From: Lysobacter sp. KIS68-7
GTDB lineage: Bacteria > Pseudomonadota > Gammaproteobacteria > Xanthomonadales > Xanthomonadaceae
DNA length: 64,000 nucleotides
Direction of reading: 5' to 3'
Assembly: GCF_021284745.1 (NCBI RefSeq)
Contig: NZ_CP089925.1
Coordinates: 1,425,001-1,489,000 of the forward strand
Of the stretch, positions 1 through 64,000 are shown in pieces (position 1 is the first letter of the stretch; every line of letters starts with the position of its first letter). Made by a program: the position numbers and the translations under genes. Under the pieces are notes generated by a model. The model had not been told where the DNA came from. It was given only the letters and a program-made list of their open reading frames with translations, and ran no database searches.

Positions 1-1893
<1,893 letters not shown>

Positions 1894-2036
1894 ATATCAC
1901 CTCAAGTGGCCTTATCCTCGACAACACGTCGATGGCATTCGCCCCAAGCTTCGCAAGAAGCAACTCGCTACTTCCCACCCTCTGAGAGCGTGAGCGCGAC
2001 CAATCCATCGATTGGACCGCGACCCTCCACCCTCTC
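1894..2036 (+). other. 23S-5S internal transcribed spacer
   Basis: A spacer of about 140 bases separates the two rRNA genes. It would be transcribed as part of the rRNA precursor and removed during processing. It contains a short inverted repeat, TCCATCGATTGGA, near 2004-2016. No tRNA gene is present in it. Confidence 0.8.
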
Positions 2037-2150
2037 CCTGGTGACAATAGCGCTGTGGCACCACCCGATCCCATTCCGAACTCGGAAGTGAAACGCAGCC
2101 GCGCCGATGGTAGTGTGCATCCGCATGCGAGAGTAGGTCATCGCCAGGGC
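2037..2150 (+). rRNA. rrf: 5S ribosomal RNA
   Basis: The sequence contains the conserved 5S core CCCGATCCCATTCCGAACTC followed by GGAAGTGAAACGC and GCCGATGGTAGTGT. The ends pair as helix I (CCCTGGTGA with TCGCCAGGG), giving a molecule of about 114 nt. It directly follows the 23S gene in the usual order. End positions are estimated from the closing helix and may be off by a base or two. Confidence 0.96.
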
Positions 2151-2162
2151 CTTACAACAAAA

Positions 2163-2189
2163 CCCCGCCGGACTTCCGGCGGGGTTTTT
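2163..2189. terminator. Rho-independent terminator of the rRNA operon, probably bidirectional
   Basis: A perfect 9-bp stem, CCCCGCCGG / CCGGCGGGG, closes an ACTT loop and is followed by TTTTT on the plus strand. Read on the minus strand, the same stem is followed by TTTTG and more T-rich sequence, so it can also end the convergent imuA-imuB-dnaE2 transcript, whose stop codon lies only 24 bases beyond it. Confidence 0.9.
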
Positions 2190-2212
2190 CTTTGCGCCAT
2201 GGAATGGGTTAG

Positions 2213-5200
2213 TCAGCGAAAGTCGCGCGACTCCGCCACCAGCGGCCCGAGCATCGTCGACAGGTTCGACAAGCGTCGCGCGATCAGGTGTTGCACGCCG
2301 TCCTTCGATTCCAGCCGGCCTTCCACGGCCAGCAATCGCGACTCGAGCAGGGGGCGCCGTTGTTCGTCGGCCACCTGGCGCCAGACGACCACGTTGACCA
2401 ATCCGTCCTCGTCTTCGAGCGTGAGGAAAGTGACACCGCTTGCCGTTTGCGGGCGCTGCCGCAAGGTCACGAGCCCTGCGAATGCGACATCGCGCCCATG
2501 CGGCATCGCGCGCAATTCCGAAGACCGGCGAAACCGCCGCGCCCGGAGCCGCGATCGCAACAAGTGCAAAGGATGTCGACCGAGCGTCAGCCCTGTCGTC
2601 GCGTAATCCGTGCGGACTTCGTCTTCCGCCGTCGGCAGCGGCAACGCCACCGCGTCTTCCACCGTCGCCCCCACCGCATCGAACAACGGTCGCTGCGCTT
2701 CGACACCTGCCGCCGCCCATCGTGCCTTGTGTCGATGGCCCGCCAATCCACGCAGCGCACCGGCATCGGCGAGCAACCCGCGTGCACGCGCATCGAGCTG
2801 CGCACGAACGCAAACGTCGGTGACATCGACGAACGCATGGGCCGCCCGCGCCGCCGACAACCGCTCCGCATCTCCCTGCCGGAATCCATCCACCAAGCGC
2901 AGTCCCATGCGCAACGCAGGCTGACGATCCGCACCCAGCGATTCCAACGTGCAATCCCAATCGCTGAATCGCACATCGACGGGCCGCACCAGCACGCCAT
3001 GGCGCCGCACGTCCTGCACGATCTGGCTCGGCGCATAGAAGCCCATCGGCTGCGAGTTGATCAACGCCGCCGCGAACGCCGCTGGCTCGTGGCATTTCAG
3101 CCAACTGCTCGAATACGCGATCAACGCAAAGCTCGCCGCATGTGACTCCGGGAACCCGTAACTGCCGAATCCTTTGATCTGCTCGAAGATCTGCTCGGCG
3201 AATGCCGTCGTATACCCATTGCGCAACATGCCGGCGATGATCTTTTGGCGGTGGTGCTCCATGCCGCCATAGCGCTTCCATGCCGCCATCGAGCGCCGCA
3301 ACTGATCGGCCTCGCCCGGCGTGTAATCCGCCGCGACGATCGCCAGTTGCATCACCTGCTCCTGGAACAAAGGCACGCCGAGCGTGCGCTTGAAGACCTC
3401 GCGCAACGCATCCGAGGGATACGTCACCGGTTCTTCGCCATTCCGGCGGCGCAGGTAGGGATGGACCATGTCGCCCTGGATCGGGCCGGGCCGTACGATC
3501 GCCACCTGGACGACCAGGTCGTAGAACACCCGCGGTTTCAATCGCGGCAGCATCGCCATCTGCGCACGCGATTCAATCTGGAACGTGCCGACCGTATCCG
3601 CCTTGCGGATCATCGCGTAGGTCGCATCGTCGCCGGGCGGAATATCGTCGAGGCCGATGTCGCGACGCCCGTTGGTGCGCAGCAAGTCGAAGGTCTTGCG
3701 CACACACGTCAGCATGCCCAGCGCGAGGCAATCGACCTTCAACAGCTTCATGACATCGAGGTCGTCCTTGTCCCACTGGATCACGGTGCGATCGTCCATC
3801 GCCGCGTTCTCCACCGGCACCAGCGTCGACAAGGGATGCTCGGAGATGACAAACCCGCCGGGATGCTGCGACAAATGCCGCGGGAACCCGAGCAATTCGT
3901 CCGAGATCGCAAGCACGCGCCGCAACAGCGGCGATTCGGGATCGAAGCCATGCTCGCGCAGGTGGTCGGGCATCGGCACATCGCTGCTCCACCGGTCCAT
4001 GGTCTTCGCGAGCTCATCCACCTGGTCCGGCGGCAGGCCCAATGCGCGCGCGACGTCGCGCACCGCGCTGCGCCCGCGATACCGGATCACCACCGCCGCC
4101 AGTGCCGCCCGCTCGCGTCCATAACGCCCGAACACGTACTGCAGCACTTCCTCGCGCCGCTCATGTTCGAAGTCGACATCGATGTCGGGCGGCTCGTTGC
4201 GCTCCTCCGACACGAAACGCTCGAACAACATCTCCATTTCGCCCGGTTGCAGCTCGGTGATGCCCAGCGCATAGCACACCGCCGAATTGGCGGCGGAACC
4301 GCGCCCCTGGCACAGGATTGCCTGGCTGCGCGCGAAGCGCACGATGTCGTGCACGGTGAGGAAATACGACTCGTAGCCCAGCCGCGCGATGATCGCCAGT
4401 TCCTTCTCGATCAGTTCGCGCGCCTTCGCACGTTCCTTCTCGCCCGACTTCGCCTTCGCCCAGCGCGCGTGGATGCCGTCCTCCACCAGTTGGCGCAGCC
4501 ATTGCGCCGACGTCATGCCGTCCGGCACGAGCTCGCGCGGATAGGCATACGCGATCTGGCGCAACCCGAATCGACAACGCGCCGCGACCAGCACCGACTC
4601 GGCCAGCCATTCGGCCGGATGGATCGCCTGCAAGGCCTGGCGCGTGCGCAGGTGCCGTTCGCCGTTCGGGAACAACGCACGTCCCGCTTCCGACAGCGTG
4701 GTATGCAATCGGATCGCCGTCATCGTGTCCTGCAGCGCGCGTCGCTTGCGCACATGCATGTGCACATCGCCGCACGCAACGACGGGAAAACCGAAACGCC
4801 CGGATAACGCCGACAACTGCGCCCGTCGCGCCGCATCGTCCGGCCCGCGATGCAGGTGCGCTGCCACCCAGGCGCGTTGCGGGAACGTCGCGCCGATCCA
4901 GGCAGCTTCGGCTTCATCGCGTCCCGCATCGCCCCGCGGCATCCACAATGCGAGCAGCCCATCGAGCGGGCGTTCGAAATCCGCGCGCAACGCGCGATAC
5001 GCCCCCTTGCCTGCGCGCCGCCGTGCCGTCGTGACCAGCTCGCACAACGCGCGATATCCCGCCTGCGTCTCCACCAGCAACACTAGCTTCGGCCCGTCCT
5101 CGAGCGCGATCTCGCTGCCTACGATCAAGGGCACGCCCGTGGCTTCCGACGCTTCCAACGCACGCACGATGCCGGCGAGGGAACACTCGTCGGTGATCGC

Positions 5201-5320
5201 GAGTGCCGAATAGCCTTGCTGCTTCGCGCGTTCGAACAACTCCTGTGCGCTCGAGGCTCCGCGCTGGAAGCTGAAGTTCGACAGGCAGTGCAGTTCCGCG
5301 TAGGCAGGCAGGCCGCTCAT
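2213..5320 (-). CDS. dnaE2: Error-prone DNA polymerase III alpha subunit DnaE2 (ImuC)
   Basis: This 1035-residue protein is a C-family polymerase and the catalytic member of the ImuA-ImuB-DnaE2 translesion mutasome, which copies damaged DNA during the SOS response. The N-terminus has the PHP domain ([15 protein letters not shown], then ALAITDE). The polymerase active-site motif PDIDVDF is at residues 378-384, with its aspartates intact. The C-terminal part carries the OB-fold typical of DnaE proteins ([23 protein letters not shown]). The ATG at 5320 was chosen because it overlaps the imuB stop codon (ATGA) and gives the family N-terminus. The upstream continuation of the open frame is an imuB shadow. 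Expression should be LexA-controlled from the site at 7435-7450. Confidence 0.97.
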
Positions 5321-6735
5321 GCGAACCACCCATGCAACATGAAATACGAAGGCCCCTGCATCGCGACCGGCTCGCCCGCGGGGCAGAAGGCCCACGCCCG
5401 TTGCCCCATCGAAGTCTCGACGACGTAGTAATCGCGCCGCACGTCCCCGCCGTCCCACCATCCGCTTTCGATGCGTTCGGGTCCGGCGAGCACGCGCATC
5501 GCGTGATCGCGCAGCGGCACCACGTGCGGCAACAACCAACCCGGGCGCGGCCGCGCTTCCGGCACCGGCTTGCCCGCCATTGCCACGCGTTCGGGCCGAT
5601 GTTCCGGCGCATGTCCGATGCCATGCACCGCCTCGTCGCCCAACCGCGCACGCAGGCGCTCGCGCAATTGAGGCCAAGGCACGTCCTGCTGCGCGCGTGT
5701 TTCGAACAGATCCCGCGCCGCCGGCACGAACGGCGGCAACTCGCGCGCCACCAAACGGAAGCCGCGCACCGGCGCTGGCAATCGCGCCTGCTCCAGACGC
5801 CCGCGCCCCAGTTCGAACAACATGTTCGCGTCGCGTTGCGGCGTGAGCAGGCCCACTTGCACCTCGCTGTCCTCGCAGCGCTCGTGTTCGAGCACGAGCG
5901 TGTAGCGCTGCACGCCGCCATCGCGCCCCGCCAGGAACGCCGCGAGATCCTGCGAAAGCCGACGCAAAGGGAACAGCAATGCCTGGCTGGATTCGACCTC
6001 GCCTTCGAACTCGATCCGCCCTTCGAAATGATCCGGCGGCACATAGCAGCGCAGGGGCGGCACCAATCCGCCGCGCAATGCATCCAGATGGTCGAGCACC
6101 GCCGGCGGAAACCGGCGCGTCAACGCATCGCGCGGCAACGCGAACACCTGCCGCAACTTGCGCACTCCCATGCGCGAGAGCGCGAAGGCGACCTCGCGCG
6201 GCAACCCCGCGCGTTCCAGCGGCAATTGACCGAGCGCATTGCCCAAGGTGTGGTGATCGTAGGCGTACCCGTCGTGCACGTTGGCGAGCACGCGGGCCGC
6301 ATGCGGATTGGGGGCGGCCACGATGCGATGGCGGAACCCGAGCGCGCGCAACTCCTCGCGCATGCGTGCTTCCAGTCGCGGCCACGGACCGAACAGACGC
6401 AGGCTGTGCCCGACTTCGAGCGACAACGCATGCGGCAGGTCGGTGCTCACCTGCGAGCTGAAGCGATACGCCCACGCGGCCAGCAATGCACGCCAGCGTT
6501 CGACGTCAGCCGGGTCGAGTTCGACCGCCTTGAATCGCGTACTCAGCGCCTGCGCTGCCGCAAGCGACAAACCGGGACGCAACCCGAGCGCACGCGCCGC
6601 GGGCGTCACCGCATGCAACACGCGACGTTGCACCGGGCCTTCCACCAACGCGATCGCCGCATCGGTCGAAGTCTCCAGGCGACGGAGGACACCATCCATC
6701 GCCAACTGCGGCAACAACACGCAAGCCCACTGCAT
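5317..6735 (-). CDS. imuB: ImuB, Y-family polymerase-like adaptor of the SOS mutasome
   Basis: This 472-residue protein has a Y-family (DinB/UmuC-like) fold but lacks the catalytic acidic motif. Where an active polymerase would have a DxDxFF-type start, it reads [14 protein letters not shown], and no acidic SxE pair is evident in the palm. ImuB proteins act as the hub that binds ImuA, DnaE2 and the beta clamp rather than synthesising DNA. The gene is second in the imuA-imuB-dnaE2 operon, 9 bases after imuA and overlapping dnaE2 by four bases. The conserved ImuB segment [11 protein letters not shown] is present near residue 110. The role is known from the family; the loss of catalysis is read from the sequence. 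Confidence 0.94.
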
Positions 6736-6744
6736 GGCAATGCC

Positions 6745-7374
6745 TCATCCGGGCTGCGCGACGGCAGGGAAGGGCAGCGGCGCAGGCGGGACCAACGCGC
6801 CGCGACACTTCAGGACGCGCAGGCGATGCGGCGCGGTGTCGATCGCGATGCGCAAAGGCGCTGGCGAAGGATTCGTCGCCGCCTGCACGGGACGGAATGC
6901 GAACCCCGGCGTGCGCCCGGTTTCCGCTGCGACCTGCAGGCGACGCAACGCGCGATCGTCCGCTTTCTGCGGCCAACACAAGACCGCGCTGCACGCACCC
7001 GAGCGCAAGCATTGCTCGGTGGCCCACAAGGCATCGCGCGGATTGGCGTCGATCACCTGCAGCGCGGCATGGCGCAAGCCCGCGGCCAGCCACGCCGGCG
7101 CATAAGGCCGATAAGGCGGCGCGACCACGGCGATCACGCCCTCGCCCTGCGCCAGGCGTGCGAGCGCAGGCCACACCAGGCGCAGTTCGCCGACACCGTC
7201 GGCCGGCAACAGGATTTCGCTCAACGCACCCTGCGGCCACCCGCCACCGGGCAGCACCGCATCGAGCGCTTCCCATCCGGTGGCGATCGCATCGGACGGC
7301 GCCTGCCTTGCAGGCTGTCCGCGCCACAGTCGGCGCGTCGCCAGCAGGCCGTCGAGGGCGACGACCGTGCTCAT
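6745..7374 (-). CDS. imuA: ImuA, SOS mutasome accessory protein
   Basis: This 209-residue protein is a RecA/SulA-like member of the translesion synthesis operon. The diagnostic segment is GWEALDAVLPGGGWPQGALSEIL near residues 33-55, followed by a RecA-like core in which no canonical Walker A lysine is visible. It is the first gene of the operon. Its ATG at 7374 lies about 60 bases downstream of the LexA-type palindrome. ImuA is required with ImuB and DnaE2 for damage-induced mutagenesis in other bacteria; that role is carried over from the family and was not tested here. Confidence 0.93.
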   Translation of the reverse strand: MSTVVALDGLLATRRLWRGQPARQAPSDAIATGWEALDAVLPGGGWPQGALSEILLPADGVGELRLVWPALARLAQGEGVIAVVAPPYRPYAPAWLAAGLRHAALQVIDANPRDALWATEQCLRSGACSAVLCWPQKADDRALRRLQVAAETGRTPGFAFRPVQAATNPSPAPLRIAIDTAPHRLRVLKCRGALVPPAPLPFPAVAQPG

Positions 7375-7434
7375 GCGCGAGCCCGCGTTGCGAACGAGGG
7401 AAGGAAGACCGGAATGAAAGGGAAGCGTCGCATG

Positions 7435-7450
7435 TTAGTAGCAATACTAA
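7435..7450 (-). promoter_or_regulatory. LexA-type SOS operator of imuA-imuB-dnaE2
   Basis: TTAGTAGCAATACTAA is a palindrome with perfect 6-bp arms (TTAGTA / TACTAA) around four central bases. It matches the LexA recognition form known from Xanthomonas, not the CTG-N10-CAG form of E. coli. It lies about 60 bases upstream of the imuA start on the minus strand, with a TAACAT sequence at its downstream edge that could be the -10 element, so LexA binding would block the promoter. Confidence 0.88.
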
Positions 7451-7521
7451 CACCGCGACGGCGAGACGGAAGTGGGGGCTAGCTCAGCCGTTCCCTCAAC
7501 TGAATCAAGCGCTTGCGCGGA

Positions 7522-8169
7522 TCAGAGCACCAACGGCGGCTCGCCGCCGACGATCACCACATCCGCCGCGCGACGTGCGAACAGCCCCACGCACACCACG
7601 CCCGGGATCTGTGCCAGTTCCCGCTCCAGCCCCACCGGATCGACGATCGACAACCCGTGCACGTCGAGGATCCAGTTGCCGTTGTCGGTGGTCACGCCAT
7701 CGCGCCACACCGGCTGGCCGCCCGTGCGCGCGAGGATCTCGCGCGCCACCAGGCTGCGCGCCATCGGGATCACTTCGACCGGCAGCGGGAACTTGCCCAG
7801 CACGTCCACGCGCTTGGCCGGATCGACGATGCAGATGAAGCGCTTGCTCGCCTCGGCGATGATCTTCTCGCGCGTCAGCGCGCCGCCGCCGCCCTTGATC
7901 AGGCGCTTGTGCGGATCGCATTCGTCGGCGCCGTCCACGTACAACGACAACGCACCGGTGGCATTGAGGTCGAGCACCTCGATGCCGTGCGCGCGCAGGC
8001 GCTGCGAGCTCTGCTCCGAACTGGACACCGTGCCCGCGATGCGGTCGCGGATGCGCGCGAGCGCATCGATGAAGTAGGCGACGGTCGATCCCGTGCCCAC
8101 GCCCACGATCATTCCATCCTCGACGTAATCGATGGCCTTTTCCGCGGCCAGGCGCTTGGCTTCGCTCAT
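7522..8169 (-). CDS. rpiA: Ribose-5-phosphate isomerase A
   Basis: RpiA interconverts ribose 5-phosphate and ribulose 5-phosphate in the non-oxidative pentose phosphate pathway. The 215-residue product has the phosphate-binding GVGTGST (residues 23-29), the SSEQS loop, DGADE and KGGGGAL motifs, with the catalytic glutamate and aspartate region intact. The ATG at 8169 was chosen over an upstream in-frame start because it overlaps the stop of the EVE-domain gene (ATGA), the usual sign of translational coupling, and gives the family length. It is the last gene of its group, ending about 70 bases before the imuA operator. No terminator is evident after it. Confidence 0.96.
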
Positions 8170-8642
8170 CGCTTCTTTTCCAGCTTCAAGAGGGTCTTCC
8201 ACTGCGCGGCGGTCACCGGCAGCACGGACAGCCGATTGCCGCGGCGGATGAGCGCGAATTCCTCGCCCAGTGCGTCGGCATGCTGTTTGATCTCATCGAG
8301 CGTGATCACGTCCGCGAGCTTGCGATCGAACTTCACGTCGACGAGCGACCAGCGCGGATCCTCGCGATTGCTTTTCTCGTCGTAGTAGTCGGACTTGCGA
8401 TCGAACTGCGTCGGATCCGGATACGCCTCGCTCGCCACCGTCGCCAGCCCCGCGATGCCGGGCACCGGGCAGCTGGAGTGATAGAGGAACACGCCGTCGC
8501 CGGGCTGCATCGCGCGCATGTGGTTGCGCGCCTGGTAGTTGCGCACGCCGTTCCAGGGTTCGGTGCCGACGCGCTCCAGATCGTCGATCGAGAACGTATC
8601 CGGCTCGGTCTTCATCAACCAATAGCGTCGCGGGGGGCTCAT
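8166..8642 (-). CDS. EVE domain-containing protein
   Basis: This 158-residue protein consists essentially of one EVE domain, a PUA-like fold thought to bind modified nucleobases in DNA or RNA. Family marks are [17 protein letters not shown] at the start, [14 protein letters not shown], the [11 protein letters not shown] loop and [11 protein letters not shown]. The precise ligand in housekeeping copies like this is not settled. The ATG at 8642 overlaps the preceding cyclo-ligase stop by four bases and is preferred over a start 13 codons upstream. It is coupled to rpiA at the other end. The same neighbourhood (cyclo-ligase, EVE protein, rpiA) is common in related gammaproteobacteria. Confidence 0.93.
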
Positions 8643-9241
8643 GGCGTGGCTTCGAACAGGTGCGTGTCGGATTCGGTGCACAGTGCGTCGAGCGGCATGT
8701 CCCAGGATTCGGGGAACACCGATTCGACTTGCTGCGCCGCGAAGGCCGCGCCTACGAGCTGTGGCGGCGCCGCGCGGTCGCGGCGGAATGCGAAGGTGCG
8801 ATCGTACCAGCCGCCCCCCATGCCGAGGCGATGCCCCCGTGCATCGAAGGCGACGAGCGGCGCAACGACGAAGGCCATCGCCTCCGCGGGCAGCAATGCA
8901 GAGGCAGGCACGTCGGGTTCGGGAATGCCGAAACGGTTGGTCGCCAACGCTGCGCCCGCGCGCCAGGGCGCGAAACGCAATCGTCCGTCTTCATGCAGCA
9001 CCGGCAGGCAATACGTGCATTCGCGGGGCAAGCGCATTTGCCAGACATGCAAGGCCATCTCGCCATCCATCGCCCAATAGCCCGCGACCGGCCCGGACAC
9101 CGGCGCGAACGGCAACGTCAGCAAGCGCGAAGCGAGCGCTTCGGCGGCGGCGATGCGGGTGGCGGCGGGAAGGGCGCGACGCTTCGCGCGGAGCTCGCGT
9201 CGCAGTGTGTCGCGTGCGTGCGAGTCGGGGGAGGGATTCAT
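8639..9241 (-). CDS. 5-formyltetrahydrofolate cyclo-ligase
   Basis: The 200-residue enzyme converts 5-formyltetrahydrofolate to 5,10-methenyltetrahydrofolate using ATP, returning a folate dead end to one-carbon metabolism. The N-terminus RRELRAKRRALP and the C-terminal nucleotide/folate motif RLGMGGGWYDRTF are typical, as is FVVAPLVAFDARGHRLG just before it. Its gene (ygfA in E. coli) classically follows the 6S RNA gene, and that order is kept here: the start codon lies only a few bases beyond the U-rich 3' end of 6S RNA. Co-transcription with 6S RNA is likely by analogy. Confidence 0.95.
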   Translation of the reverse strand: MNPSPDSHARDTLRRELRAKRRALPAATRIAAAEALASRLLTLPFAPVSGPVAGYWAMDGEMALHVWQMRLPRECTYCLPVLHEDGRLRFAPWRAGAALATNRFGIPEPDVPASALLPAEAMAFVVAPLVAFDARGHRLGMGGGWYDRTFAFRRDRAAPPQLVGAAFAAQQVESVFPESWDMPLDALCTESDTHLFEATP

Positions 9242-9245
9242 CGAA

Positions 9246-9435
9246 AAAAAACATCCTCCGCCGTGACGATGCGCGCGAAACGACCTTGAACCCGGGGTTC
9301 AAGTGGGAATGCTTGGTGACCATCGGGCTTCCCGCTCATGGCGGACCTGCACACCCGGTTTCCGTCGCATCCCCGTGGTCGTCTGTAAGGGACAAGGCGA
9401 ATGTTTGCGCGCGCCGTCGGCACAGCAGAGGACGC
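9246..9435 (-). ncRNA. ssrS: 6S RNA (regulator of sigma-70 RNA polymerase)
   Basis: Three features identify this RNA of about 190 nt. The conserved CTTGAACCCCGGGTTCAAGG hairpin lies near its 3' end (about 9285-9304). A terminal closing stem pairs CGTCCTCTGC (9425-9434) with the complement of CATCCTCCGCC (9252-9262), with wobbles, and is followed by a run of U. The gene lies between zapA and the folate cyclo-ligase, its conserved gammaproteobacterial position. 6S RNA mimics an open promoter and sequesters sigma-70 holoenzyme in stationary phase. The 5' end is set from the -10 box and stem and is approximate. Confidence 0.9.
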
Positions 9436-9441
9436 CGACGA

Positions 9442-9447
9442 AGTATA
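9442..9447 (-). promoter_or_regulatory. -10 box of the 6S RNA promoter
   Basis: On the minus strand this reads TATACT, an almost consensus sigma-70 -10 element, 7 bases before the expected 6S RNA 5' end. No strong -35 hexamer is visible at the expected distance. Confidence 0.7.
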
Positions 9448-9553
9448 GCGCCGCCTTCCGAAAGCGATAGTCCGTTCGTCGGTCGTGGCGCAGGTCCGAT
9501 TCAGCACTGCATGCATTCCGTGCACGCGCATCGCGCAATGCTTTCGTGCCGCG

Positions 9554-9862
9554 TCACGCCTGGGGCGTTTCGAAAAGATCGTCGAGTTTGCGCTGCATGG
9601 CGCCGACGGTGCGCGCGAGTTCGCGGTCGCGGCGTTCGCCTTCGGTGCGCGCCTGCTGCAATTCATGTGCGAGGTTCAGCGCCGCCAGCACGGCCACGCG
9701 GTCGAGCGCGGCCATGCGGTTGCCGCCACGCACTTCACGCATCTTCGAATCGAGCAGCTTCGCCGCCGCCATCAGTCCGTCGCGTTCGTCGGGCTCGCAA
9801 CCCACGGTGTATTCGCGATCAAGGATGCGGATGTTGACCGGTTCGCTGGCGGGCTTGCTCAC
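9554..9862 (-). CDS. zapA: Cell division protein ZapA
   Basis: This 102-residue protein is an FtsZ-ring-associated factor that bundles FtsZ filaments at midcell. The N-terminal beta-hairpin reads VNIRILDREYTVGCEPDERDGL, followed by the long helix AAKLLDSKMREVR...LAALNLAHELQQAR, which forms the dimeric coiled coil. Length and sequence fit the family. The start overlaps the stop of the preceding coiled-coil gene by four bases. The order ZapB-like, zapA, 6S RNA, cyclo-ligase is the standard gammaproteobacterial arrangement. Confidence 0.95.
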   Translation of the reverse strand: MSKPASEPVNIRILDREYTVGCEPDERDGLMAAAKLLDSKMREVRGGNRMAALDRVAVLAALNLAHELQQARTEGERRDRELARTVGAMQRKLDDLFETPQA

Positions 9863-10080
9863 GTGTGCTGCTCCAGCGACTTGAGCCGGGTGATCATCGC
9901 TTCCACGCGCGAGCGCGCCTGTTCGTTCTTGGCGAGCAACTGCGCGCGTTCGCCGGCCAGCTGTTCCTGCTGCAGGCGCAGGCTGCGGTTTTCTTCGGTC
10001 AGGCGCTGCGCAAGCGCAGCGAGCTGGTCGATTCGCGCGGCCAGGGCCTGCAGCTGGGCGAGGGAGTCGGCCGGATCCAT
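9859..10080 (-). CDS. TIGR02449-type small coiled-coil protein (ZapB-like)
   Basis: This 73-residue protein is nearly all one heptad-rich helix rich in L, A, Q and E (LAALAQRLTEENRSLRLQQEQLAGERAQLL). It matches the small coiled-coil proteins found directly upstream of zapA in many gammaproteobacteria. Coupling to zapA by an ATGA overlap suggests a division-ring role similar to ZapB. That role is inferred from context and shape, since coiled coils give little specific signal. No signal peptide or membrane segment is present. Confidence 0.82.
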   Translation of the reverse strand: MDPADSLAQLQALAARIDQLAALAQRLTEENRSLRLQQEQLAGERAQLLAKNEQARSRVEAMITRLKSLEQHT

Positions 10081-10124
10081 GCGCTGAGGTTAGGAGCCGC
10101 CCGGGGGGCGGTCAAGGCATGCGT

Positions 10125-13100
10125 TCATGGTACGACCGCCGCATCGAGGTCCGGCGCCCACGTGCGGATCAGGCTAAGGCAGCGGTGTGCGTCGAGCGGG
10201 GGCGAGAGCCAGTAGCCCTGGATCTCATCGCAGCGGTGCGCGCGCAGGAACAGCACCTGCGCCTCTTCCTCCACGCCTTCGGCCACCACGTTCAGGCCGA
10301 GGGAGTGCGCCATCGTGATCACCGTGCTGGTGATGGCCTCGTCGTCCGCATCGCGCGTGAGGTCGCCGATGAACTCCTTGTCGATCTTCAGCGTGGTGAT
10401 CGGCAGGCGCTTGAGGTAGGCCAGCGAGGAGTAGCCGGTGCCGAAGTCGTCGATCGCCAGCTGCACGCCCAATTCGCGGAAGGCCTGCAGCGTCGCGGCG
10501 GTCTGGCTGGCGTTGGACATGACCACGCTTTCGGTCAGCTCCAGCTCCAGGTATTCGGCCGGCACGCCGGTTTCCTCCAGCACGCGCGCCACGGTGCCGG
10601 GCAGGTCGCCGCGCAGCAGCTGCAGCGCCGAGACATTCACCGCCATCGTCAGGCGATCCAGCCCGTGCGCACGCCAGCGCTGCAAGGTGCGGCACGCCTC
10701 GCGCAGCACCCAATCGCCGATCTCGAGGATGAGGCCGCTTTCTTCGGCGAGCGGGATGAACTGCGTCGGCGGGATGTCGCCGTATTCCGGGCTCGTCCAG
10801 CGCAGCAAGGCTTCCACGCCCGTGATGCGCGCCTGCGGCAGCGACAGTTTCGGCTGGAACACCAGGCGCAGTTCGTTGCGGTCCAGCACCTTGCGCAGCG
10901 CCGCGGAAATCGTGGCGCGGCGGCGGATCGCCACCTCCATCGCATCCGTGTAACGCATGTAGATGCGCCGGCCCGCGGCCTTGGCCTGGTACATCGCGGT
11001 ATCGGCGTGCTTGAGCAGGTCGGTCGGCACCTGCGCGTTGTCGGGGTAGATGCTGATGCCGATCGAAGGCGTGATCGCGACATCCTGGTGGTCGTCCACG
11101 TCCAACGGCGCTTCGAATGCCGTGATGATCTCGCGCGCGATCTTCTCCGCCTCGTCCGCGGTGTCGAGGTTCTCGAGCACCACGGTGAACTCGTCGCCGC
11201 CCAGGCGTGCCACGGTGTGCTGCGGCCCCACGGTCTGCTGCAGGCGCGCCGCGGTGGCGCGCAGGATGCGATCGCCCGCCGCGTGGCCAAGCGAATCGTT
11301 GATGTCCTTGAAGCGGTCCAGGTCGAGGAAGAGCACGCCGATGCGGCTCTCCTGCCGGCGCGCGCGCACGATGGCGCGCGACAGGCGCTCGGACAGCAGC
11401 GCGCGGTTGGGCAGGCTGGTCAGCGTGTCGTAGTTGGCCAGGTAACGCAGTTCCTGCTCGGCGCGCTTCTTGTCGGTGATGTCGGTGAACACCGCGACGT
11501 AGTGGCTGCGTTGCCCCACCGCATCGAGCACCGCGCTGCTCTCGATCCAGCACAGGAACTCTTCGCCATCCTTGCGCTGCTGCCACATCTCGCCGGACCA
11601 GCGCCCGTTGCGTTCCAGTTCGGCGCGCACCTGCCGATAGAAATCCGGATCGTGCTGCGCGCTGTCGAGCAGGCTCGCCGACTTGCCGATGACCTCGGTG
11701 TCGCCGTATCCGCTGATGCGGCTGAAGGCCGGGTTCACGGACACGAAGCGGAAGTCGCGATCGAGCACCGCCACGGCTTCGGCCATGCTGCGCAGCACTT
11801 CGCTGGCGATGCGGCGTTCGCGCTCTGCCGTGCGGCTGCCGGAGATGTCGCGCGCCGTGCCGGCCACTCGGATCGCCCGCCCTTCCGTGTTGCGCTCGAC
11901 CACGCGCCCGCGTGCGCGCACCCACGTCCACGCACCGCGCAACCCGCGCACGCGATGCTCGGAGAGGAACAGCGGCGTCTCGCCACGCACGTGCGCCTTC
12001 AGGCGTTCGAGCACGCGCGGCAGGTCGTCCTCGTGGATCTCGTGCGCTTCCTCGACGTCGTTGCGGATCTCGATGTCCGGTCGCGCCTGGTCGCCTTCCT
12101 GCGTGCGCATGCTGCGCAATTCGCGACGCGCCAGGTCGTAGTCCCAGAACAACTCGCCGGATGCCCACAGCGCGAGCTTGAGGCGTTCTTCGCGTTCGCG
12201 CAGTTGCTCGAAATGATCGCGTTCGCGCCGGCGGCGCTGCACGAACATCCAGGCCAGCGCACAAGCGAGCGCCAGCAGCGCCAGCACGTAGCCTGCGATC
12301 GCGAGCGGATGCCGCCACAGCGGCGCCGCGATGTGCACCGGGACGCGCAGCTCTTCCGGATTCCACACGCCATCGCGATTCGTGGCCTGCGCGCGGAACG
12401 TGTAGTGGCCCGGCGGCAGGCGCGTGTAGGTCACTTCCGATTGCGTGCCATTGTCGATCCAGTCCGGATCGAAGCCCTCGAGTCGATAGCGGTAACGGAT
12501 GTCGCCCACGTCGGCGAAATCCAGCGCGCCCACGCGCAGGCGCAGCATGCCGGCGTCGGCGGGCACGTCCACTTGTCCCGGTTCCCACGCCACGCGATCC
12601 ACGTTCGCGGCGGTGGCGCCGGAGCGCGCGGACAACAGGCGCACCGGTGGCATGTACTGGCTGTCGCGCACGTCGCGCGGGTCGAACACATTGATGCCGC
12701 GTACGCCGCCGAGCGCCAGCCGCCCATCGCGCAGGCGCATCGCGGCGCCGCCGTTAAATTCGGGATCCTGCAGGCCATCGCGCATGCCGTAGATGCGGAC
12801 CTGCGCATGGATGGAATCGAAGCGCATCACGCCCGCGTCGGTGCCCAGCCAGAGCAGGCCCGGCGGCGATTCGGCGATCGAGAACACCACGGGCGCGGGT
12901 CGCGTGCCGAGCGCGTTCGCGAGCGGGTGATCGAAATGGACCGCATCGCCGGATTCGCGCACGCGGCTCAGGCCGCTGTGCGTGCCGATCCACAACGTGC
13001 CATCCGCCGCTTCGTGGATCGCGCGCACGAGGTTGCCGACGATCGAATGTGCATCGTCGGCCGAGTGTCGGAGGAAGCGCAGGCGGCCGATCGCCGGTTC

Positions 13101-14687
13101 GTAGAGCTGCAATCCATCGCTCGTGCCGGCCCACACGCGGCCGCGGCGATCGACGGTGATCGCGTGCACGGCCACCGGGTCGCGCGGCGCGATGGCGAGT
13201 GCGTGGTTGGTGCGCGGATCGAACATCACCATGCCCATCGCCTGCGTGCCCAGCCATAGGCGGCCATCGGAACCGCGCGCGATGCTGCGCAGGGACACGC
13301 CCGGGAATCCGGGCACCGCCACCGGCGTGACCGTGCCTGCCTGCAGGTCCAGCGACGCCAGCCCGCGCGTGGTCGCGATCCACGCATGTCCGGCGTCCGC
13401 GGGGGCGAAGGCCATCGCGCGCAACAGGATCGCGCCTTGCGGCAATGCCTCGCGGAATCCTTCGACTTCGTTCCAGTGGTCGCCCTGCGCGTCGGCGCGA
13501 TACAGCGCGCCTCCGTCGGTGCCGATCCACCACTGGCCCGTGCCGTCCTCCATCAGCGCGCGCACGCTTTCGCCGCCGATGTCGGGGCGCTGCGCTTGTT
13601 GCGTTGCGTTGCCGGTGAGGTAATGGAAGCGCGTGCCGATCGGATCGACGATCGACGGCCCGCGGAACAAGCCGCCCACCCACAGCGCGCCGCTGCGGTC
13701 GACCAGCAATTCCCCGATCGAGTTTTCCGCCAGGCCGCCCTTCACCGCGGATTCGCGCAGCGCGTCTGCCTCGCCGTTCGCAGGATCGAAACGCCGCAGG
13801 CCATCGCCATAGACCGAGAACCACAGGCGGCGATCGGGCGTCTGCGCGATGGCGCGCACGTCGGTGCTCGGTTCGCTCGCACCGTCCGCCGGCCACGCAC
13901 GCAGCAATGCACGACCATCGTCGCGCAGGCGGAACAGGCCATCGGGGCGCCCGACCCACAACTTGCCGTTGCGATCGAAGGCGAGCGCGCGCACCGGACC
14001 GTCCGACATGCGCTCTGCGCCGCCGCCTGCGCCGAATCGATACAAGCCCGCCGCACTCGCGTACCACACTGCATTATCGCGATCGCGCAACAGCGTTTGC
14101 TGCGGCGAGGGCACGACCAGGCGCGGATCGATCGACAGCAGCACTTCGCTGTGGCCGGTGCGCGGATCGAACCGCAGCAAGCCGCCCCAGGTGCCGACGT
14201 ACAACTTGCCATCGACCGGCAACACGGCCGCGACCTGCTTGCGCGGCGACGTCGACGTGCTGCCGTCGTCCGCGCCGGGGAAGCGACGGATGCGGCCGTC
14301 GTGCAGGTCCAGGCGGGCGATGAATTCGCCGTAGGTGCCGATCCACAACGCATCCTTGCCTTCGACCGCCAACGCGGTGACATAGCTGTCGGGCAGCGTG
14401 TTCGGATCGCCGGGATCGTGGCGGAACAAGTGGTAGCGCTGCCCGTCGTAACGATGCAGCCCGCCCTGCGTGCCGACCCAGACGAAGCCTTGCGGGTCTT
14501 CGGCGAACGCCGTCACCGTGTTCTGCGCCAGGCCCCGGTCGCCGCCCAGCGGAAGGAAATAGAAATCGCGTTGCGCCGCCCACGCGCAAGTGGCCATCGA
14601 GACGAAGGCCAGGAGCAGGGCGAAAGTCGCGACTGCACCGCGCACCCCAGCGCGGTGGGCCGATCGTGGATCGCGGTCGGAACGCAC
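10125..14687 (-). CDS. Periplasmic beta-propeller sensor with PAS, GGDEF and EAL domains
   Basis: This very large hybrid c-di-GMP enzyme has 1520 residues with a GTG start. A signal peptide or anchor (residues 1-38) is followed by repeated Reg_prop propeller blades (WVGTQGGLHRYDG, LWIGTYGE, LWVGRPDGLFR, WIGTDGGALYR and others) up to about 715. A Y_Y_Y domain spans 725-785 and a transmembrane helix about 793-813. Two PAS regions follow (about 840-945 and 965-1070), then GGDEF with intact GGDEF at 1163-1167, and EAL with intact EAL at 1292-1294 and DDFGTGYSS. Both catalytic signatures are complete, so synthesis and hydrolysis of c-di-GMP are both possible. No RxxD inhibitory site precedes GGDEF. 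The external ligand is unknown. It is monocistronic, divergent from the UPF0149 gene. Confidence 0.93.
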   Translation of the reverse strand: MRSDRDPRSAHRAGVRGAVATFALLLAFVSMATCAWAAQRDFYFLPLGGDRGLAQNTVTAFAEDPQGFVWVGTQGGLHRYDGQRYHLFRHDPGDPNTLPDSYVTALAVEGKDALWIGTYGEFIARLDLHDGRIRRFPGADDGSTSTSPRKQVAAVLPVDGKLYVGTWGGLLRFDPRTGHSEVLLSIDPRLVVPSPQQTLLRDRDNAVWYASAAGLYRFGAGGGAERMSDGPVRALAFDRNGKLWVGRPDGLFRLRDDGRALLRAWPADGASEPSTDVRAIAQTPDRRLWFSVYGDGLRRFDPANGEADALRESAVKGGLAENSIGELLVDRSGALWVGGLFRGPSIVDPIGTRFHYLTGNATQQAQRPDIGGESVRALMEDGTGQWWIGTDGGALYRADAQGDHWNEVEGFREALPQGAILLRAMAFAPADAGHAWIATTRGLASLDLQAGTVTPVAVPGFPGVSLRSIARGSDGRLWLGTQAMGMVMFDPRTNHALAIAPRDPVAVHAITVDRRGRVWAGTSDGLQLYEPAIGRLRFLRHSADDAHSIVGNLVRAIHEAADGTLWIGTHSGLSRVRESGDAVHFDHPLANALGTRPAPVVFSIAESPPGLLWLGTDAGVMRFDSIHAQVRIYGMRDGLQDPEFNGGAAMRLRDGRLALGGVRGINVFDPRDVRDSQYMPPVRLLSARSGATAANVDRVAWEPGQVDVPADAGMLRLRVGALDFADVGDIRYRYRLEGFDPDWIDNGTQSEVTYTRLPPGHYTFRAQATNRDGVWNPEELRVPVHIAAPLWRHPLAIAGYVLALLALACALAWMFVQRRRRERDHFEQLREREERLKLALWASGELFWDYDLARRELRSMRTQEGDQARPDIEIRNDVEEAHEIHEDDLPRVLERLKAHVRGETPLFLSEHRVRGLRGAWTWVRARGRVVERNTEGRAIRVAGTARDISGSRTAERERRIASEVLRSMAEAVAVLDRDFRFVSVNPAFSRISGYGDTEVIGKSASLLDSAQHDPDFYRQVRAELERNGRWSGEMWQQRKDGEEFLCWIESSAVLDAVGQRSHYVAVFTDITDKKRAEQELRYLANYDTLTSLPNRALLSERLSRAIVRARRQESRIGVLFLDLDRFKDINDSLGHAAGDRILRATAARLQQTVGPQHTVARLGGDEFTVVLENLDTADEAEKIAREIITAFEAPLDVDDHQDVAITPSIGISIYPDNAQVPTDLLKHADTAMYQAKAAGRRIYMRYTDAMEVAIRRRATISAALRKVLDRNELRLVFQPKLSLPQARITGVEALLRWTSPEYGDIPPTQFIPLAEESGLILEIGDWVLREACRTLQRWRAHGLDRLTMAVNVSALQLLRGDLPGTVARVLEETGVPAEYLELELTESVVMSNASQTAATLQAFRELGVQLAIDDFGTGYSSLAYLKRLPITTLKIDKEFIGDLTRDADDEAITSTVITMAHSLGLNVVAEGVEEEAQVLFLRAHRCDEIQGYWLSPPLDAHRCLSLIRTWAPDLDAAVVP

Positions 14688-14800
14688 GGGCTCCGCATCC
14701 CATGGCGGTAACCGCAGTGTAGGCCACGGCCGCGACGGCGCAAGCTAAAGTCCGGGGCGGCCACCGGTTACACTTCGACCGTTCGCCGAGGAGCCCCGTC

Positions 14801-15349
14801 GTGCCGGATGTCGAATTGCCCAGCTGGTCCGCGGTCGAAGATGCCATCGCCCGGCACTCGCTCGCGCTTTCGCCCTCGGAATTGCATGGTGCGCTGAGCG
14901 GCTGGTTCGCCGGCGGCGGTGCGGATACCCCGGACTGGTTGGCCCAGGTCATGGCCGATGCGGCACTGCCGCAAATCCCGGCCGGCTCGCCGTTGGATAC
15001 TTTGCGCGCGGCGAGCCTCGCGCAATTGGGGGATCGCGGTTTCGCGTTCGAGCTGCTGCTTCCCGAAGGCGATGCCTCCCTGGGCGAGCGCAGCGGCGCG
15101 CTGTTCGACTGGTGCCGCGGTTTCCTTGGTGCGTTCGGGCTCGCGGCCGGTGCCAACCCGCCGTTGTCGGAGGAGGGCAACGAAGCCCTGCACGACCTGG
15201 CCGGGCTCGCGACGGCCACCGCCCAGGACGATGGCGACGAAGAAGACGAAGACGCTTTGGCGGAGATCGAAGAGTTCGTCCGCGTCGCGGTCCTGCTGCT
15301 GCACGGCGACTGCGTGCTCGCGCCCGGCCACCGCCGCCAGTTCAACTGA
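14801..15349 (+). CDS. UPF0149 (YgfB/YecA-like) family protein
   Basis: The 182-residue acidic, helical protein belongs to the UPF0149 family. The N-terminal LSPSELHGALSGWFAGG and the C-terminal LAEIEEFVRVAVLLLHGDC are the family signatures, separated by an acidic stretch DDGDEEDEDA near residues 148-157. A GTG start at 14801 is preceded by GAGGAG at good spacing. The stop is one base before pepP, matching the ygfB-pepP pairing of other gammaproteobacteria. Biochemical function is poorly defined in general; nothing here adds to it. Confidence 0.9.
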   Translation: MPDVELPSWSAVEDAIARHSLALSPSELHGALSGWFAGGGADTPDWLAQVMADAALPQIPAGSPLDTLRAASLAQLGDRGFAFELLLPEGDASLGERSGALFDWCRGFLGAFGLAAGANPPLSEEGNEALHDLAGLATATAQDDGDEEDEDALAEIEEFVRVAVLLLHGDCVLAPGHRRQFN

Positions 15350-15350
15350 C

Positions 15351-16682
15351 ATGCCCGCCGCGCCGCGTCCCCTTTCGCTGCCGACGTCCGCATACGTCCG
15401 CCGGCGCAAGCAGCTGATGCGCATGGCCGGCGAGGACGCGATCCTCGTGCTGCCCGCCGCGCCCGAACGCATCCGCAGCCGCGATACGCATTACCCGTTC
15501 CGGCAGGATTCGGACTTCTGGTACCTCACCGGTTTCCCGGAACCCGAGGCCGTGCTCGTCCTCGTGCCCGGCCGCGCGCACGGCGAGGCGATCCTGTTCT
15601 GCCGCGAGCGCGACCCCGACCGCGAAGCCTGGGACGGCCCGCGCGCCGGCCAGGACGGCGCCGTCGCCGACTTCGGCATGGACGATGCGTACCCCATCGC
15701 CGACCTCGACGACATCCTCCCGGGCCTGCTCGAAGGCCGCTCTCGGGTGTACTACCACTTCGGGCGCGACGCGGAATTCGACCTCAAGTTGATCGGCTGG
15801 CTCAACCGCGTGCGTGCGCAGGTGCGCATGGGCGCGCAGCCGCCGCACGAATTCCTCGAACTCGGGCACTTGCTCGACGAGATGCGGCTGTTCAAATCGG
15901 CCGACGAACTCAAGCTGATGCAGCGCGCCGCCGACATCAGCGTGCACGCGCACCAGGCCGCGATGCGCGCATCGCGCGCGGGCGTGCGCGAGTACGAACT
16001 GCAGGCCGAACTCGAACGCGTGTTCCGCGCCAACGACGCCGAAGCCGCGTACGGCAGCATCGTCGGCGCCGGCGCGAACGCCTGCGTGCTGCATTACCGC
16101 GCGAACAACGCCACCGCGCGCGCCGGCGACCTCGTGCTGATCGATTCGGGCGCCGAATACCGCAACTACGCCTCCGACATCACGCGCACCTTCCCGGTGG
16201 ACGGGCGCTTTTCGAAGGAACAACGCGCGCTGCACGACCTGGTCGGCGATGCGCAACGCGCCGCGCTCGCGCAGGCGCGCCCCGGCGTGCCCTACGACGC
16301 GGGACACCAGGCCGCGGTGGAAACGCTCACCGAAGGCCTGCTGCGCCTGGGCCTGTTGAAGGGCAAGTTGGAAAAGGCGATCGCCGACGGCGCCTATCGC
16401 CGTTTCTATCGCCACAAGACCGGCCACTGGATCGGGCTCGACGTGCACGACGTGGGCGAGTACCGGCTCGATGGCGAATCGCGCCTGCTCGAGCCGGGCA
16501 TGGTCTTCACCATCGAGCCCGGGCTTTACGTCGCGCCCGACGACACGACCGTCGCGGCAAAGTGGCGCGGCATCGGCATCCGCACGGAAGACGATGTCGC
16601 GATCACCGCCGACGGACATCGCGTCCTGACCGACGCGCTGGTGCGCGACGCGGACGCGATCGAAGACTTCATGGGGCGATAG
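15351..16682 (+). CDS. pepP: Xaa-Pro aminopeptidase (aminopeptidase P)
   Basis: This cytosolic metallopeptidase of 443 residues removes the N-terminal residue before a proline. It has the aminopeptidase P N-terminal domain (YVRRRKQLM..., PFRQDSDFWYLTGFPEPEAVLVL) and an M24 catalytic domain. The ligand motifs are present: LIDSGAEY, DITRTFPV, GHWIGLDVHD, IEPGLY and the terminal TEDDVAI. The start at 15351 is one base after the UPF0149 stop; longer in-frame extensions would overlap that gene. It is convergent with another M24 gene 10 bases away. The ubiH/visC genes that follow pepP in E. coli are absent here. Confidence 0.96.
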   Translation: MPAAPRPLSLPTSAYVRRRKQLMRMAGEDAILVLPAAPERIRSRDTHYPFRQDSDFWYLTGFPEPEAVLVLVPGRAHGEAILFCRERDPDREAWDGPRAGQDGAVADFGMDDAYPIADLDDILPGLLEGRSRVYYHFGRDAEFDLKLIGWLNRVRAQVRMGAQPPHEFLELGHLLDEMRLFKSADELKLMQRAADISVHAHQAAMRASRAGVREYELQAELERVFRANDAEAAYGSIVGAGANACVLHYRANNATARAGDLVLIDSGAEYRNYASDITRTFPVDGRFSKEQRALHDLVGDAQRAALAQARPGVPYDAGHQAAVETLTEGLLRLGLLKGKLEKAIADGAYRRFYRHKTGHWIGLDVHDVGEYRLDGESRLLEPGMVFTIEPGLYVAPDDTTVAAKWRGIGIRTEDDVAITADGHRVLTDALVRDADAIEDFMGR

Positions 16683-16688
16683 CGCCCC
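16673..16688. terminator. Possible bidirectional hairpin between two convergent M24 genes
   Basis: GGGGCG pairs perfectly with CGCCCC around an ATAG tetraloop that contains the pepP stop codon. It occupies the whole 10-base gap between the convergent genes. There is no U tract, so intrinsic termination is uncertain. Confidence 0.4.
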
Positions 16689-16692
16689 GTCG

Positions 16693-18012
16693 TTACGCCG
16701 CGAACGCCTCGCGCGTCAGGTTCAAGGGCGCATCGTCGGTGCACACCACGTCGTCCTCGATGCGGATGCCGCCGAACGGGCGGAATGCGTCCACGCGCGC
16801 CCAATCCACGCTCGGGCCGAGCCCGCGGTCCTTGAGCTGCTCCAGCAGCATGTCGATGAAGTACAGGCCCGGTTCGATGGTCACGGCCATGCCCGGTGCG
16901 AGCGTGCGCGTCAGGCGCAGGTAGGGATGGCCTTCGGGCTTGGGCAGCGTGCCGCCGCGATCGGATTCGGCAAAGCCGGCGACGTCGTGCACCTGCAAGC
17001 CGATGCCGTGGCCGATGCCGTGCGGGAAGAACGCCGAGCTCACGCCCGTTTCCACCGCCACTTCCGGCGACACGGTGATCAGCCCGAAATCCTTGAGGAT
17101 GCGCGACAGCGACAGATGCGCATCCAGGTGCAGCTGGCGATAGTCGAAGCCGTTGCGCACCTGGTCGCACATGCGCAGCTGCGCGGCGTCGACGGCGTCG
17201 ATCAGGGCCTGGAATTCATCGCCGGTGTCCTGCGAATACGTGCGCGTGATGTCGCACGCGTAACCGACATGGCTGGCGCCGGCGTCGATCAGGAAGCTGC
17301 GCACCGGCTTGGGCGGCAGGCGGTCGCGATCGGTGTAGTGCAGCACCGCGCCGTGTTCGTTGAGCGCGACGATGTTGTTGTAGGGCAGGTCGTTCGCGTC
17401 CTGGCCCGCGGCTTGGCAATAGGCCAGGTGGATGCCGAATTCGCTGGCGCCGGCGCGGAAGGCGCGTTCGGCGGCGCGATGCGCGCGCACGCCGATGCGG
17501 CTGGCGGCGCGCATCATCTCGATCTCGTAGGGCGTCTTGAACGCGCGCTGGAATTCCAGGTACGCCACCACCGCCTGCGGATTGTTCGGCACGAAATCGC
17601 CGAGCGCACTCTGCGGCTCGCCGAGGATCGCGCACTTCGATGCATCCTTCGGCAGGTGCTGCAGGGCTTCTTCCGGCGTGCGGATGATCGCCACGTCCAT
17701 GTGCTCGACCCAGTCGCCCGACGGCGCCTTCGGCACCACGTGCCAGTAGTCGAAGGGCTGCAGGTAGACCACCTTCGGTCGCTCGCCGGGCACGTACACG
17801 AGCCAGCTGTCGGGCACGCGCGTGAGCGGCACCCACGCCTTGAACTGCGGATTCACCGCGTAGGGGTAATCGCGGTCGTCGAACACCTGGTAATGCAGGC
17901 GGCCGCTCGGAACGACGAGCGCATCGAAGCCCCCGCGCGACAGCGCTTCGTCCGCGCGCTGCTTCAGCGTGGCGAGGTGGTCGGCGTAGAGCTGGGACAG
18001 GTCGGCGGGCAT
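16693..18012 (-). CDS. pepQ: Xaa-Pro dipeptidase (M24 family, PepQ-like)
   Basis: The 439-residue protein is a second M24 metallopeptidase, expected to cleave dipeptides with C-terminal proline. It has the prolidase N-terminal domain (ALVVPSGRLHYQVFDDRDYPYAVNPQFKAW) and the catalytic pita-bread ligands: LIDAGASHVGYACDITRTY, FPHGIGHGIGLQVHD, TIEPGLYFID and IEDDVVC. The Y-x-Y-x-V-N-P-x-F-K segment is typical of bacterial PepQ/organophosphorus-acid-anhydrolase relatives. It is transcribed alone, convergent with pepP. PepQ is the best fit, but substrate range cannot be read from sequence. Confidence 0.92.
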   Translation of the reverse strand: MPADLSQLYADHLATLKQRADEALSRGGFDALVVPSGRLHYQVFDDRDYPYAVNPQFKAWVPLTRVPDSWLVYVPGERPKVVYLQPFDYWHVVPKAPSGDWVEHMDVAIIRTPEEALQHLPKDASKCAILGEPQSALGDFVPNNPQAVVAYLEFQRAFKTPYEIEMMRAASRIGVRAHRAAERAFRAGASEFGIHLAYCQAAGQDANDLPYNNIVALNEHGAVLHYTDRDRLPPKPVRSFLIDAGASHVGYACDITRTYSQDTGDEFQALIDAVDAAQLRMCDQVRNGFDYRQLHLDAHLSLSRILKDFGLITVSPEVAVETGVSSAFFPHGIGHGIGLQVHDVAGFAESDRGGTLPKPEGHPYLRLTRTLAPGMAVTIEPGLYFIDMLLEQLKDRGLGPSVDWARVDAFRPFGGIRIEDDVVCTDDAPLNLTREAFAA

Positions 18013-18066
18013 GGGCGGGCTCGTGGTACTCGGAGACCCTGCATTGTGCCAAACCCGCCGACGGGG

Positions 18067-18417
18067 TTATTCGAACTGGCCCCCGGGGCCGTCGATCCAT
18101 TCACGGAGCTGCCGCATCTGCTCATCCGGCACCGTGATGAAGCGGAACCCAGTCCAGCGCTGGCCCGAGGCGTGCGCCGCGTCCTGCCACAGCAGGTGGG
18201 CGCCGACTTCGATCGGGTTTTCGCGCCCGTGCGGGTCGTTGAGGTTGAAGCGGAACTGGTACAGCGCGTCCTCGTTCATCGGCACGTTGGCCATCAGCAG
18301 CATGCCCGTTTCGGACAGGTTGCCCAGGCGTCCGATGACGCCGTCGATCATCGTGTCGATCACGATCACCGTGTCGGCGACCTTGCGCCGCCGCGCGCGG
18401 CGAAATTCGTCGATCAT
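18067..18417 (-). CDS. PilZ domain protein (c-di-GMP receptor type)
   Basis: This 116-residue single-domain protein has the two PilZ binding elements: an arginine cluster RRARRRKV (residues 6-13, giving RxxxR) and NLSETG (residues 33-38, NxSxxG). The rest is the expected beta-barrel followed by a short C-terminal helix. The start at 18417 overlaps the stop of the DUF1631 gene by four bases, so the two are translationally coupled. This suggests a shared c-di-GMP output function. Both ligand motifs are present, so binding is plausible. Confidence 0.9.
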   Translation of the reverse strand: MIDEFRRARRRKVADTVIVIDTMIDGVIGRLGNLSETGMLLMANVPMNEDALYQFRFNLNDPHGRENPIEVGAHLLWQDAAHASGQRWTGFRFITVPDEQMRQLREWIDGPGGQFE

Positions 18418-20945
18418 GCCGTGCCCTCCTGCGGGGTGTTGCCGCCGCCGGCGAAACTGCGCAGCGCGTTCAGGGCGCCGTGCCAGGCGCGATCCACCAG
18501 GCGGCCCTTGTCGGCCGTGACCACGTGCGCCTGCCCGATCGCCATCATGCGCGCGAGGCTGTCCAGCGATTGCTCGCCGACGCGCTGGCCGCGCTGGTTG
18601 ACGAACAAGGCGTTGTCGGTGACGGGGCTGAACCACGACAGGCGCCGGCGGACGCGATCGCCCTGCTGGTTGCTGACGAATTCGAACCAGGTGCCGAAGG
18701 GCAGGGTGCGCAGGTGTTCGTACGCGGCCTGTTCTTCCTTGTTGCGCGGCGCCAGCTTCGGGCGCGGCGATTCGGTGTCTTCGCCCAGGCGCCCGCGCGC
18801 CTTGAGCTTCATCGCAAGTTCGGTGCGCGACGCCGGATCGTCTTCTTCTTCGGCCAGGCCCGTGGTGAGGCGGCGCGCGATCGCCGCCGCTTCATCGATG
18901 TGGTAACCGACCTGGACCAGCGAGCCTTCGATCTGTTCGGTGAGCTTCGGATCCGTGGCCGTCGTGCCGCCCTTGCCGGTCGTCGTCGCCACGATGTGGC
19001 GCGTGGCTTCGAGCTGGCTTCGCCACTCGTCGGAGTCCTCGCCGTGGCGCAGCAGCGTGAGCGTGAGCACGTCGGCCCAGGCCTGGTTGAGCAGCGCGCG
19101 CACGAACTTCGGCAGGCGCTGGTCGCGCACCGACTGCTCGATCACCTCGCCGGCGCGGCGCTTGGCCAGCTCCAGCTTTTCCTTGCCGCGCGCGGCCTCG
19201 ACATGCCGGCGTTCGGCGACTTCGGCCTTGCGCGCGAGCTGCTGCAGGCTCGTCTGCAGCTCCTGGTTGGCCGACTCGAACGCCGTCGGGTGTTCCTTGA
19301 AATTCTGGACGACGTGTTCCACCGCATTGCGCAGCGAATGCACGAGTTGCGGATCGACGTCCTCGTCGCCCAGCCAGTTCGCGCCCGATTCGGCGACGGC
19401 ATTGAGCAGCTGGCGTGCCGGGTGTTGCTGGCGCACGAAGAACGCACGGTCCTGCAAGGCCACGCGCAGCAGCGGCACCTGCAGGCGGCCGAGCAGGCCG
19501 ACCGCGGGCGTGTCGCGCCGCACTTCGCGCTCGATCTGGGTGTACAGCATGCCCAGCAATTCGAAGGCATCGCTGTCTTCGCGCGACAACTGCGCGGCCT
19601 TGCCGTGCAACTGCCGCGATTGGGCGAGCAGGGTCTGCTTGATGTCGAGCAGGCTGCGCTGGCTGCCGGTGGGCGAGGCCGCCGTGGTCGGCATGCCATC
19701 GAGCGCACCGAGCAGATCCGTGGTGCTGAGTTCCTGGCGTTGCTTCTCTTCCCGGCCGGGACGGAGCTTGCCGATCAGGTCGCGTCGGCCGGAGAGCAAT
19801 TGCTGCAGCAGGGCGAACGCCGCGCCTTCGTCGAAGCCGCCATCGTCGAGATCGGATTCGCCCATCCATGCGGTATGCGGGCGCGGGGCATTGGGTGCGT
19901 TGTCGCCCGCCCGGCGTCCACCGGCCTGGGACCTGCCGCCGCCACCATGGCCGCGACCGCTGCTGCCCTCGTCGGTTTGTGCCGTGGCAGCACCACTCCC
20001 GCCGCCACTTCCACTCCCGCCGCCGCCACCTGCGCCGCCACCGCCGCCCCCGGCACCGCCGCCGGCATGGCCATCGCCTTGGCCGGTCGTGCCGGCGCCG
20101 TGGTGCGACGTGCCACCCGCCGCAAGCCCGAAGCTTTCCGGATCGGCGGCGCGGGCCGTGCCGCGCGTCTCCCGGGTGCGCTGCGGCTTGGCCGCCGGCG
20201 CCTTGGGGTTCTGCAACACGGGGCGCACGCGAATGGGCACGTAGGCCAGGCTCGGGAGGATGCCGTCGCGCTCGAGCAGCGCGTTCATCGTCTCGGCCAT
20301 CTGCGTGTAGTGCGACATCACCACGCGATCGAAGGTGCGGAACAGCAGCAGGCGCGCTTCCAGGCCGATCTGCAGCGAGTTGCACGCATCGCGCAGCACC
20401 CGGCCGAGGATCTGCGGGCCCACGGGCAGGCGCTCGGCATCGAAGGCCGGCTGCCCGGCGAGCACGCCGAAGCGCTGGCCGAGCAGGTGCAGCGCCAGGC
20501 TGGCGCGCGATTCGTGGCGCAGCGCGATGTCGCGCAGCACCGAGTCCTCGTCCATCGACTCGTCGTCGACCAGGCTGAGGTTGCGGAAAGATGGCGTGTG
20601 CGTGCCGGTCACGCCCAGCTTGGTCGGCGTCCTGGGATCGCGGACGACCGCGAGCGCCGATTCCAGGCCGATCAGGTAACGGGGCACCAGGTCCGCGCGG
20701 TTCAGGCGCAGCGTGCGCAGCGTTTCCATGTGCTGGGCCTGCAGGCCCGGATTGCGCGCATGGTCGGCGAGGCGGAAGAGCTGTTGTTCCAGCTCGTTGA
20801 GCATCTGCGAGAGATGCCGCGCCATCTCGTCGGAGACCAGGCTGAGCAGGTGTTCGAGGACGCGCCGAACCCTCCGCGGCAAATTCGCGGATGCGAGCGT
20901 GGGCGGGGGAGTATGGGTACCGGGCAAATCGAACGAGACGGGCAT
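18414..20945 (-). CDS. DUF1631 family protein
   Basis: This cytoplasmic protein of 843 residues belongs to the DUF1631 family, sometimes mislabelled thymidine phosphorylase in Xanthomonas annotations. Two helical regions (about 1-260 and 350-700) flank a low-complexity linker at about 275-350 that is extremely rich in glycine. A basic beta-rich C-terminal segment (TWFEFVSNQQGDRVRRRLSWFSPVTDNALFVNQRG, about residues 740-775) resembles the barrel entry of PilZ proteins, but this is inference. No enzyme motif or membrane helix was found. It is coupled to the downstream PilZ gene. Function is unknown; a role in c-di-GMP signalling is suggested only by partner and C-terminus. Confidence 0.88.
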   Translation of the reverse strand: MPVSFDLPGTHTPPPTLASANLPRRVRRVLEHLLSLVSDEMARHLSQMLNELEQQLFRLADHARNPGLQAQHMETLRTLRLNRADLVPRYLIGLESALAVVRDPRTPTKLGVTGTHTPSFRNLSLVDDESMDEDSVLRDIALRHESRASLALHLLGQRFGVLAGQPAFDAERLPVGPQILGRVLRDACNSLQIGLEARLLLFRTFDRVVMSHYTQMAETMNALLERDGILPSLAYVPIRVRPVLQNPKAPAAKPQRTRETRGTARAADPESFGLAAGGTSHHGAGTTGQGDGHAGGGAGGGGGGAGGGGGSGSGGGSGAATAQTDEGSSGRGHGGGGRSQAGGRRAGDNAPNAPRPHTAWMGESDLDDGGFDEGAAFALLQQLLSGRRDLIGKLRPGREEKQRQELSTTDLLGALDGMPTTAASPTGSQRSLLDIKQTLLAQSRQLHGKAAQLSREDSDAFELLGMLYTQIEREVRRDTPAVGLLGRLQVPLLRVALQDRAFFVRQQHPARQLLNAVAESGANWLGDEDVDPQLVHSLRNAVEHVVQNFKEHPTAFESANQELQTSLQQLARKAEVAERRHVEAARGKEKLELAKRRAGEVIEQSVRDQRLPKFVRALLNQAWADVLTLTLLRHGEDSDEWRSQLEATRHIVATTTGKGGTTATDPKLTEQIEGSLVQVGYHIDEAAAIARRLTTGLAEEEDDPASRTELAMKLKARGRLGEDTESPRPKLAPRNKEEQAAYEHLRTLPFGTWFEFVSNQQGDRVRRRLSWFSPVTDNALFVNQRGQRVGEQSLDSLARMMAIGQAHVVTADKGRLVDRAWHGALNALRSFAGGGNTPQEGTA

Positions 20946-21067
20946 GGTCGCTCGTACGTGGTTTTGTGCTTCTTATCACGCCATACGGATTGCGGCCACC
21001 CCTGCGGCCGCTTGGCCGGCCGAGCGGTGCCAAGCGGTGGACGAAGCACCCGCGCCGGGTGGCCCGT

Positions 21068-22228
21068 TCAGTCCGCCAGGAACAGTTCGACCACGTCGTT
21101 GGTGAAGCGTCGCCCGAGTTCGGTCGGCGTTGCGTGGCCGGCGTCGTCGACCTCGATCCAGCCGCGCGCGACTGCCGCATCCAGCTGGGGCGCGATGGCC
21201 GCGCGCGGCAGTCCGGTGCGGGCTTCGAAGGACGCGAGCGCGAAGCCTTCGTGCAGTCGCAGCAGATTGAGCATGTAATCGAAGGGGATGCGTTCGGGCG
21301 CCAGCGTTTCGTCGCCGCCGATCGCCGCGGGCGTGCCCGCCTTCACCAGGTACTCGGCCGGGTGCTTGACCTTCCAGCGCCGCAGGATGGATTGCGACGC
21401 CCCCTGCGTCAGCTTGCCGTGCGCGCCGGCCCCGATCCCCAGGTAATCGCCGAACCGCCAGTAATTGAGGTTGTGCGCGCACTGCCGTCCCGGCTTTGCG
21501 TAGGACGAGACTTCGTAGTGCCCGAAGCCCGCTTCGGCGATCCGTGCCTGGCAGGCCTCCTGGATGTCCCAGCTCTGGTCGATGTCCGGGATGCCCTGCG
21601 GCGGGCGCGCGGCGAACACCGTGTTGGGTTCGAGCGTGAGCTGGTAATGCGACAGGTGCGCCGGCTGCAGGGCGATCGCGCGCTCGACGTCGCGCACCGC
21701 CATCTCCAGCGTCTGGCCGGGCAGGGCGTACATCAGGTCGAGGTTGATGTTGTCGAAGCCGGCGTCCTGCGCGAGCTTCACCGCGGCATCGGCTTCGCGG
21801 CTGTCGTGGATGCGGCCCAGGCGCTTGAGGCAATCGTCGTCGAAGCTCTGGATGCCGAAGCTCAGGCGATTCACGCCTGCATCGCGATAGCCCTCGAAGC
21901 GCCCATGTTCCGCGGTGCCCGGATTGGTTTCCAGCGTGATCTCCAGCCCCGGCGCGAAACGCAGCCGCGCGCTGGCCTGCTGCAGGAACGCGTCAATAGC
22001 GTCGGCCGGGAACAGCGACGGCGTGCCGCCACCGAAGAACACCGAATGCACCACGCGCCCCCAGGCGAGCGGCAGGTCCTGGTCGAGGTCGGCGATCAGC
22101 GCATCGACATACGCGGCGAACGGCAGCGCGCCCTTCTGCTCATGCGAATTGAAATCGCAGTACGGGCATTTGCGCACGCACCACGGCAGGTGGACGTACA
22201 GCGACAACGGTGGCGTGACCAGGGACAT
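21068..22228 (-). CDS. hemW: Radical SAM heme chaperone HemW
   Basis: This 386-residue radical SAM protein inserts or transfers heme and is often misannotated as a coproporphyrinogen oxidase. The cluster motif CxxxCxxC is at C17, C21 and C24 in the HemW-type context CVRKCPYCDFNS, which separates it from HemN. FFGGGTPSLF, ETNPGT and RLSFGIQSFDD follow, as does the C-terminal HemN_C region. The ATG at 22228 gives the family start SLYVHLPWC; the preceding 28 codons of open frame belong to the rdgB overlap. It is last in the rph-rdgB-hemW group; its start lies within 10 bases of the rdgB stop. Confidence 0.95.
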   Translation of the reverse strand: MSLVTPPLSLYVHLPWCVRKCPYCDFNSHEQKGALPFAAYVDALIADLDQDLPLAWGRVVHSVFFGGGTPSLFPADAIDAFLQQASARLRFAPGLEITLETNPGTAEHGRFEGYRDAGVNRLSFGIQSFDDDCLKRLGRIHDSREADAAVKLAQDAGFDNINLDLMYALPGQTLEMAVRDVERAIALQPAHLSHYQLTLEPNTVFAARPPQGIPDIDQSWDIQEACQARIAEAGFGHYEVSSYAKPGRQCAHNLNYWRFGDYLGIGAGAHGKLTQGASQSILRRWKVKHPAEYLVKAGTPAAIGGDETLAPERIPFDYMLNLLRLHEGFALASFEARTGLPRAAIAPQLDAAVARGWIEVDDAGHATPTELGRRFTNDVVELFLAD

Positions 22229-22235
22229 CGGAAGA

Positions 22236-22832
22236 TCAGAGTTCGTGCAGGCGTTCGCGCAGCGCGGCGAGCGCCAGGCCGCGGTGGCTGCGCGCGTGCT
22301 TGGTTGCGGCATCCAATTCTGCGGCGGAGCGGTTCAATTGCATGTCGAGGAAGACCGGGTCGTAGCCGAAACCGCCGTTGCCGCGCGGCGCATGAAGGAT
22401 GCGGCCGGGCCAGCGGCCCTCGGCGATGATCGGCTGCGGGTCGTCCGGCGTGCGCAACAGCACGACGACGGCATGGAAATGCGCGGTGCGCGCGTTGTCG
22501 GGCACTTCGCGCAGCGCGTCCAGCAACTTCGCGATGTTGGCCTGCGCATCGCCATGGCCACCCGCGTACCGCGCGGAATACAAACCGGGCGCACCGCCGA
22601 GCGCGTCGACGCACAGGCCAGAGTCGTCGCCCAGCGCGGGCAAGCCGGTGGCCTGCGCCGCGTGCCGTGCCTTCAGCAATGCGTTCTCGACGAAGGTCAG
22701 CCCGGTCTCGTCGATATCGTGCACGCCGAATTCCGATTGCGCGTGCAGCGCATAACCGGCATCGGCAAGCAGCTCGCGCAATTCGACGAGCTTGCCGGCG
22801 TTGCCGCTCGCCAGGACCAGGCGCCTGTCCAT
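22236..22832 (-). CDS. rdgB: RdgB/HAM1 non-canonical purine NTP pyrophosphatase
   Basis: The 198-residue enzyme hydrolyses dITP, XTP and ITP to monophosphates, keeping deaminated purines out of DNA and RNA. The conserved N-terminus VLASGNAGKLVELRELL, the TFVENALLKARHAA helix, the GDDSGLCVDALGGAPG metal/substrate loop and the C-terminal SHRGLALAAL are all present. An ATG at 22832 overlaps the rph stop by one base (TGATG); a TTG codon just before it is in frame and less likely. It sits between rph and hemW in one operon, a common order in gammaproteobacteria. Confidence 0.96.
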   Translation of the reverse strand: MDRRLVLASGNAGKLVELRELLADAGYALHAQSEFGVHDIDETGLTFVENALLKARHAAQATGLPALGDDSGLCVDALGGAPGLYSARYAGGHGDAQANIAKLLDALREVPDNARTAHFHAVVVLLRTPDDPQPIIAEGRWPGRILHAPRGNGGFGYDPVFLDMQLNRSAAELDAATKHARSHRGLALAALRERLHEL

Positions 22833-23560
22833 CAACCCGCCGCCAACGCCTCGCGCTGCGCAGCGAGCAGTTGCACGATGCCGCCCTCGGCGAGGCCGAG
22901 CAACGCATCGAGCTCATCGCGACGGAATGCATGGCCCTCGGCGGTGCCCTGCAGCTCGATGAAGCCGCCGCCGTCGTTCATCACGATGTTCATGTCGGTA
23001 TCGCAGCCGCTGTCCTCGGCGTAGTCGAGGTCGAGCACCGGCACGCCCTTGAAGATGCCGACGGACACGGCGGCCACGGCGCCGAGGATCGGATCGCGCG
23101 TGATTTCCTTGCGCGCCTGCAGCCAGCGCACGGCATCGACCAGCGCAACGTAGGCACCGGTGATGGCGGCGGTGCGCGTGCCGCCGTCGGCCTGCAGCAC
23201 ATCGCAGTCGAGCGTGATGGTGCGTTCGCCCAGTGCGGAACGATTGACGCACGCGCGCAGCGCGCGGCCGATCAGGCGTTGGATTTCGAGCGTGCGGCCG
23301 CCTTGCTTGCCGCGCGCGGCCTCGCGGTCGCTGCGCGAATGCGTGGCGCGCGGGAGCATGCCGTATTCGGCCGTCACCCAGCCCTCGCCCTTGCCGCGCA
23401 GGAACGGAGGCACCTTGTTGTCGACGCTCGCGGTGCACAGCACGCGCGTGTCGCCGAAGGACACGAGCACCGAGCCCTCCGCGTGGCGGGTGTAGTTCCG
23501 CTGGAGGCCGACCGCGCGCAGCTGATCGGGCATGCGGCCGCTGGGGCGCACGAGGCTCAT
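22832..23560 (-). CDS. rph: Ribonuclease PH
   Basis: RNase PH is a phosphate-dependent 3'-5' exoribonuclease that trims tRNA 3' ends. The 242-residue protein starts [29 protein letters not shown] and has the family motifs [53 protein letters not shown] and [15 protein letters not shown], covering the active site and hexamer contacts. The downstream open frame overlaps rdgB by one base. The start at 23560 is preceded by GGAGATCC on the coding side. It is divergent from yicC across a 69-base intergenic region, as in E. coli. Confidence 0.97.
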
Positions 23561-23629
23561 GGGGAGATCCGGAAAATCGGGGGCACGTAGATTACCATCC
23601 GCCCTTCCTCGACCCGCCCTGGACCCGAC

Positions 23630-24490
23630 GTGATCCGCAGCATGACCGCCTTCGCCTCCGGCGAACGCTCCACGCCCTGGGGCACGCTGTCGTGCGAGCT
23701 GCGCTCGGTGAACCATCGTTTCCTCGAGATCGGCACGCGCCTGCCCGAAGAGTTGCGCGCGCTGGAGCCCGCCATGCGCGAGCGCCTGTCCGCGCGCATC
23801 TCGCGCGGCAAGCTCGAACTCGGCATGCGCCTGCGTGTGCCGGAAGGCGGCGACGCGCTGCGCGTGGATCCGGCGATGGTCGACCAGCTCGCCGGCATCG
23901 CGCGCGAGTTGCAGTCGCGCTTCCCGACGATGCAGATCGGCTTCACGGACCTGCTGGGCTTCCCCGGCGTGCTCGGCGCACGCGCGGGCGATCCGGCGGC
24001 CCTGCAGGCCGAAGCGATGTCGCTGCTGGACGCGGTGCTGGGCGAGTTCGTCGCCTCGCGTGAACGCGAAGGCAAGAACCTCGCCGCCGTCATCAGCGAA
24101 CGTGTCGATGGCATCGCGCGCATCGCCACGGAAGTACGCACGCTCGTGCCGGAGATCCGCGTGGCGCTGCGCCAGAAACTCCAGGCCCGCCTGGCCGACC
24201 TCGCGCAGCCCGTGGACCCGGGCCGCTTCGAACAGGAACTGGTGATCGGCCTGCAGAAGCTCGACGTCGACGAGGAACTCGATCGCCTCGACAGCCACGT
24301 CGTCGAAGTGCGTCGCGTACTCACGCAACGCGAACCGGTCGGCCGGCGCCTCGATTTCCTGCTGCAGGAATTCAACCGCGAAGCGAACACGCTGGGCAGC
24401 AAGTCGGTCGATGCGCGCACGTCGGCCGCGTCCGTCGAGCTGAAGGTGCTCATCGACCAGATCCGCGAACAGATCAACAACATCGAATGA
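23630..24490 (+). CDS. yicC: YicC family endoribonuclease-like protein
   Basis: The 286-residue protein has the YicC N-terminal domain ([11 protein letters not shown]..., [11 protein letters not shown]) and the DUF1732 C-terminal domain, ending [22 protein letters not shown] and [13 protein letters not shown]. coli YicC has been linked to small-RNA turnover and shows RNase activity; that function is taken from the family. A GTG start was chosen because the family begins MIRSMTAF; an internal ATG four codons later would lose this. It lies 13 bases ahead of gmk, probably in one transcript, and is divergent from rph. Confidence 0.94.
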
Positions 24491-24503
24491 GCGGGGACAT
24501 CGC

Positions 24504-25130
24504 ATGACCAGCACGATGCGCGGAACGCTCTTCATCGTCGCGGCCCCGTCGGGCGCCGGCAAATCGAGCATCGTGAACGCGTGCCTGGCACGCGATCCGA
24601 ACATCGCGCTGTCGATCTCCTTCACCTCGCGCGCCCCGCGCCCGGGCGAACGCCACGCCGAGCACTACCACTTCGTCTCCGCCGACGAATTCCAGCGCAT
24701 GGTCGCCAACGGCGATTTCTTCGAACACGCGCTCGTGCACGGCGACCTCAAGGGCACGGCCAGGCAATCGGTCGAGCCGCAACTGGCGCAGGGCAAGGAC
24801 GTGCTGCTGGAAATCGACTGGCAGGGCGCGCTGCAGGTGCGCGACCAGGTGCCGGAGGCGGTGGCGGTCTTCATCCTGCCGCCTTCGAAGGAAGCGCTCG
24901 AGCACCGCATGCAGAAGCGCGCGCAGGACAGCGACGAGACGATCCGCCGTCGCCTCGCGGCCGCGCGCGAGGAGATGTCGCACTACGCCGACTTCGACTA
25001 CGTGATCGTCAACGAACACTTCGACACGGCGGTCGGGGAGATGTGCGCGATCTTCACGGCCAGCCGCCTGCGGCGGGCCGCCCAGGAGGTCCGCCACGCC
25101 GGCCTCATCCGGGCCCTGCTGGCCGAATAG
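24504..25130 (+). CDS. gmk: Guanylate kinase
   Basis: Gmk phosphorylates GMP to GDP with ATP and is essential for GTP, dGTP and ppGpp precursors. The 208-residue enzyme has P-loop APSGAGKSS (residues 14-22), the GMP-binding stretch [33 protein letters not shown] and the lid arginines around [15 protein letters not shown]. It belongs to the yicC-gmk-rpoZ-spoT neighbourhood that is conserved in proteobacteria and links guanine nucleotide supply to stringent control. GAGCGGGGAC just upstream is a weak ribosome-binding site. Confidence 0.97.
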
Positions 25131-25173
25131 GGCCCCTCGGGCGAAGCTAAACGATTGATTCACAAGGTTTGGC

Positions 25174-25203
25174 TTGCGCCGCGCACCCACGGCCGCCTAC
25201 AAT
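25174..25203 (+). promoter_or_regulatory. Likely sigma-70 promoter of rpoZ
   Basis: TTGCGC (25174-25179) and TACAAT (25198-25203) are separated by 18 bases and lie about 45 bases ahead of the rpoZ start. The -10 is close to consensus and the -35 keeps the TTG core. Confidence 0.55.
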
Positions 25204-25247
25204 CGCGCCCCTTGTTTTCGCAGATCGGCCGAAAGGCCCGGAGCCCC

Positions 25248-25547
25248 ATGGCCCGCATTACCGTTGAAGATTGCCTGGAAGTGGTCGACAACCGCTTCGA
25301 ACTCGTGATGTTGGCCGCCAAGCGCGCGCGCCAGCTCGCCAACGGCGTCGAGCCGCGCCTGGACAACTCCGAAGCCAACGACAAGCCGACGGTGCTGGCC
25401 CTGCGCGAAATCGCCGCACGCCAGATCAATTCGGAATACATCGATGCCGTCGACAAGTCCGAGCGCGAGCGCAAGGAGCGCGAGGCGCTGGAATGGGCCG
25501 CCGCGGAAGTGGTCGCCGACGACGACATGACCAAGGGCGACGACTGA
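25248..25547 (+). CDS. rpoZ: RNA polymerase omega subunit
   Basis: Omega is the small subunit that helps assemble beta-prime into core RNA polymerase and forms one ppGpp site. The 99-residue protein begins [23 protein letters not shown] and continues with RARQLANG and [11 protein letters not shown], all diagnostic. The C-terminal tail is acidic. The ATG at 25248 is preferred to an upstream in-frame codon on homology. It has its own likely promoter and is followed by a terminator, so it need not depend on gmk transcription. spoT follows after an opposite-strand VOC gene, a small departure from the usual rpoZ-spoT adjacency. Confidence 0.97.
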
Positions 25548-25570
25548 TCCTTCGTCCCCACGCTGCATAC

Positions 25571-25603
25571 GAAAGGCCTCGCTCACGCGGGGCCTTTCTT
25601 TTT
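25571..25603 (+). terminator. Rho-independent terminator after rpoZ
   Basis: GAAAGGCCTCGC pairs with GCGGGGCCTTTC across a TCAC loop, with one wobble pair, and is followed by TTTTTT. It lies 23 bases after the rpoZ stop and 10 bases before the end of the convergent VOC gene. Confidence 0.88.
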
Positions 25604-25613
25604 TACGGGCGGC

Positions 25614-26021
25614 TCACTGCACCGGCCACTGGAAGCACAACGCGTAGCCGTCGGGGTCGTGCAGGGTGAGTTGCTTCATGCCGTAGGGCGCGACCTCCGG
25701 GGGGTCGAGCGTGAGGCCTTTGGCGCGAAGGGCGGCGTAGGTCCCGTCGACATCCGGGCAGCCGAAGTAGATGCAGGTGTCCCCGTGTGCGGCCATGCGT
25801 GCCGGATCCGGCGCGGCGGGGCGATGTTCCGCCTCGTAGGCCGTGTTGAGCATGACGTTCGCACCGCCGAGCCGCAGCCAGCCCCAGTCGAAGGTATCGC
25901 CGTCGCGATCCGACGAGGCGTTCACGATCTCGAACCCGAGGACGTCCCGGTAGAAGCGGACCGACGCCGGCATGTCGAACACCTGCAGCAAGGCGCAGGC
26001 GTAGTCCAGTTCGATGGCCAT
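25614..26021 (-). CDS. VOC (glyoxalase/bleomycin-resistance) superfamily protein
   Basis: The 135-residue protein has the paired beta-alpha-beta-beta-beta modules of the vicinal oxygen chelate fold. The first module reads ALLQVFDMPASVRFYRDVLGFEIV and the second starts near TCIYFGCPDVDGTYAALRAKG, ending in LHDPDGYALCFQWP. The DPDGYxLxFxxP ending is typical of the lactoylglutathione-lyase-like subgroup. The substrate cannot be deduced. It sits alone on the minus strand between rpoZ and spoT, interrupting their usual adjacency. Confidence 0.88.
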   Translation of the reverse strand: MAIELDYACALLQVFDMPASVRFYRDVLGFEIVNASSDRDGDTFDWGWLRLGGANVMLNTAYEAEHRPAAPDPARMAAHGDTCIYFGCPDVDGTYAALRAKGLTLDPPEVAPYGMKQLTLHDPDGYALCFQWPVQ

Positions 26022-26113
26022 TGCGTACCTCCGGTCGATCGCGGCGATGGGCGCAGGCTACGCCCGAATCCCCCATGTTTGCCGCTGTTCCCGCGCGCGC
26101 GTAAGGTGATCGC

Positions 26114-28306
26114 ATGACGCCCTCCGAGCCCGCGCATACGTTGCTCGAACCGCCGGTCACCCCGGTGGTGCCCGAGTACGTGCTCGTGCTCGAAAAAGCC
26201 GCCGCCTACCTGCCGGCGGACCAGCACGCCCTGTTGCGCCGGGCCTGGATGGTCGGGGCCGCCGCCCACGTGGGCCAGACCCGCAAGTCCGGCGAGCCGT
26301 ACATCACGCACCCGGTGGCGGTGGCCACGGTCCTGGCCGAAGAACGCCTGGACGTCGAAACACTGATCGCCGCCATCCTCCACGACACCATCGAAGACAC
26401 GCCGCTCACCCGCGCGGCCATCGCCAAGGAATTCGGCGAAACGGTGGCCGACCTGGTCGACGGCGTCACCAAGCTGGACAAGCTGCACTTCCGCGATCGA
26501 CAGGAAGCCGCCGCCGAAAGCTTCCGCAAGATGTTGCTGGCGATGGCGCGCGACCTGCGCGTGATCCTGATCAAGCTCGCCGACCGCCTGCACAACATGC
26601 GCACGCTCGGCGCGCAGAGCCCGGACGCACGCCGCCGCATCGCGACCGAAACGCTGGAGATCTACGCACCGATTGCGCAGCGCCTCGGCATGAACCTGAT
26701 AAAGGCCGAGCTGCAGGACCTGGGCTTCCGCAACCTGCATCCGTGGCGCCATGCGGTGATCGAAAAGCGCATCCGCATGCAGCCGGTCGTGCGGCGCGAG
26801 GCGCTGACGCAGATCGAAGCGCGCCTGGCGCAGCGACTCACGAAGGAAGGCTTCTCGTATCGCCTCGTGGGCCGGATCAAGTCGCCGTGGAGCATCTACA
26901 GCAAGATGCGCGCGGAACAGAAATCGCTCGACCAGGTGATGGACGTGTTCGGTTTCCGCATCGTGGTGCGGACGGTGCCCGAGTGTTACCACGCCCTCGG
27001 CGTCGTGCACACGGCGTTCAAGCCGCTCGACGGGCGCTTCCGCGATTTCGTCGCGATCCCCAAAGCGAACGGCTACCAGTCGCTGCACACGGTGTTGTTC
27101 GGTCCTTACGGCTCGCCGATCGAAGTGCAGATCCGCACCGAAGAGATGGACCTGGTCGCCGAGCGCGGCATCGCGGCGCACTGGTCGTACAAGCATGGCG
27201 GCGATTCGCCGACGAGCGCGCAGAGCCGCGCGCACCAATGGATCGCCAACCTCGTCGAATCGCAGCGCGCCACCGGCTCGTCGCTGGAGTTCCTCGAAAA
27301 CGTCAAGGTCGACCTGTTCCCGGACGAGGTCTACCTGTTCACGCCGAAGGGCGCGATCCTCTCGCTGCCGCGCAACGCCACCGTGCTCGACTTCGCGTAT
27401 GCGGTGCATACCGACGTGGGCAACAAGGCCGTCGCCGCGCGCGTGGATCGCACGCTGGTGCCGCTGCGCACCAAGCTGGTGAGCGGCCAGACGGTGGAGA
27501 TCATCACCGCGAAGTCCTCGGCGCCGAAGCCGCAGTGGCTGGAGTTCGTCGTCTCCGGCAAGGCGCGCACCGCGATCCGCCACCAGCTCAAGCACCTGGA
27601 ACACGAGGATGCGGTGCAGCTGGGCCATCGCATGCTGGATCGCGCGCTGGAAGGGCTGGGCACTTCGCTGGATCGCTTGCCGCAACAGCACCTGGACAGC
27701 TACCTCGCCGAGCATCGCTATCCGCGCCTGGAAGCGCTGCTCGCCGACATCGCGCTCGGCAACCGCATGCCGTCGCACGTGGCCAAGGTGCTGGCGCGCC
27801 GCACGCCGGACGTCGCCGATACCGGCATCGACGACCTGCTCGATGCCTCGGGCCTGCGCCCGGCGACCGACAAGATCCTGATCACCGGCAGCGAGCGAGG
27901 CGTCATCACCTTCGCCAACTGCTGCCTGCCCATTCCCGGCGACGAGATCATGGGCTACCACACTGCCGGCCGCGGCATCGTGGTGCATCGCATGGAATGT
28001 CCCAACGTCGCTGAGCTGCGCAAGTCGCCGGAACGCTGGGTGCCGGTGGACTGGGACCGCGAAGTCACCGGCGATTACCAGGCCGCGCTCAAGATCGAAG
28101 TCGACAACCGCCCGGGCGTGCTGGCACAGGTGGCGGCGGCGATCGCGCAGGCCGAGTCGAACATCGACCGCGTGGAATACGTCGAGCGCGACAGCAACGT
28201 CAGCGCCATCCGCTTCTCGATCGACGTGCACGACCGCAAGCATCTCGCGGACGTGATCCGCCGCGTGCGCCGCCTGGGCGTCGTGCACGGGGTCGAGCGG
28301 CTCTGA
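26114..28306 (+). CDS. spoT: Bifunctional (p)ppGpp synthetase/hydrolase SpoT
   Basis: SpoT makes and degrades the alarmone (p)ppGpp. The 730-residue protein has an HD hydrolase domain with intact HDTIED near residue 90, a synthetase domain at about 250-360 (VMDVFGFRIVV, PKANGYQSLHT, EVQIRTEEMD), a TGS domain (about 399-460) and a C-terminal ACT domain (about 658-730). The synthetase signature is RFRD before FVAIPKANG, matching the RxKD-like class of bifunctional enzymes rather than the ExDD of RelA, so hydrolysis is expected to dominate. The start is an ATG with AAGGTG upstream. ridA and recG follow closely, the common proteobacterial order. Confidence 0.97.
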   Translation: MTPSEPAHTLLEPPVTPVVPEYVLVLEKAAAYLPADQHALLRRAWMVGAAAHVGQTRKSGEPYITHPVAVATVLAEERLDVETLIAAILHDTIEDTPLTRAAIAKEFGETVADLVDGVTKLDKLHFRDRQEAAAESFRKMLLAMARDLRVILIKLADRLHNMRTLGAQSPDARRRIATETLEIYAPIAQRLGMNLIKAELQDLGFRNLHPWRHAVIEKRIRMQPVVRREALTQIEARLAQRLTKEGFSYRLVGRIKSPWSIYSKMRAEQKSLDQVMDVFGFRIVVRTVPECYHALGVVHTAFKPLDGRFRDFVAIPKANGYQSLHTVLFGPYGSPIEVQIRTEEMDLVAERGIAAHWSYKHGGDSPTSAQSRAHQWIANLVESQRATGSSLEFLENVKVDLFPDEVYLFTPKGAILSLPRNATVLDFAYAVHTDVGNKAVAARVDRTLVPLRTKLVSGQTVEIITAKSSAPKPQWLEFVVSGKARTAIRHQLKHLEHEDAVQLGHRMLDRALEGLGTSLDRLPQQHLDSYLAEHRYPRLEALLADIALGNRMPSHVAKVLARRTPDVADTGIDDLLDASGLRPATDKILITGSERGVITFANCCLPIPGDEIMGYHTAGRGIVVHRMECPNVAELRKSPERWVPVDWDREVTGDYQAALKIEVDNRPGVLAQVAAAIAQAESNIDRVEYVERDSNVSAIRFSIDVHDRKHLADVIRRVRRLGVVHGVERL

Positions 28307-28342
28307 CGTAAACTCGCGGCATCGCTTTCGAAGGAGCCTTCC

Positions 28343-28726
28343 ATGCCGCGCCAACCCGTCCATACCGATCGTGCGCCCGCCGCCATCGGGCCGTATTCGC
28401 AGGCCGTGCAGCGCAACGGCATGGTGTTCCTGTCGGGGCAGATTCCCCTGGACCCCGCGACCGGGCTGATCGTGGAAGGCGACATCGAGGCGCAGGCGCG
28501 CCGCGCCTTCGACAACCTGCGCGCGGTGTGCGAAGCCGCGGGCGGCACGCTCGACGACGTGGTCCGCCTCGGGCTCTACCTCACCGACCTCGGCCAGTTC
28601 GCGCAGGTGAACCAGGTGATGTCCGAATACTTCGCAGCCCCGTACCCGGCGCGCTCGACGATCGGTGTCGCGTCGCTGCCGCGCGGCGCGCAGTTCGAGG
28701 TCGACGCGATTTTGATGCTCGACTGA
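28343..28726 (+). CDS. ridA: RidA family enamine/imine deaminase
   Basis: RidA hydrolyses reactive enamine and imine intermediates such as 2-aminoacrylate released by PLP enzymes. The 127-residue protein has the conserved AAIGPYSQAVQRNGMVFLSGQIPLDP, the NLRAVCEAAGGTLDDVVR helix and the active-site region YPARSTIGVASLPRGAQFEVDAI, with the key arginine in PARST. A strong AAGGAG lies six bases before the ATG. It is 36 bases after spoT and three before recG, and is probably cotranscribed with both. Confidence 0.96.
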   Translation: MPRQPVHTDRAPAAIGPYSQAVQRNGMVFLSGQIPLDPATGLIVEGDIEAQARRAFDNLRAVCEAAGGTLDDVVRLGLYLTDLGQFAQVNQVMSEYFAAPYPARSTIGVASLPRGAQFEVDAILMLD

Positions 28727-28729
28727 CGC

Positions 28730-30844
<2,115 letters not shown>

Positions 30845-30869
30845 TCCCAATTCGAATCCGGGAATACCC

Positions 30870-31817
30870 ATGGACCGCATTCCGCTGCTCATCGATACCG
30901 ACCCCGGCGTCGACGACGCCCTCGCGCTGCTGATGGCCTTCAATTCGCCGCACCACCAGGTCGTCGGACTGACGATCCCCGCGGGCAACGTGGGCCTGGT
31001 GCACACGGTGCGCAATGCACTGAAGCTGTGCGACGTGGTGGGCAGCAACGCGCCGGTGTTCGCCGGCGCGGATTCGCCCTTGCTGCATCCGGCGCGTGAT
31101 GCGGCCTACGTCCACGGGCGCGACGGATTCGGCGACACGGAATACGAAACCGCCGCGCGCCTGGCCGAAGGCGAGCACGCCGCGCTCGCACTCCTGCGCC
31201 TGTCGCACGCGCACGCCGGGCAATTGGTCGTGGTGGCGCTCGGGCCGCTGACCAACATCGCCCTCGCGTTGAAGCTCGATCCGACCCTGGTGCGCCGCGT
31301 CGCGCGGCTGGTGGTCATGGGCGGCGCCGTGACGGCGCACGGCAATATCACGGCGGCAGCGGAGTTCAACATCGCCTTCGATCCGGAAGCGGCGCACATC
31401 GTGTTCTCTTCCTTCCCTTGCACCGAACTCGCGGACTGGGAAGTGGTGATGGCGCACGGGTTCCCGCATGCGGAGTTCGAGCGCTGGCTCGCGGCGCCGT
31501 CGCGGCGTGCGCGCTTCTACGACGCGATCTCGCGGCGCACGCGCGAGTGGGCGTCGGAACGGCGCGGCGACCACTGGCACTCGGCCGACGCGCTGGCGAT
31601 GGCGCTCGCGCTGCACCCGACCGGCGCAATCGAAATGGTCGAACGCCCGTTGGTGGTCGAACTCGAAGGACGGCACGCGCGCGGCGCGACCATCGTCGAC
31701 TGGCGCCGCGAAGAAGGGCGCCCGGACAACGTCCGCATCCTGCGTCGCTACCACCAGCCGACCTTCGAGCACCTCATCGAAGCGGCGCTCGCCTCGGACC
31801 GATCCCCCGAGGCCTGA
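30870..31817 (+). CDS. Inosine-uridine-preferring nucleoside hydrolase family protein
   Basis: The 315-residue enzyme is expected to hydrolyse the N-glycosidic bond of ribonucleosides for salvage. The calcium-binding signature DTDPGVDDA (residues 9-17) is intact, followed by [11 protein letters not shown], the [12 protein letters not shown] loop, VVMGGAV and the C-terminal [10 protein letters not shown]. The start at 30870 was chosen because the signature should begin about eight residues in; the longer open frame runs through recG. Purine versus pyrimidine preference is not readable. It lies 25 bases after recG and may be in the same transcript. Confidence 0.93.
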
Positions 31818-31851
31818 GTCTCGCCCTCCCATCGGCCCCGGCCCGCGCCAT

Positions 31852-31875
31852 CGCCCGATGTCCCCGGGTCGGGCG
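31852..31875 (+). terminator. Weak hairpin after the nucleoside hydrolase gene
   Basis: CGCCCGA pairs with TCGGGCG across a 10-base loop, 35 bases after the stop codon. It has no U tract, so it may be a Rho-independent terminator only in a loose sense, or incidental in GC-rich DNA. Confidence 0.3.
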
Positions 31876-31919
31876 GTGCCTGGCGGCCACACCCTCCCAA
31901 ACGCGATGGCTCAGCAGGG

Positions 31920-31949
31920 TTGCGCCGGACTCAGCTGGCCGGCTAGAAT
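31920..31949 (+). promoter_or_regulatory. Likely sigma-70 promoter of rpmE2
   Basis: TTGCGC (31920-31925) and TAGAAT (31944-31949) are spaced by 18 bases and lie about 35 bases before the rpmE2 start. No clear Zur-type palindrome was recognised in or near this promoter. Confidence 0.55.
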
Positions 31950-31983
31950 GCCGCTCTTTCCTCGCACAGATTTGGTGGCAGCC

Positions 31984-32232
31984 ATGAAGGCCGGCATCCA
32001 TCCCGAATATCGTCCCGTCGTCTTCCACGACGTGACCTCCGATTTCAAGATCCTCACCCGCTCGACGCTTTCCTCCAAGGAAACCGTGAAGTGGGAAGAC
32101 GGGCAGGAGTATCCGCTCGTGAAGGTCGAAATTTCCTCCGCGACGCACCCGTTCTACACGGGCAAGAACAAGGTGATCGACACCAGCGGCCGCGTGGACA
32201 AGTTCCGCAAGCGCTACGGCGCGCAGAAGTAA
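31984..32232 (+). CDS. rpmE2: 50S ribosomal protein L31, type B (zinc-independent)
   Basis: The 82-residue ribosomal protein is the C-minus paralogue of L31. It contains no cysteines, so it lacks the zinc-binding CxxC motifs of type A, and it has the type B signatures [44 protein letters not shown]. In organisms with both forms, type B replaces the zinc form when zinc is scarce. Here it may be the only L31, which this window cannot show. It has its own promoter and terminator. Confidence 0.96.
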
Positions 32233-32276
32233 GCATTCCACCGGCAGCGTGCCTCGCACGCATGTCGATGACGAGA

Positions 32277-32300
32277 CGGCCACCCATCGGTGGCCGTTTT
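32277..32300 (+). terminator. Rho-independent terminator after rpmE2
   Basis: An 8-bp perfect stem, CGGCCACC / GGTGGCCG, with a CATC loop is followed by TTTT and then CGTTT. It lies about 45 bases after the rpmE2 stop. Confidence 0.88.
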
Positions 32301-32504
32301 CGTTTGCGCGTTCGTTGCTGTCGAGTGAAGAGTTTTAGTGCATTCCTTCAGTTCCGGCACAACGCACCCACCTCGGCCATAGGTCGAAAGTCCGGGCGCT
32401 CCATACCGCCGGCCATGCAATAATTCCGGCCCTCCGCGGCACGCCCGCGGCTGTGTTCGCCGCCCCGCGCGCGCTGGGCGCACAGAATTCCCAAGGAGTG
32501 CCTT

Positions 32505-33794
32505 GTGTCCAAACTCGACCAGGTGACGCTGACCGCTGGCGACAAGAACGTCGCGCTTCCGGTGCAGCATCCCGTGCTCGGCCAGCCGTGCATCGACATC
32601 GCGAAGCTGCCGAAGGAAACCGGTTGCTTCACCTACGATCCGGGCTTCACCGCCACTGCCGCGTGCAAGTCGGCGATCACCTATATCGACGGCGATGCCG
32701 GCGTGCTGCTGTACCGCGGCTACCCGATCGAACAGCTCGCGAAGCATTCGAGCTTCCTCGAAGTCGCGTACCTGCTGATGAACGGCGAGCTGCCGTCGAA
32801 GACGCAGTTCGATTCGTTCGAGCACGAAGTCACGCATCACACGATGATGCACGAGGCGTTCCGCACCTTCCTGTACGGCTTCCGCCACGACGCGCATCCG
32901 ATGGCGATGATGGTCGGCATGCTCGGTTCGATGGCGAGCTTCTACCACGGCTCCCTCGACCTGGACGACGCCGAACAGCGCCGCCTCGCCGCGATCCGCC
33001 TGATCGCGAAGGTGCCGACGATCGCGGCCGCGTGCTACCGCTATTCGATCGGCTGGCCGATCCGCTACCCGAAGAACAACCTCGAATACACGACGCGCTT
33101 CCTGCACATGATGAAGGAAGTGCCGAGCGAGCCGCTGGAGCTCAGCCCGACCGCCGCGAAGGCGCTGGACCTGCTCTTCATCCTGCACGCCGACCACGAA
33201 CAGAACGCGTCGACCTCGACCGTCCGCCTCGTCGGTTCCACCGGCGCCAACCCCTACGCGTGCGTCGCCGCCGGCGTCGCCGCGCTGTGGGGGCCCGCGC
33301 ATGGTGGTGCGAACGAAGCCGTGCTCAAGATGCTCGAGGAAATCGGCCGTCCGGAGAACGTCGGTTCCGCCGTCGCGAAGGCGAAGGACAAGGAATCGGG
33401 CTTCCGCCTGATGGGCTTCGGCCATCGCGTGTACAAGAACTTCGACCCGCGCGCGAAGATCATCCGCGAGATGACCTACAAGGTGCTGGACGAGCTGGGC
33501 GTGAGCGATCCGCTGCTCGACGTGGCGGTGAAGCTGGAAGAGGCGGCGCTGAAGGACGAGTACTTCGTGCAGCGCAAGCTCTATCCGAACGTCGATTTCT
33601 ATTCGGGCATCATCTACAAGGCGCTGGGCATTCCGACCGAGATGTTCACCGTGATGTTCGCGATTGCGCGCACGGCGGGTTGGGTGTCGCATTGGCTGGA
33701 GCAGCAGACGGATCCGGAATTCAAGATCGGCCGTCCGCGCCAGATCTACACCGGGTACGCGGAACGCGACTACGTGGATCTCGGCAAGCGCTGA
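32505..33794 (+). CDS. gltA: Citrate synthase (type II, GltA)
   Basis: GltA condenses oxaloacetate and acetyl-CoA to citrate at the entry of the TCA cycle. The 429-residue protein has the N-terminal domain of the Gram-negative hexameric type ([23 protein letters not shown]) and the catalytic elements [35 protein letters not shown] and [10 protein letters not shown], containing the two histidines and the aspartate. A GTG start with AAGGAG seven bases upstream matches the N-terminus of relatives. It stands alone, with rpmE2 ending 272 bases upstream behind a terminator and a strong hairpin terminator downstream. Confidence 0.97.
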
Positions 33795-33816
33795 TTGCGC
33801 GACGCTGCTGGAAACA

Positions 33817-33851
33817 AACGAAGCCCTGCGGAAGCGGGGCTTTCGTTTTTT
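33817..33851 (+). terminator. Rho-independent terminator after gltA
   Basis: AACGAAGCCCTGC pairs with GCGGGGCTTTCGTT (one bulge and a wobble) across a GGAA loop and runs into TTTTTT. It lies 22 bases after the gltA stop and directly abuts the large palindrome that follows. Confidence 0.9.
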
Positions 33852-33895
33852 GGTTCGCCGCTCCACAAGACGGGCGTTCCGCCGCGAGCCGTCGC

Positions 33896-33940
33896 GTGCT
33901 CCTCGCCGCTCACATACAGCAAGCTCCCGTCGAGGAGCAC
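33896..33940. repeat. Left inner hairpin of the palindrome
   Basis: GTGCTCCTCG (33896-33905) and CGAGGAGCAC (33931-33940) form a perfect 10-bp stem with a 25-base loop. The same stem and essentially the same loop, inverted, recur in the right arm. Confidence 0.85.
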
Positions 33941-34346
33941 ACGGCATCTCACGTCGGCCCGCTTCGCGACTTGATGCCCTCGCGGAGCGTCTGGAGTCGT
34001 GGGCGCGCCGCGATTGGATCGCGTGCGCCAACACCGTAGCTTCGGATCGTCGGCCCGTCGCCCACCTCGGCGCTGCGCCGTCGCGTGCGTCACCTTCGGC
34101 AGGCAACGTGCCTAGCGAGATTTGTGGGCACGCGCCCCTTCGGACCGAAGGGTGCGTCCCCTGAATTGATATCTAGGCACCTTGCCCTCCGAAGCGGGAC
34201 GCACATGCCGATGCAGCGAGCGAGGGGGCAAAGTGCCGACCTTCCGCAGCCGGAAGTTGGCGCAGGCGATCGCATCGCGGTGGCACGCGGCTTCCAGACG
34301 CTCCGCGCAAACATCGGATCGCGAGCGGGCCGACGTGAGATGTCGT

Positions 34347-34391
34347 GTGCTCCTCGACGGGAGCTTGCTGTATGTGAGCGGCGAGGAGCAC
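34347..34391. repeat. Right inner hairpin of the palindrome
   Basis: GTGCTCCTCG (34347-34356) and CGAGGAGCAC (34382-34391) form the same perfect 10-bp stem. The 25-base loop is the reverse complement of the left-arm loop, so the two hairpins can either fold separately or pair with each other. Confidence 0.85.
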
Positions 34392-34435
34392 ACGGCAGCT
34401 CGCGGCGGAACGCCCCTCTTGTGGAGGCGACGGAC

Positions 34436-35083
34436 TCAACCGCCAGCTTCGTACCCAGCGATCTCGTCGTCGAGCATCAACGCCCGCAGCTGCACCGCCG
34501 AAGCCCGCTTCATCGGCTTCTCGTCGATCGAAGACAGCGGCGCCTGCCGCAGCGCATCGCGCGGCAAGACCGTGAGATCGAAGGTCAGGTCTTCCGCACT
34601 GAAGACCCACACCGTCACGTCCCCCGCGCGCTCCCGATCGAAGCGGACGCGGCGCGAACGCGCCTCCGCGGGAATCGCATGCTGGTCCAGGTGGCGCGCC
34701 ACCGCATCCACCTCGTCGGTGTACAGATGCAAGGCCACCGGCGAATGACGATCCGCCGTGCCGTCGAGCACCGGCCCGACCAGGCGCGCATCGAAAGCCG
34801 CGAAGAACTCCAGCGCACGCAAGGCCGCTTCGCGCCTCTGGCGCAAACCGCTCGCCTGCGCGTCGCCCTGGAACAAGCGCTGGTACTCGCGCAGCGCATC
34901 TTCGATTTCGCGATTGCGCGGCAACGACGCATCGTCGTGGATGCCCAGCCGGTCGGCGGCCTTGAGCTTGGCCTGGTGGTAGTCGCGGATGCCGCCTTCG
35001 GCCATGAGCCGCGCGGCCTCGTGGGCGAGGCGGCGGCGACGTTCGTTGGTGCGGGTCTGCGCGTGCTGGCGGGCGTGGTGCAT
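34436..35083 (-). CDS. Conserved protein of unknown function, possibly nucleotidyltransferase-like
   Basis: I do not recognise this 215-residue protein with certainty. A basic helical N-terminus (MHHARQHAQTRTNERRRRLAHEAARLMAEGGIRDYHQAKLKAADRLG) precedes a mixed alpha/beta part (FFAAFDARLVGPVLDGTADRHSPVALHLYTDEVDAVARHLDQ and VWVFSAEDLTFDLTVLP). That part vaguely resembles predicted nucleotidyltransferases of Xanthomonadaceae, but no clear GS-x10-DxD catalytic motif is seen. The ATG at 35083 has CAGGAG at good spacing and is preferred to an upstream in-frame start. No signal peptide or membrane segment is evident. It lies 70 bases after the mrcA stop on the same strand. Confidence 0.75.
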   Translation of the reverse strand: MHHARQHAQTRTNERRRRLAHEAARLMAEGGIRDYHQAKLKAADRLGIHDDASLPRNREIEDALREYQRLFQGDAQASGLRQRREAALRALEFFAAFDARLVGPVLDGTADRHSPVALHLYTDEVDAVARHLDQHAIPAEARSRRVRFDRERAGDVTVWVFSAEDLTFDLTVLPRDALRQAPLSSIDEKPMKRASAVQLRALMLDDEIAGYEAGG

Positions 35084-35153
35084 GGCGCGCTCCTGAGGCA
35101 AGACCCGGGCCGACTGTAACGCATCGGCCCGGCGCCCCGGCGTCACCGGGGCA

Positions 35154-37649
35154 TCAGAAAATGTCGAAGGTCTCTTCGCTCGGCGCCTGGTCCTGCGGGC
35201 CGTAGTCCACGTAGGTTTCCATCTTCTCGAGGTCTTCGGTCTTGACCCATTCGACGATGCCGCCGTTCCCTTCCGGGATCAGCTGGCCGCCGGCGCCGAC
35301 CGACACCTGGACCATGCCCTCCGGCGGATCGTTGGTCATCACCGGGCGGCCCTTGAGCGCCACGCGCATGTAGTCGATCCAGATCGGCAACGCGGCCTTG
35401 CCGCCGTATTCCCTGTAGCCGAGCGACTTGAAGTCGTCGCGGCCGACCCAGACGGTGGTGACCACGCCGCCGCCGAAGCCCGAGAACCAGGCGTCGCGAT
35501 GGTCGTTCGTCGAACCGGTCTTGCCGCCGACGTCTTCACGCTCCAGCACCTTCGCGGGCGTGCCGGTGCCGCGCTGCACGACGTCGCGCATCATCGACAC
35601 CAGCTGGTAGGCCACGCGCGCATCGATCGCCGGCTGCGCGAGCACCGCGTCGGCGGGCGGCCTGGTCGGCGCGGCGACCTTCTCGGGCGACTTCGCGGTG
35701 GAGGCGACCGTCGGCGCGTTGCCGAGGTCGAAGCCGTCGACGACGTTCGACTGGATTTCCTGGCCCACGCGCACACCGCAACCGTGGCACGCGATCGCCG
35801 GCTTTTCCTTGAAGATCATCTTGCCGTTGCGGTCCTTCACCTCGTCGACGAACCACGGCGTGATCAGGTAACCCCCGTTGGCGAAGGCGGCGTAACCACG
35901 CGCGACCGAGATCGGCGAGAGCGAGGCGGTGCCGAGCGACATCGACAGGTTCGGCGGCAGGTCGGCTTCGTTGAAGCCGAAGTGCGCGATGTACTTGCGC
36001 GCGTAATCCACGCCGATTGCATCGAGCAGCCGCACCGACACGAGGTTGCGCGATTGCACGAGCGCCTCGCGCAGGCGCATGGGGCCGGCGAAGTTGCCGG
36101 TGTCGTTCTGCGGGCGCCAGATGTGGCCGCGGCGATCCTTGAACACCACCGGGGCGTCGAGCACGATCGAGGCCGGATTGAAGCCGCGTTCGAAGGCCGC
36201 GGCATACAGGAACGGCTTGAAGCTCGAACCCGGCTGGCGGCGCGCCTGCGTGGCGCGGTTGAACTTGTTGGCGGCGAAGCTGAAACCACCCGCGAGCGCG
36301 CGCAGTGCGCCGGTGTCCGCTTCGAGCGAGACGAGCGCCGACTGCGCGCCCGGCAACTGACCCAGCGTCCACTTCGGCGTTGCGTCGACGACGGGCTTCG
36401 GCGCTTCGCCTTCCTTCACCGGCGCCACCTGCGGCAGGTCGCGCCGCACGCGCACGATGTCGCCGCGCTTGAGCAACGCCGCCGGCGTCCGGCCGGTCCA
36501 CTGGCTCGTGGACGGGCCGAGGTCGACGTGGGTGCCGTCGGCCAGCACGACGTTCGCGTCGCTGCCGCTCGTGTCCGTCACGATCGCCGGCATCAGTGCA
36601 CCCTGCGTGACCATGCCGCGCATGTGTGCAAGCAGCGCCGCATCGTTTTCATCCGGCTGCAGTTCGAGGTGCTTTTCCGCGCCGCGCCAGCCATGGCGAT
36701 GGTCGTAGGTTTCCAGGCCGTCGCGGATCGCCTGGTCGGCGGCCGCCTGCAGCGCCGGATCGATCGTCGTGGTGACGTGGTAACCCTTGGTGAGCACGTC
36801 GCCGCCGAAGCGCGCCACCATCTCCTGGCGCACCATCTCCGCGACATACGGCGCATACACCTCGATCGGACGTTCGTGCGGCGCGGCGTGCATCGGCGCG
36901 GCCACCGCCATCTGTTCGTCGGAGGCGGGGATGAAGCCGAGCTCGCGCATGCGCTGCAGCACGTAATCGCGACGCGCCTTCGCCCGCTCGGGATTGGTGA
37001 TCGGGTTGCCGCTGGACGGGAACTTCGGGATCGACGCGAGCGAGGCCATCTCGTCGAGCGTGAGCTGGTCGACGGTCTTGCCGTAGTAGAACTCGGCCGC
37101 CGCGGCCACGCCGTAGGCGCGATTGCCGAAGAAACTCTTGTTGAGATAGAGCTCGAAGATCTCGTCCTTCGTCAGCTCGTTCTCCATGCGCATCGCCAGC
37201 ATCATTTCGGCGAGCTTGCGCGTGTAGCTGTACTCGGAGCTCAGGAAGAACTGGCGCGCGACCTGCTGGGTGATCGTCGAACCGCCGGGCACGCGCTTGT
37301 CGTTGGTGGTGGCCAGCAGCCACACCGCGCGCGCGACGCCCTTGTAGTCCACGCCGTGGTGCTCGTAGAAGCGCGAGTCCTCGATGGCGATGAAGGCCTG
37401 CTTCAGGCGCGGCGGCACCTTTTCGATATCGATGGGGTAGCGGCGCGTCTCCCCGAACAGGGCCATCAGGCGCCCGTCGCGCGAATAGACGTACAGGGGC
37501 TCCTGGAGCTCGACGGTCCGGAGCTGGTCGACGTCGGGCAGCTTGGGGGCGATCAGGAAGTAGAGGAAGGCCAGCCCCAGCGCACCCAGGACCGCCACAC
37601 CGAGGAACGCGAGGAGCCCCCAGCGCAGCAAACGACGAAAACGTGACAT
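35154..37649 (-). CDS. mrcA: Penicillin-binding protein 1A (class A PBP)
   Basis: This 831-residue bifunctional peptidoglycan synthase has one N-terminal membrane anchor (about residues 8-33). The GT51 glycosyltransferase has its catalytic glutamate at E90 in [12 protein letters not shown]. An OB-like insertion domain follows, then a transpeptidase with SxxK at S475-K478, an SRN motif and KTG at 710-712. All active-site elements are intact. Near 615-670 there is a variable insert with two cysteines (CHGC) and a P/A-rich stretch. It is divergent from pilMNOPQ, the classic ponA/pil arrangement of gammaproteobacteria. The start at 37649 was chosen for the short cytoplasmic tail [10 protein letters not shown]. 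Confidence 0.96.
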
Positions 37650-37800
37650 CAAACGGGTCCGATTGCGGGTGTCGTGGCCCCGGAGTATAGAGGAGCTGTG
37701 CATGCGTCCCGAGACGTCCTGAAAGGGCTCTCCATCACGTTCATGCAGGGGAGTGCCGGGGAAATGCAGGACTTGTGACCGCCGCCCGGGAGAGGGGTGG

Positions 37801-37829
37801 TTGCCAGAACGTTTAAAGTCCGTTATCTA
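37801..37829 (+). promoter_or_regulatory. Likely sigma-70 promoter of pilMNOPQ
   Basis: TTGCCA (37801-37806) is followed after 17 bases by TATCTA (37824-37829), about 50 bases before the pilM start, in a 231-base region divergent from mrcA. The rest of this intergenic DNA shows no other feature. Confidence 0.5.
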
Positions 37830-37856
37830 ATGCACTGGGGCACGAAGTGCGCGTAA

Positions 37857-38938
<1,082 letters not shown>

Positions 38939-38939
<1 letters not shown>

Positions 38940-39670
38940 TGGCACGGATCAATCTCCTCCCGTGGCGCGCAGAGCGCCGCCGCGTCCGCCAGAAGGAATT
39001 CATGGCGATGCTGGGCGCCTCGGCAGTGGCCGCGGCCGTCGTCTCGTTCCTGATCTTCATGTTCTACAACGGCCTGATCAGCGGCGAGAAGGAACGCAAC
39101 GACTACCTGCGCGAGCAGATCACGCAGGTCGACGCCAAGATCAAGGAAATCGAAGCGCTCGACGAGAAGAAGCAGAAGCTCCTGGCGCGCAAGGAAGTCA
39201 TCGAGAAGCTGCAGGCGAACCGCTCGCAGATGGTGCACCTGTTCGATTCGCTGGTGCGCACCATCCCCGACGGCGTAACGCTCACGACCATCCAGCAGGA
39301 TGGCGAGCAGCTCACGCTGAAGGGTCGCTCGCAGTCCAACGCGCGCGTCAGTACCTACATGCGCAACCTGGAAAGCTCGGGCTGGATGACCAACCCGGAG
39401 CTGTCGGTCATCGAAGCGCGCGGCACCAACAAGGGGCTGCCCTACGAGTTCGACCTGACCGTCAAGCTCGCGAACCCGAATGCACCGGTGGACACCGACG
39501 GTGACGGCGTGCCCGACGCGGCCCCGGCCGTGGCGCCCGCTGCCGCGCCCAACGCCACGGCACCGGCGGCCCCGTCGACCGCCGCCGCACCCGCGGCGCC
39601 GGCCACGACCGCCAAGCCGCACAACCCCGCCGACGCCGTTGCCGCCCCTTCGATCGGAGCCGCGCCATGA
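38939..39670 (+). CDS. pilN: Type IV pilus inner-membrane protein PilN
   Basis: The 243-residue bitopic protein starts with the PilM-binding motif MARINLLPWR, has one transmembrane helix (about 23-45), a coiled-coil stretch and a ferredoxin-like periplasmic domain. It pairs with PilO. The tail beyond residue 184 is unusual: DTDGDGVPD at 185-193 matches a calcium-binding DxDxDG loop and is followed by about 50 residues rich in A and P. The start overlaps the pilM stop by one base (TGATG), and the end overlaps pilO by four. Confidence 0.95.
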
Positions 39671-40353
39671 CCCAGAAAAAAATGGCGCTGAAAGACCTCA
39701 GCCTGAACAACACCGCGGTCTGGCCGCAGCAGTACAAGATCGCCCTGTGCGCGGTCGTCGCCGCCGCGATCATCGGCCTGGTCTGGTACTTCTTCGTCAC
39801 CGGCCAGCGCGAGGAACTGCAGAAGCTCGAGTCCGAAGAAGCCGGCCTGCGCCAGGACTTCGAAACCAAGCAGGGTCGCGCCGCGAACCTCGAGCCGCTC
39901 AAGCAACAGCTCGCGCAGATGGAACAGCAGCTCCAGCAGATGCTGCGCCAGTTGCCGAGCAAGACCGAGATGCCGGACCTGATCATCGACATCTCGCAGA
40001 CCGCGCTCGCCACGGGCATCACCAACGAGCTCTTCCAGCCGGGACCGGAAGCGCCGAAGGAGTTCTACGCCGAGAAGCCGATCCAGCTGCGCATGGTGGG
40101 CACGTACCACCAGTTCGGCGCGTTCGTCAGCGGCGTGGCCTCGCTGCCCCGCGTGGTGATCATGACGATGCACAACATCGTGCTGACGCCGCGCAACCCG
40201 ACGCCGGGCGCCAAGATCGGCCCGAACAGCATCCTGCAGCTCGCCGGCACGGTGAAGACCTACCGTTACCTCGACGACAGCGAAACCGCCGCCGCGCAGC
40301 CTGGCGCCAAGCCGGCCGCGCCTGCGCCGAATAAGCAGGGAGGGGCAAAGTGA
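39667..40353 (+). CDS. pilO: Type IV pilus inner-membrane protein PilO
   Basis: PilO partners PilN in the periplasmic part of the alignment complex. The 228-residue protein has a short cytoplasmic tail, a membrane helix at about 26-47, a coiled coil (LQKLESEEAGLRQDFETKQ..., LKQQLAQMEQQLQQMLRQLPSKTEMPDL) and the C-terminal domain FYAEKPIQLRMVGTYHQFGAFVSGVASLPRVV. The tail is A/P-rich. It overlaps pilN by four bases and is contiguous with pilP. Confidence 0.96.
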   Translation: MTQKKMALKDLSLNNTAVWPQQYKIALCAVVAAAIIGLVWYFFVTGQREELQKLESEEAGLRQDFETKQGRAANLEPLKQQLAQMEQQLQQMLRQLPSKTEMPDLIIDISQTALATGITNELFQPGPEAPKEFYAEKPIQLRMVGTYHQFGAFVSGVASLPRVVIMTMHNIVLTPRNPTPGAKIGPNSILQLAGTVKTYRYLDDSETAAAQPGAKPAAPAPNKQGGAK

Positions 40354-40889
40354 TGGCCACCTGGCAATCCATGCGCGCATTCGCCGTCGTCGCAATGGTC
40401 CTCGCGCTCGCGGGCTGCGGTCGCAGCATCACGAGCAAATACGACGAGGCGCCCAACCTTGAAACGTGGGTCGCCGAAGTCAAGGCGCGCCCGGCACCTC
40501 CGCTCGACCCGCTGCCCGTGATGCAGCAGTTCGAGACTTTCGAATACGCCGCGCAGGCCCTGCGCGACCCCTTCAGCGAGGCCTTCACGGACATCAGCGG
40601 GGGCAGTGGCCCCCGCCCGGATCCGAACCGCCCGAAGCAGGTCCTCGAGCAATTCCCGCTCGACAGCCTGGACATGGTGGGGACGCTCGGCCGGGGAGGC
40701 GACCTGGTCGCGTTGGTCATGGCACCGGACAAGGTGACCTACCGCGTGCGACCCGGCGTGTACATGGGGCAGAGCGACGGTCGGGTGACCGCCGTCTATG
40801 AAGACCGCATCGAACTGGTGGAATTGGTGCCGGATGGCGCGGGTGGCTGGCTGGAGCGACCCGCTTCGGTCGCACTCGAAGATCAATAA
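40353..40889 (+). CDS. pilP: Type IV pilus lipoprotein PilP
   Basis: The 178-residue lipoprotein links the PilNO complex to the secretin PilQ. The signal sequence ends in lipobox LALAGC, with the acylated cysteine near residue 22. The C-terminal HR-type beta domain (FPLDSLDMVGTLGRGGDLVALVMAPDKVTYRVRPGVYMGQSDGRV) is typical. An ATG at 40353 overlaps the pilO stop by one base; a GTG one codon upstream is also possible. GAGGGGC upstream can serve as the ribosome-binding site. Confidence 0.96.
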   Translation: MATWQSMRAFAVVAMVLALAGCGRSITSKYDEAPNLETWVAEVKARPAPPLDPLPVMQQFETFEYAAQALRDPFSEAFTDISGGSGPRPDPNRPKQVLEQFPLDSLDMVGTLGRGGDLVALVMAPDKVTYRVRPGVYMGQSDGRVTAVYEDRIELVELVPDGAGGWLERPASVALEDQ

Positions 40890-40899
40890 GGGGATAGAG

Positions 40900-42834
40900 A
40901 TGACCGTACTCAACGCCAAACGGATGCGGCCGGCACGGCGCCCCTACCTCCGGGCCGGGGCCCTCGGGCTCGCCATCGGGCTCATCGCGGCCGTCGGCGC
41001 CGTGGATGCCGCCCAGGGCGCGCAGACACCCGCGGCCCAGGCGCCTGCAAGCGCGCCGAAGCCCAACCTCGATCCGTCCAAGCAGGCACCCGGGCAGATC
41101 AGCGTTTCCAACATCGACTTCAAGCGTGGCGACGGCGGCTCGGGTCGGCTTGCACTCCGCTTCTCCGGCGGCGGCGCGATGCCCGACATGCGCAACGAAG
41201 GCTCGCGCGTGATCATCGACGTGGGTAACGCCAAGCTCCCGTCCACGTTGCAGAAGCCGATCGACGTGGTCGACTTCGCGACGCCCGTCCAGCGCATCGA
41301 CGCGCGCGCCGACGGTGCAGGCACCAAGCTCGTGCTGGCCACCAACGGCAACTTCGAGTCGATGGCCTACCAGACCGGCAACGAATACGTCGTGGAGATC
41401 GTGCCCCGCGCGGTCGCCAAGGGCGTGGGCGCGACGGCGGCGGGACAGTCCACGACGATCGCGGCCCCGGTGCGTGCCTACAGTGGCCGCCCGGTGACCT
41501 TCAACTTCCAGGACGTGCCGGTGCGCACCGTCCTGCAGCTGATCGCCGAGGAATCCAACCTCAACGTCGTCGCCTCCGACACCGTCGCGGGCAACGTCAC
41601 GCTGCGCCTGATCAACGTGCCGTGGGACCAGGCGCTGGACATCGTCCTGCGCGCCAAGGGTCTCGACAAGCGCCGCGACGGCAACGTGGTGTGGGTCGCG
41701 CCGCAGGATGAAATCGCCAAGTACGAACAGGCGAAGGAAGACGCGCGCATCGCGATCGAAAACCGCGCCGAGATGATCACCGAGTACATGCCGGTGAACT
41801 ACGGCAACGCCGAAGACATCGCCAAGGTGCTGACCGAAGAGAGCAAGAACAGCGGCGGCGGCGGTGGTGCCGGTAGTGGCTCGCGCGGCTTCCTCTCGCC
41901 TCGCGGCAGCATCAGCTTCGATCGCCGCACCAACACGCTGCTGGTCATCGACATCCCGGCCAAGGTGTCGGAAGTCCGCCGCCTCGTGTCGATGCTCGAC
42001 AAGCCGGTCGACCAGGTGCTGATCGAAGCGCGCATCGTCATCGCGACCGAATCCTTCGCCCGCGAACTCGGTGCCAAATTCGGCATCGCCGGCAAGCAGG
42101 AAAACGTCCTGTACAACGGCAGCGTCGACGCGAACACCGCCACGGCCAACTCGATCTCGGCCGCCGACCGCGCCAACTCCGCCGTGCCGCCGCCGATCCC
42201 GGCCGCGGTGCCGACGCTGACCAAGGCCCTCAACGTGAACCTGCCCGCGGTCAACGCCGCCGGCGCGCTCGCGCTGTCGATCATCAACGCCGGCTACGTG
42301 CTCGACATGGAACTCTCGGCCCTCCAGCAGGAAGGCCGCGGCGAGGTGATCTCCAACCCGCGCATCGTCACCAGCAACCAGAAGGAAGCGGTGATCCGCC
42401 AGGGCCAGGAAGTCGGCTACGTGACGATCTCGCAGCAGCAGGGCGCCGGCGCCGCCGCGATCCCGAACGTCCAGTTCAAGGACGTGCTGCTCGAGCTCAA
42501 GGTCACCCCGACCATCACCAACGACGGCCGCGTGTTCCTCAACATGGCCGTGAAGAAGGACGAAATCGAAGGCTTCGTGTCCTCGGGCATCGGTGACGTC
42601 CCGCAGATCAACAAGCGCGAGATCAACACCGCGGTGCTGATCGACAACGGCCAGACGGTGGTGATCGGCGGCGTGTACGAGTTCCGCGACCGCGCCGACG
42701 TGACCAAGGTGCCGTGGCTCGGTGACCTCCCGGTGATCGGCAACCTCTTCAAGAAGAAGGGCCGCACCAAGGAGAAGGCCGAACTGCTGATCTTCGTGAC
42801 CCCGAAGGTGATGCAGGTCGCCCAGCGCAATTGA
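40900..42834 (+). CDS. pilQ: Type IV pilus secretin PilQ
   Basis: PilQ is the multimeric outer-membrane channel for the pilus. The 644-residue precursor has a signal peptide (about 1-40), one visible AMIN domain (about 60-160), an N0/STN domain (GRPVTFNFQDVPVRTVLQLIAEESNLN), an N1 domain with a glycine-rich loop (NSGGGGGAGSGSRG) and the secretin core to the end, with VPWLGDLPVIGNLFKKK and ELLIFVTPKV. Many PilQ proteins carry two AMIN domains, so this N-terminus is short. The ATG at 40900 follows AGGGGATAGAG. It is the last gene of the pil operon and is followed by a hairpin. Confidence 0.95.
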   Translation: MTVLNAKRMRPARRPYLRAGALGLAIGLIAAVGAVDAAQGAQTPAAQAPASAPKPNLDPSKQAPGQISVSNIDFKRGDGGSGRLALRFSGGGAMPDMRNEGSRVIIDVGNAKLPSTLQKPIDVVDFATPVQRIDARADGAGTKLVLATNGNFESMAYQTGNEYVVEIVPRAVAKGVGATAAGQSTTIAAPVRAYSGRPVTFNFQDVPVRTVLQLIAEESNLNVVASDTVAGNVTLRLINVPWDQALDIVLRAKGLDKRRDGNVVWVAPQDEIAKYEQAKEDARIAIENRAEMITEYMPVNYGNAEDIAKVLTEESKNSGGGGGAGSGSRGFLSPRGSISFDRRTNTLLVIDIPAKVSEVRRLVSMLDKPVDQVLIEARIVIATESFARELGAKFGIAGKQENVLYNGSVDANTATANSISAADRANSAVPPPIPAAVPTLTKALNVNLPAVNAAGALALSIINAGYVLDMELSALQQEGRGEVISNPRIVTSNQKEAVIRQGQEVGYVTISQQQGAGAAAIPNVQFKDVLLELKVTPTITNDGRVFLNMAVKKDEIEGFVSSGIGDVPQINKREINTAVLIDNGQTVVIGGVYEFRDRADVTKVPWLGDLPVIGNLFKKKGRTKEKAELLIFVTPKVMQVAQRN

Positions 42835-42858
42835 TGTTCGCCAGCAATAGATGAATGC

Positions 42859-42890
42859 AACGGGGCCGAAAGGCCCCGTTGTCGTTTGGG
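42859..42890 (+). terminator. Hairpin terminator after pilQ
   Basis: A perfect 9-bp stem, AACGGGGCC / GGCCCCGTT, closes a GAAA tetraloop 24 bases after the pilQ stop. The following GTCGTTTG is only weakly T-rich. Confidence 0.75.
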
Positions 42891-42955
42891 CGGTGAACCA
42901 ACGCGCGCAAGGTCAGTCAAACTGCGCCCATCCCCCCACCGGGCGCCATCCGCGA

Positions 42956-43948
<993 letters not shown>

Positions 43949-43950
43949 GC

Positions 43951-44844
43951 ATGGACGGCATCACGCCGACGCTGCAGGAACTCGTGGGGCTGCGCGCGCT
44001 TGCGTTCGGAAGGCGCGCGGCGAAGCGTGGTCGCCATGGCCTGTCCGGCCATGCGCTCTCACCCTTGCGCGGGCGCGGCATGGAGTACGCGGAGTCGCGC
44101 GAATATGCGATCGGCGACGACGCGCGCCACATCGACTGGCGCCTCACCGCGCGCAGCGGCCGCCCGCACACCAAGTTGTTCCAGGCCGAGCGCGAGCGAC
44201 TCACGCTGGTCGTCGCGGATACATCGCCTGCGTTGTATTTCGGTACGCGCACGCGCTTCAAGTCCGTGCAGGCCGCGCGCGCGGGTGCGATTGCCGCATG
44301 GGCGGCCTTGCGCGACGGCGACCGCCTCGCCGCGCTGCGCGGCTCCGCGCGCGAAGCGCCCATTCCTCCCGCGGGCGGCCCGCGCGGTGCGCTGCGCGTA
44401 CTCGATGCACTCGTGCGTTGGTATGCGAAACGCCCCGAAGACGATGCCGGCCTCGGCGTGGCGCTCGACCACGCAGCACGCGTGCTGCGCCCAGGTTCGC
44501 GCCTGCTGATCCTCGCCGACCCCGCGAGCATCGCCGGCATCGATCCGCATCGCTGGCCCGCGTTTTCGCTGCACCACGACACGACGGTGCTGCTGCTCGT
44601 GGATCCGCTGGAGCGCAATCCGCCGAAGGCTGCGCTGCCCTTCGCGACGGCGCAGCATCGCGTCGAGCTGGACCTCGCCACGGCCGCGCAACGCCAGCGC
44701 TGGCGCAATGAATTCGTCGCGCCGCTCGATGCGGCCTTGCAGGCCTTGCCCGCGCGCGGCGTGCGCGTGCACGTGTTGTCGACCGATGCGCCGAGCGATG
44801 CATGGCTCGGTGCCTGGGGAAGGACGCAAGCGAGCGTGGCCTGA
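43951..44844 (+). CDS. DUF58 domain-containing protein
   Basis: The 297-residue protein has the DUF58 core SREYAIGDDARHIDWRLTARSGRPHTKLFQAERE, followed by a VWA-like alpha/beta region (LTLVVADTSPALYFGTR) without an intact MIDAS. DUF58 proteins almost always accompany MoxR ATPases and VWA proteins, as here. The function is thought to be as partner or adaptor of the MoxR machine. Its start is two bases after the moxR stop. No membrane helix is evident. Confidence 0.92.
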   Translation: MDGITPTLQELVGLRALAFGRRAAKRGRHGLSGHALSPLRGRGMEYAESREYAIGDDARHIDWRLTARSGRPHTKLFQAERERLTLVVADTSPALYFGTRTRFKSVQAARAGAIAAWAALRDGDRLAALRGSAREAPIPPAGGPRGALRVLDALVRWYAKRPEDDAGLGVALDHAARVLRPGSRLLILADPASIAGIDPHRWPAFSLHHDTTVLLLVDPLERNPPKAALPFATAQHRVELDLATAAQRQRWRNEFVAPLDAALQALPARGVRVHVLSTDAPSDAWLGAWGRTQASVA

Positions 44845-44845
44845 C

Positions 44846-45304
44846 ATGCACCTGAGCTCACCGCCCGACCTGGTCCTGCGCGATGTCCACGCCGCTGCCG
44901 CGACGCCCTGGTGGCCGCCGGCGCCTGGCTGGTGGCTCGTGTTCGCGGCGCTCGCCATCGCGATCGGCGCGTACGCGTTCTTCGCCCGGCGCAGGCGCAT
45001 GCGTCGACGCGCGATCGCACGCCTGTTCGACGACACACTCGCAGGGGCGCCATCGCCGACGGCGCAGGTCGCCGCGATGTCCGAACTCCTGCGCCGCGCC
45101 GCCCGTGTGCGCAATCCCGCGGCCGATCGCTACGCGGGGGATGCGTGGCGCGACTACCTGGACGCGGGCGCGAAGCAGCGCCTGTTCGACGACGACACCG
45201 GCGCGCTGCTGATCGACGGCGCGTTCCGTCGCGATGTCGACGAAGTCACCGTCGCCGCACTGCGCGAGCGCGCACGTCGTCGCTACCTGGAGTGGATGCG
45301 GTGA
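44846..45304 (+). CDS. DUF4381 domain-containing membrane protein
   Basis: The 152-residue protein has a short periplasmic or cytoplasmic N-terminus (PPDLVLRDVHAAAATPWWPPAPGWW), a transmembrane helix at about 29-47, a very basic stretch (RRRRMRRRA) and a soluble helical C-terminus. The W-rich PPAPGWW before the helix is the DUF4381 signature. It lies one base after the DUF58 gene, and its stop overlaps the GTG start of the next VWA gene. It has no assigned biochemical role beyond membership of the MoxR/VWA operon. Confidence 0.9.
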   Translation: MHLSSPPDLVLRDVHAAAATPWWPPAPGWWLVFAALAIAIGAYAFFARRRRMRRRAIARLFDDTLAGAPSPTAQVAAMSELLRRAARVRNPAADRYAGDAWRDYLDAGAKQRLFDDDTGALLIDGAFRRDVDEVTVAALRERARRRYLEWMR

Positions 45305-46320
45305 ACGCGTTGCAGCCCTTGCTCGCGTGGTTCGATGCCTTCGCATGGCCGCTTGCGCTGTGCGCCTTGCCGTTGCCGCTGCTCGCGCGCTGGTTGCTGC
45401 CGCGTCGCCGTTCCGCCTCCGCCGCGCTGCGCGTGCCTTACGGTGAACGCATCGACCACGTCGCCGACGCGGGTGCCGGCCATGCCTTGCGCGGTCGCGG
45501 CCCGGGCGTGCTCGCCTGGCTCGCGTGGGCCGCGTTGTGCATCGCCGCGGCGCGTCCGCAGGTGCTCGGCCCGCCGATCGCACCGCCGCAGGTCGGGCGC
45601 GACCTCATGCTCGCCGTCGATCTGTCCGGCAGCATGAGCGAGGAAGACATGGAGCTCGGCGGGCAACCCGTCGATCGCCTCACGGCAGCGAAAGCCGTGC
45701 TCGCGGATTTCCTCGATCGACGCGCGGGCGATCGCGTGGGCCTGCTCGTGTTCGGCCAACGTGCCTATGCGCTGACGCCGCTCACGCTGGACCTGACCAC
45801 TGTGCGCCAGCAACTCGACGACAGCGTCGTCGGCCTGGCCGGCCGCGAAACCGCACTGGGCGATGCGCTCGCCCTGGCCACCAAGCGCCTGCAATCGCAA
45901 CCGAGCGACCAGCGCGTGGTGGTGCTGCTCACCGATGGCGTGAACACCGCGGGCGTGCTCGACCCCGACAAGGCTGCCGAACTCGCGCGCGATGCACACG
46001 TGCGCGTGCACACGGTGGCCTTCGGCGGCGAAGGCGGCATGTCGGTGTTCGGTTTCCACCTGCCGATGCCGGGCGGCGACGATCCGATCGACGAAGCCGG
46101 CCTGCAGCGCATCGCGCAGGCCACGGGCGGCCGCTTCTTCCGCGCGCGCGACACCGAATCGCTCGCCGGCATCTACAGCGAAATCGATCGCATCGAACCC
46201 ATCCGCCGCCCCGGCCAGGCCGTGCGCCCGCGCCTGGAGCGTTACCCGTGGCCGCTCGGCATCGCGCTTGCACTCGCGACGCTCGCAGCGGCCTCCGTTC
46301 CCATGCGGAGGCGCGGATGA
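45301..46320 (+). CDS. VWA domain membrane protein (BatA-like)
   Basis: The 339-residue protein has N-terminal membrane helices (about 14-33 and 70-84), a periplasm-facing von Willebrand A domain and a C-terminal helix (about 315-333). The metal-ion-dependent adhesion site is complete: DLSGS at 107-111, the conserved threonine in GRETALGDAL and LTDGVN. It resembles BatA of Bacteroides and spirochaetes, linked to aerotolerance and stress. The GTG start overlaps the DUF4381 stop by four bases. Confidence 0.93.
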   Translation: MNALQPLLAWFDAFAWPLALCALPLPLLARWLLPRRRSASAALRVPYGERIDHVADAGAGHALRGRGPGVLAWLAWAALCIAAARPQVLGPPIAPPQVGRDLMLAVDLSGSMSEEDMELGGQPVDRLTAAKAVLADFLDRRAGDRVGLLVFGQRAYALTPLTLDLTTVRQQLDDSVVGLAGRETALGDALALATKRLQSQPSDQRVVVLLTDGVNTAGVLDPDKAAELARDAHVRVHTVAFGGEGGMSVFGFHLPMPGGDDPIDEAGLQRIAQATGGRFFRARDTESLAGIYSEIDRIEPIRRPGQAVRPRLERYPWPLGIALALATLAAASVPMRRRG

Positions 46321-48122
46321 GCGCGTTCGCCTTCGAAGGCCTGCATTTCCTGCGCCCGCTGTGGTTGTGGGGCTTGCTCGCGCTACCCGCGATCGCGTGG
46401 CTGTGGACGCGCCGCTTGCGTCGCGACGACGCGTGGCGCGCATCTGTCGATGCGCATCTTCTGCCGCATCTGCTCGAACCCGCATCGAACCTGCGCACGC
46501 GCGGTTCGCTCGCGGTGGTGCTGCTGGCGTGCACGCTCGCGCTGCTCGCGCTCGCCGGGCCGGCATGGAAGCAGATTCCGCAACCTTCCTGGCAATCCCG
46601 CACGCCGCTGGTGATCGCCGTCGACCTGTCCAGCGCCACCGCGGCCGCGGATCTTCCGCCGTCGCGCCTGCTGCAGGCACGCGCGAAGATCGGCACGCTC
46701 CTGCACGAGCGCGATGGCGGACAAGTCGGCCTGATTGCCTTCGCCGACGATGCGTACACGGTCGCGCCACTCACCGACGATGCGGCGAACGTCGCCTTGT
46801 TCCTCGACAGCCTCGCACCGGACGTGATGCCCGTGGACGGGCACCGCCCGGATCGCGCCATCCGCCGTTCGGTCGCGTTGTTGCAGCAGGCCGGCTTCGA
46901 CCATGGCGACATCGTGGTGTTGACCGACCACGGCGACGCAGCGGCCAACGCGGCGGCGCAGGAAGCAGCGCGCAAGGGCATGCGGGTGTCCGTCCTCGGC
47001 CTGGGCGGCACGCAGCCGGTGAAGGTGCAGGCGGCGGACGGCAGCGTGTCGAGCGTGTCGCTCGATGTCGCGTCGCTGCGTTCACTCGCGTCGGCGGGCG
47101 ATGGTGCGTTCGCACCGATCGCGATGGACGATGGCGACCTGCGCACGCTCGGCATCCTCAACGCGCGCGGCGCGGAGGCCGTGTCGACGCAAGGCCGCGC
47201 CGGACGCAGTTGGAAGGACGAAGGCTATTGGCTGTTGCCGCCGCTGATGTTGCTGGCCTTGTTCGCGTTCCGCCGCGGGTCGGGCGTTGCGGTGTTGTGC
47301 CTGGCGATGCTGATGCCCGTTAGTTTTGCGCGTGCGCAAGACGCGCAGGCGCCGCAGGGCACGCTGTGGCGCCGCGCGGACCAGGAGGCGGCGCGGCGCA
47401 TGGACACGGGGCAGGAGGCGTATCGCGCGGGCGCGTTCGCGCAGGCGGCCAAGCATTACGACGGTCTGCCCGGTGCCGATGCGCACTACAACCTCGGCAA
47501 TGCGCTCGCGAAGCAGGGCCGCTACGACGAAGCGATCGCCGCTTACGATGCCGCGCTGCGCGCACAGCCCGGCATGCCCGATGCGCTCGCGAACAAGCGC
47601 GCCGTCGAAGCTGCGAAGAAGCGCAAGCCGCCGCAGGGCAAGAACAGCAAGAACAACGATCCGCGTGCGCAGGGCCAGCAGGGCGGGAAGTCCACTTCAG
47701 ATTCGCAGGACGGCGACCTCTCGCCGCAACAGGCGCAACAACAGAGGGGGCAGGGCTCGCCTACCTCCGCGCAGTCGCAATCGCAGGACAAACCCGCGCA
47801 GGGTCAGCAACAGCAGCAACAGGGCCAGGGCTCGCAATCGAAACCCGAAGCGCCCAAGCCCGGCGCCGCGCAGTCGCAACAGGCCGCGGACGCCGCGCAA
47901 CGCGAGCGCATGCAAAAGGCACTCGCAGCGCAGCAGGCGAAGCAGGGCGGCCAGGACAAGAAAGCGGGCCAGGCGCAGAAGCAGAACGAAACGCCGGAGG
48001 AACGCGAACGTCGCCTCGCCAACGAAGCCTGGATGCGCCGCGTGCCGGATGATCCGGGCGGGTTGCTGCGCGCCAAGTTCCGCCTCGAATACGAACGTCG
48101 CCAAATGGAAGGACAAGACTGA
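46317..48122 (+). CDS. VWA and TPR domain protein (BatB/BatC-like fusion)
   Basis: The 601-residue protein joins a BatB-like VWA domain (about 95-300) to a TPR region (about 370-425, with AHYNLGNALAKQGRYDEAIAAYDAALRAQPG). Membrane helices lie at about 12-30 and 64-82, and a further pair near 305-340. From about 430 on there is a long low-complexity Q/G/S/K-rich tract, then a conserved RRVPDDPGGLLRAKFRLEYERR ending. The metal site in the VWA domain is degenerate: DLSSA at 103-107, with alanine where the third position serine is expected. It overlaps the upstream VWA gene by four bases. Confidence 0.92.
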   Translation: MSAFAFEGLHFLRPLWLWGLLALPAIAWLWTRRLRRDDAWRASVDAHLLPHLLEPASNLRTRGSLAVVLLACTLALLALAGPAWKQIPQPSWQSRTPLVIAVDLSSATAAADLPPSRLLQARAKIGTLLHERDGGQVGLIAFADDAYTVAPLTDDAANVALFLDSLAPDVMPVDGHRPDRAIRRSVALLQQAGFDHGDIVVLTDHGDAAANAAAQEAARKGMRVSVLGLGGTQPVKVQAADGSVSSVSLDVASLRSLASAGDGAFAPIAMDDGDLRTLGILNARGAEAVSTQGRAGRSWKDEGYWLLPPLMLLALFAFRRGSGVAVLCLAMLMPVSFARAQDAQAPQGTLWRRADQEAARRMDTGQEAYRAGAFAQAAKHYDGLPGADAHYNLGNALAKQGRYDEAIAAYDAALRAQPGMPDALANKRAVEAAKKRKPPQGKNSKNNDPRAQGQQGGKSTSDSQDGDLSPQQAQQQRGQGSPTSAQSQSQDKPAQGQQQQQQGQGSQSKPEAPKPGAAQSQQAADAAQRERMQKALAAQQAKQGGQDKKAGQAQKQNETPEERERRLANEAWMRRVPDDPGGLLRAKFRLEYERRQMEGQD

Positions 48123-49795
48123 TGCGCGTGCGTTCGCTCCGCGTTTTCCTCGGCGCCTGCCTCGCCCTGCTGTGCATGGCGACGACCGCGCAGGCGCAGG
48201 TGCGCGCGTGGCTGGACCGCGACCGCATCGAATCGGGCGAATCCACCACGCTCAACATCGCCGCCGAATCGCTCACCACCGCGCCCGACTACGCGCCGCT
48301 CCAGCGCGACTTCGAACTCAGCGGACATGCGAGCCAGCGCAGCGCGAGCATCGTCAACGGCACCACGTCGATGCATGTGCAGTACTCCGTCGAACTGACG
48401 CCGCGGCGCGACGGCGTCATCACGATCCCGTCGCTGCGCGTCGGCAACCAGACCTCGCCGCCGCTCACGCTCACCGTCGCCCCTGCGAGCCGCGTGCCTG
48501 CGCAGGCGGGCGACATCGCGTTCATAGAATCGGTCGTCGACGACGCCAACCCCTACGTGCAGCAAGCCGTCGGCCTCAAGCTGCGCCTGTATTACGCGGT
48601 GCCGCTGGTCTCCGGGCAACTCGACCAGCCTTCGCCCGATGGCGCGACCTTGCGCAAGGTCGGCCAGGACGTGCAGTTCCAGCAGGAGTTGCAGGGTCGG
48701 CGCTACAACGTCGTGGAGCGCCACTTCCTGCTCATAGGCGAACACAGCGGCCGCATCGTGCTGCCCGGCGCGCGCTTCCGCGGGCAGGGCGTCGGCGGAT
48801 TCATCGACGACCTGTTCGGCGACGGGCGTCGTCCGCTCGCGGCCGATGCGCCGCCGCGCACCATCGACATCAAGCCGATCCCCGCGAATGCGCCGCAACC
48901 CTGGTTGCCGCTCAACGACCTGCGCCTGCGTTACACGACGCTGCCGCAATCCGCGCGCGCGGGGCAGTCGGCGACGGTCGCGATCGAAGCCGTGGCCGAT
49001 GGCGCAGTCGGATCGCAGCTTCCCGAACTGCAATTGGCCAGCGGCGCGGGCGCACAGGTGTTCCCCGCGGCGTCGCAGTCGGACGAAACCTTCGACGACG
49101 GCCGTCCGCGCACGACGCTCACGCGCACGTTCTCGATCGTGCCGACCCGCGCGGGCGGGTTGCGCGTGGAAGCACCGCGGATCGAATGGTGGGATGTGCG
49201 CGCAGGCGTCGCACGCACCGCCACCTTGCCGCCGATCGTGTTGCAGGCTGCGCCGGGCACGGCAAGCGCACAGGCACCGAGCGCCGGCAATGCAGTGGCG
49301 AGCGCGGTGCCGCAACAGGAGGATCCTGCTGGTGAGGAAGGCCGCATCCGCATCCCGGGCATCCAGGGCCAAATCCTGCCGTGGGCAGCGGCCGCCGCGT
49401 TGTTCGCGGTGTTGTGGCTCGTGACCTTGTTGTGGGCGCTGGAACACCGCCACCCGCCGGCGCGCGCCGTGGCCGGCGACACGATGCCGTCGCCGCCCGC
49501 GCCGCAGGCGCCCGACCTCAGGCGTGCCTTGCATGACGGCGACCTCGCCGACATCACCGATGCCTTGTGCGCATCGGTGAACCCGCCCGCGCACGACATC
49601 GACGCTCTGCACGCACGCCTGGACGATGCCGCGCAGCGCGATGCCCTGCGCCTGCTGCAACGCGCGCGCTGGTCCGACGGCGACCCGCGCGTGGCGCGAG
49701 ATGCCCTGCGCCGCGCCTTCGCGCACGGCCCGTCGCTGGCGAAGGACACCGCGCCCGTGCGCGCGGTGCTGCCGCCGCTGTATCCCCCGGCCTGA
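48122..49795 (+). CDS. BatD-like protein
   Basis: This 557-residue exported protein closes the operon. A signal peptide ends near residue 26 (TAQAQ), followed by Ig-like beta domains (VRAWLDRDRIESGESTTLNI, ASRVPAQAGDIAFIESVVDDANPYVQQAVGLKLRLYY) typical of BatD, then a transmembrane helix at about 420-440 and a cytoplasmic helical tail. BatD family members accompany BatA/BatB and a MoxR ATPase, and the complex is implicated in oxidative or envelope stress. The start overlaps the previous stop by one base. Confidence 0.92.
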   Translation: MRVRSLRVFLGACLALLCMATTAQAQVRAWLDRDRIESGESTTLNIAAESLTTAPDYAPLQRDFELSGHASQRSASIVNGTTSMHVQYSVELTPRRDGVITIPSLRVGNQTSPPLTLTVAPASRVPAQAGDIAFIESVVDDANPYVQQAVGLKLRLYYAVPLVSGQLDQPSPDGATLRKVGQDVQFQQELQGRRYNVVERHFLLIGEHSGRIVLPGARFRGQGVGGFIDDLFGDGRRPLAADAPPRTIDIKPIPANAPQPWLPLNDLRLRYTTLPQSARAGQSATVAIEAVADGAVGSQLPELQLASGAGAQVFPAASQSDETFDDGRPRTTLTRTFSIVPTRAGGLRVEAPRIEWWDVRAGVARTATLPPIVLQAAPGTASAQAPSAGNAVASAVPQQEDPAGEEGRIRIPGIQGQILPWAAAAALFAVLWLVTLLWALEHRHPPARAVAGDTMPSPPAPQAPDLRRALHDGDLADITDALCASVNPPAHDIDALHARLDDAAQRDALRLLQRARWSDGDPRVARDALRRAFAHGPSLAKDTAPVRAVLPPLYPPA

Positions 49796-49821
49796 GGTAT
49801 CCGGCGGTCCGGGATACCGGC

Positions 49822-49827
49822 TACAGT
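49822..49827 (+). promoter_or_regulatory. Possible -10 box of the symporter gene
   Basis: TACAGT lies 44 bases before the symporter ATG in the 75-base gap after the BatD gene. The -35 hexamer is not convincing. Confidence 0.35.
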
Positions 49828-49870
49828 GCGCCCGTTCCGCGGGTGTCCGCGGTAGTACCGGGACCCCGCG

Positions 49871-51184
49871 ATGACTGACGAGCACAAGGCCGGCAAGGGC
49901 CTGCCCCTCCACTGGAAGATGGCGATCGGCTTCGCGGCCGGCCTCCTGCTCGGACTGACGGCGCATTACGTCTCCGGCGCCGATGCCACGTGGGTGCAAT
50001 GGCTCACGACCTGGGTGACGCAGCCGGCTGCCACCTTGTTCCTGCGCCTGATCTTCATGCTCGTCATCCCGCTGCTGTTCTCCGCGCTCGTCGTGGGCGT
50101 GGCGGAAATGGGCGACGTGCGTTCGCTCGGCCGCATCGGCTGGCGCACGCTCGGCTACACGGTGGTGGTCTCGGCGATCGCGGTCGCGCTGGGCCTGTTC
50201 CTGGTGAACCTGTTCCGCCCGGGCGACGGCGTGGATCCGGCGCAGGCGCAGCAACTCCTGCAGCAGGGCAGCGCACGCGCGCATGCGATCGTCAGCAGCA
50301 CGACGGTGCAGCCCAAGGGCCTCGACATGCTCATGTCGATCGTGCCCGACAACGTGATCAAGGCAGCGGCCGAGAACACGATCCTGGCGGTGATGTTCTT
50401 CGCGCTGATGCTCGGCATCGGCCTGGTGCTCACGCGCAGCGAGAACGCGTCCATCCTCAAGCGCGGCATCGAAGGCCTGTTCGAGGTCTCGATGACGCTC
50501 ATCGGCATCGTGATCCGCCTCGCCCCGTACGCGGTGTTCTGCATGATGTTCAACCTGGCCGCGCTGTTCGGCTGGGACCTGATGGCCAAGCTGGGCGCTT
50601 ACGTGGGCGTGGTCGTGCTCGCACTGGCGATCCACCAGTTCGTCATTTATTCGCTGGTGCTGAAGTTCGTCGGCGGCTATTCGCCGGTGCGCTTCTTCAA
50701 GGGCATCCAGGAAGCGATGGTGATGGCCTTCTCCACCGCTTCGAGCAACGCCACGCTGCCGACCTCGCTGCGCGTGGCCGACGAAGAACTCGGCCTGCCG
50801 CGCCGCGTTTCGCGCTTCGTGCTCACGGTGGGCGCCACGGCCAACCAGAACGGCACCGCCCTGTTCGAAGGCGTGACGGTGCTCTTCCTCGCGCAGTTCT
50901 TCGGCGTGGACCTCAGCCTCACGCAGCAGGCCACGGTGATGTTCGTGTGCATCCTCGGCGGCATCGGCACGGCCGGCGTGCCGGCGGGCTCACTGCCGGT
51001 GGTCGCGCTCATCTGCACCATGGTCGGCGTCCCGGCCGAGGGCATCGGCCTGATCCTCGGTGTCGACCGCTTCCTCGACATGTGCCGCACCACGCTCAAC
51101 GTGACCGGCGACCTCATGCTCGCGACCGTCGTGTCGGCGGGCGAGCCGGCCGACGCCCCCGCTGCAGAGCCCGTCGCGGGCTGA
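49871..51184 (+). CDS. Dicarboxylate/amino acid:cation symporter (DAACS family)
   Basis: The 437-residue polytopic protein belongs to the DAACS/GltP-DctA family, which imports glutamate, aspartate or C4-dicarboxylates with Na+ or H+. It has about eight membrane helices with the two re-entrant hairpins. The serine-rich [14 protein letters not shown] motif, the [11 protein letters not shown] motif in TM7 and [16 protein letters not shown] in TM8 are all present and intact. Glutamate/aspartate versus dicarboxylate preference is not certain from these motifs. It is probably its own transcript, between the bat operon and tkt. Confidence 0.93.
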
Positions 51185-51214
51185 TCGGCGTCAAGGGGAA
51201 CGGAGGGCGCGGGT

Positions 51215-51220
51215 TACAAT
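51215..51220 (+). promoter_or_regulatory. Possible -10 box of tkt
   Basis: TACAAT matches a good -10 element 36 bases before the transketolase ATG. No clear -35 is seen. Confidence 0.4.
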
Positions 51221-51255
51221 CCGCGCCGCCCGCCGCCTTTCCCCCCGATGCCCAC

Positions 51256-53247
51256 ATGACGACGCCCAGCCGCCGCGACCTCGCCAACGCCATCCGTTTC
51301 CTCGCCATCGATGCAGTGGAGGCCGCGAAGTCCGGCCATCCGGGCATGCCCATGGGCATGGCGGACATCGCCGAGGTGCTCTGGAACGATTACCTGCGGC
51401 ACAACCCGAACAACCCGAACTGGTTCAACCGCGATCGCTTCGTGCTGTCCAACGGCCACGGTTCGATGCTGCAGTACGCGCTGCTGCACCTGTCGGGTTA
51501 CGACCTGTCGATCGACGACCTGAAGAATTTCCGCCAGCTCGAGTCGAAGACGCCGGGCCACCCGGAAAACTTCATGACCCCGGGCGTGGAAACCACGACC
51601 GGTCCGCTCGGCCAGGGCTTCGCGAACGCAGTGGGCATGGCGCTGGCGGAAAAGCTGCTCGCGCAACGCTTCAACCGCCCCGAATTCGAAGTCGTCGACC
51701 ACCACACCTGGGTGTTCATGGGCGATGGCTGCCTGATGGAAGGCATCTCGCATGAAGCTGCGTCGCTTGCCGGCACCTGGGGCCTCAACAAGCTGATCGC
51801 GCTGTGGGACGACAACCACATCTCGATCGACGGCAATGTGCAGGGCTGGTTCACCGACGACACGCCGAAGCGCTTCGAAGCCTACGGCTGGAACGTGATC
51901 CGCAACGTCGACGGCCACGACGCCGACGAGATCAAGCGCGCGATCGACACCGCGCTGTCCTCCACCGACCGCCCCACGTTGATCTGCTGCCGCACGACGA
52001 TCGGTTTCGGTTCGCCGAACAAGGCGGGCAAGGAGTCCTCGCACGGTGCGCCGCTGGGCAAGGATGAAGTGGCCAACACGCGCGAAGCGCTCGGCTGGTC
52101 GTTCGCCCCGTTCGAAATCCCGCAGGCCATCCGCGACGGTTGGCGCGCAGGCAACGCGGGCCTGGTGCGCGAAGACCAGTGGAACCGTTTGTTCGACGGC
52201 TATGCCGCGCGCCATCCCGAACTCGCCGACGAACTCGTGCGCCGCGCGCGCAACGAGCTGCCGGAGAACTGGGCGGCCGAGGCCGACGCCTACATCCGCA
52301 AGCTGCAGGCCGACGGCCCGGTCGTCGCCTCGCGCAAGGCGTCGCAGATGGCGCTGGAAGCTTACGGCCCGCTGCTGCCGGAACTGATCGGCGGCTCGGC
52401 GGACCTGGCGCATTCCAACCTGACCTTGTGGAAGGGCAGCAAGTCCGTCACCAGCGACGACGCGAATGCCAACTACGTGTACTACGGCGTGCGCGAGTTC
52501 GCGATGACCGCGATCAGCAACGGCATGGGCCTGCACGAATGCTTCATCCCGTACGACGCCACCTTCCTGGTCTTCAGCGACTACGCACGCAACGCCGTGC
52601 GCATGAGCGCGCTGATGGGCGCGCATGCGATCCACGTCTACACGCACGACTCCATCGGCCTCGGTGAAGACGGCCCGACGCACCAGCCCATCGAACACGT
52701 CGCCACGCTGCGCTACATCCCGGGCAACGATGTGTGGCGCCCGTGCGATGCCGTTGAATCCGCGGTGGCCTGGCGCGCTGCGATCGAACAGCACGATGGT
52801 CCGTCCTGCCTGGTGTTCACGCGCCAGAACCTGGCGCACCAGGCGCGCACCGATGAGCAGGTGCAGGCCATCCGTCGCGGCGGCTACATCCTGCGCGACA
52901 GCAAGGGTGCGCCGCAGACGATCCTCATCGCCACGGGTTCGGAAGTGGAACTCGCGATGAAGGCCGCCGACCAGCTCGGCGATGGCGTGCGCGTGGTGTC
53001 GATGCCTTCGACCGACGTGTTCGACCGCCAGGACGCGGCTTACCGCGAATCGGTGCTGCCGAATGCCTGTCGCCGCCGCGTGGCGATCGAAGCGGGCGTC
53101 ACCGATTTCTGGCGCAAGTACGTGGGCCTGGATGGCGCGGTGATCGGCATCGATCGTTTCGGCGCGAGCGCGCCGGCCGAAGCGCTGTTCCCGCATTTCG
53201 GCTTCACGGTCGAGAACGTGGTGAAGGCCGCCAAGGCCCTCGCGTAA
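51256..53247 (+). CDS. tkt: Transketolase
   Basis: Transketolase moves two-carbon units between sugar phosphates in the pentose phosphate pathway using thiamine diphosphate. The 663-residue protein has [30 protein letters not shown] at the start, the TPP motif [18 protein letters not shown]...WDDN, the glutamate loop in [14 protein letters not shown] and [15 protein letters not shown]. Length is as in E. coli TktA. The ATG at 51256 was picked on homology, since the open frame extends far upstream through the symporter gene. In relatives tkt lies beside gap and pgk; here the mod operon separates them. Confidence 0.96.
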
Positions 53248-53250
53248 AAC

Positions 53251-53880
53251 TCAGGCGAGCTCGAACACGGCATCCGCAAGGCGTGCCGTGTCTTCGGGCG
53301 AGTGGCTGACCCACACCATCGGCAGCGCGACTTCGTCGCGCACGCGCTGCAGCCAAGGCAGCAGTTCGTCCTTGCGTGCGCGATCGAGCATCGACAAGGG
53401 TTCATCGAGCAACAGCAAGGCCGGTTGCGAGAGCAGGGCGCGGGCGATGGCGATGCGTTGCGCTTCGCCGCCGGACAGCCCATCGGTGCGACGGTGGAGC
53501 AGGCCACCGATGCCGAGCAGTTCGACGATCGCCTCCATCGCGAAACGCGGTGTCGCCTCGCGACGCGGCGCGCCGTAGAGCAGGTTGGCGCGCACATCCA
53601 GGTGCGGGAACAGGCGCGCGTCCTGGAACACGTAGCCGATGTGGCGATGGTGCGCCGGTTCGTCCACGCCGGTGTTGGCATCGAAGAGCGTGCGGCCATC
53701 GATCGAAATGCGTCCGCGCGTCGGCCGCACCAGCCCCGCGATGGCATGCAGCACCGAGGTCTTGCCTGCGCCCGATGCGCCCACGAGCGCGATCGCGCGC
53801 TGCGTGCTTTCGATGCGCACGCTGCTGCGGAACGCGCCGCGCGCCACGTCGATGTCGATCGAGAACAGCGGGTGCGTCAC
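53251..53880 (-). CDS. modC: Molybdate ABC transporter ATPase ModC (short form)
   Basis: The 209-residue ATPase powers molybdate import. It has Walker A GASGAGKTS, Q-loop YVFQDARLFPHLDV, signature LSGGEAQRIAIARAL, Walker B LLLLDEPLSMLD and the H-loop VWVSHS. Everything after the nucleotide-binding domain is missing: there is no TOBE/Mop molybdate-binding domain, which E. coli ModC (about 350 residues) has. A GTG start at 53880 overlaps the modB stop (GTGA) and is preferred to upstream codons that would run into modB. It ends three bases from the convergent tkt stop, with no terminator evident between them. Confidence 0.9.
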   Translation of the reverse strand: MTHPLFSIDIDVARGAFRSSVRIESTQRAIALVGASGAGKTSVLHAIAGLVRPTRGRISIDGRTLFDANTGVDEPAHHRHIGYVFQDARLFPHLDVRANLLYGAPRREATPRFAMEAIVELLGIGGLLHRRTDGLSGGEAQRIAIARALLSQPALLLLDEPLSMLDRARKDELLPWLQRVRDEVALPMVWVSHSPEDTARLADAVFELA

Positions 53881-54569
53881 GACACCTCTCCGCGTCGCTG
53901 CCGTTGCACCAGCCACTCCGAGCAGAACACCGCGGCGAAGGAAATCGCGACGGCAACGATCGCCAAGCGCCACAAGCCAGACTCGCCCCCGGGCACCTGC
54001 ATCATTCCGTACATCAGCGCCGACAGCGTCTGCGTTTCGCCCGGGATGGCGGACACGAAGGTGATCGTTGCGCCGAACTCACCGAGCGCCTTCGCGAAGG
54101 CGAGCATCGCGCCGGCGACGATGCCGGGCCACGCGAGCGGCAGGGAGACGGTGAGGAACACGCGCCACGGCGGTGCACCGAGCGTGGAAGCCGCCTGTTC
54201 CAGGCGCACGTCGACCGCTTCGATCGCCACGCGGATCGCACGCACCATCAAGGGAAATCCCATGATGCCGCTCGCGAGCGCCGCGCCCGTCCAGCGGAAC
54301 GCGAACACGATGCCGAAGTTGTCGCGCAGGAACATGCCGATCGGGCCCCGCGTGCCGAAGGCCATCAACAGCACGAAGCCCGTGACGACCGGCGGCATCA
54401 CCAGCGGCAGCACGAGCAGCGTGTCGAGCAGCAACTTGCCGGGAAAGCGCTTGCGCGCGAGCAACCAACCGAAAGCGATGCCGAAGGGCAGGCTGCACGC
54501 CACCGCGGTGAGCGCGACCTTCAGGCTGAGCGCGATGGCCTGGTATTCGGCGGTGCCCAGCCCGGCCAT
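53877..54569 (-). CDS. modB: Molybdate ABC transporter permease ModB
   Basis: The 230-residue inner-membrane permease has about five or six helices and the ABC-importer EAA loop (AASTLGAPPWRVFLTVSLPLAWPGIVAGAMLAFAKALGEFGATITFVSAIPGETQTL) that is characteristic of ModB. It is fused neither to ModC nor to ModA. It starts three bases after modA and overlaps modC by four bases, so the three genes are one unit. Confidence 0.94.
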   Translation of the reverse strand: MAGLGTAEYQAIALSLKVALTAVACSLPFGIAFGWLLARKRFPGKLLLDTLLVLPLVMPPVVTGFVLLMAFGTRGPIGMFLRDNFGIVFAFRWTGAALASGIMGFPLMVRAIRVAIEAVDVRLEQAASTLGAPPWRVFLTVSLPLAWPGIVAGAMLAFAKALGEFGATITFVSAIPGETQTLSALMYGMMQVPGGESGLWRLAIVAVAISFAAVFCSEWLVQRQRRGEVS

Positions 54570-54572
54570 GCG

Positions 54573-55352
54573 TCAGAGCAGCCGGAAACCATGCCGCGCG
54601 AAGATCGCGCGCGCCGCCGGCGTCTGCAGCCAGTGCACGAAGGCCTTCGCCTGCGGATGCGTGCTCGCGGCGATGCGGGCGACGGGATACACGATCGGTG
54701 CGTGCGAATCGGCGGGGAACGTGCCGACCACGCGGACTTTCGGTTCGGCCATCGCATCGCTGCCGTACACGATGCCGAGCGGCGCTTCGCCGCGCGAAAC
54801 CAGCAGCAGCGCCGCGCGCACGTTTTCCGCTTCCGCGGTGCGCGCCTTCACGCCGTCCCATGCGCCGAGCTTCGTGAGCGATTGTTTCGCGTACTTGCCG
54901 GCCGGCACGCTGTTGGTGAGTGCGACGGCGAGGCGGCCGTCCGTGCCCAGCAGCGGCACGAGGTCGAGGCCGGGTTTCAGCGCGACGTCTTTCACCGACG
55001 AAGTGCTCGGTGCAACGAGCACCAGCGTGTTGCCCAGCAGGTTGCGGCGCGTCGCGGGATCGATGAGCTTCTGCTTCTGGAGTTCGTCCATCCAATCCAG
55101 GTCGGCCGAAATGAAGACATCGGCAGGCGCGCCCTGATCGATCTGCCGCGCGAGGGCGGAACTCGCTGCGTACGACACGCGCACCGGTGCGCCGCCTTCG
55201 TGTTCGTAGGCCTTGGCCGCTTCGTCCATCGATTCCTTCAGGCTCGCCGCGGCGAAGACCGTGAGCGGCGCAGGCTTGTCCGGGGGCGTTGCACCGGCGA
55301 TGCAGGCGAAGGCGGCGAGCAGAGTTGCGAGAACGGTCGAACGCCAGGTCAT
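54573..55352 (-). CDS. modA: Molybdate-binding periplasmic protein ModA
   Basis: The 259-residue solute-binding protein has a signal peptide (about residues 1-21, ending ACIAGA) and the ModA motifs [47 protein letters not shown] and [13 protein letters not shown]. These form the molybdate/tungstate pocket. It is the first of modABC. Its start overlaps the preceding molybdopterin-domain-like gene by four bases, which places that gene in the same transcript. Confidence 0.95.
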
Positions 55353-55801
55353 GGCACATCCTCCACGTGGATCGATTGGACCTGGCGCGCCGCTCGGGCA
55401 GGGCGCGTGTCATCGGGGACCAACAGGCGCAGCGGGCCTTCCTTGTCGTCGATCGCCTTTCCGTCGCAGCGATCGACGAGGTAGACCGCGCGTCCACCGA
55501 GCGATGCATCCAACTCGCCCAGCGAGAACACCACGCGATAACCGTCGCGCGCCGTCACCACTGCGACGCGCGCCAGGTGGGCGCCGCGCAGCGGTGTCGT
55601 CGGCATGGCGTTCGCGGCGCGCAGCAGGTCGACCAAGGCCACGCCTTCACAATGCAACGCGCGCTCGTGGATCTTCATCTCCACCGGATGGCGCGGCAGC
55701 GGCGCGAGGTGCGCCGCATCCAGTGGCACCTGCACGGGTTCGGCGGCGAAGGCGGGGACGAACGTGAGCGCGCCGAGCAGCGCGCAGGCGAGGGTCCGCA
55801 T
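55349..55801 (-). CDS. Small exported molybdopterin-binding-domain-like protein
   Basis: The 150-residue protein begins with a signal peptide ([20 protein letters not shown]). The mature part resembles the substrate-binding half of sulfite-oxidase-fold proteins: [46 protein letters not shown] and [25 protein letters not shown]. One cysteine (HCEGVALV, near residue 51) is present. Whether the molybdopterin-dependent role applies is unknown, since the protein is far shorter than a full oxidoreductase. It sits between a persulfide-dioxygenase-like gene and modA, overlapping modA by four bases. Confidence 0.8.
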
Positions 55802-55802
55802 G

Positions 55803-56666
55803 TCAGATCCTGTCCAGGGGAATGCGCAAGTATCGCGTACCGTCCGCCGCCGGCGCCGGCAGCGCGCCGCCGCGCAGGTTGACCTGCAGCGATTGGAGGA
55901 TCAGCGCGGGCATCGGCAGGGTGGCGTCGCGCGCCTTCCGCATCGCGACGTAATCGCCTTCGGTGGTGTCGCCGCGCAGGTGCGTGTTCTCGCGCTTCTG
56001 CGCGCCGATCGTGGTTTCGCAGGCGGCCTCGCGGCCGTTCGGGCTGTAGTCGTGGCACACGAACACGCGGGTGGTGTCGGGCAGCGTGTAGAAACGCTGG
56101 ATCGTGCGGTACAGCGTGGCCGCGTCCGCGTTCGGGAAATCGGTGCGCGCGGTGCCCGAGTCGGGCATGAACAAGGTATCGCCGCAGAACAACGCATCGC
56201 CCACGAGATACGCGACGCAATCGGCCGTATGCCCGGGTGCCGCGATGACGAGCCCTTCCATGTCGCCGATGGAGAAGCGTTCGTCTGCGTCGAACAGATG
56301 GTCGAACTGCGAGCCATCCGAAGGCACGTCGTCGCCGAATCCGAACACCGGCGCGAAGCTGCGCTGCGTCTGGCGGATGCCGTTGCCGATGGCGACCTGC
56401 GCACCTGGAAAACATTCGCGCAGCCATTGCGCTGCGGAAAGATGATCCGCGTGCGCGTGCGTTTCCAGCAGCCATTGCACGCGCAGGCCGTTTGCGCGGA
56501 CGTACTCGAGCAGCTTGCCTGCCGAGTCGTGCGAGGTGCGCGCGGACTTCGCGTCGAAATCCAGCACCGGGTCGAGGATCGCCGCGGCGCGCGTCGCCGG
56601 GTCGACGATCACATGGCTCCATGTGCCCGTGGCGGGATCGTGGAAGGACGCGACCTCGGCTGCCAT
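55803..56666 (-). CDS. MBL-fold hydrolase, persulfide dioxygenase-like
   Basis: The 287-residue metallo-beta-lactamase-fold protein has the metal site THAHADH (69-75), then APGHTADCVAYLVGDALFCGDTLF and VFVCHDYSPNGREAACETTIGAQK. This pattern fits the ETHE1/Blh group of persulfide dioxygenases, which oxidise glutathione persulfide to sulfite, more than glyoxalase II. A rhodanese part, as in fused Blh proteins, is absent. The ATG at 56666 was chosen on homology. It sits 17 bases after the nuclease gene and one base before the next gene. Persulfide activity is an inference. Confidence 0.87.
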   Translation of the reverse strand: MAAEVASFHDPATGTWSHVIVDPATRAAAILDPVLDFDAKSARTSHDSAGKLLEYVRANGLRVQWLLETHAHADHLSAAQWLRECFPGAQVAIGNGIRQTQRSFAPVFGFGDDVPSDGSQFDHLFDADERFSIGDMEGLVIAAPGHTADCVAYLVGDALFCGDTLFMPDSGTARTDFPNADAATLYRTIQRFYTLPDTTRVFVCHDYSPNGREAACETTIGAQKRENTHLRGDTTEGDYVAMRKARDATLPMPALILQSLQVNLRGGALPAPAADGTRYLRIPLDRI

Positions 56667-56683
56667 GGCGATGCCCTCGCGGG

Positions 56684-57571
56684 TCAGGGGGTGGGTGTGC
56701 CGAGCGTGTCGTCCAGCAGTTTCGCCAGTCGCCACGCGGCCTGTCGCACGCGTTGTTCGGCGAGCGGGCGCATGGCGTCGAGATAGCTGCGATCCATCAC
56801 GTGGCCCTGCGGATAAAGCGAACGTGCATCGACGAGGCGGCAGGACTCCGAGGCCCACGCGAGCGGTGCGCTCAGGGCACCGGCTTCCGGCGGCCACGGC
56901 AGCGCATCGAGGCGATCGGCGTAGCCCTTCATCCCGAGGCCCGGATGCCCGGGCTTGTCCACGCCGACCTCGCCGAGGATGTAGTAGTCCCAGATGGAAT
57001 GCAGGTTGGTGCCCATCACGCCGTCGATGTACTTCGAGCGTGCGTAGGCTTCCGGTTCCAGCTTGGTGCGCAGGCTGATCTGGTAATCGTTGCCGCCCTT
57101 GTCCGGGTGGTTGCTCGCATGCATCGGCTGGTGCACGTCGCCGACGAAATGGACGAGGAACTTGAGCGCGTCGCGGCGCACCGCCAGCGGCTGCGAACGG
57201 TCGGCCAGCAACTTGCGCTGCGCTTCGATCGCGCCCACCACGCACTGGCCGTCCGGGCAGTCGCGTGCCATGACGAAGTGGCAGGTCCCGTCGGTCGTAT
57301 TCACGTAATGCCAGCGCGAGGTGGCCTTGAAGCGATCCGGGTCGGTGTTGCGCAGGTCGTCGGCCCAGGTGGCCACGCCGCCGAGGGTCGGGTCCGGCTC
57401 ACCGGCCAGCAGCTTGTCGATCTCCGCGCGGGTGGCCGGCTGCACGTGCCGCGCCGCCAGTTCCCCCACCATCCGGTGCCCCAGGCCGCTCCAGGCATGG
57501 GCGGGCGAGGCGGCGAAGAGGGCGGCGAGGGCGCCTGCGAGGTAGGCGAGGGTGGGGCGGAATGCGGGCAT
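56684..57571 (-). CDS. S1/P1 family nuclease (secreted, zinc-dependent)
   Basis: The 295-residue precursor has a signal peptide ending AHA before W27. In P1-type nucleases the mature protein starts at this tryptophan, which with H32 binds zinc, and WSGLGH matches that. Further ligands are in GVATWADDLRN, LKFLVHFVGDVHQPMHASNHPDKGGNDYQI and NLHSIWD. It would degrade single-stranded DNA and RNA outside the cytoplasm. It heads the minus-strand group that continues into the MBL gene and modABC. A possible promoter lies in the 96 bases shared divergently with gap. Confidence 0.94.
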   Translation of the reverse strand: MPAFRPTLAYLAGALAALFAASPAHAWSGLGHRMVGELAARHVQPATRAEIDKLLAGEPDPTLGGVATWADDLRNTDPDRFKATSRWHYVNTTDGTCHFVMARDCPDGQCVVGAIEAQRKLLADRSQPLAVRRDALKFLVHFVGDVHQPMHASNHPDKGGNDYQISLRTKLEPEAYARSKYIDGVMGTNLHSIWDYYILGEVGVDKPGHPGLGMKGYADRLDALPWPPEAGALSAPLAWASESCRLVDARSLYPQGHVMDRSYLDAMRPLAEQRVRQAAWRLAKLLDDTLGTPTP

Positions 57572-57601
57572 CACGGGCGCCGGGGCTGTGGGGTCCGTTA
57601 A

Positions 57602-58669
<1,068 letters not shown>

Positions 58670-58730
58670 GTGGCAGGCTGACGCGCCGCAGCAACTTTGC
58701 GGACGCGGTCACGGCAGCGACGTCCCTTCG

Positions 58731-58760
58731 CAACCCCGCTTCGGCGGGGTTGTGTCGTTT
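58731..58760 (+). terminator. Rho-independent terminator after gap
   Basis: A perfect 9-bp stem, CAACCCCGC / GCGGGGTTG, closes a stable TTCG tetraloop and is followed by TGTCGTTTTG. It lies 61 bases after the gap stop. Confidence 0.82.
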
Positions 58761-58832
58761 TGGGACCCAAGGCTCCGGAGCGTGACGGATTTCCGGTTGT
58801 GCGGGCCCCGGGGCCCCGGTAGCGTGCGAAGC

Positions 58833-60551
58833 ATGGCAACGGCGGTGTCCCTCGGTCTCCGGTCGGCAGCGCCCGAGTGGGCCCTGCGGCGCGATTTCGC
58901 GCGCCTGCTGGTCGTCGCCGTCGTGTTGCCCGCGCTGATCCTGTGCGCGCTGCTCGCCTGGAGCGAAGCGTCGTCGCAACGCCGCAATGCCTCCACGCAA
59001 TTGCGTTCGGTGGCCGAGTCCACGGCGCACGGTCTCGAAGAATTCCTGCAGGTGCACACGGCGGTGACCGGCGTGGTCGCCGATCGTCGCAGCGCCGAGC
59101 GCACGCTCAACGACCGCGCGCGCTGGAGCGACGATCTCGCGCGCCTGCGCACCAACTACCCTGCGTTCTCCACCATGCGCGTGCTCGATGCGCAGGGCCG
59201 CTTGCTCGCCGCCTCGCCCGCGACCGAAGGCGCGGACTTCGCTTCTCCCTGTTTCGCGGAAGTCGCCAAGGCGAATGCGCCGGTCGTGTCCGGTGTCTAC
59301 GGCCAGGACGCGGCTTTCATCTGCACCGGCGCGCCGCTGAAGGCGAACGGCAACTTCGCGGGGATCGCCGAAGGCGTGCTGCCGGTGGCGTCCTTCGCGC
59401 ACATGCGTGCGACCTGGTTGCGCGGATACGGCTACGAAGCGGTGCTGCTCGACAACCGCGGCACGGTGGCCTACGCCAGCGAAGGCGTGCCGCTCGCGCC
59501 GGGTACCGCGCTGCCCGACGGCGATGCGTCCCTGCGCGGCGTGGCGCTCGGTGCGCCGGAGGGCATGGTGCGCGTGGATGGCGTCCTGCGCGACGCCAAG
59601 GACGCCTACGCCGTGGCGATGCCGCTCGAGGAAGGCTGGCGCCTGCTCGTGCTGTTGCCGAAGGAGACGCTCGCCACGCAACTGCTGCGCACCATCGGCA
59701 TGATGGTCGGGCTGCTCGTCGCCGTCGCCGCCGGCGTGCTGGGCATCGCGTGGTGGCAGATGCGGCGGCTGTCGTTGAGCGTGCACAAGCTGCTCGTGCA
59801 GATGCAGCGCTTCGCGCTCGAGCATGCGTCGCAACCGATCGCACCGGAGTCGATGCCGCAGGAACTCGCGCCGCTCGCCGACGCGATGAACCAGCTCAGC
59901 GATCGCATGGCCGACGCGTATCGCGCCACCAGCCGCAGCCTGGAAGAACAACGACGCCTGCGCGCATCGCTGGAGCAAGTGGTCGACCAGCGCGAGCGCG
60001 AGATCGCGCAGCGCACTGCGGAACTGCGCAATGCGGTGTCCGAGCTGGATCGCCTCAGCCGCACCGACGCGCTCACCGGCTGCCTGAACTATCGCGGCTT
60101 CCGCGAAGTCGCCGCGGGCCTGTGGCGCGAGGCGCGCGAGAACGGCACCTTGCTGTCCGCGCTCGCCCTCGACATCGACCACTTCAAGGCCTACAACGAC
60201 CGTTACGGCCATCCGCGCGGCGACCAGGCGCTCAAGCGTTTCGCGGGCGCGGTGCGCAGCGCGCTCTACCACCGCGAAGACGTCGTGGTCCGCCCCGGCG
60301 GCGAAGAATTCATCGTGTTCCTGCCCGACACCACGCTCGAGCAGGCCATCCGCGTCGGCGAGCGCATCTGCGCCAGCGTGCTCCACGCCGACATCGCGCA
60401 CGCCGGTTCGCCGATGGGCGTGCTCACGGTCAGCATCGGCGTGGCCACCAACCTCCCTGAGGACGGCGACGACCCCGAGGTCATGCTCGCCCGCGCCGAC
60501 GCGGCCCTGTATCGGGCGAAGAACGCAGGCCGCCACCGGGTTTCGCTGTAG
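58833..60551 (+). CDS. Membrane-bound diguanylate cyclase with sensor region
   Basis: The 572-residue protein has two transmembrane helices (about 25-45 and 285-310) that bracket a Cache-like periplasmic sensor domain ([57 protein letters not shown]). Then come a HAMP-like and coiled-coil linker and a GGDEF domain with intact GGEEF at 489-493. The residue at the expected RxxD position is histidine, so feedback inhibition is likely altered. The sensed ligand is unknown. It lies between gap and pgk, an insertion in the usual glycolytic order. The ATG at 58833 is preferred to an upstream in-frame codon. Confidence 0.92.
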
Positions 60552-60610
60552 CGCCACGGCGTTTCGGGCGAAAATGGGGGTCCCCAAGACCTCGACCCAA
60601 AGGCCCCCTC

Positions 60611-61786
60611 ATGCCCATCGTCCGCATGACCGACCTCGACCTGCACGGCAAGCGCGTGCTCATCCGCGAAGACCTCAACGTGCCGATCAAGGACGGCCAG
60701 GTGACCTCGGAGCAGCGCATCCTCGCCGCGCTCCCGACCCTTGCCCACGCCCTCGACCAGGGCGCCGCCGTGATGGTGATGTCGCACCTGGGCCGCCCGA
60801 CCGAAGGCCACTTCACCGAAGCCGATTCCCTCAAGCCCGTCGCCGAACGCCTCAGCCACCACCTCGGCCGCGACGTGCGCCTGGTGCGCGACTGGCTCAG
60901 CGCCGATTTCAGCGTGAAGCCCGGCGAGATCGTCCTGCTCGAGAACTGCCGCATGAACATGGGCGAGGGCAAGGACGACGACTCGCTGTCGCAGAAGTAC
61001 GCCGCGTTGTGCGACGTGTTCGTCATGGACGCCTTCGGCACCGCGCATCGCGCGCAGGCCTCCACGCATGGCGTCATCAAGTTCGCGAAGGTCGCCGCGG
61101 GCGGCCCGCTGCTCATGGCCGAACTCGATGCGCTGGCGCGCGCGCTGGACAACCCGAAGCGCCCGCTGCTCGCGATCGTCGCCGGCAGCAAGGTGTCGAC
61201 CAAGCTCGAACTGCTCGGCTCGCTCGTCTCCAAGGTGGACCAGCTGATCGTCGGCGGCGGCATCGCCAACACCTTCCTCGCCGCCACGGGCCACCCGGTC
61301 GGCAAGTCGCTGTACGAACCGGACCTGGTGGACACGGCGCGCAAGATCCTCGCCGATGCGAAGGCCCGCGGCGCCGACATCCCGCTGCCGAGCGACGTGG
61401 TCGTCGCCCCCGCCTTCGCCGCCGATGCGCCCGCCACCGTGAAGCCGGTGGACGCGGTGACCGCCGACGACATGATCCTCGACATCGGCCCCGACACCGC
61501 CAAGCGTTACGCCGAGCTCGTCATGCAGGCCGGCACGGTGGTGTGGAACGGCCCCGTCGGCGTGTTCGAGTTCGACGCCTTCGGCAAGGGTACCGAAGCG
61601 CTGGCCCGGGCGATCGCGGAGTCCAACGCGTTCTCCATCGCCGGCGGCGGCGACACGCTCGCGGCCGTGGACAAGTACGGCATCGCGAAGAGCGTGGGCT
61701 ACATCTCCACCGGCGGCGGTGCCTTCCTCGAGTTCCTGGAAGGCAAGACGTTACCGGCGGTAGCGGCCCTGCAGGCACGCGGCTGA
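60611..61786 (+). CDS. pgk: Phosphoglycerate kinase
   Basis: PGK forms ATP from 1,3-bisphosphoglycerate. The 391-residue protein has the substrate motifs [46 protein letters not shown] and the C-terminal nucleotide motifs [11 protein letters not shown] and [12 protein letters not shown]. All expected residues are present. It follows the diguanylate cyclase gene after 59 bases and lies near gap, a typical lower-glycolysis neighbourhood apart from the inserted cyclase. Confidence 0.97.
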
Positions 61787-61872
61787 CCTGCGAAGAATTC
61801 CCGGTGCGCGCCCGTTGCGGCGCGCATTGCGTCGTGTAGGCTCTTCCGAAGGGGACGGAGAGAGCAGGACGC

Positions 61873-63939
61873 ATGAAGCGCTGGAGCGCGGTGGGGCTGT
61901 GGGTGTGTTTGGGGTGCATGGCGATGGGTTCGGTGGATGCGGCAACGCCCGCATCGCAGGACACCCAATACCAGCGTGGCGAATTCCATTTCTCCGTAGG
62001 GCCGCCACGCGCGTTCGTGCAGGTGCGGACGATTCCCGCGCAATGGGATCCGCGCGCGCCGGGTGCGAACGACGATAGCTGGCGTTTCTGGTTGCTCGAC
62101 AGCCAGATCGATCGGCGCACGGGCGCCGACCACGAATACTTCGACTACGCCTACGAGGCCCGCACCGCTGCGAACCTCGGCGATGCCGGCCGCGTGCAGG
62201 TCGAATTCAACCCCGAGTACCAGCAGCTCGTCGTGCATCGCGTCGAACTGCGACGCGACGGCGTGTGGCAGGACCGTCTCGCACCCGATCGCATCACGCT
62301 CGCGCGACGCGAGAGCAACTTCGAGAAGGACGTGTCCGACGGACGCGTGACCGCGCTGATCGTGCTCGACGACGTGCGCAAGGACGACGTCGTGCGCGTG
62401 TCGTACACGATCACCGGCAGCAATCCGATCCTGGCCGGCCAGTTGTACGACGGCCGCCGCCTGGGCTGGACCAGTCCGATCCTCGATTCCCACCTGCGCG
62501 TGCAATACGACCCCGGCACGAAGGTGCGCACGCAGGCCGACAACGGCGCGCAAGCGGCGCAGGTGCGCACGGTGCCCGGCGCGGTGGAAGTCAGCTTCGA
62601 CGCCCACGCGCAGCGTCCCGTCGTCGACGAACAGAGTTATCCCGCGTGGTATCGCCCGTTCCCGCGCGTGGAGGTCGGTCCCGACCGCAGCTGGGCGGAC
62701 GTGGTGAATTGGGCGTTGCCCCTGTTCCCGGCCGTGCGCACGTTGCCGCCCGACCTCGAAGCACGCATCGCCGAATGGTCGAAGCTGCCCGATCCGACCG
62801 CGCGCCTGAACGCCGCGCTGCGCGTCGTGCAGGACGACATCCGCTACTTCGGCGTCGAAATCGGCGACAGCACGCATCGCCCCGCCGATCCGTCGGTCAC
62901 GTGGCAACGGCGTTACGGCGACTGCAAGGACAAGGCCTACCTGCTGGCGACGGTGCTCAATCGCATGGGCATCGCCGCGGTGCCCGCGCTGGTGTCGACC
63001 GATCGCGGGCGTGGGGTGCGCGACGACTTGCCCGCGGCCTCGGCGTTCAACCACGCAATCGTGCGCGCGACGATCGACGGCGCGGCGCTGTACGTCGACC
63101 CGACGATCCCGCAGCAGGGCGGCGATCCGCGCGAGGGCGATCTCGTCGACTACGGCGCGGCACTCCCGGTGGCGCCCGGTACGCGCGCACTGGAGACGAT
63201 CACGCCCGTTCGCATGCCCAAGGCCGGCATCACCTCGATCGAACGCTTGCAGCCCTCCGACGACGGCAGCGTGCGGATGGACATCGAGACGACCTTCAGC
63301 GGTGACTCGGCGGACGACATCCGCAGGATGATCGCGCAGGCGCGCATCGACGACCTGCAGCGCCGCAAGGCCGACTATTACCGGCAGCGCTACGGCCCGG
63401 TCGACGTCAACGGCACGATGCAGGTCCGCGACGACCGCGCTTCGAATCGCCTGGCGATCACCGAATCGTACGTGCTGAAGTCGCCCTGGCTCACCGAGAA
63501 CGGCGCGCGCTCGCTCGATGTGTTCGCCGAAGCGCTCGACGAAGCCAGCGCCCTGCCGCCGTCGATGGCGCGCACCGGTCCGCTGGCGATCGGCACGCCG
63601 GGCGAATACCGGCACGAGGTCCACGTGACCCTGCCCGCCGGCTGGAAGTCGCTGCTGGCGAAGGAAAACGAAGCGTTCTCCTCCAGTGCGTTCGGCTACA
63701 CGCGCGAGCTGTCGCCCTCGGCGGAAAAGCTGGACCTGGTGTACGCGCTGCAGGTGAAGCAACGCGAACTCGACGCCACCGCCGCGACCGCGCACCTGGG
63801 CGAATTGCGCCGCATGCGCGACACGCTCGGCGCGCGCCTGCGTTTCGCCGCACCGCCGGTGCGCATCGAATCGCGCGAACGCGATGCGCGACTGAAAGCG
63901 CTGCTGCGCGACGTGATGGACAACGGAGGTTCGAAATGA
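61873..63939 (+). CDS. DUF3857 and transglutaminase-like exported protein
   Basis: This 688-residue exported protein has a signal peptide (about 1-24), a DUF3857 beta domain (SWRFWLLDSQIDRRTG..., VQVEFNPEYQQLVVHRVELRRDG) and a transglutaminase-like domain. The cysteine-histidine-aspartate triad is visible at C351 (GDCKDKAY), H394 (FNHAIV) and D409 (YVDPT), so the fold may be catalytically competent. A C-terminal DUF3858-type beta region follows. Such proteins are common in Xanthomonadaceae envelopes, but the substrate is unknown. Its stop overlaps the next start (ATGA). Confidence 0.9.
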   Translation: MKRWSAVGLWVCLGCMAMGSVDAATPASQDTQYQRGEFHFSVGPPRAFVQVRTIPAQWDPRAPGANDDSWRFWLLDSQIDRRTGADHEYFDYAYEARTAANLGDAGRVQVEFNPEYQQLVVHRVELRRDGVWQDRLAPDRITLARRESNFEKDVSDGRVTALIVLDDVRKDDVVRVSYTITGSNPILAGQLYDGRRLGWTSPILDSHLRVQYDPGTKVRTQADNGAQAAQVRTVPGAVEVSFDAHAQRPVVDEQSYPAWYRPFPRVEVGPDRSWADVVNWALPLFPAVRTLPPDLEARIAEWSKLPDPTARLNAALRVVQDDIRYFGVEIGDSTHRPADPSVTWQRRYGDCKDKAYLLATVLNRMGIAAVPALVSTDRGRGVRDDLPAASAFNHAIVRATIDGAALYVDPTIPQQGGDPREGDLVDYGAALPVAPGTRALETITPVRMPKAGITSIERLQPSDDGSVRMDIETTFSGDSADDIRRMIAQARIDDLQRRKADYYRQRYGPVDVNGTMQVRDDRASNRLAITESYVLKSPWLTENGARSLDVFAEALDEASALPPSMARTGPLAIGTPGEYRHEVHVTLPAGWKSLLAKENEAFSSSAFGYTRELSPSAEKLDLVYALQVKQRELDATAATAHLGELRRMRDTLGARLRFAAPPVRIESRERDARLKALLRDVMDNGGSK

Positions 63940-64000
63940 GGTTGACGCTCCTTGCCACGGCGACGCTGATGCTGGGCCATGTCGCGCACGCAGCGACGCC
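63936..64000 (+). CDS. Start of an exported protein gene (truncated by window end)
   Basis: Only the first 21 codons are inside the window: a short basic start and a hydrophobic stretch ending HVAHAAT, which looks like a signal peptide. GGAGG lies a few bases before the ATG, and the start overlaps the DUF3857 stop (ATGA), so the two genes are translationally coupled. Relatives often carry tandem DUF3857-type genes, so this may be a second one, but the visible part cannot show that. Confidence 0.75.
   Translation, partial: MRLTLLATATLMLGHVAHAAT

Follow-up and report, generated by a model that had tools for sequence, protein, structure and literature searches.

The Palindrome Behind gltA

The window, a 64-kb stretch of the Lysobacter sp. 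KIS68-7 chromosome, encodes the citrate synthase gene gltA on the forward strand (32505..33794; PF00285, E = 4e-143), followed on the same strand by its intrinsic terminator (33820..33846). A convergent gene of 236 aa without Pfam match lies on the reverse strand (34436..35146), and its stop codon is at 34436. The intergenic space between this terminator and this stop codon is occupied by an element of 566 bp (33861..34426) with the termini CTCCAC...GTGGAG; the terminator of gltA is outside the element. The first-pass annotation had reported an inverted repeat at 33858-34428, and this repeat is real, with its ends refined here to 33861 and 34426 by alignment of copies and by a self-inverted alignment.

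Aligned to its own reverse complement, the element (33861-34426) is 81% identical over 577 columns (E = 1e-133). The two outer arms (33861-33963 and 34324-34426) are 103 nt long and 95% complementary, and a second block (33964-34032 and 34256-34324) is 72% complementary. The left outer arm (33861..33963, forward) consists of the terminus CTCCACAAGA and a hairpin of type A with stems 33874-33908 and 33928-33962. The right outer arm (34324..34426, reverse) also forms a type A hairpin, with stems 34325-34359 and 34379-34413, and ends in the terminus TCTTGTGGAG. The palindrome was therefore correctly called nested, as both 103-bp arms are themselves hairpins, and the reported match of 66 of 67 bases between 67-bp arm segments was reproduced exactly. 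Further inward, the sequence CGCGGAGCGTCTGG (33981..33994, forward) and its inverted partner CCAGACGCTCCGCG (34294..34307, reverse) are unchanged in all 14 full copies of the element described below. They enclose an inner half of class X, beginning GCCCACCTCGGCGC (33995..34132, forward), a central hairpin CGCCCCTTCGGACCGAAGGGTGCG without T tract (34133..34156) and an inner half of class Y (34157..34293, reverse), both halves being assigned from an alignment of halves.

The palindrome is well above chance level: the predicted fold of the element has -476 kcal/mol versus -269 ± 8 kcal/mol for dinucleotide shuffles (z = -25.5), and there is no second palindrome of this size within the window. A search of the element against Rfam gave only sub-threshold hits to miRNA models, which are due to the hairpin, and none at gathering score. 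An assembly artefact, raised earlier as a possible source of the arms, is excluded as far as sequence allows, since 14 diverged full-length copies are present at separate sites of a one-contig genome and analogous elements are found in independently assembled congeners.

Copies in the Chromosome and Their Placement

A genome-wide search for copies, as the first-pass annotation had proposed, showed that the palindrome is not unique. The source chromosome (G000, one contig, 3.25 Mb) contains many scattered copies, namely 14 full copies of about 556-588 bp, one half copy of 289 bp (L022) and one single-arm copy of about 110 bp (L025). When the copies are aligned, their ends are sharp and their flanks are unrelated. 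They share no common open reading frame, and no transposase gene was seen inside any element. Divergence between copies reaches about 30%, and most insertions are therefore not recent. Eight of the 16 copies are found within about 300 kb of either contig end, and the stretch between 2.04 and 2.98 Mb has none, so that a chromosomal bias is possible.

Alignment of all halves separated the inner halves into three classes, X, Y and Z, with 86-91% identity within a class and 62% between X and Y. Nine full copies, including the one at gltA, combine X with Y and five combine Z with Y, and none has two halves of the same class. Because the pairing is always X/Y or Z/Y, the element has a fixed internal polarity. 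The head-to-head halves that had been proposed are distant inverted relatives of each other, presumably of ancient origin.

The copies are inserted directly behind stop codons, most often at convergent seams. At least one end lies within 20 bp of a stop codon in 15 of the 16 copies, and 10 of the 16 fill convergent junctions in which both stops are within about 60 bp; genes were called for these counts by a simple codon-composition rule without a gene finder. No assignment was obtained for L002. The majority of the flanking genes are backed by Pfam matches.

Arm Types and Conservation of Pairing

The outer arms come as exchangeable types, type A (GTGCTCCTCG...), type B (GTGTGTCTTG...) and rarer types, and type B is found on both X and Y halves. 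Left and right arms of the same copy are not significantly more alike than arms paired at random (identity 0.817 versus 0.779, p = 0.14, 14 copies; p = 0.11 for X/Y copies alone). The outer arms of L004, L005, L006, L017 and L018 are only 61-72% alike because their types differ. The gradient in identity along the gltA copy had been read as homogenisation of, or selection on, the outer arms, and this is unsupported by the comparison within copies. The gradient exists because this copy carries a type A arm at both ends, and the difference between its inner halves stems from their membership in two fixed classes, not from local divergence of a single pair.

The same data bear on the origin of the palindrome. 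Formation in place at gltA by inverted duplication or gene conversion could account for the 66 of 67 identical bases in the outer arms, but 13 other loci have this two-class architecture too, the class pairing holds for all full copies and the likeness of arms within copies does not rise above random pairing. An origin in place is contradicted by these observations and we give it hardly any credence; at most, a very ancient inverted duplication may have founded the family.

Pairing in the arms is conserved across types. Among 19 distinct arms, 90.3% of the cells in the hairpin alignment are standard pairs, and both sides have changed in 14 of 31 pairs, a count that is inflated by related rows. 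The covariation score is 0.291, versus 0.130 for shuffled and at most 0.127 for slid alignments, with the caution that template-switch repair of imperfect palindromes can also yield double-sided changes without selection. This supports that the arm pairs conserve a folded form and not a sequence.

Hairpin Elements in Other Genomes

Lysobacter gilvus HX-5-24 (G002), taken here as Noviluteimonas gilva, contains related elements of about 640-720 bp as well as composites with extra DNA between the halves. These elements share the X core, and the class X inner half is the sole part of the element that is detectable by DNA similarity in this species. Their two arm hairpins have other, mutually unrelated sequences that still pair. 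Some of them have a repeated module on either side, a two-way terminator (GAAGCCCGCC...GGCGGGTTTC) that bears T tracts on both strands. In a further congener (G004), a two-hairpin element of about 360 bp with the ends CTCCGG...CCGGAG is present nine times, and the other copies are 89-92% identical to the query copy. In 400 kb each, G001 yielded many other large hairpin elements and G003 yielded one. In this genus, large hairpin elements therefore seem to be habitual, and their sequences change from species to species.

Beyond these, short and weak similarities occur in G003, G009 and other genera, and the G003 locus concerned (L027) has no comparable palindrome. Plasmid and phage collections gave no match to the family of the gltA element, and a pattern scan of the genome collection returned mostly chance hits in GC-rich genomes. 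The hairpin apex GCACGGCCATGGATGGCCGTGCG is common to hairpin elements of several congeners (for example at G000:C1:2564665-2564687, L363, and G001:C1:332143-332165, L362) and was restricted to this genus among the 99 family genomes searched. G001 also has many hairpins of GGGAAAC heptad-like repeats with inverted partners (G001:C1 7057-7181, 127896-128032, 134320-134441, 293624-293741 and others; L302-L321) and another hairpin type built on AAAACAGGGGTCAGAGCAC. Both apparently represent further repeat families within the genus.

Each genome of the genus has 2-9 genes of the XAC0095 family, most of them preceded by an sRNA-Xcc1 element (RF02221). Several have a hairpin element directly downstream (e.g., L022 1190-1791, G000:C1:149,995-150,596). 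Upstream of sRNA-Xcc1/XAC0095 loci, two species have arrays of short tandem repeats (L022 580-900 and L101 700-1200), which differ in repeat sequence. It seems very improbable that the element forms the flank of an integron-like or gene-cassette unit in which genes of the XAC0095 family, with their sRNA-Xcc1 leaders, are the core. Halves or hairpins do lie downstream of such genes at L022, L101, L102, L103 and L112, and at locus L057 of L. gilvus an XAC0095-family gene stands between two element halves that bracket it, but most full elements have no such gene, most XAC0095 genes have no element nearby, and neither of the attC core motifs of integrons, RYYYAAC and GTTRRRY, is present in 33861-34426. 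An XAC0095 gene as the element's own gene was likewise rejected, the association being real at several loci and not general.

Empty Sites and Insertion

None of the four congeners has the element at the gltA junction. In each of them the convergent gene adjoins gltA, and the short convergent spacer contains a terminator hairpin at the position equivalent to 33820..33846. The alternative offered earlier, a single conserved palindrome with a function at the gltA locus, is therefore not what the congeners show. Six further junctions were probed (L003, L005, L008, L010, L012 and L025). The L003 junction is empty in all four congeners and L012 in three, the fourth (G001) having a small unrelated gene at that place; L008 is empty in G001 and G002, and L025 in L. 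gilvus. For L005 and L010, no congener was found to have the two flanks side by side. Presence or absence at orthologous sites was thus observed between species at five junctions, and since the congeners have both flanking genes adjoining without an element, the element is an insertion. The earlier suggestion of a dispersed intergenic element with the behaviour of a mobile element is borne out by its 16 copies and these empty sites.

At L003, L012 and L025 the stop codons of the congeners' convergent genes touch or overlap, with the sequences TGATCA, CTAA and CTAG. Although the absence in congeners could in principle stem from repeated loss, gain is much more likely, since loss would have had to be exact between overlapping stops at several junctions. 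At L003 the right-hand gene, which encodes an M23 peptidase, had its last codons replaced by the insertion and takes its TAG stop from the element end CACTAGA. No target-site duplication was found, as flank matches (2.4 bp) are no longer than those with mismatched partners (2.8 bp).

Such placement could imply that the host selects the element, whatever its origin, as a bidirectional 3'-end barrier that stops read-through or antisense transcription where room for a terminator is lacking. The 10 convergent copies, the near absence of a spacer in congeners at L003, L012 and L025, and the two-way terminator module that brackets similar elements in L. gilvus would agree with this. Against it, gltA already had a normal terminator and has kept that terminator, a T tract is missing from the G000 element, and congeners manage without the element at the same junctions. 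We regard selection as a barrier as a tenable but doubtful explanation. Alternatively, the element could be a repeat that is purely selfish or neutral and is found where it is only because purifying selection removes insertions elsewhere. Diverging copies, halves and fragments (L022, L025), a species-specific distribution and the tolerance of a long gene-free insert behind a housekeeping gene such as gltA speak for this. It would not explain why hairpin pairing in G000 outlasts complete replacement of the stem and why the unrelated stems of L. gilvus pair too, and random insertion alone would hardly be expected to reach nearly overlapping stop codons. It seems rather unlikely that a selfish or neutral repeat is the whole explanation.

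A Proposed Mode of Spread and Action

The palindrome behind gltA belongs to a species-specific, non-coding family of nested palindromes that inserts behind stops, mostly at convergent seams. We consider it probable that the family spreads non-autonomously and is transcribed as 3' hairpins. A recombinase or transposase acting in trans would place the element, and this mobiliser might recognise a folded single strand, as suggested by the conservation of structure and the lack of target duplication. Behind a stop codon the element would survive since insertion there should cost little. Transcription entering the inserted element from either side would make it part of the 3' ends of the neighbouring mRNAs, where it probably forms 3'-UTR hairpins. 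Hairpins of such predicted stability would block 3' exonucleases, read-through and antisense transcription between convergent genes. Lacking a T tract, the G000 element does not qualify as a classical intrinsic terminator; a two-way barrier for convergent genes would fit its placement. The arm hairpins would serve as exchangeable cassettes in which pairing is kept through selection on the folded form, through template-switch repair, or both.

Extended to the genus, this could mean that site-directed elements seek seams where convergent stops nearly overlap, insert a two-way barrier of several hundred bases without target duplication, and swap whole hairpin cassettes, so that each species comes to have its own family, unrelated in appearance to the others and kept by shape and not by sequence. 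We put this forward as a speculative extension that is improbable at present.

Small palindromic repeats behind genes are common, and long palindromes are unstable. For this reason, nested palindromes of several hundred bases retained at 14 full-length sites of one small chromosome are unusual. The empty sites, the placement at convergent stops and the hairpins conserved in shape make it possible to test directly how such a repeat moves and whether it acts as a two-way barrier.

Comparison With Known Repeat Families

The REP/BIME sequences of the GTAG and CGTC super-families resemble the gltA element in being extragenic palindromes behind genes with ends that can donate a TAG (PMC3733652). REPs in convergent junctions are <20 bp away from both stop codons (PMC3733652), and for the G000 element this distance from a stop holds for at least one end in 15 of 16 copies. 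REPs are 20-40 bp long, usually present in high copy number and tagged with GTAG or CGTC, whereas the G000 element has 566 bp and about 16 copies. GTAG REPs go with RAYT genes (PMC3733652), but the RAYT/Y1 transposase (PF01797) is absent from G000, its one match being in G001, and the terminal GTAG tag is missing as well, since the sole GTAG is internal (34036). A REP of the GTAG type was therefore rejected. REPs of the CGTC type are defined by a CGTC, TGTC or CCTC tag, a stem of 8-9 bp and a loop of 4-5 nt (PMC3733652). The element has a GACG beside a terminal mini-palindrome (33869), but the stem of this is about 4 bp and lies inside a larger hairpin, and this type was not accepted either. 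CGTC REPs have no known transposase (PMC3733652), as is the case for the G000 element.

Like MITEs, the element has terminal inverted repeats, is non-coding and dispersed, and is present or absent between species; the target-site duplication of MITEs is missing. A terminus-pattern search of G000 found no coding element with the same ends that could be an autonomous parent, as all matches were at known copies except for one of 19 bp at 1,701,248. YPAL, a MITE-like repeat of Yersinia, is palindromic, non-coding and dispersed and forms stable hairpins, as the G000 element does. It is inserted closely behind stop codons, varies in presence between strains and has target duplications. By its descriptions YPAL is about 130-170 bp long (a 168-bp repeat) with one palindrome, which sets it apart from the G000 element with its 566 bp, nested hairpin arms, two fixed half classes and no target duplication. 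YPAL and related bacterial miniature insertion families are listed in PMC2267715, PMC2759123 and PMC3733652, and the open-access literature on palindromic repeats of Lysobacter and Noviluteimonas gave no description of the family of the gltA element.

The G004 element comes from the same genus and is similar in having two hairpin arms, CTCC...GGAG ends and a similar sequence at the inner arm boundary (GAAGCGCGCCGACGTGA versus GAGCGGGCCGACGTGA in G000). It differs in its stem sequences, its second arm does not repeat the first, and fewer of its copies are tightly convergent than in G000 by rough gene calls. Taken together, the element is a MITE-like form of palindromic interspersed repeat that is unusual in its size, its nesting and its pairing of half classes.
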